From a virus, in the IMG/VR virus record IMGVR_UViG_3300002053_000023, positions 1 to 45,508 of that record: 45,508 nt of DNA; one strand, written 5' to 3'. The notes under the pieces are model-generated. The model saw only the letters and a list, made by a program, of their open reading frames with translations, searched no databases and had not been told where the DNA came from. Shown in pieces: positions 1 through 45,508 of this stretch (position 1 is the first letter of the stretch; the number at the start of each line of letters is the position of its first letter). A program made the translations under genes and the position numbers.

Positions 1-93
1 CTAATCATCCGCCACTACGTCGAGTTCTCGCTTGAGGAAGTGCCCCTAGTTGTAACCGTCACGAACTCCGAACGCTTTAACATCGTTACATGA
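1..93 (+). CDS. 3' end of a truncated hypothetical gene
   Basis: The window opens inside a reading frame that runs in frame 1 from the first base to a TGA at 91-93, giving 30 C-terminal residues ending SERFNIVT. A strong ribosome-binding site for the next gene follows at once, the same tight packing as downstream, which supports this being the tail of a real gene. Function unknown. Confidence 0.5.
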   Translation, partial: LIIRHYVEFSLEEVPLVVTVTNSERFNIVT

Positions 94-106
94 AAGGAGG
101 TGAACC

Positions 107-442
107 ATTACTTACAAGCCAAGGCTTACTAAGGATTCCGACCTCGCCGAGCACCGCTTCAACGTCCTGTACAAGACCGCTAGCGACGGAGCTCAAGCCC
201 GAGAAATCCTAGCGGTCATCAAGGACTTGCTCCGCAACGCTACCTACAACGACTTCTACCACAAGAGCGAGGTCAACGCCCTCTTCAAGGTCCTCAACCG
301 GTGGGGCGTCACTGAAATCACCGTGGACGTAGTCAAGGACCTACTACGCCGCGGAAAGGAGGTAAAGCATGAAGCTCCTACACTACAACAAGTACGACGA
401 GTCCACAGACGAATACGAGACCGGCGACGTCGCAAACGTTGA
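107..442 (+). CDS. Hypothetical early protein with probable ATT start
   Basis: An open frame of 111 residues. The first in-frame conventional start codon lies about 120 bases inside, but a perfect AAAGGAGGTGA at 93-103 sits exactly 6 bases before an in-frame ATT at 107, the same spacing as the ATG genes of this phage, and the frame is open from there. I therefore start at ATT. The middle (residues about 35-85) looks like ordinary soluble helical protein. The last 25 residues are very Arg-rich (DRRRRKR) and are encoded inside the start of the next gene, a 74-base overlap that is long for this genome, so a lost stop or sequencing error is possible. Function not recognised. Confidence 0.6.
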   Translation: MTYKPRLTKDSDLAEHRFNVLYKTASDGAQAREILAVIKDLLRNATYNDFYHKSEVNALFKVLNRWGVTEITVDVVKDLLRRGKEVKHEAPTLQQVRRVHRRIRDRRRRKR

Positions 443-551
443 ACGCGACGCGAAGGATATCATTACCGTCTACCTCGAGAACGGCTCGTGGTACTTTACA
501 CTCACTCGAAAAGACTGGTTAAGGATTTGCAGTCCAACAAATCTCTTGTAA
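369..551 (+). CDS. Hypothetical small early protein (60 aa)
   Basis: ATG at 369 follows AAAGGAGGTAAAGC with ideal spacing. The 60-residue product is acidic in its first half (DESTDEYETGD) and beta-like in its second half (IITVYLENGSWYFTLT), suggesting a small beta-sheet protein. It overlaps the end of the preceding frame. No family recognised; its place among early genes suggests host takeover, which is only inference. Confidence 0.75.
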   Translation: MKLLHYNKYDESTDEYETGDVANVERDAKDIITVYLENGSWYFTLTRKDWLRICSPTNLL

Positions 552-562
552 GGAGGTGAAAC

Positions 563-751
563 ATGTTCCTATCACGAATCATCGTGAAAATAGCGTACGC
601 GCTCCTGAGACTCTCACTCCGCGTGTACACTCTACAAGTACGACGCGGTTGGTGGGGCACAGAGGACTATTACGCATGTACCGAAGACGCCTTCTGGGAT
701 GCAGCGCCATCGGCAAAGCATCTGGAAGCTATCTTCAAAAGCAACTTGTAA
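563..751 (+). CDS. Hypothetical small protein with hydrophobic N-terminus (62 aa)
   Basis: ATG at 563 after GTAAGGAGGTGAAAC. The first 26 residues are hydrophobic and basic (FLSRIIVKIAYALLRLSLRV), which could be a membrane anchor or an amphipathic helix; the rest is soluble with aromatic residues (GWWGTEDYY). A competing frame starting at 556 begins upstream of the proper spacing and is not chosen. Function unknown. Confidence 0.7.
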   Translation: MFLSRIIVKIAYALLRLSLRVYTLQVRRGWWGTEDYYACTEDAFWDAAPSAKHLEAIFKSNL

Positions 752-761
752 GGAGGTAAAA

Positions 762-926
762 ATGTATATCGCAGTACAAAAACGCAAACGCGACCCAAGA
801 ATCCTCCTCTCCGAAAACCTTGAGCTCATGCTCAAGCGCTTGAGAGAGGACAAGATTCCAGCGTCAATCATCCACCAGGATGAAAAGACAAAGTTTGTAC
901 GGCACATCCAAGAATACCTGCCGTAA
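762..926 (+). CDS. Hypothetical small basic protein (54 aa)
   Basis: ATG at 762 follows GTAAGGAGGTAAAA; the longer frame back to 699 ignores this site. The 54-residue product has a central charged helix (LSENLELMLKRLREDKI) and ends HIQEYLP. It lies 10 bases after the previous stop, as one of a run of short early genes each with its own ribosome-binding site. No family recognised. Confidence 0.7.
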   Translation: MYIAVQKRKRDPRILLSENLELMLKRLREDKIPASIIHQDEKTKFVRHIQEYLP

Positions 927-941
927 GAAAGGAGGTGAAAC

Positions 942-1307
942 ATGGAAATCCAATGGGAACAACTCCCAGAGAGACTCCAGTCGAAGGCCTTGGAGTGCCT
1001 TCTCTGCGCCTGCATGAAGAAGCACGCCGAAGAGGGCGACCTACGCGCAGGGTTCGCCCACGCATGCGTCTACATGACTAGAGCTCTTACAGAAGAGAAC
1101 CCCGAACCCTTCGGAGAGAACCCAGTCGCTCTCAAGGAGAGGCTTGACGTGTGGCTCGAAATAAAACCCACGACCCTTGACGAAGTCAACGTCGTAGACG
1201 CTTTCCTGGAGGCTCACCGAGAGTACGTCATGGACCGGGTAAGCGAAGTGCTCAAGAGAGCCACTCGCTGCCCAGACTTCAAGACAAAGGAGGTGAATGA
1301 AGAATGA
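942..1307 (+). CDS. Hypothetical early protein (121 aa)
   Basis: ATG at 942 after GAAAGGAGGTGAAAC. The product is acidic and predicted mostly helical, with four cysteines in the first half (ECLLCACMKK) and one near the end; they do not form a convincing zinc-knuckle pattern. Its last 4 bases overlap the start of the PC4-like gene, implying translational coupling. Function unknown. Confidence 0.75.
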   Translation: MEIQWEQLPERLQSKALECLLCACMKKHAEEGDLRAGFAHACVYMTRALTEENPEPFGENPVALKERLDVWLEIKPTTLDEVNVVDAFLEAHREYVMDRVSEVLKRATRCPDFKTKEVNEE

Positions 1308-1519
1308 CCAAGCAAGAAATCGCAACCATCCCGACCGGCGAGAAGAACGCTGTCAAGGTCACGTTAGTAACTCGAGACGAACAGCACTTCGTCGACATCC
1401 GTCACATATTCAAAGACGACCTTGGCAACTGGATATTCACTAAGAAGGGCTTACACGTACCCCCAGATGTCGCAAAGGCGATATCGCTCGCAATCAACGA
1501 CGCCCTAAAGAGATGCTAA
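1304..1519 (+). CDS. PC4/p15-like ssDNA-binding transcription cofactor
   Basis: A 71-residue protein whose residues about 15-65 match the PC4 (p15) pattern: a beta strand VKVTLVTR, then FVDIRHIFKDD, then a tryptophan strand NWIFTKKGLHVPP and a C-terminal helix VAKAISLAINDAL. The family binds single-stranded or melted DNA as dimers; in bacteria and phages it is linked to transcription or replication. The start overlaps the previous gene by ATGA and has AAAGGAGGTGAATGA upstream. It is the last gene before a promoter, so it closes the first early transcript. The identification is from sequence pattern only. Confidence 0.6.
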   Translation: MTKQEIATIPTGEKNAVKVTLVTRDEQHFVDIRHIFKDDLGNWIFTKKGLHVPPDVAKAISLAINDALKRC

Positions 1520-1521
1520 CC

Positions 1522-1566
1522 ACGTGTCACTACCCCGTTGCTTTTTAGATTTAGATGTGTTATAAT
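1522..1566 (+). promoter_or_regulatory. Sigma70-type early promoter with GTGTCAC upstream element
   Basis: TTGCTT at 1538-1543, a 17-base spacer and a perfect TATAAT at 1561-1566, with a TG dinucleotide in the spacer. GTGTCAC at 1524-1530 lies 7 bases before the -35 box; the same element stands at the same distance in the promoter at 2708. Transcription would start near 1573, just ahead of the gene at 1589. Confidence 0.85.
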
Positions 1567-1588
1567 ATTAACATGAAGGGAGGCTAAC

Positions 1589-1825
1589 ATGGAACGTGGA
1601 CACAAGTATCTCATTGAAGGACGTTACTACAACGTCAACGGCTACGCGACAGCCATCGTCGCCTGCGTCACTCACAAAGTTGACTGGGCAGCCTACATGG
1701 GAGGCGCACCTGGAAGCCAGACAGAAGCAGAAACCCTAAAGTTCGTAGCCAGCCGCGGCGCCAAGCTCTCTGAGGAAGACGCTAGACACTTCTTCCCCGA
1801 AGTTCAAGAGCCGTACAGGTTATAA
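1589..1825 (+). CDS. Hypothetical early protein (78 aa)
   Basis: First gene after the promoter ending at 1566; ATG at 1589 behind GGGAGGCTAAC. The product starts with a beta-like stretch (HKYLIEGRYYNVNGYATAIVACVTH) and ends with a short acidic helix (LSEEDARHFFPEV). The leader is only about 16 bases long. No family recognised; direct placement behind a strong early promoter argues for high early expression. Confidence 0.8.
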   Translation: MERGHKYLIEGRYYNVNGYATAIVACVTHKVDWAAYMGGAPGSQTEAETLKFVASRGAKLSEEDARHFFPEVQEPYRL

Positions 1826-1838
1826 AAGGAGCTGAAGC

Positions 1839-2045
1839 ATGACCTATGAAATCACCGTCAAAGTTACGGACGGCGAAAAGACCATCGAGATACCTTGGGA
1901 GGACGTCAAGAACGACTTCATCGACTTCGTCCTCGAGAAGGGAGACCCTGAAATTCACGAGTCCTTCGCGAAAGTCTTCGCAGTCGTAGAGTCTCGAATC
2001 CGATGCGTCTTTCTCGACCGCTACATGGAGTACCTAATCCAATGA
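1839..2045 (+). CDS. Hypothetical early protein (68 aa)
   Basis: ATG at 1839 behind AAAAGGAGCTGAAGC. Acidic product with a beta-strand start (YEITVKVTDGEKTIEIPWED) followed by helices (IHESFAKVFAVVESRI). The stop TGA overlaps the ATG of the next short gene (ATGA). No recognised family. Confidence 0.75.
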   Translation: MTYEITVKVTDGEKTIEIPWEDVKNDFIDFVLEKGDPEIHESFAKVFAVVESRIRCVFLDRYMEYLIQ

Positions 2046-2164
2046 AAAGGATACCCAACCCGACGAGACGCCTGAGAGACACCATCTGGGAAGTCATCGA
2101 ATGGCTTCTCGTATTGCTATGGCTCTACTTGTTCTTCAAGTGGCTGCCATATGCTAGTCCTTAG
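2042..2164 (+). CDS. Single-span membrane miniprotein (40 aa)
   Basis: ATG at 2042 overlaps the previous stop. The 40 residues comprise a basic N-terminus (RIPNPTRRLRD) and one clear membrane span (VIEWLLVLLWLYLFFKWL), ending YASP. No good ribosome-binding site of its own, so it would rely on coupling. Small toxic or host-membrane-targeting phage proteins look like this, but the role is unknown. Confidence 0.55.
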   Translation: MKRIPNPTRRLRDTIWEVIEWLLVLLWLYLFFKWLPYASP

Positions 2165-2177
2165 AAAGGAGGTAAGT

Positions 2178-2372
2178 ATGCCAACGGTTAAGCTCAACCA
2201 AATTCACATTCGTGTACAGTACTACGACGGCGAGCTCCAGACGAACCTAGCCGAAGTTAGCGAACACGCTAACTGGTTAGAACGCTGGGCAATCGCCTTC
2301 GTATATCGTCTCCTCGATAGGCTCTTCATCGCAAGCTACAAGGTTGCGGAAGACATCGAGGACAACCTTTAG
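2178..2372 (+). CDS. Hypothetical early protein (64 aa)
   Basis: ATG at 2178 follows AAAGGAGGTAAGT; the ORF can be extended to 2151 but that ignores the site. Begins with a beta strand (VKLNQIHIRVQYYDGEL) and ends with an amphipathic helix (WAIAFVYRLLDRLFIASYKV). Function unknown. Confidence 0.75.
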   Translation: MPTVKLNQIHIRVQYYDGELQTNLAEVSEHANWLERWAIAFVYRLLDRLFIASYKVAEDIEDNL

Positions 2373-2385
2373 AAAGGAGGTAAAC

Positions 2386-2676
2386 TTGGAAATTAAGTAT
2401 GACTCTCTAACCTATCGTGACCCGACGCAGGAACCGCGTAAGCGTCACGTCCCAGCTCTATCAAAACTTGAAACTCGAATGTACCACTCTATTGCACGAG
2501 ACCTCAAACGCTCAGGACGCGGCTACCTCAAGCGCGTCTGGTTACAGAAGAAAACTCGCAAACTCGCTACACTACTCGTAGGAATAGGTCGCTACAAGCC
2601 TATGAGTGATGACCTGCAAGTCTCGTTCGAAACCAAAGAAGTTCCCCTCGGAAAGGTACATGACCCACTACGATAA
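2386..2676 (+). CDS. Hypothetical basic early protein, TTG start (96 aa)
   Basis: A TTG at 2386 stands 5 bases after AAAGGAGGT and is preferred to the longer frame from 2344, which runs through the previous gene. The product is strongly basic in its middle (KRSGRGYLKRVWLQKKTRK), compatible with nucleic-acid binding, and it is the last gene before the second early promoter. No family recognised. Confidence 0.7.
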   Translation: MEIKYDSLTYRDPTQEPRKRHVPALSKLETRMYHSIARDLKRSGRGYLKRVWLQKKTRKLATLLVGIGRYKPMSDDLQVSFETKEVPLGKVHDPLR

Positions 2677-2683
2677 AACGCCA

Positions 2684-2736
2684 GTGTCACCAAGTGTCAC
2701 TAAACTCTTGATTTTTGGTTTTATGTGTGGTATAAT
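2684..2736 (+). promoter_or_regulatory. Sigma70-type early promoter with two GTGTCAC copies
   Basis: TTGATT at 2708-2713, 17-base spacer, TATAAT at 2731-2736. Two direct GTGTCAC copies (2684-2690 and 2694-2700) lie upstream; the near copy is 7 bases before the -35 box, exactly as in the promoter at 1538. Start expected near 2743, ahead of the gene at 2762. Confidence 0.85.
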
Positions 2737-2761
2737 TTAAGTATGTCAGAAAGGAAAAAGC

Positions 2762-3016
2762 ATGAAAGATGACATTGAACTGACTGACAGAATCTTTACG
2801 GCATGGAAGGATGACAACGAAGAGGAGCTGCAACGACTACTTCAGAAAGTCCCCGAAGGATACACTGTGTGCGTAGTCAACCCAGCTCACCATCACCCGT
2901 CCATCGTAATGGTAAGAAATGACGACATTGAAGCATCCGTGGCAGGACTGGAAATTAGGCTCGACGGCGGCACGCCGAGGAAGCGTGCTCTCGTTGCCAG
3001 CGACGGAGGAGAGTAA
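2762..3016 (+). CDS. Hypothetical early protein (84 aa)
   Basis: ATG at 2762 behind GAAAGGAAAAAGC and about 20 bases after the expected transcription start. Acidic N-terminal helix (ELTDRIFTAWKDDNEEELQ), then a strand region (YTVCVVNPAHHHPSIVMV) with three consecutive histidines. The end overlaps the next frame. Function unknown. Confidence 0.75.
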   Translation: MKDDIELTDRIFTAWKDDNEEELQRLLQKVPEGYTVCVVNPAHHHPSIVMVRNDDIEASVAGLEIRLDGGTPRKRALVASDGGE

Positions 3017-3137
3017 GTATGCCCTCCAGCTCTTTGACGAACTCAGCCGCGGAAAGAATCGCATCGAAGCCCTTAGGGAGCTCGGCTTCACAGTCAGGCT
3101 ACTTCCCAGAGGCATCGAAATATTAAAAGGAGGTTAA
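2985..3137 (+). CDS. Hypothetical small protein (about 50 aa), start uncertain
   Basis: The frame ending at 3137 encodes a clearly protein-like C-terminus (YALQLFDELSRGKNRIEAL). An ATG at 3019 after GGAGGAGAGTAAGT lies in a different frame and gives a serine-rich shadow peptide. In the good frame the nearest starts are GTG 2985, with a weak GAGG before it, or TTG 2994. The helix-rich product resembles a small HTH-like fold (RIEALRELGF). A frameshift joining it to the gene before is possible. Confidence 0.5.
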   Translation: MLSLPATEESKYALQLFDELSRGKNRIEALRELGFTVRLLPRGIEILKGG

Positions 3138-3140
3138 GCT

Positions 3141-3404
3141 ATGGCCGAACAAGACCTATTAGAAGCCATCGCAGCCGAGGTCGACGAAATGTCAGAGGAA
3201 GACCTCGAAGCTGAAGCCAAGAAGATTCTTGCCCAACAGGAAAAAAGGCGCGAATACTCCAAGAACAGAGTAATGTCTCCTGAAGCCAAGGAGAAGCAGA
3301 AAGCCTACCGCCAGAAAATCTACCAGAAGAACCGCCAAATCTTGGCTAGGTACAAGGAACTGCACCCTGAAGAGTTCGAAGGCGAACCCGAAGAAGAAGA
3401 TTAG
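3141..3404 (+). CDS. Hypothetical charged helical protein (87 aa)
   Basis: ATG at 3141 after AAAAGGAGGTTAAGCT. The protein is almost all charged helix: acidic first third (EVDEMSEEDLEAEAKKI), Lys/Arg/Gln-rich middle (EKQKAYRQKIYQKNRQIL) and an acidic tail (EGEPEEED). A coiled coil or intrinsically disordered nucleic-acid binder is plausible. It ends just before a structured non-coding stretch. Confidence 0.75.
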   Translation: MAEQDLLEAIAAEVDEMSEEDLEAEAKKILAQQEKRREYSKNRVMSPEAKEKQKAYRQKIYQKNRQILARYKELHPEEFEGEPEEED

Positions 3405-3520
3405 AACTCTCACGAGTTCACTTCCTTTCGGCGGGTGAAGGCTTTGTGAGCCGGGACCAACGAGCTGTAACATAATCTCAGCTCCAGAGCGACGCTCCTC
3501 GTAAGCCCTTTACCCGCTTT
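3404..3520 (+). ncRNA. Structured RNA leader candidate upstream of queC block
   Basis: The gap between genes is dense in pairing. A perfect 6-bp hairpin (GAACTC/GAGTTC, 3404-3419) comes first. Then 3431-3444 (GCGGGTGAAGGCTT) pairs with 3503-3517 (AAGCCCTTTACCCGC) as a 14-bp helix with one bulged C and one G-T pair, followed by TTTT. Inside are GAGCTG/CAGCTC (3462-3467/3479-3484), GAGC/GCTC (3487-3497) and an alternative ACGAG/CTCGT. GGCT/AGCC (3440-3452) is mutually exclusive with the base of the long helix. This looks like an attenuator or riboswitch-type element; no known family matches. Confidence 0.5.
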
Positions 3521-3528
3521 TCCTCATC

Positions 3529-3693
3529 ATGAAAGAAGAGTTCATAAAGCGCGGGGAGAGCATCCGTATCTCAACGGACCATGCAACTATTACTATCCAC
3601 TCAAGGAACCAACACACCAGCGTATACGTCTATTCCAGACGCAAGACCAAGCTCTTTCTGCGTGTGAATGACTCTGGTATTAGAATCGCTTAA
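3529..3693 (+). CDS. Hypothetical small protein (54 aa)
   Basis: ATG at 3529 lies just after the structured leader, without a clear ribosome-binding site, and the frame runs to TAA at 3691. The product has regular beta-strand alternation (ESIRISTDHATITIHSR, TSVYVYSRRKTKLFLRV), which argues that the frame is real. It ends 13 bases before queC. If the leader is regulatory, this would be its first target. Function unknown. Confidence 0.55.
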   Translation: MKEEFIKRGESIRISTDHATITIHSRNQHTSVYVYSRRKTKLFLRVNDSGIRIA

Positions 3694-3706
3694 AAAGGAG
3701 GTTCAA

Positions 3707-4417
3707 ATGTATAGTACACACCCCCCAGCGCCTCACGACCACACACTCGTCCTCCTGTCCGGAGGCCTTGACTCCGCAGTAACGCTAGCGCTCGCGCGCC
3801 AGAACACCTGCTCGAAGCTGTTCACCATCTCGTTCAACTATAAACAACGCCACTCTAAAGAGCTCCTCTTAGCTGATGAACTCTCCATACACTATGAAAC
3901 TATCCACATGGAACTACCAATGCCAGAACTCGACTTCTTCACCGGCTTGAAAGCCACCGAAGAGGTTACACCGGGTACGAGGTTCCCCCGCGGTTTTGAA
4001 AACCTACCGGGGGTCGACAGACCGGACATCCCCTTGCTCCCACGAACCTGGAAGCCCGGACGTAACATAATGTTCTTCGCCTTCGCAGGCGCGTACGCCT
4101 GGTGGGAAGGCATTAACTTGCTAGCTTGCGGAGTTCACCAAGAAGACCAGCCAGGCTACCCAGACTGCTCCGAACTCTTTCTCCGGGACATGGAAATGAC
4201 ACTGCAGAGCGGTCTCTCGTACACAATTAACATCTGGGCTCCCCTACTCAACATGAATAAAGCGGAAATCGTAACCCTAGGCTCCAAACTTGGAGTTCCC
4301 TTTAAGCTCACGTGGTCATGCTACGCTGGAGAAGACAAACCTTGCCGCAAGTGCGATGCTTGTATCCGGCGTGAGCGCGCATTCGCAACCGCGGGCATAA
4401 AGGACCCGGTGAAATGA
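3707..4417 (+). CDS. queC: QueC, 7-cyano-7-deazaguanine (preQ0) synthase
   Basis: QueC converts 7-carboxy-7-deazaguanine to preQ0 using ammonia and ATP. The 236 residues show the PP-loop ATP-binding motif SGGLDS at residues 18-23, the FNYKQRH segment, the GRN motif in WKPGRNIMFF, the GVHQEDQPGYPDC segment that stands for the usual GvnaeDysGYPDC, and a C-terminal zinc site CYAGEDKPCRKCDACIRR with four cysteines. Start at ATG 3707 after AAAAAGGAGGTTCAA. Length is normal for the family, so it should be active. With folE, queD, queE and dpdA elsewhere in the window it completes a DNA-modification pathway. It overlaps the nuclease gene by 4 bases. Confidence 0.95.
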   Translation: MYSTHPPAPHDHTLVLLSGGLDSAVTLALARQNTCSKLFTISFNYKQRHSKELLLADELSIHYETIHMELPMPELDFFTGLKATEEVTPGTRFPRGFENLPGVDRPDIPLLPRTWKPGRNIMFFAFAGAYAWWEGINLLACGVHQEDQPGYPDCSELFLRDMEMTLQSGLSYTINIWAPLLNMNKAEIVTLGSKLGVPFKLTWSCYAGEDKPCRKCDACIRRERAFATAGIKDPVK

Positions 4418-5268
4418 AAATCTCCTACTCACGACTGAATCACTTCCGTTCCTGCCCTAGACTCTACTACTGGCGTTTCGTTCAGAACCTAGTACCCAAG
4501 AAAGACCCAGTCCCACTAATTGTAGGACGGGCAGCTCACTTGGGCTTGGCAGCTCACTACTCTAGCCAGGCCGCGGAACAGTTCATCGAAGCGCACTTCG
4601 AGGAAGCCCGGAAGCAAGCACCGTGGCTTCAAGAGGAGCTCGAAGACCTAGCCAGGCAAGAACGCTACGTCAAGTTCATCATTACCGAATACAAGAAACG
4701 TTGGGCTACAGAACCCTGGACGATGTTGGCTCCAGAAGTTCAAGGCTCCATTCCGCTAGGAGACCATGAGTTCTACTTCAGGACCGACGGACTCATCTCT
4801 TGGAGAGCCAAGCCGTGGCTCCTAGAACACAAAACCACTTCGCAGATGGGAACCATGTTCTTCAAGAAGTTCCGAATGGACGGACAAATCACTACGTACA
4901 TTTACTGCGTTTGGAAAAAGCTCGACACCCGCCCGGTTGGGGCGCTCATCAACGCAATCTGGAAGTCCAAGAAGCTCGACCGTACCGACTTCGCCCGAGA
5001 CGTGGTCATGCGCTCACAAGAACAACTGGAAGAGTTCATGGACCAAGTACTACTACAACTCGACGAGCTTAGCGAGCTGGAGAGCATCGCTCCCAACAAC
5101 AAACATCCTTGGACGATGCATACTAACCAATGCGTCGCGTGGAACCGCACATGCGATTACCTAGAACTCTGCCACAAGGAAACACCAGGCTTGCGCGACC
5201 TCTTCATCCAGAGGCCGCCAGACTACGTAGACTTGGGAAACGTTGAGGTAGTCGGAGGAGGAAGATGA
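4414..5268 (+). CDS. PD-(D/E)XK nuclease, RecB/Cas4-like, probable Fe-S cluster
   Basis: 284 residues. The N-terminus (SYSRLNHFRSCPRLYYWRF) is typical of the PDDEXK_1 family; GRAAHLGLAAHY supplies the motif I histidine, RTDGLIS the aspartate and LLEHKTT the E-x-K of the active site, followed by the motif IV region DGQITTYIY. Cysteine 14 and three C-terminal cysteines (QCVAWNRTCDYLELC) match the four-cysteine arrangement that holds an iron-sulfur cluster in Cas4 and AddB nucleases. Expected role: exonuclease in phage recombination or DNA end processing, working with the Sak4-like ATPase downstream. ATG overlaps the queC stop. No cas1/cas2 nearby, so not a CRISPR gene. Confidence 0.85.
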   Translation: MKISYSRLNHFRSCPRLYYWRFVQNLVPKKDPVPLIVGRAAHLGLAAHYSSQAAEQFIEAHFEEARKQAPWLQEELEDLARQERYVKFIITEYKKRWATEPWTMLAPEVQGSIPLGDHEFYFRTDGLISWRAKPWLLEHKTTSQMGTMFFKKFRMDGQITTYIYCVWKKLDTRPVGALINAIWKSKKLDRTDFARDVVMRSQEQLEEFMDQVLLQLDELSELESIAPNNKHPWTMHTNQCVAWNRTCDYLELCHKETPGLRDLFIQRPPDYVDLGNVEVVGGGR

Positions 5269-5444
5269 AGTGCCCGATATGCAGGAGGGAGATACACTTC
5301 CGTTTGCGCCTATGCGTGTTCCATGGCGACTACGTACTGAGCAGTCGCTTCATAAGGGAGACGACGCTCTTTCAAGCCTTAACGTATAACTATCTTCTAG
5401 ACAAGAATGAACGCCCAAGCGTTCAAGGAGGTTCAAATGTCTAA
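5265..5444 (+). CDS. Zinc-finger-like miniprotein (59 aa)
   Basis: ATG at 5265 after GTCGGAGGAGGAAG, overlapping the nuclease stop by 4 bases. Starts KCPICRREIHFRLRLCVFHG, with two close Cys-x2-Cys residues then a Cys and a His at a plausible distance for one zinc ion, and continues as a short helix-rich tail. The last 8 bases overlap the start of the ATPase gene. Its role is unknown; coupling with two recombination genes suggests an accessory part. Confidence 0.6.
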   Translation: MKCPICRREIHFRLRLCVFHGDYVLSSRFIRETTLFQALTYNYLLDKNERPSVQGGSNV

Positions 5445-6165
5445 GGAAATCCGGACAGACATAACTAAGCTCGGTCCGCTCAAGAAGCTAGGCACGCCAC
5501 CGAAAGTTTTCACTACTAAAGCAGACGTCCCTACACGTGGCACCTTCCTCGTGTACGGGGCTCCAGGCGCTGGCAAGACCCGGTTTGCTAGCACATTTCC
5601 CAAACCGCTCTTCATCAACATGCAAGGGAACATGACAACTCTACGCCGGATGGCAATTCCGTACGTCACGCCGGAGAGTCGCGAAGACGTTGTCCACGTC
5701 CTAGCCTCTGACGAAGCAGCGAAAGCTAAGACCATCGTCTTTGACCAAGTCACCGAGATGGGCTTTCGCATTTACATCGGCTCCGCTATGAAGAAGTTCA
5801 GCCGTGAGGACTTACCAACCCTAAAAGAGTGGCAGATGATTATCGAATGGATGAATCAAGACATTCGCACGGCGCTGGCAATGCCGAAGCACGTCGTCGT
5901 TATTGCTGAGGAAACCGACAAGAAGGACGAAATCACCGGCGCTATGAAAAATGGACCGGACATCCCTGGCAAACTCTTTGGCAGGCTCGGAGCGCTCTTC
6001 GACTGCGTCTTCCACCTAGGTTTCCGATTCCACGAAGGCCAGCAAGGCCGCTTCTTGCTCACACAACCGGATTCAACACACGACCAAGCGAAAGACTGCT
6101 TCGAAGCCTTCAACAAACTAGAACCGCCAGACTTCCCGACGCTTTGGCAGAAGGTGACAGGATGA
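5437..6165 (+). CDS. Sak4-like AAA ATPase (AAA_24), recombination protein
   Basis: 242 residues with Walker A GAPGAGKT at residues 41-48 and Walker B KTIVFDQVTEM near residue 95-105, the layout of the phage AAA_24 / Sak4 group of RecA-like single-strand annealing ATPases. Downstream conserved bits include WMNQDIRTALAM, HVVVIAEE and LTQPDSTHDQAKD. Start at ATG 5437 behind AAGGAGGTTCAA; the longer frame to 5407 lies in the previous gene. Sak4-like genes are commonly found beside a DUF669 or SSB-type protein, as here (6816). Expected to anneal or pair phage DNA during recombination-dependent replication. Confidence 0.85.
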   Translation: MSKEIRTDITKLGPLKKLGTPPKVFTTKADVPTRGTFLVYGAPGAGKTRFASTFPKPLFINMQGNMTTLRRMAIPYVTPESREDVVHVLASDEAAKAKTIVFDQVTEMGFRIYIGSAMKKFSREDLPTLKEWQMIIEWMNQDIRTALAMPKHVVVIAEETDKKDEITGAMKNGPDIPGKLFGRLGALFDCVFHLGFRFHEGQQGRFLLTQPDSTHDQAKDCFEAFNKLEPPDFPTLWQKVTG

Positions 6166-6344
6166 TATGCCCGCTCGTCACACGCATGTACCACGAGAAC
6201 CCGAACGCTGAGGGAGGCTCCTACGAACCGGAAGGAGTTCTGTACTTCACCTGCCAGCAAGCTGGTTGCGCTTTCTGGGTCGATGACGAGGAAGCAGACG
6301 GCAAGTGTGCGATTAAAGCCATCGCGGAGAGGCTGCCAAAGTGA
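6162..6344 (+). CDS. Small cysteine-containing protein (60 aa)
   Basis: ATG at 6162 overlaps the ATPase stop (ATGA). Four cysteines (residue 3, then FTCQQAGCAFW, then GKCAIKAI) could bind zinc. The pattern YFTCQQAGCAFWVDDEEADGKC is reminiscent of short phage proteins that follow Sak4/AAA genes, but no function is known. Confidence 0.7.
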   Translation: MICPLVTRMYHENPNAEGGSYEPEGVLYFTCQQAGCAFWVDDEEADGKCAIKAIAERLPK

Positions 6345-6381
6345 CTGACTGGCATAGGGTATTCTATAACCCGATATTACC

Positions 6382-6415
6382 CGACCCTAAGTCTTATGTA
6401 GGGTCGTTTACTTTT
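6382..6415 (+). terminator. Terminator-like hairpin
   Basis: CGACCCTA (6382-6389) pairs perfectly with TAGGGTCG (6399-6406) around a 9-base loop, followed by TTTACTTTT. It lies between the Sak4 transcript and the gene at 6434, whose ribosome-binding site begins 18 bases later. A weak intrinsic terminator or an RNA processing/stability hairpin. Confidence 0.55.
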
Positions 6416-6433
6416 AAAACAGAGGAGGTTGAA

Positions 6434-6691
6434 ATGAGTGAAGGCGAATACAGAAACGCCGACTACGAGTATCAAGGCCTCTACGAAGTCGTCACCACCT
6501 ACGGCGGAAACAGAAACGACGTCGAGGTGGTTTCATCTTACATCGTAGCTGACGACGAGCAGAGAGCCCGGATGAGAGCTAGAGACGATATCGACGCCTC
6601 CTGGGATGAAGATTACATCTCCCAGTGCGTAAACAAGGTCGGCTCCGTCCGGGTCAGGTTACGCCCCAAAGAAGTCTTATCTGCTAAGTAA
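6434..6691 (+). CDS. Hypothetical acidic protein (85 aa)
   Basis: The frame can open at GTG 6341, but AGAGGAGGTTGAA stands 6 bases before an in-frame ATG at 6434 and the intervening bases form a hairpin, so the short form is preferred. The product has strands (YEVVTTYGG, VEVVSSYIVADD) and a helix (EQRARMRARDDI), ending with a basic strand VGSVRVRLRPKEV. Function unknown. Confidence 0.7.
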   Translation: MSEGEYRNADYEYQGLYEVVTTYGGNRNDVEVVSSYIVADDEQRARMRARDDIDASWDEDYISQCVNKVGSVRVRLRPKEVLSAK

Positions 6692-6803
6692 CTTATCGGG
6701 GTGAAGAGGGTGGTAGCCGCGCATCTTGACGCTCATCTTGATGCTTATGCCATCCCTGGGGCTGCGGGCCGAACCAACCCATGGCCTCTAGCCCCACTAA
6801 GAA
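6692..6803 (+). ncRNA. Structured RNA leader candidate upstream of DUF669-queE-folE
   Basis: A GC-rich gap of 124 bases without a plausible reading frame. CTTA..GGGG (6692-6701) pairs with CCCC..TAAG (6792-6801), then AGAGG (6705-6709) with CCTCT (6785-6789); inside, GGGTGG with CCATCC and GCATC with GATGC. The ribosome-binding site AAAGGAGGT of the next gene starts directly after the closing helix, at about 6802. The segment GGGTGAAG followed by CCG-A-ACCAAC also occurs, in the same order, in the leader at 3431. Could be a cis-regulatory RNA; no known riboswitch recognised. Confidence 0.45.
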
Positions 6804-6815
6804 AGGAGGTTTTAC

Positions 6816-7202
6816 ATGCCTAAACTAGTTAAAGTCGACTGGAAAGAAGTCGCAAAGCAAGAACTCATCCCAGAAGGGAAGGTTGCCGCTCGACTCGACA
6901 AAATCGAGGAACGGGAAGGCAAGGAAGAGCCTCACAACCCCTACTGGAACTTTGAGTTCACTGTTATCGCGCCCGAAGAGGTTGTTGGGCGTAAGGTATG
7001 GGATGTATTTATGCTCGATACCAAGTCCTTGTGGAAGTTGCGGAACTTCTGTCAATGCGTAGGCATTGCACTCGAAGGCACTCGCGACATCGACACCGAC
7101 GAACTCACTGGCCAAGAGGTCGGTCTTGTAATCGGCCACGAAACCTACGAGGGTAGAGAGCGGAACAGAGTCAAAGGATACTTCGAGTACAAGGTGGAAT
7201 GA
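6816..7202 (+). CDS. DUF669 family protein, probable ssDNA-binding partner
   Basis: 128 residues. The pattern NPYWNFEFTVI, VVGRKVWDVFML, SLWKLRNFCQCVGI, IDTDELTGQEVGLVI, YEGRERNRVKGYFEY is the DUF669 signature: an OB-like beta domain found in phages beside Sak4-type ATPases. Expected to bind single-stranded DNA in recombination or replication, though direct functional data for the family are limited. ATG at 6816 behind AAAGGAGGTTTTAC. Its stop overlaps the queE start by 4 bases, so it heads the queE-folE-HPRT operon. Confidence 0.8.
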   Translation: MPKLVKVDWKEVAKQELIPEGKVAARLDKIEEREGKEEPHNPYWNFEFTVIAPEEVVGRKVWDVFMLDTKSLWKLRNFCQCVGIALEGTRDIDTDELTGQEVGLVIGHETYEGRERNRVKGYFEYKVE

Positions 7203-7774
7203 AGTACCCCATCGTCGAGGTATTCGACTCTATTCAAGGAGAAGGTCTGTATACAGGAGCGCCCGTCAACTTCGTAAGGTTGGCGGGCTGCAACCTCTCC
7301 TGTGCCTTCTGTGACACCGACAAAGAAGCTAAGGAAGAACTCACTCCCAAGGAAATCCTGGCGCGCCTGAACCCAAGCATCAGGATAGTTGTACTCACGG
7401 GCGGGGAACCTACAACCCACTCCCTTACCGAGCTCATCAGTGCATTACACAAGGAGAGCTACCTCATTCACCTCGAGACGAATGGTACACAGCCGCTACC
7501 GAGCGGACTTGACTGGACCAGCGTCTCCCCTAAACCCGAAGAGTTCCCAAGGCCATCCTCGCCCCTCTTCAACGAAGCGAAGTGGCTTATTCCGGCCTGG
7601 GCATATGAGGATATCAAGTGGGACCTAGCATCGCTGCACTTCCTGCAGCCGGTGAACTACGAGAAGACGCTCAACATGGGAAACGTGAAGCGTTGTGTTT
7701 GGCTCCTCAAGAACAAGCCGCGCCCGAACCTTCGCCTTAGCATTCAACTACATAAAGTGATTGGAGTAAGGTAA
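7199..7774 (+). CDS. queE: QueE, 7-carboxy-7-deazaguanine synthase (radical SAM)
   Basis: QueE turns 6-carboxy-tetrahydropterin into 7-carboxy-7-deazaguanine. The 191-residue protein starts with the family signature VFDSIQGEG, has the radical-SAM cysteines C31, C35, C38 (CNLSCAFCD; CX3CX2C), TGGEPT for SAM binding, ETNGT and SVSPKP, and FLQPV near the end. Length is in the normal range of compact QueE enzymes. ATG at 7199 overlaps the DUF669 stop. Together with queC, queD and folE it gives a full preQ0 pathway in one phage. Confidence 0.95.
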   Translation: MKYPIVEVFDSIQGEGLYTGAPVNFVRLAGCNLSCAFCDTDKEAKEELTPKEILARLNPSIRIVVLTGGEPTTHSLTELISALHKESYLIHLETNGTQPLPSGLDWTSVSPKPEEFPRPSSPLFNEAKWLIPAWAYEDIKWDLASLHFLQPVNYEKTLNMGNVKRCVWLLKNKPRPNLRLSIQLHKVIGVR

Positions 7775-8025
7775 TGAAACAGAAGTACCCAATAGTAAGA
7801 CTTCACTGCAGAGACCAAGCGTTTTACAGCAGCGTCGACGACCCCAGGTCAACAGAGTACCCTATAGTTGAGATGATTATCGTGGGTCACCTTCTCCTGA
7901 AGGACGAGGAGAAGGTCGTCGTCGCTTTCGAATTCTTCGACGACCATGACGTACGCTACGTATCGTCCGTCCCAATACAAGACGTCATCGAGCTGGAGGT
8001 TCTGCGTGAACAAGACAAAGATTAA
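7774..8025 (+). CDS. Hypothetical protein between queE and folE (83 aa)
   Basis: ATG at 7774 overlaps the queE stop by one base (TAATG), so it is translated with it. Beta-rich: YPIVRLHCRD, YPIVEMIIVGHLLLKDEEKVVVAFEFF, VRYVSSVPIQDVIELEVL. It overlaps folE by 20 bases. The position inside the deazaguanine operon makes a role in that pathway possible, but no family is recognised. Confidence 0.75.
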   Translation: MKQKYPIVRLHCRDQAFYSSVDDPRSTEYPIVEMIIVGHLLLKDEEKVVVAFEFFDDHDVRYVSSVPIQDVIELEVLREQDKD

Positions 8026-8590
8026 GAAAGGAACTGCACTCATCCTCGAGGGACTCATCGGTCCTGAATGGAGTGAGGACGACAACTACCGAGACACTCC
8101 CCGACGCGTCGCGGACTTCTACGAGGAAATATTCGCGCCCAGAGGTTACGAAGCAACTACATTCCCTGCAAAGTACCGCCAAATGATAATCCTAGCTCAC
8201 CACCAAGAGTGGGCTATGTGTCCTCACCACTTGTTACCTTTCAAGCTAGATATCTCAGTTGCGTACATTCCCTCTGGGGAAGAAAGTCCTAGAGTCTTAG
8301 GCCTTTCAAAGCTCGTACGCCTCGTACAAAACCACTTCGAGGAGCCTATTCTACAGGAGGACTTAACGGACTCCATCGCTGACGAGGTCGTAAGAGTACT
8401 CACCTGGAAGAAGCACAACGAAGTCGACAAACCGATGGGAGTAGGAGTGCTTATCGAGGGAGAACACACGTGTATGCAAGCCCGAGGTGTGAAGACCCTA
8501 GGTCATGTCGTGACCTCGGCTATGCGGGGAGTCTTCTTGGACAAACCAGAAGTCCGAGAAGAGTTCCTATCACTCATAAGGAGGCCTTGA
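8006..8590 (+). CDS. folE: FolE, GTP cyclohydrolase I
   Basis: Type I GTP cyclohydrolase makes 7,8-dihydroneopterin triphosphate from GTP, the first step to queuosine-type bases (and folate). 194 residues with DTPRRVADFY, the zinc/active-site motif MCPHHLLPF (Cys72, His75), VLGLSKLVRLVQ, and the second zinc region GEHTCMQARGVK. I start at GTG 8006, 5 bases after GGAGGT; upstream residues of the frame are the previous gene out of phase. All catalytic residues seem present, so the phage can feed its own preQ0 pathway. Confidence 0.93.
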   Translation: MNKTKIKKGTALILEGLIGPEWSEDDNYRDTPRRVADFYEEIFAPRGYEATTFPAKYRQMIILAHHQEWAMCPHHLLPFKLDISVAYIPSGEESPRVLGLSKLVRLVQNHFEEPILQEDLTDSIADEVVRVLTWKKHNEVDKPMGVGVLIEGEHTCMQARGVKTLGHVVTSAMRGVFLDKPEVREEFLSLIRRP

Positions 8591-9081
8591 TGTTAGACAG
8601 ACTCATCGGCGAAGATGAAATCGCCTACCTAGTGGAAGGTCTCGGGAGCAAGATTACTATGATACACGACCCCTGCGTCTGGATTGTCATGGACGGAGCT
8701 TTCATGTTCGCCGCCGACCTACTCAGAAGAGCTAAAGGTATTCGGGCCGTCAAGTTCTTCTACGTGGACCGGGGGTACGGAACGCCCGAAGGCCCTTGGG
8801 AACCGCGAATCTTCCACATACGAGAGACACCCACCTTCCTGACGAAGTACATTCACGTCTTCGTAGACGTAGTCGTCGAGGAAGGAAAGACGTTTGAGGC
8901 TCTCCTCAACCTTGTCCCCGAGCGTCAACGTCCAAGTGTAGTTACATGTGCGCTCGTTATGAAGGGTCAGTACGAGCCTACTATACATGGAACATCGGTA
9001 GAGCCCGATAAATTCCTAACCGGCTATGGTATGGGACCTTATAGAAACCTACCGTTCATAGCCGAAAGGAGAAAGAAGTGA
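8590..9081 (+). CDS. Hypoxanthine/guanine phosphoribosyltransferase-like protein
   Basis: 163 residues, coupled to folE (ATG at 8590 overlaps its TGA). Type I phosphoribosyltransferase features: WIVMDGAFMFAADLLRR matches the early HPRT segment GgfmFaaDL, the PRPP-binding loop reads VFVDVVVEEGKTFEAL (residues about 92-104), and the C-terminus FLTGYGMGPYRNLPFI matches the HPRT GYGldyRNLPyI purine-clamp region. The loop has E-E where HPRTs usually have D-T, so specificity could differ. It may salvage guanine released by DpdA into GMP; alternatively it could act on a deazaguanine base. Both roles are inference from context. Confidence 0.7.
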   Translation: MLDRLIGEDEIAYLVEGLGSKITMIHDPCVWIVMDGAFMFAADLLRRAKGIRAVKFFYVDRGYGTPEGPWEPRIFHIRETPTFLTKYIHVFVDVVVEEGKTFEALLNLVPERQRPSVVTCALVMKGQYEPTIHGTSVEPDKFLTGYGMGPYRNLPFIAERRKK

Positions 9082-9266
9082 GTGTCGCAGACCGCTTCGA
9101 GAAGAGGGTCGCCGAGCTCTTAAAGACTAGAGCCCCGAATCCTCCAACAGCACACGCCATCTTCGAGGAAGCCTCGTACGCAGAGTGGTATCGCGGGTAC
9201 ACCAAAGGCGTTGCTGATGCCCTAGAGGTCGTCGCGGAGACCCTCAAGGAGATAAAACATGGCTGA
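9078..9266 (+). CDS. Hypothetical small protein (62 aa)
   Basis: GTG at 9078 follows AAAGGAGAAAGAA and overlaps the previous stop by 4 bases. Mostly helical: DRFEKRVAELLKTR, then HAIFEEASYAEWYRGYTKGVADALEVVAETL. It overlaps the zinc-ribbon gene by 8 bases. No family recognised. Confidence 0.75.
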   Translation: MSVADRFEKRVAELLKTRAPNPPTAHAIFEEASYAEWYRGYTKGVADALEVVAETLKEIKHG

Positions 9267-9456
9267 AATCGTAATATGCCCTTACTGCCGGAGGAACACT
9301 AACTTTGTCGAGGGGGACGCCCTACCCAAGTTCTGTTTTCACTGCAGGAAGCTCCTCCCACAGAAGTTCTGCAAGAAGTGTGGGCGAGGCATCTTGCCAG
9401 ACGATATAAACTTTTGTACCAACTGTGGAGCGAAAATTGAAACCACCACTGTGTGA
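9259..9456 (+). CDS. Double zinc-ribbon miniprotein (65 aa)
   Basis: Two zinc ribbons in 65 residues: CPYC with CFHC (residues 6-26) and CKKCG with CTNCG (near residues 36-58). Such double zinc ribbons usually mediate protein or nucleic-acid contacts. The gene overlaps the UDG-polymerase start by 20 bases, so the two are translationally linked, which hints at a polymerase accessory role. ATG at 9259; ribosome-binding site AAGGAG lies in the preceding gene. Confidence 0.8.
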   Translation: MAEIVICPYCRRNTNFVEGDALPKFCFHCRKLLPQKFCKKCGRGILPDDINFCTNCGAKIETTTV

Positions 9457-11647
9457 GGGTTGCCCCTTACAGGGAGAAGGATATGCCGAAGGTGAAGGAC
9501 CCGAAAACGCTACTATACTTTTACTTGGAGAGGCCCTCGGAGCGGAGGAAGCATCTAAAGGAAGACCCTTCGTTGGGGGCGCCGGAAGAGTTCTTAACTT
9601 CCTGCTTCAGAAGGCTGGCTTACGCCGGAGCGAGCTCTACATTACGAACGTTGTACGCTGCAGACCGCCTGGCAATCGCACTCCGACTGAAACAGAGATA
9701 CAAGAATGTTGCCGTAGGCATAAGCTGGGGGAGCTCCTCCAGGAGTTCAACCTCGTGGTCCTACTCGGGAATTCCGCCCTTCTTGCGGTTACTGGTAGGA
9801 CTGGCATTACACGCTGGAGGGGTTCTATTTTTCTTCAAGGAAAGGAAGACCGAGAGCTTTCTACGCACGGAGTCAAAGTACTACCCACAATTCATCCTGC
9901 AGCGATTATGCGGCAGCAGGACATGTTTCCTGTTGTGGTCGCTGACCTCCAACGAGCCGCCACTGAAGCTATCTCGCCTGAATACACACCGCCTAAACAA
10001 GATTATGTTCTAGAAGGAAACGTAGGACACATTCAAGGTTTCGGGGGCAGCCCTTTTACATTCGACGTGGAAACTTCACACCTAGAACCGAACCCGATGA
10101 GCATCACGCTACTCGGGCTCTCGGACGCTTCTGGTACGGCTGTTGTAATAGACAACCCGCGGGGCGCTCTAGAACTCGAAGCCCTACGAAAGGTCTTTTC
10201 CTCTCCGGTTACGAAGATAGCGCACAACATAATGTTCGATGTGCGCCATTTGAGGGCAAACGGAATTCCTGTAGTGCCGCCCTGGTTTGACACAATGATA
10301 GCTCACCACCTTGTCCTTAGTGATGTACCAAACGACTTAGGATTCGTCTCTTCGTTGTACACGCGAGTGCCTTACTGGAAGCACCTCGCAAAGACGAAAC
10401 CTAAGTGGTACAACGCTACGGACACGGATGTGGCCTTTCGTATATACGAGACCCTGAAGTACGAACTAGAGCTCAACGACCTAACTCGGGTCTTCGATAC
10501 CTCCATGAAAGTACTACCTGTCTTCGAGAAGATGCGCTCTACAGGGGTCCGCCTCAATCGCAAGCTTCAGCTCAAGTGGAAGATAGCCCTCGAGAGGAAA
10601 ATTTCTGAGTTAGAGAAGGCTCTGGTTGGGGGTATAGGAGACGTCACTTTCAATTGGCGCTCTCACCCACAGCTCTCGAAGCTACTCTACGAGAAGTTGA
10701 AGCTGCCGCGGATTTACTCTCGGTATTCGCAAAGCGTCACCACCAATGAAGAGGCGCTTGCAGAGCTTGAAGAGCTCACAGGTTCCAAGGTTGTAAAGAC
10801 GATTCGGCAACTACGGAAACTGAGCAAGCTCTCCTCTACCTACTTTTCCCCGCCTAGCACGGAGCGGGTTCATTCAGAGTACACACTTCACATAGCGGCT
10901 AACGGCCGCTCCTCTTCCCGAGACCCTAATTTGCAAAACGTGCCTAAGGGACCCGCCCGTGCTATCTACATCCCAGAAGACGGTAAGGTCTTCGTAGCGG
11001 CGGACTACAATCAAATCGAGTTGAGGGCGGCTGCAGTGATGTCGCAGGAAGCGGGGCTTCTCAAAGCCTTCGAGAAAGGAGAAGACATTCACACATATAC
11101 GGCTTCGCAGGTTTTCAACGTACGCATGTCCGAGGTCACTGAACACCAACGCCACCGCGCGAAGATGTCTGTCTACGGTATAGGTTATGGTCGTGGAGCA
11201 CGCTCCATGGCTCGAGAGTTCGGTTGGTCAGAGGCTGAGGCTCAACGATTCATCGACAGGTACTTCGAGAGGTTTGCTAAGATTAAGCTCTGGAGGCAGG
11301 ACCTTATAGCTGACGCTGAAAGGAATGGCTATCTAGTAAATCCTTTTGGCCGAAGGCGCTACTTCTTCGGCCAGAACATCGCCCCTAAAGTCTACAATTT
11401 TGTTCCCAGCTCAATAGCCGCTGACGTCCTATTCGAGTCGCTGGTCCTCCTAGACGGACAGTGCCCCAAGGACACTCGCCTCGTCCTTCAGATTCACGAC
11501 GACATAGTAGCTGAAACGCCTGTTGGCCAAGAGAAAGAGACTTCAGAGTGGCTCAAAGACATAATGCAACGTCCCATTGATGTACTTGACGGTTATTCTT
11601 TCCCCGTCGAGGTGCGCGTCGGTAAAACGTGGGAGGAACTGAAATGA
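9437..11647 (+). CDS. Uracil-DNA glycosylase - family A DNA polymerase fusion
   Basis: 736 residues in three parts. Residues 1-180 form a family 4 uracil-DNA glycosylase: cysteines 6, 9, 75 and 91 have the family's Fe-S spacing, with GEALG at 31-35, GRPFVGGAGRVLNFLL and TIHPAAIMR. Residues about 200-370 are a 3'-5' exonuclease (FDVETS, HNIMFDVRHLR, FDTMIAHH). Residues about 380-736 are PolA: motif A ADYNQIELR, motif B RAKMSVYGIGYG with Tyr at the position that governs sugar discrimination, PFGRRRYF, and motif C QIHDD. Start TTG 9437, 6 bases after GGAG; GTG 9425 lacks a site. It should copy phage DNA while removing uracil. Confidence 0.9.
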   Translation: MKPPLCEGCPLQGEGYAEGEGPENATILLLGEALGAEEASKGRPFVGGAGRVLNFLLQKAGLRRSELYITNVVRCRPPGNRTPTETEIQECCRRHKLGELLQEFNLVVLLGNSALLAVTGRTGITRWRGSIFLQGKEDRELSTHGVKVLPTIHPAAIMRQQDMFPVVVADLQRAATEAISPEYTPPKQDYVLEGNVGHIQGFGGSPFTFDVETSHLEPNPMSITLLGLSDASGTAVVIDNPRGALELEALRKVFSSPVTKIAHNIMFDVRHLRANGIPVVPPWFDTMIAHHLVLSDVPNDLGFVSSLYTRVPYWKHLAKTKPKWYNATDTDVAFRIYETLKYELELNDLTRVFDTSMKVLPVFEKMRSTGVRLNRKLQLKWKIALERKISELEKALVGGIGDVTFNWRSHPQLSKLLYEKLKLPRIYSRYSQSVTTNEEALAELEELTGSKVVKTIRQLRKLSKLSSTYFSPPSTERVHSEYTLHIAANGRSSSRDPNLQNVPKGPARAIYIPEDGKVFVAADYNQIELRAAAVMSQEAGLLKAFEKGEDIHTYTASQVFNVRMSEVTEHQRHRAKMSVYGIGYGRGARSMAREFGWSEAEAQRFIDRYFERFAKIKLWRQDLIADAERNGYLVNPFGRRRYFFGQNIAPKVYNFVPSSIAADVLFESLVLLDGQCPKDTRLVLQIHDDIVAETPVGQEKETSEWLKDIMQRPIDVLDGYSFPVEVRVGKTWEELK

Positions 11648-12120
11648 CAGAAGGCGACGAACTTACAAAGAAACTCAGCCCGAGGCTCCCAACGACTTGG
11701 TCTCCTGACCAGCTCCGGGAGCACTTCGAGAAGATGAAGCACTACCTGCCTGCCTTCACTTCTCAATACCTAAACAAGCCTGCTGGAGAACAGCACTATG
11801 ACAGGGGCATCTCCGACGACGTAGGGCGCACGCTTACAAAGACGGACACCCTAGAACTCATGAAAGTAGCCAGTCAACGCTACGAAAAGTTGTTCAGCTA
11901 CCGACCCACAATCGACGACATCGACGAGGAAACTCTAAGTGACGACCCTATGGACGAAGAGCTCGAAGTCAAGGTATCAATCAAACGACTGAACGATGGA
12001 CACGTCCTCATAAGAGCGGGGTGTCAAGAGCGCGTAGTGCACAACCTGAAAGAGTTGTACTCTATGCTGCGTGCACTAATACGAACGAACGTTCCTAAGA
12101 CACTCTTTGAGAGGAAATGA
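11644..12120 (+). CDS. Hypothetical protein, paralogue of the gene at 12599 (158 aa)
   Basis: ATG at 11644 overlaps the polymerase stop, with GGGAGG 8 bases upstream. N-terminal two thirds are polar and helical. The C-terminal 45 residues (about 110-155) align without gaps to the protein encoded at 12599-13156: both have K-V-x-V, an R, H-(V/I)-L, a Cys then (R)-(V/I)-V-H-N-x-K-E-L and a leucine-rich helix. Function unknown; position next to the polymerase suggests DNA metabolism. Confidence 0.75.
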   Translation: MTEGDELTKKLSPRLPTTWSPDQLREHFEKMKHYLPAFTSQYLNKPAGEQHYDRGISDDVGRTLTKTDTLELMKVASQRYEKLFSYRPTIDDIDEETLSDDPMDEELEVKVSIKRLNDGHVLIRAGCQERVVHNLKELYSMLRALIRTNVPKTLFERK

Positions 12121-12602
12121 TGCCAAAAATATCACTACCAGCTAGTCCTCCAAGACACAAAGTTCAGATACAGCTCATCCCGGAGACCAGCTGGTACTAC
12201 AACTTGCGTAAAGTCCTACCCAAGGAAGAGTGGGACAAGCTCCGGAAGCAAGTATACGCATACTATCAATATCAGTGCTCTGGTTGTGGGCAAGGTAACG
12301 TCCAACTCCACGCACACGAGGTTTGGAAGTTCGACATGAGGAGCAAGACACAGAAGCTTGTCCGGTTAGTTGCCTTATGTGAGCTCTGTCACGCAGTGGA
12401 GCACATAGGACACACAGAACTCCAAAGCCCAAAATACGTCCACAAGGTTGGGTTACACATCAAGACCGTTCTGGGCTGGACGCCTCAACAGTTCATGAAG
12501 AAACGCGAGGCCGCCTTCAACAAGTGGCATCAACGTAATAGATACACATGGAAGGTAGACTTCGGGCCTTACACACACCTTGTAAGGAAGGAGTTAAGAT
12601 GA
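12117..12602 (+). CDS. HNH-type nuclease domain protein
   Basis: 161 residues. Central region: YYQYQCSGCG, QLHAHEVWKF, LVRLVALCELCHAVEH, i.e. a CxxC / HAH / CxxCH...H arrangement characteristic of HNH endonucleases with a structural zinc, preceded by WDKLRKQVYA. May be a free-standing homing-type nuclease or a phage DNA-processing enzyme. Starts at ATG 12117 (or 12120), overlapping the previous stop, with AGAGGAA upstream. It sits between two paralogous genes, which fits either a mobile HNH gene inserted after a duplication or a three-gene unit. Confidence 0.75.
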   Translation: MMPKISLPASPPRHKVQIQLIPETSWYYNLRKVLPKEEWDKLRKQVYAYYQYQCSGCGQGNVQLHAHEVWKFDMRSKTQKLVRLVALCELCHAVEHIGHTELQSPKYVHKVGLHIKTVLGWTPQQFMKKREAAFNKWHQRNRYTWKVDFGPYTHLVRKELR

Positions 12603-13156
12603 AGAAGCTATTTTCAATGTCTCGGAGATGGGTCAAAACGGCGACCTCAAAGACTATAGGTGGCTTGAGCACCTTTATGGACGACTTGTTTTCTAGCGTA
12701 CCACCAAAGACATCGTTCATGCCGCTACCTAGAAGCCACCAAGAGGATATGTTTGTGCAAATGCTCGGCGCGCGGCAGCAGTCCGTGGCTCACTTGATGG
12801 GTTACGCAGGAATGCAAGGTCTTCGGGACCTGGAGGCTATGAGGGCTATCATACCGACTTACGCGTCGCGCGTCCCGGAAATAGACTTTACGAACGTTTT
12901 AAAGGAGGGTAAAGTGCATGTAGCTGTAAGATTTACAAGGGTCGACGAGGAACACATCCTCGTCGAAGTGGAGTGTATCAAACGCATAGTCCACAACAAA
13001 AAAGAGCTCCGTGAACTCGCGGCCAAGCTCATCGAAGAACACGCAGAAGGCTACCTCTTTGGTGAGCAACCCAAAGCCCCTCTACGGAGAGAGGAGCTCG
13101 CGACGGCGGCAAAGTCCCCGGAGCCTGACTACACAGCTAAGGAGGTGAAAGAGTAA
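12599..13156 (+). CDS. Hypothetical protein, paralogue of the gene at 11644 (185 aa)
   Basis: ATG at 12599 behind AAGGAAGGAGTTAAG. After a basic N-terminus (KKLFSMSRRWVKTATSK) comes a helical part and then, at residues about 100-145, the domain shared with the 158-residue protein upstream (VHVAVRFTR, HILVEVECIKRIVHNKKEL). The C-terminal 35 residues are low-complexity and probably disordered. The ORF can be extended upstream to 12548 inside the HNH gene but the ribosome-binding site marks 12599. Function unknown. Confidence 0.75.
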   Translation: MKKLFSMSRRWVKTATSKTIGGLSTFMDDLFSSVPPKTSFMPLPRSHQEDMFVQMLGARQQSVAHLMGYAGMQGLRDLEAMRAIIPTYASRVPEIDFTNVLKEGKVHVAVRFTRVDEEHILVEVECIKRIVHNKKELRELAAKLIEEHAEGYLFGEQPKAPLRREELATAAKSPEPDYTAKEVKE

Positions 13157-13434
13157 TGAAGAAACTTGAAAGAGCATTAGTAGTAATCTCTGTTTCATGT
13201 CTTCTCGTCGCGCTAGCAACCATATCTTTCCTCATGTTCAAGATGGGAGCTTTAGAAGCGCGAGTGTCGCTACTCGAGGACTCACAGAGAGAAGTCTTGG
13301 ACCGCATCGATATGTCTTCCACCAAACTTATTGACGTTATCCGGAGGTGGGAGCGCATAGGAAAGGAGCAACCAATTGTTGTTAAGCTTAGAGATACCGA
13401 CCCCTCACCTGAGGGAGTTTCTACCCCTGACTGA
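13156..13434 (+). CDS. Membrane-anchored coiled-coil protein (92 aa)
   Basis: ATG at 13156 after AAGGAGGTGAAAGAGTA, one base overlapping the preceding stop. Residues 8-30 form one strong membrane span (LVVISVSCLLVALATISFLM) after a KKLER start; residues 32-70 have heptad-like leucines (LEARVSLLEDSQREVLDRI), a coiled coil. The tail is disordered. It could anchor a complex at the membrane or serve in lysis; not identifiable. The end overlaps dpdA by 59 bases. Confidence 0.7.
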   Translation: MKKLERALVVISVSCLLVALATISFLMFKMGALEARVSLLEDSQREVLDRIDMSSTKLIDVIRRWERIGKEQPIVVKLRDTDPSPEGVSTPD

Positions 13435-14095
13435 CTTTGGGTTTGGGTTAGCCCAATTGTACTTGGACGAGACCCAGAAGGAGTACCATAAGCTCATGCA
13501 GGGTTGTCTCCTGGACAATGGCATGTACGAGCTGAACGACCCCCTTCGTATTCCGGAGCTCATCCAAGCAGCTATCCTTTGCAAACCGGAGGCCCTCATA
13601 GCGCCGGACTGGATGAATGACATGACTCGCACGCTCAACGCAACCATACAACTCGTTTTCGCGACCGAGAAGTTCAACGCTGACAGTAATCGGCTAGCGA
13701 AAGACCGGTGGGCTGTAGGGGGAGTCGTTCAGGGACGCAACCTAAAGGACCGCGTCGAATGCTTCCGCGAGCTGGTAGATTTAGGTTGTGAGCCTATCTG
13801 CTTTCCTTTTAGAACCCCACGAGACGAAACTATAGACGCCTTACTCGCCTCTGGTGAACTCAAGGAAGATTGTTGGTACCACCTACTCGGTTTGCAGAGA
13901 ATCGAGGAGCTTGTGCTTAAGCGTCCTGGTAAGTGGTCTATTGACACCGGGAAGCCTTTCAAAGGCTTCCGCATGGACCAGCTACCCATCCGAGGTCACG
14001 GGAGGCTAGCCCTACACGAGCCCCTCACCGAGAAGGCTCACAAGGCAGCTTTGTGGAACATAGCTTACATGAGGAGGGTGATGCAAAATGGCTGA
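13376..14095 (+). CDS. dpdA: DpdA-like DNA guanine transglycosylase
   Basis: 239 residues of TGT-like TIM barrel type. CLLDNGMYE replaces the DSGGFQ substrate motif of tRNA-guanine transglycosylase, followed by ALIAPDWMNDMTRT, VVQGRN, LGCEPICFPF, HLLGLQRIEEL (the GVGxPEdL-like segment) and SIDTGKPFKGFRM, whose Asp is the likely nucleophile position. DpdA enzymes exchange guanine in DNA for preQ0. Start TTG 13376, 7 bases after AAAGGAG; no zinc-binding C-terminal Cys/His set of tRNA TGT is present, which fits the DNA-specific branch. With phage queC, queD, queE and folE it should modify phage DNA. Confidence 0.8.
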   Translation: MLLSLEIPTPHLREFLPLTDFGFGLAQLYLDETQKEYHKLMQGCLLDNGMYELNDPLRIPELIQAAILCKPEALIAPDWMNDMTRTLNATIQLVFATEKFNADSNRLAKDRWAVGGVVQGRNLKDRVECFRELVDLGCEPICFPFRTPRDETIDALLASGELKEDCWYHLLGLQRIEELVLKRPGKWSIDTGKPFKGFRMDQLPIRGHGRLALHEPLTEKAHKAALWNIAYMRRVMQNG

Positions 14096-14258
14096 GCTAT
14101 TAGACATCCTGGACGCTCTCTGCGTCCCGAACGACTACATAAGAAGACAGGACGGAGAATTCACTTGGCGAGGACGGAAGTATAAGTACATAGCGTACAT
14201 TATCACTCCCGTCTCTGGTGACCCTACCATCCGTATAGACATAAAGGAGGCAAAATGA
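14088..14258 (+). CDS. Hypothetical miniprotein between dpdA and queD (56 aa)
   Basis: ATG at 14088 overlaps the dpdA stop by 8 bases and has GAGGAGGGTGATGC upstream; TGA at 14256 overlaps the queD ATG. Helical start (ELLDILDALCV) then strands (YKYIAYIITPVSGDPTIRIDI). Perfect coupling to both deazaguanine genes suggests a linked role, but the sequence is not recognised. Confidence 0.7.
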   Translation: MAELLDILDALCVPNDYIRRQDGEFTWRGRKYKYIAYIITPVSGDPTIRIDIKEAK

Positions 14259-14650
14259 GAGCATGGGTATGGAAACGTTGTACGTTTGACGCGGCGCACC
14301 AACTTCCGGGTTACCCGGGAGACTGCGCGCGCATTCACGGGCACACCTACATCGTAGAGTTGGGGCTCCTTACAACCCCAGTCCCCGAAAGGGGCTACGA
14401 CATCGACATGAAGGAGATAGGAGAGTTCCTAAAAGCGAATGTCTTAGGACGCTTCGACCACCACTTCATCAACGACAAGATGCCCGGCTGTCCCTCGACA
14501 GCGGAGAACATTGCTTTCGCTATTGCGGAAGACGCTCTAAGGTTTTTCAACAGACAAGTAAAGGTACGGGTATATGAAACGCCCGATTCTTGGGTGGAGA
14601 TACACGAAGCACCCAAGGCAACAAATTTACATCCATTGGAGGTATCATAA
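14255..14650 (+). CDS. queD: QueD, 6-carboxy-5,6,7,8-tetrahydropterin synthase
   Basis: QueD makes 6-carboxy-tetrahydropterin from dihydroneopterin triphosphate. 131 residues with the PTPS/QueD layout: zinc ligands His15 (FDAAHQL), His28 and His30 (ARIHGHTY), catalytic Cys24 (GDCARIHGH), DHHFIND, PSTAENIA and ETPDSWVEI. Normal length, all key residues visible. ATG at 14255 behind ATAAAGGAGGCAAA. It is coupled upstream to the 56-residue gene and dpdA, and its TAA overlaps the next ATG. Confidence 0.93.
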   Translation: MRAWVWKRCTFDAAHQLPGYPGDCARIHGHTYIVELGLLTTPVPERGYDIDMKEIGEFLKANVLGRFDHHFINDKMPGCPSTAENIAFAIAEDALRFFNRQVKVRVYETPDSWVEIHEAPKATNLHPLEVS

Positions 14651-14913
14651 TGCCAATCATCGTAACAAGCAACAAACCGGATGACAAAGTCAATCACCCG
14701 GAACATTACAACAAGGGAGACCGAGAGGTCATTGAAATCATAGAGGACCAGTGCCTCCCCGTGAATGGTTATCGAGGCTTCCTGATGGGAAACGTCCTCA
14801 AATATGTCTGTAGGCATCCTCACAAGGGTACCCCCGGACTGGACCTGGAGAAAGCGGAGTTCTACCTGAAGAAGCTCATCGACACCTATGGACGAGCTCC
14901 AGAGGCAACTTGA
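14650..14913 (+). CDS. DUF3310 (SaV-type) protein
   Basis: 87 residues matching the phage DUF3310 domain: VNHPEHYNKGDREVIEII, FLMGNVLKYVCRHPHKG, LDLEKAEFYLKKLID. This small helical domain is common in phage replication regions; nucleotide-related functions have been proposed but it is effectively uncharacterised. ATG at 14650 overlaps the queD stop (TAATG) with GGAGGTATCATA upstream; the frame back to 14590 lies in queD. Confidence 0.85.
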   Translation: MPIIVTSNKPDDKVNHPEHYNKGDREVIEIIEDQCLPVNGYRGFLMGNVLKYVCRHPHKGTPGLDLEKAEFYLKKLIDTYGRAPEAT

Positions 14914-16246
14914 GTCTTTCAAACAACTCCTTCGCTCTTTTAACCAACCGCCGACTTCGCCTCTACTCAAAGAGGCTCGAGAGTTCATAGAGAAGTTTCC
15001 GAGACCGTTATCAGAGGAGGAAAATCGTGAGATTAGAGTTCTACTCAGGAAAGCCTTCAACCTTCCAGACGAGGCTCCTAAAAAGAGGATTGGGGCTTTT
15101 GAAGAGCATATACCCAAGTCTGGTTGGTTGCGAGATTACTACTCATATACACTTAACAGTGAGCCGCCTGCCGTCTTCCACTTCATGTCGTCTCTTACTA
15201 TACTTGGTGCTGTTCTTGAACGAAACGTTTTCTTTGACAAGGGTTTTTATAAAGTGTATCCAAACATCGCCACGGTCCTCATCGCACCTACAGGTCGATG
15301 CAGAAAAACGAGTGCGACTAACGTTTCTCTCAAACTCGCGAGGGCAGTCAAAGTGAACGTGCTCTCCGAACGAATAACGCCGGAAGCTCTCGTACAGGGG
15401 CTTGGAGGCCGTGAAACTGCAACGGGACTACTGTACGCTCCGGAACTCGCGGTATTCCTCGGCAAGCAGAAATACCTTATCGGGATGGTCCCGTTGCTTA
15501 CTTCTCTCTTTGACTGTCCAGACACTTGGTCGTCCTCAACTATCATGCATGGCTCCCTTTCTCTTGCAAACGTGGCTTTGAGTTTCCTAGGAGCCTCTAC
15601 CTTAGAATGGTTCATCGAAGCTCTGCCTAGTGAAGCTTTCTCCGGAGGCTTCATGGCTCGCCTCCTCTTCGTGGTCCAGGAAGATACGGACCGTGAGTTC
15701 GCTATACCTGAGCCAGGAAAAGGACACGAGTGGGAAAAACTCCGTGAGCAACTGGCGGAGATGAAAGGTATTAAAGGAGAGGTCATTCTCGCCCCCGAAG
15801 CTAGGGCTTGGTATACACACTGGTACTCTAAACACCACCGAACTCCTACGTTCGACCCGAAGTTCGCAGGTTACCACGAACGCAAGCCCGACCACTTGTT
15901 ACGCGTGGCCTTCCTCTTGCGTATTGCGGAAGCGAGGTCGCTTACAATCTTATCGCATGACCTCGAGCGAGCGCTAGGCATTCTCGACTGGATGGAGGCT
16001 TTACTCCCGTCTGTCTTCGAGACGGTGGCTACAACGCCTGTCGGAGCTATGCACCAGAGGATACTGCAACACTTAAAGCAGGCGGGAGGCAGAATGACCC
16101 ACTCGCAACTCCTACGAAAGAATCAACATGCAATGAACGCGAGGCAATTCCGTGAAGCCATAGAGACTCTGAAAGACTCGGAAACCATCGAAGAGATTCG
16201 AACGGCCACGGAACACGCCTACGAAATTATAAGGAGGAAGAAATGA
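14888..16246 (+). CDS. DUF3987-like helicase/primase-helicase ATPase
   Basis: 452 residues. The core at about 80-300 matches DUF3987-type phage replication ATPases: PPAVFHFMSSLTILGAVLER, IATVLIAPTGRCRKTSA as the P-loop, LLYAPELAVFLGK as the second acidic motif, FLGASTLEWF and GGFMARLLFV. The P-loop is degenerate: A-x2-G-x3-K-T, without the usual GK pair. Residues about 380-450 look like a winged helix (MHQRILQHLKQAGGRMTHSQ). No primase active site is evident, so a helicase or helicase-loader role is the best guess. ATG at 14888 overlaps DUF3310 by 26 bases. Confidence 0.7.
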   Translation: MDELQRQLESFKQLLRSFNQPPTSPLLKEAREFIEKFPRPLSEEENREIRVLLRKAFNLPDEAPKKRIGAFEEHIPKSGWLRDYYSYTLNSEPPAVFHFMSSLTILGAVLERNVFFDKGFYKVYPNIATVLIAPTGRCRKTSATNVSLKLARAVKVNVLSERITPEALVQGLGGRETATGLLYAPELAVFLGKQKYLIGMVPLLTSLFDCPDTWSSSTIMHGSLSLANVALSFLGASTLEWFIEALPSEAFSGGFMARLLFVVQEDTDREFAIPEPGKGHEWEKLREQLAEMKGIKGEVILAPEARAWYTHWYSKHHRTPTFDPKFAGYHERKPDHLLRVAFLLRIAEARSLTILSHDLERALGILDWMEALLPSVFETVATTPVGAMHQRILQHLKQAGGRMTHSQLLRKNQHAMNARQFREAIETLKDSETIEEIRTATEHAYEIIRRKK

Positions 16247-16518
16247 ATAAACATGACGACCTTAGCCCTTCCAAACCTAAGGAGGAGAAACCTTTGAAGG
16301 AGAGAGTCGAGGAGGCCGTAGAAGCAGACCTCGGGTATGAACAAGAAACTTACAACCGCCTCGTCCGTGTAGAGCGAATGCTAGAGTATCTCGTTATCGC
16401 CCGGATAACGAACGACCAAAAGCTCCTCCCAGAACCAAACATCAAGGATATCGTTAGGGAGATAGCCGCTAGGGAAAAGGGGAAGAAGGATGACAAAGGA
16501 AATCCACCCGCTCCATGA
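16243..16518 (+). CDS. Hypothetical charged protein (91 aa)
   Basis: ATG at 16243 overlaps the DUF3987 stop; ATAAGGAGGAAGAA lies upstream. The N-terminal 30 residues are Lys/Glu/Pro-rich and disordered, then a helix (YNRLVRVERMLEYLVIARI) and a charged tail. It overlaps the GroES-like gene by 29 bases. Not recognised. Confidence 0.7.
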   Translation: MNKHDDLSPSKPKEEKPLKERVEEAVEADLGYEQETYNRLVRVERMLEYLVIARITNDQKLLPEPNIKDIVREIAAREKGKKDDKGNPPAP

Positions 16519-16759
16519 CGTCGTCGCCGTCGTACGGGACGCCCCAGTAGAAGCCAGTAAGATTATCGTCACCCCGGAGCGTGCGCGCAAGCTCGCATGG
16601 ACGGGAGTCGTCTTGGCTATCGGTCCGGAGGTTACAGAAGTCGGGGTGGGGGACAAGGTCTACCTCCCGTGGCACTATTCGGTAGACACCTGGCTAGACG
16701 ACAAGCACGTCCTCTTCTACCTAGAAGAGGAACTCCTAGCAAAGGAGGTGGAAGAGTGA
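16490..16759 (+). CDS. GroES/Cpn10-like protein
   Basis: 89 residues that align along their length with Cpn10 co-chaperonins: HPLHDVVAVV (GroES PLHDRVIV), ASKIIVTPE where the mobile loop GGIVL begins, WTGVVLAIGPEVTEVGVGDKVYLPW (GEVLAVG...VGDIVIF) and EEELLAKE (ESDILAIVE). The mobile loop is short and lacks the GGIVLT core, so binding to GroEL is uncertain. T4 gp31 and similar phage proteins adapt GroEL for capsid folding; here the gene lies in the replication region rather than the head operon. ATG at 16490 behind AAGGGGAAGAAGG. Confidence 0.7.
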   Translation: MTKEIHPLHDVVAVVRDAPVEASKIIVTPERARKLAWTGVVLAIGPEVTEVGVGDKVYLPWHYSVDTWLDDKHVLFYLEEELLAKEVEE

Positions 16760-16938
16760 AAGACCTGAAAGTCTACTACCAAACCGAATACCCGAACGCT
16801 GGCCCTATCTCAAAAGACTTCGACAGACGTATTGAAAACCTTGCGCGAAGATATGGTCTTAGCTTCCAAGGCTCAGGCTTTGATATGGTCACGAATGTCA
16901 GAGACTTGCACTACGCTAAGGAAGAGGTGAAGAAATGA
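16756..16938 (+). CDS. Hypothetical protein, GTG start (60 aa)
   Basis: GTG at 16756 follows AAAGGAGGTGGAAGA and overlaps the previous stop. Compact alpha/beta-looking product: LKVYYQTEY, FDRRIENLARRYGLSFQGSG, MVTNVRDLHY. No family recognised. The longer frame from 16597 lies inside the GroES-like gene in another phase. Confidence 0.7.
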   Translation: MKDLKVYYQTEYPNAGPISKDFDRRIENLARRYGLSFQGSGFDMVTNVRDLHYAKEEVKK

Positions 16939-17117
16939 GAGAGCCTACAATCACTACTTATAGAGACCTCAAGGGGGACTGCTTCGTCTGGGAGATAAGA
17001 GCACCTGCCCTGTTCTTTGTAGAAGCAAGGTCCTGGAAGTGGAGTATGTGCTGGTGGTTCATCAAAATCGGTTTCAGGTTCCTGTTCAGAAAATGGAAGG
17101 TGCAAGATGAGAAGTGA
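16935..17117 (+). CDS. Hypothetical aromatic-rich miniprotein (60 aa)
   Basis: ATG at 16935 overlaps the previous stop by 4 bases after GGAAGAGGTGAAGAA. The second half (ARSWKWSMCWWFIKIGFRFL) is Trp/Phe-rich and amphipathic, possibly membrane-active, followed by a basic tail. It overlaps the MazG-like gene by 11 bases. Function unknown. Confidence 0.65.
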   Translation: MREPTITTYRDLKGDCFVWEIRAPALFFVEARSWKWSMCWWFIKIGFRFLFRKWKVQDEK

Positions 17118-17385
17118 AGTGATGTGGTTCGCCCACCAGATGCAAAAGAAACTCGACCAGCGCATGGCAGACAAAACCGGCTGGTTGCGCACTCACAATA
17201 AAGAGCTCATGGCGCGGATGATGGACGAAGTAGAGGAGCTCCTAGAAGCTATGCAGCATGCTTACAAACCCGACCTCGACCTCGAGGAGACTAGAGGCGC
17301 TTTCGACGACATGCTACGCGAGTGCGTCGACGTTGCCAACTTTGCGATGATGATAGCAGACAAGTGCAGGTTGGTGTTAGCATGA
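17107..17385 (+). CDS. MazG-like NTP pyrophosphohydrolase
   Basis: 92-residue all-helical protein with the MazG/dUTPase-superfamily pattern: MDEVEELLEAM (the E-x2-E(L) metal-binding helix) and then ECVDVANFAMMIAD (the E-x3-D helix). These enzymes hydrolyse NTPs or alarmone-type nucleotides; phage versions tune nucleotide pools or host stress signals. ATG at 17107. The stop overlaps the next ATG. Length fits a single MazG domain. Confidence 0.75.
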   Translation: MRSEVMWFAHQMQKKLDQRMADKTGWLRTHNKELMARMMDEVEELLEAMQHAYKPDLDLEETRGAFDDMLRECVDVANFAMMIADKCRLVLA

Positions 17386-17729
17386 TATACTGGGACTTGA
17401 TACTCAAGACGGAGGACGTCTGCGGAGAGCTTCAGAGGATGTACTCTCAGTTATCTCTCCAAGCTTTAGCCAGGCACCTCGGTGTTTCCAAGGACGCCCT
17501 CCGCAAGAAGCTATTATCGTGTAACATAGAGATACGCTCTCGGGGAGGCTCTTACCCTCGAATTCCTCGGGACGACCTCCCCGAGGACGCGTATAAGATG
17601 GACACGGCTCAATTGGCAGTGCTAACTGGTTACACAGAACAGTACTGTCGGAAGTTACGTGCTCAGTTGAGGAGGAAATATGAACAAAGTAGGAAAACCG
17701 AAAGTAAAAAAGGAGGGGTGGAAGGATAG
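17382..17729 (+). CDS. Helix-turn-helix DNA-binding protein
   Basis: 115 residues with two HTH-like units: LSLQALARHLGVSKDALRKKL (about residues 24-45) and MDTAQLAVLTGYTEQYCRKLR (about 73-94), joined by a basic linker and ending in a KKGG tail. Similar tandem HTH phage proteins act as transcription regulators. Start ATG 17382 rather than 17322, which is inside the previous gene. It is a candidate for the early-to-late switch or for binding the operators near 43800, which is inference. Confidence 0.65.
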   Translation: MIYWDLILKTEDVCGELQRMYSQLSLQALARHLGVSKDALRKKLLSCNIEIRSRGGSYPRIPRDDLPEDAYKMDTAQLAVLTGYTEQYCRKLRAQLRRKYEQSRKTESKKGGVEG

Positions 17730-17970
17730 GACTGAGGCCTTCAGAACTGTTATAGTTCAGCAGCCGACCTTCAATGGCATCGTCTTCATGCTGGGACAAG
17801 TTCCCTTGCGTAAGATAGGAATATCACAATCGGGGGTAGTTATACCTGGGACGCCCTCGCAAGTCGTAATCAACGCCTCTCACAAGCAGGCTCCCCCGTA
17901 CCGCATAGTAATCTCGAGGGAGGGCTTCAAGTGCTATGTTAAGGGAACCCCTCCAGTGTTGTTGTCGTGA
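17680..17970 (+). CDS. Hypothetical basic protein (96 aa)
   Basis: ATG at 17680 after GAGGAGGAAAT, starting 50 bases inside the HTH gene. Basic N-terminus (NKVGKPKVKKEGWKDR) then a beta-rich body (TVIVQQPTFNGIVFMLG, SGVVIPGTPSQVVINAS, YRIVISREGFKCYVKG). Not recognised. Confidence 0.7.
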   Translation: MNKVGKPKVKKEGWKDRTEAFRTVIVQQPTFNGIVFMLGQVPLRKIGISQSGVVIPGTPSQVVINASHKQAPPYRIVISREGFKCYVKGTPPVLLS

Positions 17971-17980
17971 GGAGGAAGAA

Positions 17981-18280
17981 ATGAACTTACAAATCGGAAA
18001 GATTTACAGGATGAAGGATGGAGGCCTCGCTCGCTTGCAAGGCGTAAGCAGGAGTATCGTCCATCACAGGAAGGGAGAAGTCAGGCACTTCGTGGAGGTT
18101 TCTTTTCATAGAATAGGAGAAGATGAGTTTCACACCTTCAGTTGTGTAACCCCCCTCAATGAAATCTTGCCGGACAAATCGTCCGAGGATAAACAAAGGA
18201 TAATGGGAGTCGTCGAAGCTATTGCGAACGGGACTCCAATACCGCTAACTGCTCCCCATGCTTTGCTACCTTCTCCCTGA
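17981..18280 (+). CDS. Hypothetical beta-rich protein, last rightward gene (99 aa)
   Basis: ATG at 17981 follows GTGAGGAGGAAGAA. The first half is an SH3-like strand set (IGKIYRMKDGGLARLQGV, HFVEVSFHRIGEDEFHTF), the second half helical and Pro-rich (GTPIPLTAPHALLP). Its last 62 bases overlap the end of the leftward gene at 18219, tail to tail. No terminator is visible between the convergent transcription units. Function unknown. Confidence 0.7.
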   Translation: MNLQIGKIYRMKDGGLARLQGVSRSIVHHRKGEVRHFVEVSFHRIGEDEFHTFSCVTPLNEILPDKSSEDKQRIMGVVEAIANGTPIPLTAPHALLPSP

Positions 18281-18548
18281 GCTTCTCAATCTGTTCTACT
18301 ATCCTGTCCGTTCGCTTCTCGTCCATCTCTTCGTGCTTCTTAAGAGAGGTGACTACCTCGGCCAACGTAATGGAGTTCGGATTGAGCTTCCTAAAAGTGT
18401 TGTTAGGATTCGCTCTCTCCTTCTTCAGAATCTTGTGAGCCCACCACGGAATGATTACCTTTTTAAACAGCGGAACGATGAGGTCCTTAATAATCCAAGC
18501 TGACCCAAGAACTACAACTCCTTCCGAGCCAAAGTTTCCAAGTTCCAT
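18219..18548 (-). CDS. Small membrane protein with coiled-coil tail, holin candidate
   Basis: 109 residues, last gene of the late operon. Residues about 10-37 are hydrophobic (GVVVLGSAWIIKDLIVPL, VIIPWWAHKIL) enough for one span or hairpin; residues 60-105 form a charged coiled coil (ITLAEVVTSLKKHEEMDEK, RIVEQIEKLREKVAKHGEQ). This resembles XhlA-type hemolysin/holin partners. ATG at 18548 overlaps the upstream stop (TAATG). Lysis role inferred from position and topology only. Confidence 0.6.
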   Translation of the reverse strand: MELGNFGSEGVVVLGSAWIIKDLIVPLFKKVIIPWWAHKILKKERANPNNTFRKLNPNSITLAEVVTSLKKHEEMDEKRTDRIVEQIEKLREKVAKHGEQLAVLESRSQ

Positions 18549-19162
18549 TATGTTCTCCCTCTAACGAAGTCGTAAGTTATCTTTACACCCCCCACTATGG
18601 CAACCCACTTCCAGATAGTCCCCTTGAGGCTAAGCCCTTTGACTTGACGTTCATACGCAGTGCATCTCTTCTGTAGGCCCTCGATAACCGCCTGCTTCTG
18701 AATGTCCTTGGCTATCCAACCTTCCAACTCAAGCTTAACCTTGGAGTCGAACTTCTCTTCCCACTCTTTAATAATCGCATCTTTCTTAATAACCTTTTCT
18801 TCTAGCGTAGCGTACTTTTCTGCCCACTTCTCGTCAAGCTCCTTTACTAAGCCTTGGTAAAGGCCGGAGGCGATTAGCATCTCCCGAGTAACCACGATAT
18901 CTCTCTCTACATAAACGATTCTCTCGTCAACCTCAGCTACCTCCTCCTCGAGTTCCGCAATCCTTTCGTCTTTCGCCTTCTGTAACCTCTCGTCCCGTTC
19001 CTTCTCTTCTTCGAACTCCTTCTCCACTCGTGTCAAGTCTTGAAGAGTTTGTTCGGAGCGACCTTTCCAGTAAGCAACGCGCTTGTTGCCATTAAAAAGC
19101 CAAGCTCCTAAAGCGAAGGAGAGGACACAAAGGATAAGGCCTGCAACAACATACTTCTTCAT
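18548..19162 (-). CDS. Membrane-anchored coiled-coil protein (204 aa)
   Basis: N-terminal signal anchor (KKYVVAGLILCVLSFALGAW), then about 130 residues of highly charged coiled coil (EFEEEKERDERLQKAKDERI and following), and a second hydrophobic stretch near the C-terminus (WKWVAIVGGVKITYDFV). The layout recalls spanin i-like or lysis-accessory proteins, but two membrane segments also fit an internal virion or injection protein. It is coupled by ATGA to the giant gene upstream. Function unknown. Confidence 0.65.
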   Translation of the reverse strand: MKKYVVAGLILCVLSFALGAWLFNGNKRVAYWKGRSEQTLQDLTRVEKEFEEEKERDERLQKAKDERIAELEEEVAEVDERIVYVERDIVVTREMLIASGLYQGLVKELDEKWAEKYATLEEKVIKKDAIIKEWEEKFDSKVKLELEGWIAKDIQKQAVIEGLQKRCTAYERQVKGLSLKGTIWKWVAIVGGVKITYDFVRGRT

Positions 19163-22100
19163 TTCTCTATTGGCCTCAAACCGAGGATGCGCTTCACGGC
19201 CTCGTCGGCTTCCTCCTCGCTCAGAGCTCTTACAACGTCTCTTGCAAAGCTTCTCAGTGGCACAGTTACACCCACGGTTTGTTCAAGGTCTCTGAAAGCT
19301 AAGTCACGCCGCCACTCAGCTCCATGCAGAGACTGCAGAACTTCTATACCGGAGATGATCGCCTGAACCATAGGGCCTCCTGTGTAAGTGAGAGGTCCTG
19401 TAACTATCCAGTTCCGGAGGTCAACTCCGAAGACTTCCTTCCCCATGAGGTAGACAGCGGCGTTAGCGAAGGCCATCCTCGCTAGAAAGTCTTTAGTGGC
19501 GGTTAGGTCTCCCGTACGAACACCTCGCTTCGCGAACTGAATGTAACTGGAAGGCCAGATTCCAAACTGCCCCGCTAGTCGACCCCATCTACCTCCACGT
19601 TCCATAGCCCAGGGCGCATTTGCCGCTCTGTATATCCACTGAGTGTCTTCGTGCAGGTTGTAAGAGTACCTCTTTGCACAGGCCTCAACACTCTCTACGG
19701 GGTTCCGTGTATCTAAGAGGGGAGCAAGTATTTCATTCTGAGAAGCCTTCTCTAGGAAGACGATACCTGTTTGCCTCTTGAACTCTCTAGGTGAGATTTC
19801 ACCTTTCATAAACTTAGGTCCTAAATCCATCACGGCTTCGTAACCTGCGTTAGCTGCTACTACACGATTCATTCGGTCAGCTGTGAAGTAAGCCTTCATG
19901 CCGAAGTCGTACACCTTACGCGTGGCAGCCCTCCCCTTAAGAGCGCCTACGGCTAGCTTGCGAACTACCTTCTCTCGCAGAGGAGCTCCTCCTTTAAAGA
20001 GTTTCAGCTCCTCGGGAATCTCTTCATAGCCGGCCCTCTTCGTAGGCAACGCCTCTTCGAAAGCAACTACCTGCGGGTCGATGATTCCGAGGTCGCGAGC
20101 GTATTCCCAACCTTCTTGTGTGAGAGCCCGTCGATAACCCATAGCGAGATACTTGTTACCTACGTACAGTCCCGTGGTGAGAAAGGGTTGACAGAAGTTT
20201 CTCAAGACGAGGCCTACCCTCATAGGCATGGTAGACGCATATGTATTCATGAGATACAGGTTCAGGAGCTGGTCGGTCCAAGAACCTGTGAGCTCCAACC
20301 CGTACTTCTTGTTGAAGGATTGGATGGCTTCCGAAACGTACTCTCGGTCGCCAAGCATTCCTGCGATGGCTCTATCTCGGTAGAAACGGATGTCCTTCTG
20401 TATTCTAGACTTCGTCTCTCTACTGAGGTCAGCACCCTCTATTTCCTTTATCATCTCTGTCATTCGGTCTACGTAAGGGTGTACATCGTATCTGACCTTC
20501 GTAGCCAGCAGATTAGTCAAGAAGCTCTTGAGGTCCATCGCGTATTCAGGGCGGAACCCGTACTTGCGCATCCAAGTAGCAAGTTCGGGAGACACCTCTC
20601 CTACCGACAGGTAAGAAGGAACATCCTCGGCGATTACCTTTCTATAGTCAGGTCCGAGGACCTCTAGAGCTAACTTCTCTACCTCTAAAGCAGCACTGAG
20701 CTCCGTCCTAGTCATCCCTAAGCGCTTCGAGGTCAAGGCCTTCGCGAGAGGGTCCTCTCCCGCTCTCAGGTACTCTAGAGGAACTATGTGACGGCCCCTT
20801 TCCAGGACACTCAAGATATTGTAAACCTTTCTGACACTGTCTTTATTCCACCTTCGGAGCTCTTGAAGGACGTCCTCGAAAGCCTTCGGAGCCTTCTCTC
20901 CGGGCATGGGGGCTTTAGCGGCCGTCCCGTAAGCGAGGTCAGCGATGGGGAAACCAAAAGCGTCCTGGTACATATTAAAGCGACTCTTTCTTCCTTTCCA
21001 CCACCTGCTGTAGAAAGGCTCCCGAATTTCTTCTACCAGCCTCGGAAGCACGTCTGTGGGAGCCGGATGAACCCTACCAAAGGAGTTAGGGTCTACAGGG
21101 CCCTCATATTCTGGTGTGAAGTTGGGGACGTCACGTTCCTTGAAGAGGAACTTCTCCATTTGGCGTCTAGTGTACCGCTTGGTTTCACCACTATCTAAGT
21201 CCGTTAGCCACCACCCTCCATCCGGGGTACGTATCTGGAGGGTATAACCCTTATTGTACATAAGGTCGAGTATCTCTTCGAAGGTGCGAGGCACAGGGCC
21301 TCTTTTCCTCTTGGATTTAGTCTTGTGTTTAATAGAGTACTTCCCCTCCTTGGAGACGATGATGTCATAAGTAGTGTCCCCCTTAATGCTGAGCACTAAC
21401 TCCCCGGTATCTAGCCTTTCTCCAGCGTCCGGACGGTCTAAGAGCTCTTCAAGAGTCATAGAGCCTCCCCTAGTGTGAACCATCCGGGTGTGAGAGTCCC
21501 AAGTACCTGCGACTCCCTTCACACGCATTGTTTCAGCTATAAGTACAGGATTAGCCTCTAGAGCCTCAGCGTTGAGCTCGCCTTTAGTGAACTGACTGAT
21601 AACCTCAGCAGAGAGCCTGCCTTCACGGATAGCTACCTCGAGCTGTGCAGGAGTCATAGCCTTTGCAGACTCTGGAGCCCCGTCTAGGTAGACGCCGTCC
21701 TCGATGACGAAGTCGTCAGGAACTTCCTCTCCTTCGTCCTTTATAGTCCTGAGTTCCCTTTCGTAGAGGGAGTCGGCTTCTACACGAGCTCTAGAAGCAG
21801 CCCGCTCGTACTCCTCCTCCGAGAGAGGTCTCACCCGGAACTCTTCAGGGAGCATGTCCTGAGGAATCTTCTCTGCACGGACTTCGTCTAGAATGGTCTC
21901 TAGCGGCTCCCCCTCTTCTAGACGCGCCTCCCATCTGTATATCTTCGTCTTGAACTCCACGTACTTAGTCGAAGAAAGACCAAAGGTAGCTTTCCGAAGG
22001 ATAGCCTCTACTGCTTCGTCAGTCCCTGCAGCCTCATACTCCTCTCGAATCTCAGCCTTCTTCTCTTCGGTGTACTGAGACCAGTGGTCCTTCATAGCCT

Positions 22101-24240
22101 CGTTGATGTCCTTCTCAAAGCGTACCCACAACTTCCTTTGAGCTTCTATAGGTAAGTGCACCTTACCAGCTATTTCCCTCAAGCGCTCCGAGAAAATTCC
22201 TCTGTTAGCCGCGGTGAGGTATCGGAGAGCGGGGTGATATATTGACTCCACCGTAGTCGGCGCGGGAGGAGGTTCTGAAACCCGTCTCGGCTCTACAGTG
22301 AGCATCCCCCGCTCCCTCATAGTGCGTATAATTTCAGGTAAATCCTCCCTAGAGATTCTCATGTCCTGCAACTGCTCGAAAGAAACAGCTTTGCCTCTGC
22401 CGACCAGTTGTTGGGCAAGATACTCGTCTAGTTTGCTAGTACGCTCTTCCGCCCTTATACGGTCGTCTTCCAGCCGGTACCTGTCAGTGTCGACTCTAAG
22501 AGGTCTGTCCGAGATAGCCATCAGAAGGTGTGTAGAGTCCGTGCCAGGATGCATCTCCATGTGTCTCGTCCCGGTAGGGGTGAGCTCTACAACCCCGTCC
22601 TCGAAGGTACGGGTGTAAGAGAGCTCTAGGTTCTCGTTTACGACGTCCATCTCATTGAAGAACTCTTCAGTCGCCTTTACAAAGTCTACCTCGTTTCCCC
22701 GCTGAGCAGCGTCTTGCATGTTCATCCTACGAGTCCATAGGCCTTTCAAAGTATCTATAGGAAGGCCGAGCTCTTGGGTGCGTATCTCGGCTGACCTCGT
22801 GAGGTTGTTAACCCTTGTGACCGAGAGATCCCAGAGGTTCTTCCTCCTTTCGGCTAGCTGCTCCTCGAGAGTTCCCCCTCCGAGGCGCATGGCTTCTGAC
22901 ACACCTACATCGCCTAGCTTTTCCTGGTAAGGAGAGAGCTCCTGTTTCAGGAGCATCTGGTTCATCTTTGCCCTGGCAGCGAGGTCTGCTACACCTCTTG
23001 CTACCTTAGGCTTCATAATTCCGTAGCCTCTTAGAGCGCCTGTAAGAATAGCCATGTGTAGGGCAGCTTCCTTGTCCTCTAGAACACCAGCAGTAAGACC
23101 TGTCAATCCCATGGCGACGGGGACGCTCTTGGGCCCAACCATGCCAGCACCATAAAGAGGAGCCTTTAGGAGTTCTATCGGGTCTTTTTCGCCGGCCAGA
23201 ACCCCAGGGATCTCCGTCGCCGTGAAAGTGAGAGCTCCATGAAGGGCTCTAGGGGCTGCCGGAAGAAACCCTGACACTCCTGCGGACATCCCCCAGAACA
23301 GAGGCATAACGCCTATCACCCCTCCGATGGTCTCTGGAAGAACCATTCCCGGTTTCAGCCGAGGGATTCCCGCTAGAGGAGGGCCTCCCATGAGCTCCGA
23401 CATTTCTATGTAAGGAGAGAGGAGCCCGCGAATGAAAGACTCTCCTACGCTAGGAACCATAGCTTTCCTGTAGGACTTCTTCAACTTCAGTTTCTCTTCA
23501 GGCTTTATAGTCTCATCCTCGTCAACGAGTCTGGAGAGCTCTATATTGAAGTAGTGGTCCCTAACCTTCTGCCGCTGAACTCCAGGAAGATTCCTGAACT
23601 TCTTGGACGGCTCTACATGCCTGTGAAATTCTAGGAGAGCCCGCCAGTGGTCAGGGACTTCCACTCCAGTAATTTCAGGGTAAAACATTGGGTATTGCTG
23701 TGCGTGCTTAAGGAGCCGCTTCTGCGCAAGCCTCATCCGCCATTCCTTCTGCTTCTGAATGCCAGCCTCTGCCGCAGGTACCGTAACTGAAGGAAAAGGA
23801 AGCTGTGCTTCTATTTCCTTCTTGAACCATTCGGGGTCGTAGTCCTTCTCCCAGTCCTTGGGACGAAGACTCTCTATAAACTGTTGGAGGTCCTGCGTTC
23901 CCGCTTTCTTTTGGTCGGCTACCCACTGTTGGGGTGGGGATAGCTTTTTCTCTAGGGGTCGCTGCTCTCCAAGCTGGGCAAAAGGGCTCAGGCCTCCCTT
24001 AATTCTCATGAGCGCATGTTGCTTCGCCTTTTCTATGATTGCTGGTGTTGGCTCGTCGCCAGCAAGCAGAGAGTCAATCTCAGCTCTCGTGAGTGTAGGA
24101 ACTAACGCGGGTATTTCCGTCTCTTTCCAGTTAAACTCTGGCCCGGTTACTCCAATAGACAGTTCCGTAGACACATAGCCATCCGGCCTCTTTAGTTGGC
24201 CAAAATAGCCCAGCCCTTTCTTTCGTTCCTCTTCAGGCAT
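19159..24240 (-). CDS. Very large internal virion/DNA-ejection-type protein (1693 aa)
   Basis: The largest gene. N-terminus (YFGQLKRPDGYVSTELSIGV, EIPALVPTLT, LSPFAQLGE) is a domain seen at the start of large phage virion proteins. Residues about 265-390 include hydrophobic Gly/Pro-rich stretches (ETIGGVIGVMPLFWGMSAGV) that could insert in membranes; the middle is long charged helix; residues about 1300-1500 (NTYASTMPMRVGLVLRNFCQ) recall the LPD38-type domain of polyvalent phage proteins. Large size, position after tail genes and mixed helical/membrane character fit a T7 gp16-like ejection protein. No peptidase or transglycosylase motif was recognised. Coupled TAATG to the gene upstream. Confidence 0.7.
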   Translation of the reverse strand: MPEEERKKGLGYFGQLKRPDGYVSTELSIGVTGPEFNWKETEIPALVPTLTRAEIDSLLAGDEPTPAIIEKAKQHALMRIKGGLSPFAQLGEQRPLEKKLSPPQQWVADQKKAGTQDLQQFIESLRPKDWEKDYDPEWFKKEIEAQLPFPSVTVPAAEAGIQKQKEWRMRLAQKRLLKHAQQYPMFYPEITGVEVPDHWRALLEFHRHVEPSKKFRNLPGVQRQKVRDHYFNIELSRLVDEDETIKPEEKLKLKKSYRKAMVPSVGESFIRGLLSPYIEMSELMGGPPLAGIPRLKPGMVLPETIGGVIGVMPLFWGMSAGVSGFLPAAPRALHGALTFTATEIPGVLAGEKDPIELLKAPLYGAGMVGPKSVPVAMGLTGLTAGVLEDKEAALHMAILTGALRGYGIMKPKVARGVADLAARAKMNQMLLKQELSPYQEKLGDVGVSEAMRLGGGTLEEQLAERRKNLWDLSVTRVNNLTRSAEIRTQELGLPIDTLKGLWTRRMNMQDAAQRGNEVDFVKATEEFFNEMDVVNENLELSYTRTFEDGVVELTPTGTRHMEMHPGTDSTHLLMAISDRPLRVDTDRYRLEDDRIRAEERTSKLDEYLAQQLVGRGKAVSFEQLQDMRISREDLPEIIRTMRERGMLTVEPRRVSEPPPAPTTVESIYHPALRYLTAANRGIFSERLREIAGKVHLPIEAQRKLWVRFEKDINEAMKDHWSQYTEEKKAEIREEYEAAGTDEAVEAILRKATFGLSSTKYVEFKTKIYRWEARLEEGEPLETILDEVRAEKIPQDMLPEEFRVRPLSEEEYERAASRARVEADSLYERELRTIKDEGEEVPDDFVIEDGVYLDGAPESAKAMTPAQLEVAIREGRLSAEVISQFTKGELNAEALEANPVLIAETMRVKGVAGTWDSHTRMVHTRGGSMTLEELLDRPDAGERLDTGELVLSIKGDTTYDIIVSKEGKYSIKHKTKSKRKRGPVPRTFEEILDLMYNKGYTLQIRTPDGGWWLTDLDSGETKRYTRRQMEKFLFKERDVPNFTPEYEGPVDPNSFGRVHPAPTDVLPRLVEEIREPFYSRWWKGRKSRFNMYQDAFGFPIADLAYGTAAKAPMPGEKAPKAFEDVLQELRRWNKDSVRKVYNILSVLERGRHIVPLEYLRAGEDPLAKALTSKRLGMTRTELSAALEVEKLALEVLGPDYRKVIAEDVPSYLSVGEVSPELATWMRKYGFRPEYAMDLKSFLTNLLATKVRYDVHPYVDRMTEMIKEIEGADLSRETKSRIQKDIRFYRDRAIAGMLGDREYVSEAIQSFNKKYGLELTGSWTDQLLNLYLMNTYASTMPMRVGLVLRNFCQPFLTTGLYVGNKYLAMGYRRALTQEGWEYARDLGIIDPQVVAFEEALPTKRAGYEEIPEELKLFKGGAPLREKVVRKLAVGALKGRAATRKVYDFGMKAYFTADRMNRVVAANAGYEAVMDLGPKFMKGEISPREFKRQTGIVFLEKASQNEILAPLLDTRNPVESVEACAKRYSYNLHEDTQWIYRAANAPWAMERGGRWGRLAGQFGIWPSSYIQFAKRGVRTGDLTATKDFLARMAFANAAVYLMGKEVFGVDLRNWIVTGPLTYTGGPMVQAIISGIEVLQSLHGAEWRRDLAFRDLEQTVGVTVPLRSFARDVVRALSEEEADEAVKRILGLRPIEK

Positions 24241-25574
24241 TACCTTTCGGTCTCCTTCTCTTTAAAGGTATCTATAATAGAGGTTCCCGTCGGAAACTCT
24301 GTTTCCATCGGTCCTGGAGCGTACTTAGCACTCCATCCCATCATCTCCAAGAATTTATCCCACAACGTCTTTTCCTCTATCCATGGAATGCCCGCGAGGT
24401 CATACAACTGTCTCAGGTAGCCTTCTGTAGCCGCATTGTTCTTCATTGCCATTGAACGCTGGACGGCAAAACGTAGCTGTTGCACCGTCGCTTCCTTGAC
24501 TTTCTCTTCCTTATACCTGTTCCAGATTTTCGTCCATTCGGGGTCCTCCTTCCCCGCTCCCGCAGTCATCTTTCCGTAGACAGTCATTAAGTCAGCGTCG
24601 GTGAGCCTCGCGACCTCCGAGGCTAGACGGTAGAAAGAGAAGTTCAAAGTAGCCGAATCCGGCCTCTGTGTAGGAACCCTGTCAGGAATCTCGTCTTCCT
24701 TCCAGAAGGCTCTCCACTCGTCCTCGTCGTAATCCCAGAACGTAGTCAAGAACTGGGCGGTCGTCATCGTTTTCTCTTTAGCCCCAGGCCTTGTGGGTAT
24801 AGTACCGCTTCCTATGTAACTAGCACGCTCTTCTAAAGAAGCGTTAGGATACACTTCGTCGAAGATTTGCACATCTCTAATACCAGGTACTTTCTCAGGC
24901 GGAGGGGGCATCTCTGTGGGCAACCCGGGTGGCATGAACGGGCTTACAGCTTGTAGAACACTCGACTGCAATGTAGGCATTTCTTTGAACTTAGACAACA
25001 CTCCTCCAAGCTTCTCGAATGGGATGAGAGCTCGTTCCATAGGAGAGGGCTCTTTAGGACCGATACCCGGGGGAAGTTCTCGTCCCGCGATTTGCTCCTG
25101 CATTGCTCTTACTTGCATTCCTTGAGGCTCTGCGGGCCAAGGAATCCCTGTAGGAACTTCTGGTTGAGGAGCCGACACCATCGCGGGGGGCATGATGCTC
25201 CCTGGAGGAGCTACGACGTCCGCAAACATCTCTCTGACAGGAGGCAGCTCCGCAAGCTCTTCTGCAGGAGGTATCTTCAGAGGCATTGTCGGAGGCATCT
25301 CCACCTCAGGTAGAGTCATCCTGAAAACGTCGATGCCTGTACGCCTTCTGAACTCTTCAGCAGCTTCTGGGTTCTCGTCAATGGCTCTAGACAAGACCTC
25401 CCTGCTTCCTGTCAGAGTCGCGTGAGAGAACACCTTTCCGAAGTCTTGAACAGCGGCTTCCTTCTTACCTCTCTTGGCCTCGAAGTAGGAGCTTACAATG
25501 TTACCAAGACCAGCCCCTATACCGAAGTAGGGAGACTCTAAAACGTATGGTTGTCTTCTATATCCATCGGGCAT
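24240..25574 (-). CDS. Proline-rich internal virion protein candidate (444 aa)
   Basis: ATG at 25574 is exactly 6 bases after AGGAGG; a GTG 3 bases earlier is possible. N-terminal 60 residues are a Gly/Ala helix region (YFGIGAGLGNIVSSYFEAKRG) as in internal core proteins, residues about 85-215 are Pro/Glu/Met-rich and disordered, and the last 200 are helical (FLTTFWDYDEDEWRAFWKE). Lies between the Ala/Gly-rich gp14-like gene and the giant gene, so a DNA-ejection component is likely. Not matched to a family. Confidence 0.65.
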   Translation of the reverse strand: MPDGYRRQPYVLESPYFGIGAGLGNIVSSYFEAKRGKKEAAVQDFGKVFSHATLTGSREVLSRAIDENPEAAEEFRRRTGIDVFRMTLPEVEMPPTMPLKIPPAEELAELPPVREMFADVVAPPGSIMPPAMVSAPQPEVPTGIPWPAEPQGMQVRAMQEQIAGRELPPGIGPKEPSPMERALIPFEKLGGVLSKFKEMPTLQSSVLQAVSPFMPPGLPTEMPPPPEKVPGIRDVQIFDEVYPNASLEERASYIGSGTIPTRPGAKEKTMTTAQFLTTFWDYDEDEWRAFWKEDEIPDRVPTQRPDSATLNFSFYRLASEVARLTDADLMTVYGKMTAGAGKEDPEWTKIWNRYKEEKVKEATVQQLRFAVQRSMAMKNNAATEGYLRQLYDLAGIPWIEEKTLWDKFLEMMGWSAKYAPGPMETEFPTGTSIIDTFKEKETER

Positions 25575-26422
25575 CACTTTCCTCCTATGACGGGCTTACC
25601 TGCGGCAGAAGCTGCTATCTGTCCTCCTGACTGCAACAAACCGGAGAGTAACGCAATCCAGGGGTCCTGCATAGCTGTTGGTGCGTAAGGTTGTCCATAG
25701 CTTGTGGCTGCCTGGAACTCGGGTCTGTACCCATACTGCCTACGAAGCCAGGCATCGTACTCGGCTTGTCTCTGAGCTTGCTGCATCTGCCACTGATTCA
25801 TTCCGAACTGGCCTGCAGCTCCTAAATAAGACAGAGGAATGCCAGCTTGGGTTTGTGCGAAGCCGGGAGCCATTCCAAAGACCCCCATTTCACGACCCCG
25901 AGCAGCCTCTTCAGCTTCCGCTCGCAAACGCTCCATCTCGGTGCCAAAACCCAGAGCAGAACGTCCGGCAGTCTCTGCGATAGCGCGTTGCGCCCCGGAA
26001 GTGTAACGCCCACGTCCCGCAGCCGCCCTCTGGGCCATGATACGGTTGAGCTCGTCAGAGAGCTCCTGAGAGTACTGGGCTTTGCGTGCTTGCGCGTAGC
26101 CTGTTGTAGTAGTCGGAGCTCCTCGCTCCTGTAGCATCTTTTCCATTCCAGCTTGCGCGGTACCTAGAAAACCCATACCAGGAAAGGCTCCAGTAGTGCC
26201 CATCGGAAAGCCTTGTTTGGTAACACCGACCCCGCCTGCTCCCGCTCCTTGGAGAATCTTCTGCCACATCCCTGCAACGTCCATAAGGGTCCCGGGCATA
26301 CCGGTAGTAAGCCCCGGGCCGAATTGTGGTCCTTCCTTACCTATTTGAGAGGTGAGGTAAGAAGACATACCCTTCTGGATAGATGTTTGAGGCGGTGTCA
26401 TCCATTGATATCCTCCACCCAT
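25574..26422 (-). CDS. Gly/Ala/Gln-rich internal virion protein candidate (282 aa)
   Basis: Glycine- and methionine-rich N-terminus (GAGAGGVGVTKQGFPMGTTG), a central long helix with ALA/GLN repeats (SDELNRIMAQRAAAGRG, RLRAEAEEAARGREMG), then QFGMNQWQMQQAQRQAEYD and a C-terminal hydrophobic Gly/Ala segment (WIALLSGLLQSGGQIAASAA). This composition is typical of T7 gp14 / P22 gp7-type ejection proteins that form channels. Ribosome-binding site AAGGAGGATTTATA upstream; coupled to the next gene. Confidence 0.65.
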   Translation of the reverse strand: MGGGYQWMTPPQTSIQKGMSSYLTSQIGKEGPQFGPGLTTGMPGTLMDVAGMWQKILQGAGAGGVGVTKQGFPMGTTGAFPGMGFLGTAQAGMEKMLQERGAPTTTTGYAQARKAQYSQELSDELNRIMAQRAAAGRGRYTSGAQRAIAETAGRSALGFGTEMERLRAEAEEAARGREMGVFGMAPGFAQTQAGIPLSYLGAAGQFGMNQWQMQQAQRQAEYDAWLRRQYGYRPEFQAATSYGQPYAPTAMQDPWIALLSGLLQSGGQIAASAAGKPVIGGK

Positions 26423-26877
26423 TATAAATCCTCCTTCAAGAGGCTATAGACAGCAACGTCCACGAGGTCTCCGTCGTATCTGTCGAACTTACGAAGGATT
26501 CCTTCCATGGTGAAACCTAAACGCTCAGCGTACTGACAGGCAGTACGCTTCCTTACAGGAATGTAAGCCTCTAGCCTCTCTAAACGTAGTAACTCAAAAA
26601 TGTCACGTACGACCTTTCTAGGGTAAGCTACCTTCTTCAGGCACTCTTCACGGACCTCTCTGTCCCAAAGAACTACATGACCTGTAGCCTTCCACCCTAT
26701 GTAAATGTTAGCCAACCAGAAAGCTCCACCGAGGAGGCCTACCTCGAAGAACATAGTGTTCGGGGCGCTATAGAGCATGATGAAACTCTGAAAGTCCCGA
26801 AGAGAATCCGGTAACTGTTTGGAGACCTTCTGGAAGACCTCTTCCAGAGACTCCGGTGGCAATACACTGTACTTCAT
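26422..26877 (-). CDS. GNAT-fold acetyltransferase-like protein
   Basis: 151 residues, ATG at 26877 overlapping the upstream stop. The C-terminal half carries GNAT-like features: the strand-helix around LERLEAYIPVRKRTACQYAERLGFTMEGILRKF (positions about 95-130), where AxRLGF is the characteristic motif after the acetyl-CoA-binding helix, and YDGDLVDVAVYSLLKED at the end. The classic Q/RxxGxG/A loop is weak, so catalytic activity is uncertain. GNAT-like genes occur in virion operons of other short-tailed phages, where their role is unclear. Confidence 0.65.
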   Translation of the reverse strand: MKYSVLPPESLEEVFQKVSKQLPDSLRDFQSFIMLYSAPNTMFFEVGLLGGAFWLANIYIGWKATGHVVLWDREVREECLKKVAYPRKVVRDIFELLRLERLEAYIPVRKRTACQYAERLGFTMEGILRKFDRYDGDLVDVAVYSLLKEDL

Positions 26878-28193
26878 ACGTCTTCCCTCCAGATGGCTAA
26901 CGAAGTGTAGCCAGTGAGGTCTTGAGAAGCCCACTGACCGTCCTCGTAGTTGTAAATCCAAGCACGCAGAGTAGCGTCCTCCATCACCGTAAGCAGGTAA
27001 TACTCCTTTGTACGTTTGTCAAGGAACGACCATGCGTACTGAAGGTTGCTTTCATCAGCATCCCTGAAAAGGTCTGTTCTCACGCGACCACCCACTCGTT
27101 CTAAAGCACGAGTGCTAAGCATATAAATGTCGTCGTCGCCTAAGAACAGATACTCTTCTTCAAGCATCTGCAAGCTGTTGGGAGCCAGGATACCGCGCCT
27201 TGCAAAAGGCTGGCATGTAATTGGGTCTCCCGGGTCTCCTGTAGGATATGCTATGTACACAGTATCCCTACGGAGGACAGCCATAATGTTTCCCCTGAAG
27301 AGGCCAAAACGCCTTATCGGGTCTCCTTCATCATCCAAGTCGTAGTAGCCGCTAGTATCCCCAGTGTAAGCTGTTATATCTTGGTAGTCAGACCACTGAA
27401 TGCGGTTGTTCAACCAGTTGTTCCCAGGAAGAACGTCTCCCCCAAAGAGGCAACCAAGCCAGCCAATCATCGCGCGCATGTTGGGGGCGTTCGAGAGGGG
27501 CAGGAAAGCTCTCCTAGCGCTTGCATCAGCAGCAAGGGCTGTTTCCCCGTCCTCGAAGGTCAGGCTCTCGTTATTTACCCAGTCGCCTGAACACTGCTTA
27601 AGGGTTAGCGTGCCAGCAGCATCTCCTCCAGCAAAGCTCCCAGAGTCAATAGAAATAGCAGTAATAATACCTACAGAGCCATTGCCTCCTGTGACGGTGT
27701 CTCCAACGTCAGGGATGTCTCCCGTACCATCATCGCCTGTGTCATAGGCTAGCGTTCGCTGAGCTGGGTCGTAGTAATGCGGCAGGTCGACACCGCTATT
27801 GTTAACCACTACTACAGGGAACCCTTCCGTCATCATCGTGTGGCCGTGCCACAGAGCTGTAGCGTCCCCTGTAAAAGGAGCAGCCGGAGTCCTCTCTACG
27901 GGGTTGCCCGAAGACTGCATCCAACACTTAGTGGAACCCAGAATAACGAGCTCTGGGGTCTCGAATTGAGCCTCGAACATGTGCAAGATGTTCTGCCCGG
28001 GAGCAAAAGTCTCGAAGGCTTCAGTGCCTGTAGATTCCTTTCCGGGGACTACTTTACCCGAACGAACTCTGACTCCATCGGTGTAAGTAGCTTCCCCTTC
28101 CTGTAGAGAGCGCCTAGGAGCAAGAGTATTCATCCCTTGCATACCCACAACCCGCTGGATAATGCGGCCGGTCTTCTCGTCGTATCTAAGCAT
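26874..28193 (-). CDS. Tail/stabilisation protein, beta-propeller type (439 aa)
   Basis: Beta-rich with many short strand-turn repeats (LILGSTKCWMQSSG, ALWHGHTMMTEGFPVVVVNN, GNIMAVLRRDTVYIAYPTG, EEYLFLGDDDIYMLSTRAL, KEYYLLTVMEDATLRAWIYN). The overall pattern (R..LQ.GEAT.TDGVRVR.GKVV at the start, then blades with 'I.AVLRRDTVYI' and 'LGDDDIYML') resembles P22 gp10/T7 gp12-like tail tube or head-closure proteins. Residues about 150-225 carry a Gly/Asp-rich insert. Expected in the short tail below the adaptor. Confidence 0.65.
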   Translation of the reverse strand: MLRYDEKTGRIIQRVVGMQGMNTLAPRRSLQEGEATYTDGVRVRSGKVVPGKESTGTEAFETFAPGQNILHMFEAQFETPELVILGSTKCWMQSSGNPVERTPAAPFTGDATALWHGHTMMTEGFPVVVVNNSGVDLPHYYDPAQRTLAYDTGDDGTGDIPDVGDTVTGGNGSVGIITAISIDSGSFAGGDAAGTLTLKQCSGDWVNNESLTFEDGETALAADASARRAFLPLSNAPNMRAMIGWLGCLFGGDVLPGNNWLNNRIQWSDYQDITAYTGDTSGYYDLDDEGDPIRRFGLFRGNIMAVLRRDTVYIAYPTGDPGDPITCQPFARRGILAPNSLQMLEEEYLFLGDDDIYMLSTRALERVGGRVRTDLFRDADESNLQYAWSFLDKRTKEYYLLTVMEDATLRAWIYNYEDGQWASQDLTGYTSLAIWREDV

Positions 28194-28716
28194 TCTGCCT
28201 CTCTATTGCTTGGTCATAAAAGCGCCTGAAACGCGCCATATACTTCTCCGGCTTCAGCCTGTCGAGATGGGTGCCGCTGTTATACCCATCGGCAACCTGC
28301 TCGACAGTTTCACGCCCAGGCTTAGCGAAGATTCGCTGGTTGATGTATTTGACTACGTAAGGTATAGCCAAGCTGTCTCTGTCCAAACCGAGTGGCGGTC
28401 CTGTATAACCAAGCTCTACGGCTGTGATGTAGAGTATCTGAAAGTTAGAGTAGCTACAAGCAGCCGTCCTTCCCCACTTTGCGTATTGCTCTCGTACCAT
28501 CTCGGAGTTCTTGTAATACAAGCCTCCAGGAGCGTACGCGGGTTCGAAGCGGGGAAAAAAGAACTTCTTGGTGTAGTGTTCGCAACCGTAGACAGCCCAG
28601 AGGATAGCCTCCTTGTTCAGGCCCTCTGGAGCCTCTAAGTAAGGAGCGTGCTCCTTGATAATCCTTGCTATCATGTCTTCACCTCTGATGAGCTCTAAAA
28701 GCCAGCGTTCTTGCAT
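28186..28716 (-). CDS. Lysozyme-fold peptidoglycan hydrolase (transglycosylase-like)
   Basis: 176 residues. KEAILWAVYGCEHYTKKFFF offers the catalytic-Glu helix, followed by RFEPAYAPGG, the CSYSNFQILYITAVELGY helix and ADGYNSGTH, which recall SLT/goose-lysozyme-type hydrolases (ES...fEpaY...S.s.fQil...A.elGy...YNsG). It sits among tail genes, so it may cut the wall during DNA entry; it is also the only lysin candidate in the window. Coupled to neighbours by overlaps at both ends. Assignment is by motif pattern only. Confidence 0.55.
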   Translation of the reverse strand: MQERWLLELIRGEDMIARIIKEHAPYLEAPEGLNKEAILWAVYGCEHYTKKFFFPRFEPAYAPGGLYYKNSEMVREQYAKWGRTAACSYSNFQILYITAVELGYTGPPLGLDRDSLAIPYVVKYINQRIFAKPGRETVEQVADGYNSGTHLDRLKPEKYMARFRRFYDQAIERQNA

Positions 28717-29717
28717 TAGTCTGTCACAGGGGCTTCCTGCCCCCTAGGTATTGCATACAAAGTAAAGGTGTCAAGATGTAACCCGTCTCCTTTGAATCTC
28801 ACAGCGAAAGCCTCCGCGGTCTTCCATACAAAGATGACCGCTACGGTCCCTATAGAGACGGTCCTCAACCCGGCAGAGACCCAGGTAAGCCCGGAGTCGA
28901 CGCTAATAAACACCTCGACAGTATGAGGAGCCTCCGCCGAACTAGAGAGATGAATCTCAGCGAGAGTCTTCTCCTGGCCAGGAAGACCGAAGTCCTCGTC
29001 TCTCGTGTCGAAGGTCCCTTCCGGAGTGCCGTCAGCAAACTCGTACACCTTGCTATCGGTCTTGCCACAAAGGAGCTTCTCATCTGTAGCTGCGTAAGGG
29101 GTTGTCTTCGCTATAGTAAAGAACTCTTTAACGGACACATCCTCCAGGAAGGAGAGGCCTTGAATAAAAGTCTCCGTAACGGACACATCCTCGTCGAGGG
29201 TCAGTTCCCAGAGAACGGCCTCGTCCGTCTGCAGGTGCACATCTTCAACGTGTACGTAAGAGTCCTCAGTATCATCATCTCCCAAGACGCCTAACACAAC
29301 CGCCTTGTATCTAAGGGTATACTCGCCACTCTTCGTGAAGTAAGCCTTGATGTCCTCTTCGTCAAGGTAGGTTTCCAAAACGCCAGTACCTCCGGAGGTA
29401 TCAAGGAGTTCGTGCCATACGCCGTCCGCGTCTTGCAACTCTACTACGAGTTGCGCGGTACCACCAGGGCTAGCTTTTGTTGACCCCTTGAGAGTCAGAA
29501 GCGCTTTGCCGGCCCCTGCAGTCCTGTCGATGGTAAAAGACTTCTGGATGTACCCAGTATAAGTAGTTGCGTGTCCTGAAGAAGTGTATCTGACCGCCCA
29601 GTAACGAGGACGAACGGTAGTATCCCAACGAAGCTCCGAAGCCAGGTCACCAGACTGGGTCCAATTAGTGTAGTCCAGATTGTCCTGGTCATTCAGAATC
29701 TTCGATATATAAGCCAT
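28716..29717 (-). CDS. Beta-sandwich tail protein (333 aa)
   Basis: Mainly beta structure: a jelly-roll-like N-terminal domain (LNDQDNLDYTNWTQSGD, YTGYIQKSFTIDRT, ALLTLKGSTKA, AQLVVELQDADGVWHEL) of carbohydrate-binding type, then two tandem DEDVSVTETF / LEDVSVKEFF segments and a C-terminal module (HTVEVFISVDSGLTWVSAGL). Ends right at the lysozyme-like gene. Probably an exposed tail component; no enzymatic motif. Family not identified. Confidence 0.65.
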   Translation of the reverse strand: MAYISKILNDQDNLDYTNWTQSGDLASELRWDTTVRPRYWAVRYTSSGHATTYTGYIQKSFTIDRTAGAGKALLTLKGSTKASPGGTAQLVVELQDADGVWHELLDTSGGTGVLETYLDEEDIKAYFTKSGEYTLRYKAVVLGVLGDDDTEDSYVHVEDVHLQTDEAVLWELTLDEDVSVTETFIQGLSFLEDVSVKEFFTIAKTTPYAATDEKLLCGKTDSKVYEFADGTPEGTFDTRDEDFGLPGQEKTLAEIHLSSSAEAPHTVEVFISVDSGLTWVSAGLRTVSIGTVAVIFVWKTAEAFAVRFKGDGLHLDTFTLYAIPRGQEAPVTD

Positions 29718-30209
29718 TTAGTGTTGTAGCCTCCAAGTTGCCTTCACGGAGTCTGCGTCCAGAACCGGAAGAGCTGTATATACCTGTCTGCAGCAGAGGG
29801 TTCCTCCCGAAGCGGCGTTAAGTAGACCCGCCTCGGTAAGGCTGTAAGTGGCGTCAATAGGAAAAGTGTACGTGTACTGCGACGTGTCGTTCGCAACCGT
29901 AATGGTTACGCGCGACCTTGTAGCCGCCTCACGATAAACCTCGGTTCCGAGGGCTGTGTCGCTAGCAGCTGCAGCGTCAGTTCCGGTACCAAGAGCTATG
30001 TGTGTAGGAGCTGTTCCCGTGCCTATGAAAAGGTTAGCGAACAACGCCTTCCCTGCGTTGGTCACAAGGTTCGGAGCCCCTCCAATTATAGGGACGTTTC
30101 CGAAGTAGAAGGTCTTCCCTCGAGTGGCTATAAGACGGCCGCCTCTGAATTGCTCGAGGAGGAGGGTGCCCTTCTTAAAAGGAAACTCGTTAAAAGTTAT
30201 GTCTCTCAT
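29718..30209 (-). CDS. Tail-associated protein with T-N-x-G-KA-type fold (163 aa)
   Basis: Contains LVTNAGKALFANLFIGTGTA, THIALGTGTDAAAASDTALGTEV, RSRVTITVAND, YSLTEAGLLNAASGG: the pattern of small phage tail proteins (ALGTGT...DTALGTE...TEAGLLNA) often found beside fibres. RBS GAGGTGAAGT upstream of ATG 30209. Virion location is inferred from the neighbours; specific role unknown. Confidence 0.7.
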   Translation of the reverse strand: MRDITFNEFPFKKGTLLLEQFRGGRLIATRGKTFYFGNVPIIGGAPNLVTNAGKALFANLFIGTGTAPTHIALGTGTDAAAASDTALGTEVYREAATRSRVTITVANDTSQYTYTFPIDATYSLTEAGLLNAASGGTLCCRQVYTALPVLDADSVKATWRLQH

Positions 30210-30217
30210 ACTTCACC

Positions 30218-30856
30218 TCACATTACTATGGAGAAACCTACGTCGGAGTCCTCCAAGGCCTCTGCATCCTGTTCAGAGTGCGCGGCCATAAATTCTTTCA
30301 TGTCGTTCATCCACCTAGAAGCGTCAGGGTACCCAAGAGAGCGTGCTCCGCGATAGGAAGCTCCCAACTCGATGAGCTCGTGCCACTCGGCCCCTACCAC
30401 AGGAACGTCAACGTCTTCGGCGAGGGCTGGCAAGCTCACCTTCTTCCTGAAGCGCTCCTGGATGGTATATATACCATTAGGCGTCGGGTCTAAATAGTAC
30501 TCGCCGCCGTAAATAGCATACCTTACAGGCTTTCCTGTAGAGGGGTCCTTATTCCTGTCGTACCACTGTATACTCCTCTGGTATAGCGGCTGGTCATTTG
30601 TAGTGTCCCGCAAGGTAACAGGAAAAAGGGCGTTCGAAGCCATCGAGTAGTTAGCTGTACCGTCCTCCGTGACCCACGTAGTGGTGTCGTCTAGCTGAGG
30701 TATAGGCACCGGAGCAAACTGCCTCAGCTCGGGGAACTTCCCTCGGGTAACGATGTCCAGGTAACAAGAGTTTATCCACTCGCTAATAAAAGCGGCGAGG
30801 TCATCACGACCCCCTAAATTCCTGGTCACTAGGCTCTTAAGAGTTCCGTAATTCAT
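30218..30856 (-). CDS. Head-tail adaptor / tail tubular protein A-like (212 aa)
   Basis: Helical start (LKSLVTRNLGGRDDLAAFISEWINSCYLDIVTRG), then a beta region (GTANYSMASNALFPVTL, VRYAIYGGEYYLDPTP, IYTIQERFRKKV) and closing helices (EWHELIELGASYRGARSLGY). This order is characteristic of the gp11 (T7) / gp4 (P22)-type adaptor ring that joins portal to tail. It supports a short-tailed virion. RBS AGGAGGAAGC upstream of ATG 30856. Confidence 0.7.
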   Translation of the reverse strand: MNYGTLKSLVTRNLGGRDDLAAFISEWINSCYLDIVTRGKFPELRQFAPVPIPQLDDTTTWVTEDGTANYSMASNALFPVTLRDTTNDQPLYQRSIQWYDRNKDPSTGKPVRYAIYGGEYYLDPTPNGIYTIQERFRKKVSLPALAEDVDVPVVGAEWHELIELGASYRGARSLGYPDASRWMNDMKEFMAAHSEQDAEALEDSDVGFSIVM

Positions 30857-30864
30857 GCTTCCTC

Positions 30865-31086
30865 CTAATCAGGTTGCCAAGGACTGCTCTGACGGGCATC
30901 AGCAGTCTTGGGCTCGCCCCTAGCTTTGATGTCGGCGTGGCTCGGCTTGTCGAAGCACTCAGGACAAACTAGAGAACCCGTTTCTGGTTCCCTCTTGAGT
31001 GCTTTCTCAGGCCAAGGAAGCCCACACCTCGGACAGTCTTCCCATCTGCTGAAAGTTATTCGTCTGTTAGGTCGCCACTTCTCCAT
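30865..31086 (-). CDS. Zinc-ribbon miniprotein in structural operon (73 aa)
   Basis: Contains CPRCGLPWPEK and CPECFDK, a CxxC...CxxC zinc ribbon (about residues 18-43), with a charged disordered C-terminus. Located between the fibre-linked genes and the adaptor gene. Function unknown; possibly a folding or assembly helper. ATG at 31086, stop two bases before the next gene region. Confidence 0.7.
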   Translation of the reverse strand: MEKWRPNRRITFSRWEDCPRCGLPWPEKALKREPETGSLVCPECFDKPSHADIKARGEPKTADARQSSPWQPD

Positions 31087-31087
31087 C

Positions 31088-31333
31088 TTAGTCTCCTGCT
31101 GCGTCCTTAAGCTCCTGAAGCCTTGCTTCGAGCTCAGCCACTCTCGCCGTCGTGGCAGCTATATTCGTTGACAGCCCACTAATGTCGAGTTGAATCTTCT
31201 CGTAGGTCTTGTTTCTCACTACAGCAGGCTGATTAGCAAAGTAATTTAAAACTTGAGTCCAAGTAGTAAACTCTTCCAAGGCTTTACTAAACATTCTGGT
31301 TACATATTCTACTCTCTCTTCCTCTTCGGCCAT
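31088..31333 (-). CDS. Helical, coiled-coil protein (81 aa)
   Basis: Starts AEEEERVEYVTRMFSKAL, ends with a leucine-heptad coiled coil (VAELEARLQELKDAAGD). Encoded directly downstream of the big fibre gene, so a fibre trimerisation or assembly helper is plausible. RBS AGGAGTTTAAG before ATG 31333. Not recognised. Confidence 0.7.
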   Translation of the reverse strand: MAEEEERVEYVTRMFSKALEEFTTWTQVLNYFANQPAVVRNKTYEKIQLDISGLSTNIAATTARVAELEARLQELKDAAGD

Positions 31334-31334
31334 C

Positions 31335-34300
31335 TTAAACTCCTATCATAACCACATTGTCAGGCAGGGTATCATGACCACTTGTAACCCAAAGTTCATT
31401 TGCACCTGCCCCAGCAGCTACTTGTGTAGCGCCTGACTTTAGTGTAGTTATGTTCAAATATCCGTTTATCGTTATGAAAGCGTTGTCAAACTCCCCATAG
31501 ATTAGAGGAGTAGCTGTATTTGAATTTGCTATCCATAGTTTATTATTATCTGCAGCGAGTTGTCCAACAGCAGCTTGATAGCCTATAACTACATTGGCTG
31601 TTCCGGTTGTTAAATCCTGACCGGCTTGATAACCTATACACACATTATTCCCACCTGTCGTAACATCAAGCATAGCCTGATGCCCAATTACAACATTATT
31701 GCTAAAGCTATTAGTTGAAACTCCTTTACAGGCTTCTGTACCGAGAACAACGTTACATGAGCCGGTTACATTCTCCATCATTACTTCATGTCCAACTCCG
31801 ACATTGTAGTCTCCCGTAGTAAGGTCATAGCATGAATAGCTGCCTATTATGATGTTCTCCTGAGCAGTGCTTATTACATAGAGCGTTCGGTATCCTATGG
31901 CGATATTCCAGTCCTTCTCAAGATAGCTAGCGTCCCCTATCATACACTGATAGCCTATGGCGATATTGTAGGAACTCGTGCTTCCTTTCCTTTGACCTGC
32001 AAAGTATCCTATAGCTATGTTACAAGCTCCGTCATCGGAAGAACCAGCCCAATATCCGATGTAAACATTGTTAGAACCTGTACTTTGGTTCAGACCAGCA
32101 GCGACTCCGATGCACGTATTATTAGATGAGGAATTAAGATTCTGCCCCGCTTGAGTGCCAATGCAGGTATTACCACCGCCTGTAGTCATAGTCTTTCCTG
32201 CTTGATTACCAAAGCAAGTATTACCGCTTCCTGTTCCACCGCCAGCATAATATCCGACAGCAGTATTGGCACTTGAAGTAGTTACTGATATTCCAGCACC
32301 CATGCCAATTATCACATTATTTAAACCAGACGTAACAGATTGCCCAGCCGTAGAACCGATAAAAGTGTTGTTAATACCAGTAGTTAAGCCATAGCCTGAC
32401 CGATAGCCTATACACGTATTCCCATCACTTTTATTGGCATCTACGCCTTTGCCTGATTCGCAGCCGATGAAGGTATTGTTACTACCATCTTCTAGGTAAT
32501 ATCCTGCCAAGTATCCTATACAGACATTACTTGAACCGCTAGTAACATCGTAGCCAGCACCATGTCCTATAGCAGTGTTTTTATGAGCCGTATAAACACC
32601 ATCTACGCCATACAGGGCTCCTGCACCGATAGCAACGCAAAGATAGCTTGCTTGAGAATTTCGTCCTGCGCCTTGACCGATAAATGTATTCTCTTGTCCA
32701 GTAGTGTTCTCACTACCAGCTAAATATCCAATAAATACGTTCTCGTATCCTGTAGTTGTCGCAGTTCCAGCATATGAACCAATGAAGACATTGTCATCTC
32801 CTGTCAATGCTGCTGGAATAGAGTCAGAGAGAATATAATTGTCATTGGCTTCTACAGAGATAAACATGCTATTGATTGCCCCCGAAGTTGCTAGTGTAGC
32901 AATAGACAAAGCGTCCGTGAATTCAAGAGCATCTGGAGTAGCATTGACTACCACAACCTTACCACCTTCTCCTGCGTAGGCTCCTGGAGTATCAGTCAGG
33001 TCAAGGAAGGTTGAAGCGCCACCCCCAGAAGCATCCACGTAAGCCTTGATACTTTGCTGAGTAGCTACATGCTCGTCTGAGTCGGAATTTAAATCGTCTT
33101 CGTCAAGAACAGGGTAGTGTTCGTCAGCTTCATATCCAGCGAGCTCGTCATGCGTTCTCCATATCAAATTGCCACCGCCATCGGTTCCTAGAACTTCATT
33201 CTCCGGGCCGTCAGCAGTTGGTAAAACCCAAATTTGGTCTGCATCCAATCCAGGAGCTTCAAAGCCTACGTAGTTCCCATTATCATAGAATCGAAGCTCT
33301 TTCTGAGTTTGAAGGTAAATATCCTGATAAATAAGGATTCTGTCGTCCTGAAACTCCGCGACAGCAACCTCTCCTGCAGCACCAGCAGTAGCAGTGTTGG
33401 CTCTTATACGAACTGCACCATTGGCAGCTCTGTTACAAACCTGGATGCAATCGCTTCCTGTGTAGTAAAGCATCCACCTTTCGACTCCTCCCGAGTCTTT
33501 GTAGCCAATACCGCCTGTATCTCCTGTAAAAGCTATCCTTTGGTCGTCCACAGGAAGCTGAATAAGGCCGCCGGAAACTATTATGAGGCGAGTATTCTGT
33601 CCAGGAGTTCCTTCACAAATTTTAAAACTAAGGCTATCGTCATAATCGAAACCTAGGCTCCACTTAAGGTCACTATCTTCTCGAAGCTCGTAGTAAGCAC
33701 TCGCCTCGTTAGTGTCAACTCTGATGAGGTGAACAACGCCTCCTGCGGTTGGGCCACAGATTATAGCCTGAGAAGTACAAGTGAGAGCACTTGTAGTAAG
33801 GGTCACATAACTCTCGGCTGCACAGGTAAGATACAAGGTATCGGTACTAAAGTCGTAACTAATCCCTCCAGCACATGGATTATAGTCATCATCAGCAAAC
33901 CTAACGCCTGCAACGTTAGCAGTTCCACCTTGAAGCTGAAGGTAACAATTGTCTACGTTCTCCAGGAGCATAACAGTATCAGTAGGAATGCCTGCGTAGT
34001 CCGGACACTCAGCCAACCGAGCGTGGATTGTACAAACAGGAGCGCCAACACCTACACCGAGGAAATCGCTCGCATCGTCCCAGAAGAGTTTGGTAGGGTC
34101 TTCAGACAGATACCCATCCGCGTCGCCGAAAGGAACTGCCCCCTCGGTAAGGCCGATCATCCCCGGAGCGTAGTTAGTGAGAACGAGTATCTGAGTACCG
34201 TCCCAAAACTTAAAAAGAAGGTTCGCAGCGTCAAACCATGTACGCCCTTTTTCGTTTAGTCCCCAAGCAGTCGGGTCGGCGTCTCTGTGAGGAATTTCAA

Positions 34301-34448
34301 TCCACCGTTCGAAGGTAGCAGGGCCAGAGAACTGGTTGAGGCCATTACCGTAGGCTTTGAAGCTCCCAAGAGTCTCTACATTGTGGTCGAAGACTCCGGG
34401 CTCGTCACGGCCTAGATATCGTTTTTCACGTGTCTGTGTTTCCGGCAT
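31335..34448 (-). CDS. Large repeat-containing tail fibre (1037 aa)
   Basis: The first 550 residues are beta-rich with capsule/fibre-like segments; residues about 550-960 are an array of about twenty repeats of type N-(T/V)-x-IG-x2-AG-x5-TG, as in beta-roll fibre shafts; the end (IANSNTATPLIYGEFDN, ITINGYLNI) is the common distal module of phage fibres. Receptor binding is the expected role. Start ATG 34448 is chosen over TTG 34484; both lack a strong ribosome-binding site, so coupling to the upstream gene (23-base overlap) is likely. The coding DNA is visibly richer in A+T than neighbours. Confidence 0.85.
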   Translation of the reverse strand: MPETQTREKRYLGRDEPGVFDHNVETLGSFKAYGNGLNQFSGPATFERWIEIPHRDADPTAWGLNEKGRTWFDAANLLFKFWDGTQILVLTNYAPGMIGLTEGAVPFGDADGYLSEDPTKLFWDDASDFLGVGVGAPVCTIHARLAECPDYAGIPTDTVMLLENVDNCYLQLQGGTANVAGVRFADDDYNPCAGGISYDFSTDTLYLTCAAESYVTLTTSALTCTSQAIICGPTAGGVVHLIRVDTNEASAYYELREDSDLKWSLGFDYDDSLSFKICEGTPGQNTRLIIVSGGLIQLPVDDQRIAFTGDTGGIGYKDSGGVERWMLYYTGSDCIQVCNRAANGAVRIRANTATAGAAGEVAVAEFQDDRILIYQDIYLQTQKELRFYDNGNYVGFEAPGLDADQIWVLPTADGPENEVLGTDGGGNLIWRTHDELAGYEADEHYPVLDEDDLNSDSDEHVATQQSIKAYVDASGGGASTFLDLTDTPGAYAGEGGKVVVVNATPDALEFTDALSIATLATSGAINSMFISVEANDNYILSDSIPAALTGDDNVFIGSYAGTATTTGYENVFIGYLAGSENTTGQENTFIGQGAGRNSQASYLCVAIGAGALYGVDGVYTAHKNTAIGHGAGYDVTSGSSNVCIGYLAGYYLEDGSNNTFIGCESGKGVDANKSDGNTCIGYRSGYGLTTGINNTFIGSTAGQSVTSGLNNVIIGMGAGISVTTSSANTAVGYYAGGGTGSGNTCFGNQAGKTMTTGGGNTCIGTQAGQNLNSSSNNTCIGVAAGLNQSTGSNNVYIGYWAGSSDDGACNIAIGYFAGQRKGSTSSYNIAIGYQCMIGDASYLEKDWNIAIGYRTLYVISTAQENIIIGSYSCYDLTTGDYNVGVGHEVMMENVTGSCNVVLGTEACKGVSTNSFSNNVVIGHQAMLDVTTGGNNVCIGYQAGQDLTTGTANVVIGYQAAVGQLAADNNKLWIANSNTATPLIYGEFDNAFITINGYLNITTLKSGATQVAAGAGANELWVTSGHDTLPDNVVMIGV
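31560..32800 (-). repeat. Coding tandem repeats of the fibre shaft
   Basis: Degenerate in-frame repeats of about 20-22 codons (some longer) encoding variants of NxxIGxxAGxxxTTG, for example NTFIGQGAG, NVCIGYLAG, NTAVGYYAG, NIAIGYFAG. Diverged at DNA level, so old rather than recently amplified. Confidence 0.85.
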
Positions 34449-34650
34449 TTCTCGCCTGTATATAGTCGGTTCCTGTAAGACCAAGGATTAGTATCCCAGC
34501 AATCCACGCCGACTTGTTAATTACAAGGGTTAGCAAGCTGACGTCCATGTTTAGGACGGGCTGTAGACAGGAACTAGCATAAGCCAACACCGCCCAAACA
34601 ATAGCAGTTCCGACTCTACGCCCCCACCTCTTTTTACTGAATGTGGCCAT
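34426..34650 (-). CDS. Two-span membrane protein, holin-like (74 aa)
   Basis: Basic start (ATFSKKRWGRR) then two hydrophobic segments (VGTAIVWAVLAYASSCL and LLTLVINKSAWIAGILILGL) and a short polar tail. This is class II holin-like topology and size. ATG 34650 has a weak AAGAG; GTG 34662 has none. Placement directly before the fibre gene rather than beside the lysozyme is unusual for a holin, so another virion-membrane role is possible. Confidence 0.6.
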   Translation of the reverse strand: MATFSKKRWGRRVGTAIVWAVLAYASSCLQPVLNMDVSLLTLVINKSAWIAGILILGLTGTDYIQARNAGNTDT

Positions 34651-35038
34651 AGCTCTTACCACACTTGAGGTTTACCACAGTAGCAGTGTAGCTAGCGTCC
34701 GCATTCTGGATGCTGCCGAGCTTCAGGGAACGGTAGCCGCGGACATCGAGCGGGTCGGACTGAACTATCTGACTGGCTCCAGACATCGCAATGACTAAGG
34801 TAGCCACTGCGACGGTGTCCCAAAGGCTGTCGTCTAGAGTTCCAAGGATGGTGAAGGTAACATTGCCAGAAGCACTGGCGTTACCTCCAGTAACCTTCCC
34901 CTGCAAGACGATGACGTCGACGTCTGTAACGTCAATCACTTGCGAGTCGAAGTCAGTACCCTCGGTTATAGTCGTCGCCTTAGCGATGCTTGCTATATCG
35001 GAAGCTATGAAATTACGTTGCGAATGGTTTTTACTCAT
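34634..35038 (-). CDS. Beta-rich structural protein (134 aa)
   Basis: ATG 35038 follows GAGGGAAAAA; the longer frame from 35053 is less likely. Product: short polar start, then strands (FDSQVIDVTDVDVIVLQGKV, GNVTFTILGTLDDSLWDTV, RSLKLGSIQNADASYTATV) typical of small phage decoration or tail-accessory domains. Overlaps the upstream gene by 8 bases. Function unknown. Confidence 0.7.
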   Translation of the reverse strand: MSKNHSQRNFIASDIASIAKATTITEGTDFDSQVIDVTDVDVIVLQGKVTGGNASASGNVTFTILGTLDDSLWDTVAVATLVIAMSGASQIVQSDPLDVRGYRSLKLGSIQNADASYTATVVNLKCGKSYGHIQ

Positions 35039-35420
35039 TTTTTCCCTCTTCAACCTTAAACGCGTCTAGCTTCTTACACAAGGAAAACACGTCAGGAGTA
35101 ACATTCTCCGCTTTGTCGAGCTCCTCAATGCGTTTCTTCAGGAACCGCATCTCGGTCTTTGTGAACTCGACCTGCTTTTCTTTCTCCTTCTCCGCGCTCC
35201 AAGACCAACGGCTGCCTCCTCCAGGACCAGCGGTACTTTTGAGCTCGAGGTGGTCCATCTCTTTCTGGGAGATTTTTACTTTCTCGGTTATGTCTTCTAT
35301 CAGCTGCATTGCAATCATGTTCCCTTTCTGAGGAAATAGCGCGTTTAAGCTTAGACGCTCCTTTACGTCTAGTTTTACCCTGTACCCAGTAGGTACACTA
35401 ACGTTTTTATCCTTAGGCAT
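35031..35420 (-). CDS. Hypothetical charged protein of late operon (129 aa)
   Basis: ATG 35420 after AAAAGGAGGTTCGA. Begins with a strand-rich part (VSVPTGYRVKLDVKERLSL), then charged helices (EKEKEKQVEFTKTEMRFLKKRIEEL). Looks like an assembly or chaperone-type protein; not recognised. Confidence 0.7.
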   Translation of the reverse strand: MPKDKNVSVPTGYRVKLDVKERLSLNALFPQKGNMIAMQLIEDITEKVKISQKEMDHLELKSTAGPGGGSRWSWSAEKEKEKQVEFTKTEMRFLKKRIEELDKAENVTPDVFSLCKKLDAFKVEEGKNE

Positions 35421-35461
35421 TCGAACCTCCTTTTAGAGAAAGGGGGAGAGCTTGCCTCCCC

Positions 35462-35575
35462 CTATTTCTTTTTTGCCTTCTTTGCCTTCGGTAGCTGGTA
35501 ACCACAACTGACGCAGCGCCCAGCCGCGTCGAACTCGTTATTACCACACTTCGGACAGACAGTGTTCTTTGGCAT
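35462..35575 (-). CDS. Zinc-ribbon miniprotein (37 aa)
   Basis: ATG 35575 (RBS AAGGAGGAAAATC upstream) to TAG 35462. PKNTVCPKCGNNEFDAAGRC then VSCGYQLPKAKKAKKK: one zinc ribbon (CPKC...CVSCG) and a lysine-rich tail. Similar short zinc-ribbon proteins occur in phage head operons; the role is unknown. Confidence 0.75.
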   Translation of the reverse strand: MPKNTVCPKCGNNEFDAAGRCVSCGYQLPKAKKAKKK

Positions 35576-35586
35576 GATTTTCCTCC

Positions 35587-35787
35587 TTACTTTACCTCGT
35601 CGACGTTGTGGGCACCAATAAAGTTCTTAGTAGAACCGGTGCCCTCTTTCACTTTCCTCTCGAGGTATTTCAGCTTGTCTAGTTGTTCGTCAGTTAGGGT
35701 AGGGCCCCACTCCTTTCGTAAGTTCTCTTCTTGCTCCGAGCGAGTCTTCCCTAGGAGAGTAGCCCCGGAAATGATAATGTTGGCCAT
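35587..35787 (-). CDS. Hypothetical small protein (66 aa)
   Basis: Starts ANIIISGATLLGKTRSEQEE, then a helical stretch with LTDEQLDKLKYLERKVKEG and a tail FIGAHNVDEV. No strong ribosome-binding site; ATG is 3 bases after the upstream stop, so coupled. Not recognised. Confidence 0.65.
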   Translation of the reverse strand: MANIIISGATLLGKTRSEQEENLRKEWGPTLTDEQLDKLKYLERKVKEGTGSTKNFIGAHNVDEVK

Positions 35788-35790
35788 CGA

Positions 35791-36693
35791 CTATGCGATG
35801 ATTCCAGCGTAATCGTAGCTACCAACCAGCCGCATCTCAGTTCCACCGAGGGTGAGGTTATTTGTAACGTGAACATCATCGTCTTCAAAGCCACACTGGA
35901 AAATGACTCCTGTGTTTAACGTTCCACCCATTACGATAAACTTTCCTCCGCTCGGAACCTGCTGGAATGTACAAAACTCGACGACTAAACCGTAGACGTG
36001 TGCTCCACTTGCATTGAGATAAGGGCCTGTAGGGGCTGCTCCGTTGTTGTCCAAGAATCGACATCCCCGAAGCAGCTGATTGTACCCTGAAACGCCTGGA
36101 GTAGCAATAGTCAGAGTACCTGTTGCGTGGTAGAAGGCGCAGTCGATGAACTGACCAGCCTGTCCACCTGTTAACAGGGTGGTTCCGCCCTTGAAGTGGC
36201 AGTTGTAGCAAACCGGACCGTCACTTCCACGCTTGGTAAGAGAAGCACCATCATTGTCCCAAAGGACAGCTCCGGTACCTCCCGAGTCCACAAAGAACCC
36301 AATGTTCTCGAGGTGGAGTGATGGAGCATCTGTGGTAAGACAATATCCGGTAGCGGTTTTCATCCGTACACCAAACTCGTTGCTCTTTGGGTAGCCGGCC
36401 CCGATGATAGACAAGTCACTCTGAGCCAGAGCAATTGTGACGTCCTCTGTGTAACGTGCGTGGCCTGTACCAACCACATAGGCTTGAGGATTGACGTAGA
36501 TTACATCTCCAACGACGGCTTTATCGATAGCTGCTTGGATAGTTTTGAGGGCTCTGTCAGGTTTCCTCCCGCTGTGGGAATCGTTGCCTGCACCCCCGTC
36601 CACGAAGTAGTGAGTCGCCCATGGACCGACGAACTTGTTCAGCCCGACGGGTACTCCGCCGAACTGGTAAACCTGGCCTGCGTAATGAGGCAT
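35791..36693 (-). CDS. Right-handed beta-helix protein (head or tail appendage, 300 aa)
   Basis: ATG 36693, AGGAGGAAAC upstream. Residues about 20-60 read ATHYFVDGGAGNDSHSGRKPDRALKTIQAAIDKA, the characteristic opening of pectate-lyase-like beta-helix proteins (DxxxG...PdrALkTIqaAidka...GDviyv), followed by regular rungs (LHLENIGFFVDSGG, VCYNCHFKGGTTLL, FIDCAFYHATGTLTI, LLRGCRFLDNNGAAP). No catalytic motif recognised. Located next to the capsid gene, it could be a head fibre, decoration or spike. Preceded by two strong hairpins. Confidence 0.8.
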   Translation of the reverse strand: MPHYAGQVYQFGGVPVGLNKFVGPWATHYFVDGGAGNDSHSGRKPDRALKTIQAAIDKAVVGDVIYVNPQAYVVGTGHARYTEDVTIALAQSDLSIIGAGYPKSNEFGVRMKTATGYCLTTDAPSLHLENIGFFVDSGGTGAVLWDNDGASLTKRGSDGPVCYNCHFKGGTTLLTGGQAGQFIDCAFYHATGTLTIATPGVSGYNQLLRGCRFLDNNGAAPTGPYLNASGAHVYGLVVEFCTFQQVPSGGKFIVMGGTLNTGVIFQCGFEDDDVHVTNNLTLGGTEMRLVGSYDYAGIIA

Positions 36694-36703
36694 GTTTCCT
36701 CCT

Positions 36704-36750
36704 TGCCACACCCCTTTCGGATCGCTACTCAGGGGTTGTAGCGTGTGGCA
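36704..36750 (-). promoter_or_regulatory. Hairpin abutting the beta-helix gene ribosome-binding site
   Basis: TGCCACAC (36704-36711) pairs with GTGTGGCA (36743-36750), with an inner CCCCT/AGGGG. On the minus strand the hairpin ends directly at AGGAGG (36698-36703), the ribosome-binding site of the gene starting at 36693. Likely mRNA processing/stability or translation control. Confidence 0.6.
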
Positions 36751-36759
36751 CTGTTCTGA

Positions 36760-36795
36760 TTAGGGAGCCTTAATCCCCCGTTGAAGGCTCCCTAA
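36760..36795 (-). terminator. 12-bp perfect hairpin after the capsid gene
   Basis: TTAGGGAGCCTT (36760-36771) and AAGGCTCCCTAA (36784-36795) form a perfect 12-bp stem with a 12-base loop, 11 bases downstream of the major capsid stop. No T-run follows on the minus strand, so complete intrinsic termination is unlikely; a partial terminator, RNase III site or 3' stability hairpin for the capsid message is more likely. Confidence 0.65.
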
Positions 36796-36805
36796 CCGTT
36801 ATTGG

Positions 36806-37720
36806 TTATCCTCCTGAGGAGCCGTAAACTCCCCACCAGTGCGTGAAGCCTGTCGAGAGTCTGAAACGCACCAGGAACCTGGCATTCCCCGTATTGGGGT
36901 CGTCATAGTTCCTGAACGCGGGTCTCTTTCTCCAGAACATCTTCATAAAATGGTCCGCTGGTCGCGAGAGAATAAACCATGCATCGGAGTCGCTCAGGTA
37001 ATGGAGAATGATCCTCTGGAGCTCCCACTCTCTGACAGCGTTGATTTCGTTGTCAGCAGTAAAGGGCTCTTTCTCCGTACCTAGAGTTTGTCCGATGATT
37101 GCCCTTTGCCCTGGACCGCTGACGACGAACTTGGGCCTGATTAACAGGGGTAAGTCGTTGTCGTTGGTCCACTCTTCCCAGGTTTGCAGCGCGTCTTTCA
37201 GCGCCGTCGGGTCGAAGTCCACGTCAGTGGTCGGCTTGTTAGCAACTGACGTTCCGGTTTTCTTGGCCGGGTGGTCAGTCGCACACAGAGCCTTCCCGTC
37301 GACTCCAAGATAGGAGCCTGAGAACGCGTTGTCGAGGGGAGCGATGCACAGGGTATCTACGGTCTGTTTCACGGCAACCGCAAGAGCTCTGGAGCCTTGC
37401 TTCATGATTCCATAAAGCTCGTCTTCCATGCACTCTTCAGTCACTTCGTAACCCATCACGTAGGTCTTGTGGAGGTATTCGAGCTTCTCGATGTACTCCA
37501 TTACATCGAAGATCGGCGTGTCGCCCTCGTCCTTCTCCGGGATGAGACCGAAACCCGCCGTCGCAGCGTCCTCTTCCTGCCTCTGCGTCGATGTATCGAC
37601 GTTGAGGTACTGAGTGTATTCGACCGGATACTCATTGTACGCAAGAAGATAGGCCTTATTCAGGCCTGGGTACATGAGATCCGAGAAACCTGATCTCGTC
37701 ATTGGTGAGCTAGCAGACAT
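36806..37720 (-). CDS. Major capsid protein (HK97 fold, Mu gpT-like)
   Basis: 304 residues without a long N-terminal delta domain. Features of the gpT-like family: TRSGFSDLMYPGLNKAYLLAYNEYP, YLHKTYVMGYEVTEECMEDELYG, ALAVAVKQTVDTLCIAPLDNAF, PKFVVSGPGQRAIIGQTLG, WFILSRPADHFMKMFWRKRP and the closing VRFRLSTGFTHWWGVYGS. Gene order scaffold - decoration - capsid supports it. ATG at 37720 overlaps the upstream stop by one base. Expected to be the most abundant virion protein; strong hairpins follow the gene. Confidence 0.88.
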   Translation of the reverse strand: MSASSPMTRSGFSDLMYPGLNKAYLLAYNEYPVEYTQYLNVDTSTQRQEEDAATAGFGLIPEKDEGDTPIFDVMEYIEKLEYLHKTYVMGYEVTEECMEDELYGIMKQGSRALAVAVKQTVDTLCIAPLDNAFSGSYLGVDGKALCATDHPAKKTGTSVANKPTTDVDFDPTALKDALQTWEEWTNDNDLPLLIRPKFVVSGPGQRAIIGQTLGTEKEPFTADNEINAVREWELQRIILHYLSDSDAWFILSRPADHFMKMFWRKRPAFRNYDDPNTGNARFLVRFRLSTGFTHWWGVYGSSGG

Positions 37721-38214
37721 TATGCCACCTCCCTAATCGCATAGTTGATTGTGGCTAGAACCTTCCCGTTGAGGGTAGCAAGTGGGTCGATGAACTGTTG
37801 AATTGTAACATCATCTGCGGTCGTAAGGTGCTTGGCAATATACCAAACGCCTGTACCAGCAACATGAGCAAGGTCGAACGAGCTTGAGCCAAGTTTACCT
37901 TTGTCGGTAATCTCGATAACAGCGTTTGCGGGGGTAGTGTGGTGAACGGGGATTTTGAAAGCGGTCATTGCTGTCGCAATTAGAACTTTCACTTCGTAGG
38001 CTCCTGCATCACCTGACGTAGCAGCCTCTAACGCTAGTCCGAGGACCATTGTCGGGCTGTCTGCGCAGGTAACTACGTAGCCACCACTCCTGTAGACGAA
38101 TTCCCCAGCCACGAATGTCTGGGTAGCGCCTAAGGAGAGCGTCCAGATTACGGGAGGAGTCGCGTCTATCATCTTACCAAGACGAGCGTGATATGTGCCT
38201 GCGTATGCAGCCAT
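37720..38214 (-). CDS. Capsid decoration/stabilisation protein candidate (164 aa)
   Basis: Small Ala/Thr/Val-rich beta protein (ARLGKMIDATPPVIWTLSLG, TQTFVAGEFVYRSGGYVVTC, VLGLALEAATSG, VKVLIATAMTAFKIPV) located between scaffold-region genes and the major capsid gene, the usual place of head decoration proteins of the gpD/DUF2190-like kind. RBS AGGAGGAATAAT before ATG 38214. Confidence 0.65.
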   Translation of the reverse strand: MAAYAGTYHARLGKMIDATPPVIWTLSLGATQTFVAGEFVYRSGGYVVTCADSPTMVLGLALEAATSGDAGAYEVKVLIATAMTAFKIPVHHTTPANAVIEITDKGKLGSSSFDLAHVAGTGVWYIAKHLTTADDVTIQQFIDPLATLNGKVLATINYAIREVA

Positions 38215-38215
38215 A

Positions 38216-38608
38216 TTATTCCTCCTCTTCGTCTTCTTCTTTGATAATTATTTTAAAGTCCTTGTGGTGCTTTCCGAGCTTGCGTTTGATTTTCTCCTCT
38301 TCGGTCCTGTAGTTCCTCTTAATCGCTCGCAGTCTCCTGTCCTTGCGCTCCTGAATGGTTGCGTCGTATCTCTGAGCGTCCTTTTCGGAGATTCTTGCTA
38401 GACCAAGGTTACCTACAGCGATGAGGCCATCAGCCCTTACATGCTTCTCGAGGATTGTCCCTTTAATCTCGGGGTCCTCTTTGCGCACGAAGTCGTAACC
38501 ACGGACTTTCTTGTCTGTGACATTGGCAGAATCCAGTCGCACGAAACGGTAGCGAACTCCTTTCTGCTCTTTGATTTGTGAAGTAAGAATCTGTAAAGCT
38601 CCTGGCAT
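38216..38608 (-). CDS. Hypothetical basic/acidic head-region protein (130 aa)
   Basis: ATG 38608 is 6 bases after AGGAGG (a GTG lies 3 bases earlier). N-terminal strands (VRYRFVRLDSANV), middle LEKHVRADGLIAVGNLGLARI, then a very basic helix (RKDRRLRAIKRNYRTEEEKI) and an acidic end EEDEEEE. Charged-tail proteins here often assist assembly; not recognised. Confidence 0.65.
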   Translation of the reverse strand: MPGALQILTSQIKEQKGVRYRFVRLDSANVTDKKVRGYDFVRKEDPEIKGTILEKHVRADGLIAVGNLGLARISEKDAQRYDATIQERKDRRLRAIKRNYRTEEEKIKRKLGKHHKDFKIIIKEEDEEEE

Positions 38609-39402
38609 CACTTTCCTCCTTCTTCTTCCGCTCTAGCCGCGTCTATAGGCTTCTGAAACTTAGCATACTCCTCTTCAGTTATCCCCATACGCTTCGCCCA
38701 CAACTTCTGTTCCTCCGTTAGGGTAGCCTTTCCCGCGGGAGCGCTCCCTGTTGCGGAGGGTCCAGGCACTGGAGGAGCCGGCGATGGAGGTGCAGGAGTT
38801 CCTTCAGCCTCTGCTTTCGCAAAGCGGTACGCGAAGTCCCACCCATACTCAGGATTGAACTTGTACTCGGGGAGCAAGCTAGCATAGATTTGCTTGATAC
38901 GCGGCTCGAACTGTTTAAAGTCAGGCCTGATAGACTTTGTATACTCTAACAACATACCACTAAGTCCATCAAGCACAGGCTTGTTCCTAGCGTCGACGAT
39001 AGACAGGACGGCCTGAGCTTGCTTCTCGTCTAAGTGGTCTAGTGGGTTGAAAGGTTTCTCTGCTGGCTTCGCCACTTCAGCTTCTTTAGCTTCGAAATAG
39101 GCACGCCACTGAGCGTTTTCCTGTTGCGTCTTCGTCAACTCAGAGTCGGTGACATCTATATGTGTCAGGACCTCTGACAGGGTCTTACCCCTGAACTTCT
39201 TAGGAACCTTTTCCCCGTCCAGCTTCACAGCCAAGGGGTCCGGAGGCTCCTTTCCTGGTTCAGCCTTTGCGGGCTCAACCTTTCCAGGCTCGGTCTTTCC
39301 CGGTTCTACCTTACCTGGTTCTGTTTTTCCTGGTTCTGTTTTTCCAGGAGTTCCACCCTCTCCAGGTGCCGACTTAGTCGGTTCTACCAAAGGTTCAGGC
39401 AT
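38608..39402 (-). CDS. Scaffolding protein candidate (264 aa)
   Basis: Acidic, helical, low in aromatic residues. After a Pro/Gly/Lys/Glu repeat tract (residues 19-53) come LSEVLTHIDVTDSELTKTQQ, a charged helical core (HLDEKQAQAVLSIVDARNK), YEWDFAYRFAKAEAE-like stretch and a C-terminal basic-acidic helix (EEQKLWAKRMGITEEEYAKF). Composition and position between portal and major capsid genes are those of an internal scaffold protein. Stop overlaps the next gene start. Confidence 0.7.
   Translation of the reverse strand: MPEPLVEPTKSAPGEGGTPGKTEPGKTEPGKVEPGKTEPGKVEPAKAEPGKEPPDPLAVKLDGEKVPKKFRGKTLSEVLTHIDVTDSELTKTQQENAQWRAYFEAKEAEVAKPAEKPFNPLDHLDEKQAQAVLSIVDARNKPVLDGLSGMLLEYTKSIRPDFKQFEPRIKQIYASLLPEYKFNPEYGWDFAYRFAKAEAEGTPAPPSPAPPVPGPSATGSAPAGKATLTEEQKLWAKRMGITEEEYAKFQKPIDAARAEEEGGK
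39244..39348 (-). repeat. PGKTE/PGKVE pentapeptide repeat tract in scaffold gene
   Basis: Seven consecutive five-codon units encoding variants of PGKTE (PGKTE x3, PGKVE x2, PAKAE, PGKEP) in the N-terminus of the scaffold protein. The 15-base units are similar at DNA level, so slippage or recombination could change their number. Likely a flexible linker. Confidence 0.85.
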
Positions 39403-39403
39403 G

Positions 39404-39637
39404 TTATTCCTCCTCTTCTTCTAATTCTTCGCGGAAAACTCTTGGATAATCTAAGAGCACCGCAATCTTTTTGTACTCAATCCGTAGAGGGTCTATTTCC
39501 TCTAAAGGATTGTTAAGTATCTGGTTAAATAGACCTTCCTGTTGGGTCTTCAACCTCATCCTTATCTTGACCCAACAGGGATGGGTCACAAACTCGTCTA
39601 TATCGCTCTTCACTAACGTAGGTTCTTCTTTATCCAA
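39404..39637 (-). CDS. Hypothetical protein between portal and scaffold (77 aa)
   Basis: Acidic ends and a basic centre: EEPTLVKSDIDEFVTHPCW, VKIRMRLKTQQEGLFNQIL, PLEEIDPLRIEYKKI, then EELEEEEE. Similar short genes follow the portal gene in other phages. It overlaps the portal stop by 8 bases. No family recognised. Confidence 0.7.
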   Translation of the reverse strand: MDKEEPTLVKSDIDEFVTHPCWVKIRMRLKTQQEGLFNQILNNPLEEIDPLRIEYKKIAVLLDYPRVFREELEEEEE

Positions 39638-41399
39638 CTGGAACCTCCTCTTCAGGCGGCACTACCGGTGGAGGCTCTGCTCCCCCAGTAAGGCTTTCTG
39701 CTACGCCTGTATATTCTTCAGGAGTCATCTCTCCGTAGGTTTCAAGGACCTTCTTTACTTTCTCTCCGGAAGCCTTGAGTATCTTCAGGACGACCTGCTG
39801 CATTGCTGGGTCGGGCATCTGTGGTAGGAGACCTGTAAGATTTACGACTCCCTGGTAGTAACGTTCTAAGAGTTGGAAGGTCGCCATAGCATCGTTCTTT
39901 TCTACTTCCTTGTTCTGAGCTACATGCGACATAGAACTCTTAACACTCAGAGCGAGGTACGGAGGCATCGCAGGCATCTTCAGGAACTCCTCTACCCAGC
40001 GACCGTCCTCCCCCATAATCATGTAAGGCACTCGGCGGTTCATGCGAGAGTGTATCATGCGCAGGTGGAAGTCACCAAAGTCGTCCATTTGCTCCCGCAC
40101 GTCCCGAATCGTAAGGTCGAAACGCCTTTGACCTTCCTGGATGAGAGCAAGTGTGCCGGTAGCAGTTGCTCGGCCACCAACGATAGGAGATTCCCTACCG
40201 AGCGCGTAGTCACTTATCCCAGCTCTTCGCTCCCCGAGTTCTTGTATAAGGCGTATGAATGCGGGGTTAAGATTAAAAGGCTGCCCCATAGCCATCGGCA
40301 TCAAGTCGGTCTCAGGGTTGTCTAGCTGGAAGATTTTAGCGGGGTAAATCTTCGTCTTGGCAGTTATATTAGAAGACTTGCTCGCTTTGAAGCACTGCAT
40401 AGTAGCAATCTTAAAGTTGTCAACAAGAGTGTTATACAGTGCATACAACGCCTCGTCGTAAGGCTGTGTCATCTCCATAACACCGAGCCCGTTAATACCG
40501 TAGTCGCGCGGGCCGTACCTAAAAAGAGTCAAAGCCCACCTCGGATACGTATCGTCTTCGAAACGGAGGACTTCCTTCGTGTCAAGATGCACCGTAGCGA
40601 TATAACGGCGATACTCGCCGTTACCTTTCAGGTCGTACCAGAGGTAGAACTCGTTGCCTAAGATGCGGTTCACCTCGTCGGGTTCTTCGCCCGCACGCTC
40701 TTGGGCTTCTCGCTGTTTCTCGTCTACAGGTTGCTCAGCCTTGAGGAGCTTGTTGGACACCTCGTAATTGCCTTTGGCTTTCTCTACCTCGAGCATCATC
40801 CTAGTCCAGCGCATCTTCCGTGTCCACCAGGGAAGGTCACGAAGCTCGCTGTACCCAGCAGGGTATACAAGGTCGCGCATCGGTAGAGCCCGTACAACTA
40901 TCCCGTCCACTACAGGAATGTTCATCGAGCGACTCCAGAAGAGGTAACGGGTAGTCATTCGTTCCGTTTGCGTCACCCAGGGAGTAAGCATAGCTCCTGT
41001 ACCTAGCCTAGTGCACTCGAAGAGGACCTTCCTCATCTCTTTATAGAGGTTCATCTCTGTCTTGACCTTGAACTCTATTAAGTTCTCTACCTTTCGTGTT
41101 ACGTTGGACCAGTCGGAGTTCCGTGTGGGCTCTAGAGAGAAAGTGGGTTTGTACGCGAAAGTTGTATTCAAGAGCCTTGCGGTGACTGCGTCCGTAAACG
41201 TCGCTCCCATAAGAATCGGGAAGTTAGACATCCAAGAAGCCTTTCGGGACGGAACCTCTCCATAGTACAAGTTATTCAGAGTCTCGTATTTCTTCATCAT
41301 GGGGTCGTACACATGTGTCGTGGCCGCAGAGAGCTCGACGTCGAGGTAGTCCAGGAGTTTCTTCTTCTGGTCTTCCGTTAGTCTAATAGCCTCACCCAA
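39630..41399 (-). CDS. Portal protein
   Basis: 589 residues with the podovirus-type portal pattern: early helices (DQKKKLLDYLDVELSAATTH, YETLNNLYYGE), FPILMGATFTDAVTARLL, YKEMRKVLFECTRLGTGAML, FRYGPRDYGINGLGVMEMTQ, YDEALYALYNTLVDNFKIAT, the wing/clip region and AGISDYALGRESPIVGGRATATGTLALIQEG, followed by FDLTIRDVREQMDDFGDF and a long C-terminal helix. Forms the dodecameric ring for DNA packaging. Length (589) suits short-tailed phages (T7 536, P22 725). Acidic, Pro-rich C-terminus. Overlaps the upstream gene by 8 bases. Confidence 0.85.
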   Translation of the reverse strand: MGEAIRLTEDQKKKLLDYLDVELSAATTHVYDPMMKKYETLNNLYYGEVPSRKASWMSNFPILMGATFTDAVTARLLNTTFAYKPTFSLEPTRNSDWSNVTRKVENLIEFKVKTEMNLYKEMRKVLFECTRLGTGAMLTPWVTQTERMTTRYLFWSRSMNIPVVDGIVVRALPMRDLVYPAGYSELRDLPWWTRKMRWTRMMLEVEKAKGNYEVSNKLLKAEQPVDEKQREAQERAGEEPDEVNRILGNEFYLWYDLKGNGEYRRYIATVHLDTKEVLRFEDDTYPRWALTLFRYGPRDYGINGLGVMEMTQPYDEALYALYNTLVDNFKIATMQCFKASKSSNITAKTKIYPAKIFQLDNPETDLMPMAMGQPFNLNPAFIRLIQELGERRAGISDYALGRESPIVGGRATATGTLALIQEGQRRFDLTIRDVREQMDDFGDFHLRMIHSRMNRRVPYMIMGEDGRWVEEFLKMPAMPPYLALSVKSSMSHVAQNKEVEKNDAMATFQLLERYYQGVVNLTGLLPQMPDPAMQQVVLKILKASGEKVKKVLETYGEMTPEEYTGVAESLTGGAEPPPVVPPEEEVPVG

Positions 41400-41649
41400 T
41401 GTACCTTCCCCATAGCTTCTTCGGCATCCTGTTGAAGCCGTAGAGCTCTTTAAATCTAGGCGCAGACAGGTTCTGATGCATCCGGCTAACCCTGGCTTTC
41501 TGTTTTAGATTTAACCTCGGAGCAAACCTCTGAGGATTCTGGTGGTACCCTTCTGGTAGGTACCCTAAAGCGCTCCTGTAAGCGCTATGCCCCCCAATCC
41601 TAGCGACTCTTGCCGCAGACTTGGGAGGCAACTTCGCTCTCTTAGCCAT
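41392..41649 (-). CDS. Hypothetical basic protein (85 aa)
   Basis: Very basic (AKRAKLPPKSAARVARIGGH at the start; NLKQKARVSRMHQNLSAPRF in the middle), ending KKLWGRYIG. Probably nucleic-acid-associated. ATG 41649 overlaps the 45-residue gene. Lies between terminase and portal genes. Function unknown. Confidence 0.7.
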   Translation of the reverse strand: MAKRAKLPPKSAARVARIGGHSAYRSALGYLPEGYHQNPQRFAPRLNLKQKARVSRMHQNLSAPRFKELYGFNRMPKKLWGRYIG

Positions 41650-41779
41650 GTGTCTTCTCCCTTTGCTTTAGTTTGTAAATAACAATCTCAGCGTTGCGTA
41701 CGCTGGTGCAGCGCTGCTTTACCTTCCACCTACCACCTTTCTTGTGCATAACATTCTTTCCTATACGTTTGTAAGGCAT
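41642..41779 (-). CDS. Basic miniprotein between terminase and portal (45 aa)
   Basis: ATG 41779 overlaps the terminase TAA (TAATG) and follows GGGAGGATATA, so the two are coupled. Product: PYKRIGKNVMHKKGGRWKVK, then QRCTSVRNAEIVIYKLKQRE. Basic start, one strand-like region. Short genes of this kind between terL and portal are common in podovirus-like genomes; the role is unknown. Confidence 0.7.
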   Translation of the reverse strand: MPYKRIGKNVMHKKGGRWKVKQRCTSVRNAEIVIYKLKQREKTHG

Positions 41780-43284
41780 TATATCCTCCCCATACCCACG
41801 AGAGCCGCTTCGTGCTCACGGTCAGCCTCGAGCTCCTCTCGGTACTCTTCTTTTGAGCGAGGCTCTTTCATTTGGTGCATGTTCCACGCCCAACAGTCAC
41901 CCATGTCACGAAAGCGCCCTGTGTCCCAAGTTAGAAATTCCTGATTGAAGTGAGCCATAAACCTGTGTGAAAAGGCCTTGCCCTCGGCGAAGAAGCGATA
42001 ACCGCCCCTGATACGCGTTTCCTTGGAGGTTTTAGTATCATGGGGAAGGAGGTTCAGGAAGGGTCTATCCGGTTCGTTCTTCCAAATGAGGTCAGCCAGC
42101 GGCTGCAAGGCCTTCTGATATCCGAAAGACTCGATTCCGAACTTTATGGGGTGCCACTTCTTGTGTAGAGCAAGCATAGCTCTCAAGAACTCCTCAGGAG
42201 AGCTCGGAGCCGCGTACTCATCGAGGTGGTACCGACGACCTGAATAGTCAATTCCGTCGATAGAGATTGCGTTTCTCGAGGTAAGCTTCGTCGAGGCTGT
42301 CGTGGATAGGGTGTGTCTAGGGTCTCCTGCAGCGTATATATTCAAGTGGCCTATAGGCACTTCCTCTTCCTTGTATGCCTTAGGCAGGATGAGAGAGTTA
42401 TCACCCCGCTTATACATCTGGAGCCACTCGGGTTTGTTCTCCATGATAGAGGGGTCCGAGGGGTTGTTCATATACTGAGTCGCAAACAGATAGGGGTCCT
42501 GCTCTTGCATTCGGAGTAAGAGTTTTAGAGGCCACTTCTCCGGAAAGAGCGACCGCTTACCTTCCGGAGTGTCAACGATAGCTTGCTTGTAATACACGTG
42601 AAATTCAGGGTGATTCTCAAGGATATGACAAGCAAGGTCGATGTTCGACCAGTGGTTCATAACGACGATGACAGTTCGCTCCTCGATAGGAGGCCTCAAA
42701 CAACCTTTGATTCGTTGTTCGAACCGCGAAATCAGCTTGGCCATGAGCTCGCTGCTCTCGTATGTTTCCTCGTCGACAAGGTCGTCAAAAACCATGTAAT
42801 CGTAATGCCGGGAAGTCACCTTCGTGTTCCAACCAGCAGTTTCCCACGTGGCTTCCGCACGGTCGTTTACGCGTGGAAGGCAGATTTCTTCTTTATTCCA
42901 GCGTTTTGAGAGTTCAGGGCGCAGCTCTGGAAACCACTGGCGAACGAAGGGACGTTTCTCGAAAGCAGTGCGAATAACACCCACAAAGTGCTCCGAGTTC
43001 GTTGCGGTGTTAGCTACTATGAGTCCAGTCTCTTCGGGGTTGCGGAGGCCTCGCCATGTAGGATACGAGATAGTGAAGATTGAGGACTTGAAGTGATTCC
43101 GTGGGACGATGACGAGTAACCAGTGATAACGCTCTGCGAGCTCGGCGATGTGGCACATTTCGTAATGTAAATGGGGTGTCAAGTCGTTGAAGCCAAGGAG
43201 AGCGGTAGCCGTGAAGAAGACCGAGCTCAACGCCCTCTGGCGTAGCTCAGTCGGAAGGCTGCTTGCTTGGTTTGAGAGCTGGAT
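41779..43284 (-). CDS. Terminase large subunit, probable AUC start
   Basis: Packages DNA: ATPase plus nuclease. ATPase motifs: VPRNHFKSSI in place of the usual GxGK(S/T) P-loop (residues about 60-68), and DYMVFDDLVDEE as Walker B. Nuclease: AAGDPRH, KFGIESFGYQ and MGDCWAWN give the Asp/Glu/Asp set. The first conventional start, TTG 43230, has no ribosome-binding site, whereas AAAGGAGGT at about 43291-43299 lies 6 bases before an in-frame ATC at 43282-43284, and the added 18 residues (QLSNQASSLPTELRQRAL) look real. I therefore start at AUC. 501 residues; overlaps terS by 38 bases. Confidence 0.85.
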   Translation of the reverse strand: MQLSNQASSLPTELRQRALSSVFFTATALLGFNDLTPHLHYEMCHIAELAERYHWLLVIVPRNHFKSSIFTISYPTWRGLRNPEETGLIVANTATNSEHFVGVIRTAFEKRPFVRQWFPELRPELSKRWNKEEICLPRVNDRAEATWETAGWNTKVTSRHYDYMVFDDLVDEETYESSELMAKLISRFEQRIKGCLRPPIEERTVIVVMNHWSNIDLACHILENHPEFHVYYKQAIVDTPEGKRSLFPEKWPLKLLLRMQEQDPYLFATQYMNNPSDPSIMENKPEWLQMYKRGDNSLILPKAYKEEEVPIGHLNIYAAGDPRHTLSTTASTKLTSRNAISIDGIDYSGRRYHLDEYAAPSSPEEFLRAMLALHKKWHPIKFGIESFGYQKALQPLADLIWKNEPDRPFLNLLPHDTKTSKETRIRGGYRFFAEGKAFSHRFMAHFNQEFLTWDTGRFRDMGDCWAWNMHQMKEPRSKEEYREELEADREHEAALVGMGRI

Positions 43285-43786
43285 GTTCTACCTCCTTTGC
43301 TTTCTTTGCTAGTTGTAACTCTAGGTTCTCAAGGCGTTGACGCCCTTCTTTCTCCTTCTGCAAGGCCGTAGCTATTACGTCGGCTTCTATCGGACTGATA
43401 ATGACCTGGATTGCCGGCTTGGTTTCTGGAGCTTTCGAATAACCCGCCCGGTCTAGGAAGTCCTGTGCGACGTCCTTTTGGATTCCCCCGGAAGCGGCGT
43501 GCTCCAAGAGGGTTTTCAGGCGGTTAAGAGAGGGCCCCGCCATATCGACAATTTCCTGGCGGATGTTCCTGACGTCACTTTCGATTGCTTTGTCGACACC
43601 TTCGTATGTTTTGTCTTTGAGTTCCTGAAGCACTTTCCTAAAGTCCGGCCGCCTAAGCGCCTGCTTTAGCGTAGAGAGGTTCAGGTTCATAGCTTGCGCG
43701 ATTTCTTCGGGTTGCTGATGAAGGAGTAACCGCCTAGCGATTTCGTTGTACGTTAGGTCCAGTACTACATTACTAGGTCTACGCAT
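43247..43786 (-). CDS. Terminase small subunit
   Basis: 179 residues. HTH-like N-terminus (LTYNEIARRLLLHQQPEEIAQAMNLNLSTLKQALRRPDF, split by eye over residues 9-48), a central helical oligomerisation region (YEGVDKAIESDVRNIRQEIV, PSLNRLKTLLEHAASGG) and a charged helical tail. Recognises the packaging site. First gene of the late operon: ATG 43786 with GAGGTGAA upstream, 30 bases from the -10 box of the leftward promoter. Its end carries the ribosome-binding site of the large subunit. Confidence 0.8.
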   Translation of the reverse strand: MRRPSNVVLDLTYNEIARRLLLHQQPEEIAQAMNLNLSTLKQALRRPDFRKVLQELKDKTYEGVDKAIESDVRNIRQEIVDMAGPSLNRLKTLLEHAASGGIQKDVAQDFLDRAGYSKAPETKPAIQVIISPIEADVIATALQKEKEGRQRLENLELQLAKKAKEVEHPALKPSKQPSD

Positions 43787-43806
43787 TTCACCTCGTAGGC
43801 GTTCTT

Positions 43807-43846
43807 GTTGCTTTTATTATACTATGGAAACGAGGGGGAAAGCAAC
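43807..43846. promoter_or_regulatory. Operator-like inverted repeat spanning the late promoter
   Basis: GTTGCTTT (43807-43814) and AAAGCAAC (43839-43846) are perfect 8-bp inverted arms, one over the -35 box and the other at the expected start. Arms 32 bases apart centre to centre, about three helical turns, suit a dimeric or looping repressor. Confidence 0.5.
43816..43845 (-). promoter_or_regulatory. Leftward late promoter, sigma70 type
   Basis: On the minus strand: TTGCTT (43840-43845), 18-base spacer, TATAAT (43816-43821). The expected start near 43808 is 22 bases before the small-terminase ATG. It is the only clear promoter for the 25-kb late operon. It lacks the GTGTCAC element of the early promoters, suggesting separate control. 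Confidence 0.8.
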
Positions 43847-43876
43847 GGCCAGTTTGTAAAACGTCTTTCACTGGCC
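43847..43876. promoter_or_regulatory. Second inverted repeat upstream of late promoter
   Basis: GGCCAGT (43847-43853) and ACTGGCC (43870-43876) form a perfect 7-bp inverted repeat directly upstream of the -35 box. A regulator-binding site or hairpin; it adjoins the repeat over the promoter. Confidence 0.45.
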
Positions 43877-44024
43877 CTCCAGATTTTCTGGCGCGTTTGT
43901 GGCTTTCATGGGCGCCCGCCGATTTTTGGTTCGATTGGTGGAGAGCCTAATGGAGGAGTCTGCCTTGAAGAAATCCATGGTATAGTGAGTTAATATATAA
44001 GACATATAGATGCGATCTGAATAC
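43877..44024. other. Divergent intergenic region
   Basis: Together with the promoter and operators this is a 289-base gap between the leftward late operon and the rightward small-gene cluster. It holds GGGCGCCC (a palindrome near 43910), then A+T-rich DNA near 43990-44010. For the rightward genes only a weak signal is seen: an extended -10 TGGTATAGT at 43978-43986 without a good -35 box. The frame at 43805-43993 has no ribosome-binding site and is not called. Confidence 0.5.
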
Positions 44025-44042
44025 GCAAACCGGGTGGTTTGC
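44025..44042 (+). promoter_or_regulatory. Leader hairpin of the gene at 44076
   Basis: GCAAACC - GGGT - GGTTTGC: perfect 7-bp stem, 4-base loop, ending 16 bases before AAAGGAGGTGAA. First of the series of leader hairpins in this cluster. Confidence 0.65.
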
Positions 44043-44075
44043 TAAATCATATCAGACAAAGGAGGTGAATAAGAC

Positions 44076-44267
44076 ATGGCAAAAAGCTCACTTTTCGAAC
44101 AAATCGAGAAATGCTCAACCATCGATGAATTATCAAAACTCGCGGATGTGGAGACATTGAAGAAAGCCTACAAATCCTATCTGAAATCTAAAGCTGCTCA
44201 TTCAGCGTACAATGCTCGAAAGACGAAGTTGTATAAGTTAGCGCTAGAAGCTGGACTTGATAAGTAA
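44076..44267 (+). CDS. Small basic paralogue 1 (63 aa)
   Basis: ATG 44076 behind AAAGGAGGTGAATAAGAC. The product aligns without gaps to the proteins at 44377 and 45354: pattern I-x-K-(A/C)-(T/S)-(T/S)-(F/I)-x-E-L, then x-K-x6-L-K-x-A..., a (H)-x2-Y-N-x-R motif and an AxELGLDK-like end (LALEAGLDK here). Helical, basic, no membrane span. No known family; the repeated presence suggests a family that diversifies in this phage. Confidence 0.8.
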   Translation: MAKSSLFEQIEKCSTIDELSKLADVETLKKAYKSYLKSKAAHSAYNARKTKLYKLALEAGLDK

Positions 44268-44284
44268 TCGAGGTTAAGTAGGTA

Positions 44285-44361
44285 GAGGGGAGGCCGTCCT
44301 CCCCTCCCCCGCAAGCACTGGGCACATGCCCATTCACATAGCGTATTCATACGCAACGCTA
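44285..44361 (+). promoter_or_regulatory. Three leader hairpins before the gene at 44377
   Basis: GAGGGGAGG - CCGT - CCTCCCCTC (44285-44306), a 9-bp GC-rich stem with no T-run, could end the previous message; GGGCACATGCCC (44320-44331) is a small palindrome; TAGCGT/ACGCTA (44339-44361) overlaps the alternative GCGTA-TTCA-TACGC (44341-44354). The last one ends directly at AAAGGAGGTGAA. Confidence 0.6.
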
Positions 44362-44376
44362 AAAGGAGGTGAACAC

Positions 44377-44574
44377 ATGAAACCGTTGAACATCAACGCA
44401 ATCATGAAAGCCACGAGCTTTGACGAGCTTCGCAAGCACATCGACCTCGAACGAACCAAGCAAGCCATCAAATCCGCAGAGCAAAGCAGAATCTCCCATG
44501 TCAAGTACAATACCAGACGCAATCTGCTTGTGAAGAAAGCCATCGAACTCGGGCTCGACAAAGACCTGAGCTAA
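44377..44574 (+). CDS. Small basic paralogue 2 (65 aa)
   Basis: ATG 44377 after AAAAGGAGGTGAACAC; the frame back to 44326 crosses the leader. Homologous to the proteins at 44076 and 45354: IMKATSFDELRKHIDLER, then AIKSAEQSRISHVKYNTRRN and KKAIELGLDK. Conserved HxxYNxR motif. All-helical, basic. Function unknown. Confidence 0.85.
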   Translation: MKPLNINAIMKATSFDELRKHIDLERTKQAIKSAEQSRISHVKYNTRRNLLVKKAIELGLDKDLS

Positions 44575-44593
44575 ACTCGGGCCGCCCGCCAGC

Positions 44594-44612
44594 GGAGGAC
44601 TGCACATCCTCC
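44594..44612 (+). promoter_or_regulatory. Leader hairpin of the gene at 44645
   Basis: GGAGGA (44594-44599) pairs with TCCTCC (44607-44612) across 7 bases. The right arm is itself complementary to the real ribosome-binding site AGGAGGT at 44633-44639, so an alternative fold that hides the site is possible. Confidence 0.5.
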
Positions 44613-44644
44613 AACGAGAGGCGAACACACACAGGAGGTAACAA

Positions 44645-44839
44645 ATGTATTATCCCCATCCCCCCGGCCCGGCCGCCCGACTGGCCTGGCAATTAGTCTC
44701 GGAGTACACACTCACGAGCGAGCACCCACCGGCGTCACAGGCGGAGAGGCTCGTAGAGCACTTCGTCTTGGATTTTCTGACACTTGGGTGCGACCATGAA
44801 AAAGAGCCAACCTTTGCTCTTTATGATGATGACGACTAG
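44645..44839 (+). CDS. Hypothetical acidic protein (64 aa)
   Basis: ATG 44645 after AGGAGGTAACAA. N-terminal YYPHPPGPAARLAWQLVSEY then LTSEHPPASQAERLVEHFVL and DFLTLGCDHEKEP, ending YDDDD. Not a member of the paralogue family of its neighbours. Function unknown. Confidence 0.7.
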   Translation: MYYPHPPGPAARLAWQLVSEYTLTSEHPPASQAERLVEHFVLDFLTLGCDHEKEPTFALYDDDD

Positions 44840-45016
44840 TAATAAAAACAGAGCCAGTCAAAAGCCAAAGTAGATTTTGAAGGGATTAGAAATTGGAATC
44901 CTTACATAAGTGATAAGACTTATATTCTTTCTCAATTTAGTTACTAGTTATTAAGTATCATCATCCAAATGAGCAAAGGGTGGCCAAATTTACTGGTGAG
45001 GCCCCCTAAACCTAAA
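44840..45016. other. A+T-rich intergenic stretch
   Basis: No convincing reading frame. Contains an imperfect inverted repeat: ATGATGATGACGACTAGTAA near 44821-44842 resembles the reverse complement of 44938-44966 (ACTAGTTATTAAGTATCATC). No consensus promoter was found; several A+T-rich tracts could serve as weak -10 boxes. Confidence 0.4.
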
Positions 45017-45030
45017 GACGCTGAAGCGTC
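45017..45030 (+). promoter_or_regulatory. Leader hairpin directly before the ribosome-binding site at 45031
   Basis: GACGCT - GA - AGCGTC: 6-bp perfect palindrome-like stem immediately followed by AAGGAGGTGA. Same arrangement as at 44361 and 45337. Confidence 0.6.
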
Positions 45031-45045
45031 AAGGAGGTGAAACAC

Positions 45046-45222
45046 ATGAATAACTGGGAAAGGCTAGGCAACTTCTTCTACAAGACGTCCTACTTCTTCA
45101 ACGCTCTTTCCGGCTATTGCTGGGGTGACATCCGCTTCCGGGACATCTGGAAGACATACAAGTTCCTCCACAGGCTCAACACTGGCTTCTTCGACTCCCT
45201 GAAAGACGTAAAGCCGGAGTAA
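45046..45222 (+). CDS. Hypothetical aromatic-rich small protein (58 aa)
   Basis: ATG 45046, AAGGAGGTGAAACAC upstream. Phe/Tyr/Trp-rich, e.g. WERLGNFFYKTSYFFNAL and FRDIWKTYKFLHRL, likely two amphipathic helices. Could be membrane-associated. Not related to the paralogue family. Function unknown. Confidence 0.75.
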   Translation: MNNWERLGNFFYKTSYFFNALSGYCWGDIRFRDIWKTYKFLHRLNTGFFDSLKDVKPE

Positions 45223-45240
45223 ACTTTCGCGATTCGAACC

Positions 45241-45285
45241 AAGTGTAAATTTTTAGTTGCCATATGTAGTCAATTTCTATATAAT
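45241..45285 (+). promoter_or_regulatory. Sigma70-type promoter with AAGTGT upstream element
   Basis: TTGCCA (45257-45262), 17-base spacer, TATAAT (45280-45285), followed by AATAAAAG. AAGTGT at 45241-45246 starts 16 bases before the -35 box, the same offset as AAGTGT in the promoter at 2708. Drives the gene at 45354. Confidence 0.85.
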
Positions 45286-45323
45286 AAAAGTAGAATGATT
45301 ACAAAGGCAAAGAACAAATTCAG

Positions 45324-45337
45324 GCAGGCTTGCCTGC
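45324..45337 (+). promoter_or_regulatory. Leader hairpin directly before the ribosome-binding site at 45338
   Basis: GCAGGC - TT - GCCTGC: 6-bp stem immediately followed by AAGGAGGTGATTAAGC, like the hairpin at 45017-45030. Confidence 0.65.
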
Positions 45338-45353
45338 AAGGAGGTGATTAAGC

Positions 45354-45508
45354 ATGTCGCCAGTCAACAGACAACTGAACATGGACGCAATCGAGAAAGC
45401 TACCACATTCGCCGAACTCCAGAAGCACGTAACCCTCGAAGAGATGAAGGCCGCCCTCCGGCAGCGCGAAACCCAGCGCATCGCTCATAAACGCTACACC
45501 CAGAAGAA
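45354..45508 (+). CDS. Small basic paralogue 3 (5' part, cut by window end)
   Basis: ATG 45354; 51 residues are visible before the window ends. Matches the proteins at 44076 and 44377: MDAIEKATTFAELQKHVTLE, then MKAALRQRETQRIAHKRYTQ, so the HxxY motif is kept while the following N is replaced by T. Has its own strong promoter (45257). The rest lies outside. Confidence 0.85.
   Translation, partial: MSPVNRQLNMDAIEKATTFAELQKHVTLEEMKAALRQRETQRIAHKRYTQK

Follow-up and report, generated by a model that had tools for sequence, protein, structure and literature searches.

Cassettes of small or orphan early genes are a common and well-known kind of locus in phages. The host-takeover module of Bacillus phage SPO1 is a compact cluster of small early genes with strong expression signals, which sits in the terminal redundancy and most of whose genes are not known to be paralogues. 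The N protein of phage lambda is a small, basic and helical early protein, and boxB hairpins are present in the lambda early leaders. In the N-terminal oligomerisation domain of H-NS, a long helix comes after two short ones. The locus analysed here is an array of three small paralogous genes at the right end of the window (by window we mean the whole DNA stretch analysed, all 45,508 bases of an IMG/VR virus record). It resembles the SPO1 module (Stewart et al. 1998, cited in PMC12282133) in that small genes occupy the promoter-proximal part of an inferred early operon and have strong ribosome-binding sites; a strong sigma-70 promoter was found at the third paralogue only, and searching the phage records with members of the family gave no match to SPO1.

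The three paralogues lie on the plus strand: p1 (44076..44267; 63 aa, pI 9.4), p2 (44377..44574; 65 aa, pI 10.0; the copy with a structure model) and p3 (45354..45508), which is cut by the end of the window, so that only the first 51 of its 74 amino acids are present and the frame is open at the 3' end. The full-length p3 was completed on L002 (positions 6978-7202). This contig (IMGVR_UViG_3300002052_000065) is a sibling of the window record, comes from site 1 of the sulfate-methane transition zone in sediment of the White Oak River estuary (PMC4411801), and is 99.986% identical to window positions 38377-45508 over 7,132 bases. All three reading frames exist, and their homology, proposed by an earlier sequence-only reading together with the truncation of p3, was confirmed by pairwise BLASTP (p2/p3, 43% over 67 aa, E = 8e-17; p1/p2, 46% over 54 aa, E = 2e-14; p1/p3, 35% over 40 aa, E = 3e-6; each value corresponds to a single comparison). 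The same reading described the proteins as ungapped homologues with a common AxELGLDK stretch: the alignment is indeed ungapped over roughly the first 50 residues, but in p3 the 'GLDK' is absent and 5 additional residues are inserted near the C-terminus. Two unrelated short genes are interspersed with the copies, as had been described: a small acidic gene (44645..44839, +; 64 aa) and gene 45046 (45046..45222, +; 58 aa). Acidic FAxxDDDD-like stretches were observed by eye at the end of small reading frames of the array region, or close to it, in the window (44810-44839) and on the minus strand of two relatives (L006, about 60-90; L017, about 100-150).

The array constitutes the first rightward genes at a divergence point, opposite terS-terL. 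The rightward set begins at 44.0 kb, passes the end of the record and resumes at position 1, reaching about 18 kb. Among its products are QueC, a PD-(D/E)XK nuclease, an AAA_24 ATPase, DNA polymerase A and a primase, the replication genes being downstream of the array, and from this gene content we infer that the rightward operon is early. The leftward genes occupy the region between 43.8 and 18.5 kb and include terS (small terminase; 43247..43786, -), which heads the divergent leftward late operon and served as the landmark of the array in relatives, terL (large terminase; 41779..43230, -), a portal/head-tail adaptor and a tail spike. The suggestion that the array may continue was not borne out, as the sequence past 45508, present on L002, contains no further close copy. 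On this contig p3 is followed by the gene of a Cys-rich protein of 61 aa, whose cysteines occur in pairs, and by a 77-aa gene whose end corresponds to the first bases of the window: window positions 1-104 and L002 7620-7723 are identical over 104 bases, and diverge directly after a shared AAAGGAGGTGAA. L002 thus runs from the right end of the window into its left end, bridging a gap of 487 bases, indicating a record that almost closes into a circle. The split after the shared sequence may reflect a gene replacement at the ribosome-binding site, or a variant or assembly difference. The window gene at the left end seemingly has no ATG, GTG or TTG start near its Shine-Dalgarno; ATT is possible.

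The Shine-Dalgarno sequences of p1 (44061..44068, +), p2 (44364..44371, +) and p3 (45339..45346, +) are all AGGAGGTG. These three genes and gene 45046 tied for the best anti-SD energy (-15.2) and share rank 1 in a list of 61 window genes picked partly by hand, in agreement with the strong ribosome-binding sites claimed previously. The strong promoters claimed at the same time were found for p3 only, whose sigma-70-type promoter (TTGCCA-17-TATAAT; 45257..45285, +) matches 11 of the 12 consensus positions; the best sigma-70 score in the regions upstream of p1 and p2 was 7/12, and scoring of the window sequence revealed no recognisable sigma-70 promoter for either gene. Promoters of the form TTG[AC]TT-17-TATAAT, or near it, precede early genes in L017, L019/L050, L038, L039 and L040, which points to a bacterial host with a sigma-70-type polymerase. 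The early, high expression put forward for the array fits its position at the operon head, its top-ranked Shine-Dalgarno sequences and the promoter type common to the relatives; the first two of these would entail early and abundant synthesis.

TerL and DNA polymerase served as queries against viral contigs to gather relatives, whose TerL proteins are 51-84% identical where measured (63% in L019, which came from the polymerase search). The search for the family started from a profile built on the five members identified first and was then iterated; this starting profile already detected the family in the relatives reaching far enough past terS. Altogether, 23 distinct members are encoded on 12 uncultured viral contigs: three each in the window, L039 and L040; two each in L006, L014, L015, L017, L019 and L038; and one each in L012, L033 and L037 (one L038 member is identical to that of L033 and was counted once). 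Nine of the 12 contigs therefore carry at least two copies; among the single-copy contigs, L012 and L037 end inside or just after the copy, and L033 extends only 2.9 kb past terS. The terS gene adjoins the array on the opposite strand in every contig tested for it. The profile search found no member in two contigs with remote TerL (L042, L043), nor in phage ctLwi270 (MW202554; Manatee Spring, podovirus-like), which is similar in size and in its divergent early/late layout and whose TerL and DNA polymerase are 29% and 30% identical to those of the window. The MW202554 TerL (L003 9804-12341) is annotated in two pieces, with a possible intein-like insertion. In the closest relative, a GIY-YIG homing-endonuclease-like gene (L006 1266-1715, +) is located between terS and the array.

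Pairwise dN/dS was 0-0.39 where measurable, indicating purifying selection on constrained proteins. The tree unites the two L019 copies with strong support, the sole same-genome pair at the strict mark; in the L006 pair, the L015 pair and p2/p3 of the window the copies are neighbours supported moderately or weakly, and L039 and L040 have orthologous slots in common. The topology suggests separate duplications in different lineages, within the limited support that such short proteins allow, and it agrees with the repeated duplication proposed from the three window copies.

The proteins matched no known family, as the sequence-only reading had anticipated: there was no reliable match (above the curated cut-off where one exists) in Pfam, PHROGs, NCBIfam or PADLOC, and neither a sequence search of PDB nor three fold searches against PDB/BFVD gave anything meaningful. 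Likewise, tblastn of four family members and the possibly related 3141-type protein against 50,697 phage records gave no credible match, and two short-pattern scans of 84,980 cellular genomes gave no relative, distant ones being able to escape such scans. Two PHROGs of unknown function, phrog_15871 and phrog_17852, and Pfam DUF7609 each drew matches from one or two members (best E 0.0047, 0.0048 and 0.02, respectively), which are too weak and not family-wide. Similarities to the Retron Ec67 N-terminus (E = 0.7), designed helical repeats (E = 0.13) and ribosomal L34e (E = 0.85) were attributed to chance, and H-NS was rejected (hhalign against E. coli H-NS, probability 0.9%, 18 columns). The family thus appears to be undescribed in the databases searched, and the relatives in the clade are themselves multi-copy.

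The AlphaFold2 model, whose input comprised 24 rows (23 distinct, one L014 member being repeated), had a mean pLDDT of 89.7 and a pTM of 0.55, and predicts two short helices (residues 6-11 and 15-19) followed by one of 34 residues (24-57). The likeness to the H-NS N-terminal domain and to phage H-NS antagonists lies in this predicted helix topology alone, and no PDB fold match was obtained. The alignment shows a motif, R/K-x-[YAS]-H-K-x(4)-K/R, in the middle of the long helix: position 38 is always R/K, position 41 is always H, and position 47 is K/R in all but one member; positions 15, 18, 31 and 55 are hydrophobic in all members. Twenty of the 23 distinct members are net positive, unlike the strongly acidic Ocr-type DNA-mimic antirestriction proteins; the other three, one each in L014, L039 and L040, are slightly negative.

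Retention and repeated duplication across the clade mark a selected early function. The reading we tentatively favour, with a probability of about 0.4, is that of a clade-specific, repeatedly duplicated early protein which binds nucleic acid, or its machinery, and aids host takeover; the takeover part, which the sequence-only reading had offered as an example alongside anti-defence, is suggested by position, expression signals and charge. On this reading, the basic face of the long helix (R/K-x-x-H-K-x(4)-K/R) would bind nucleic acid, or the target might be host machinery bound to nucleic acid (RNA polymerase, nucleoid or ribosome); the copies would redirect the host early in infection, and their repeated duplication and divergence may provide dosage or coverage of different targets. 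Simple nucleic-acid binding is weakened by the three slightly negative members. Anti-defence genes, too, are typically early, small, confined to one clade, fast-diverging and repeatedly duplicated; if the paralogues belong to this class, each copy would neutralise a host immune effector (e.g. an R-M, CRISPR or abortive infection component) by protein-protein binding and duplication would follow the host arms race. We regard this as a serious candidate, albeit a rather unlikely one: the basic charge differs from that of DNA mimics, and the helix motif is kept down to 51% TerL identity, which suggests a conserved and not a variable target. The lack of a PADLOC or other family match also speaks against anti-defence, although the PADLOC negative is weak, because PADLOC holds mostly defence and not anti-defence proteins. 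If either host takeover or anti-defence were true, the copies would be natural variants of one small inhibitor, of use for finding its host target; early orphan gene cassettes being a familiar kind of system, the surprise would be tempered.

The leaders of the array genes contain hairpins, those of p1 (GCAAACC-GGGT-GGTTTGC; 44025..44042, +), p2 (GCGTA-TTCA-TACGC; 44341..44354, +), p3 (CAGGCA-GGCT-TGCCTG; 45321..45336, +) and gene 45046 (GACGC-TGAA-GCGTC; 45017..45030, +; directly 5' of the Shine-Dalgarno). The proteins, small, mostly basic and helical, might accordingly resemble lambda N and act as self-regulators which bind leader hairpins or nascent early RNA, in autoregulation or antitermination. 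Hairpins just before the Shine-Dalgarno are more consistent in family genes (mean z -1.99 versus -0.90 in the others, p = 0.0008), and a loop CTTGCGAGTTCT is common to the leaders of L015 1502-, L015 922-, L033 1348- and L038 7903-, where it precedes family genes only; a base-pair count over these four leaders gave no support, its misregistered alignment making it uninformative either way. We nevertheless consider self-regulation unlikely, as leader hairpins with z < -1.5 also occur in 61 of 201 other genes, a genome-wide frequency which ruled out the hairpin as a family-unique mark, the leaders within the window have no common loop, and an Rfam search gave no match. With respect to lambda N, no sequence match was found, the arginine-rich N-terminal motif was not seen, and no boxA or boxB was demonstrated. 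The more specific proposal of new small RNA-binding regulators, whose R/K-x-x-H-K face would read pre-Shine-Dalgarno hairpins that duplicate and diverge together with the copies, is improbable; if true, the paralogues would control their own and neighbouring early genes. The conserved adjacency to terS-terL might also suggest a structural or packaging accessory protein, which is very unlikely given that the array is on the opposite strand, in an operon separate from terS and from the recognised virion genes, and that no reliable virion family match was found. Extreme sequence divergence and variable copy number would be expected of near-neutral early accessory reading frames with no dedicated common biochemical role, but the purifying selection, and the retention of the family in relatives with enough flanking sequence, make this explanation slightly less probable still.

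In several relatives, genes for small CxxC...[CH]xxC (zinc-ribbon-like) proteins adjoin the paralogues or lie in their vicinity (L002 7280-7465, +; L014 2099-2437, - and 2732-2911, -; L015 976-1275, -; L019 1986-2657, +; L038 7085-7345, - and 7959-8204, -), and these proteins are possibly a conserved partner. The protein at 3141 (3141..3404, +; 87 aa) is a possible fourth, distant relative, and not a further copy, since it has mainly the C-terminal helix motif in common with the family and is acidic overall. Its match to the first profile was weak (E = 0.0024); the value of 1e-8 reached after iteration is not independent, because the iteration takes in the 3141 protein itself. Counterparts about 50% identical to this protein are present in L019, L038 and L040.

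Two further observations concern the rightward genes of the window. In the product of the gene at 9425-11647 (+), an N-terminal uracil-DNA glycosylase domain of family 4 (Pfam UDG, 4.5e-25; NCBIfam UDG_fam4, 9e-37) is joined to DNA polymerase A, and some phages match this fusion across nearly its full length. The genes at 3668-4417 (+) and 7199-7774 (+) are QueC and QueE-like, respectively, which suggests a putative 7-deazaguanine (preQ0-type) DNA modification.
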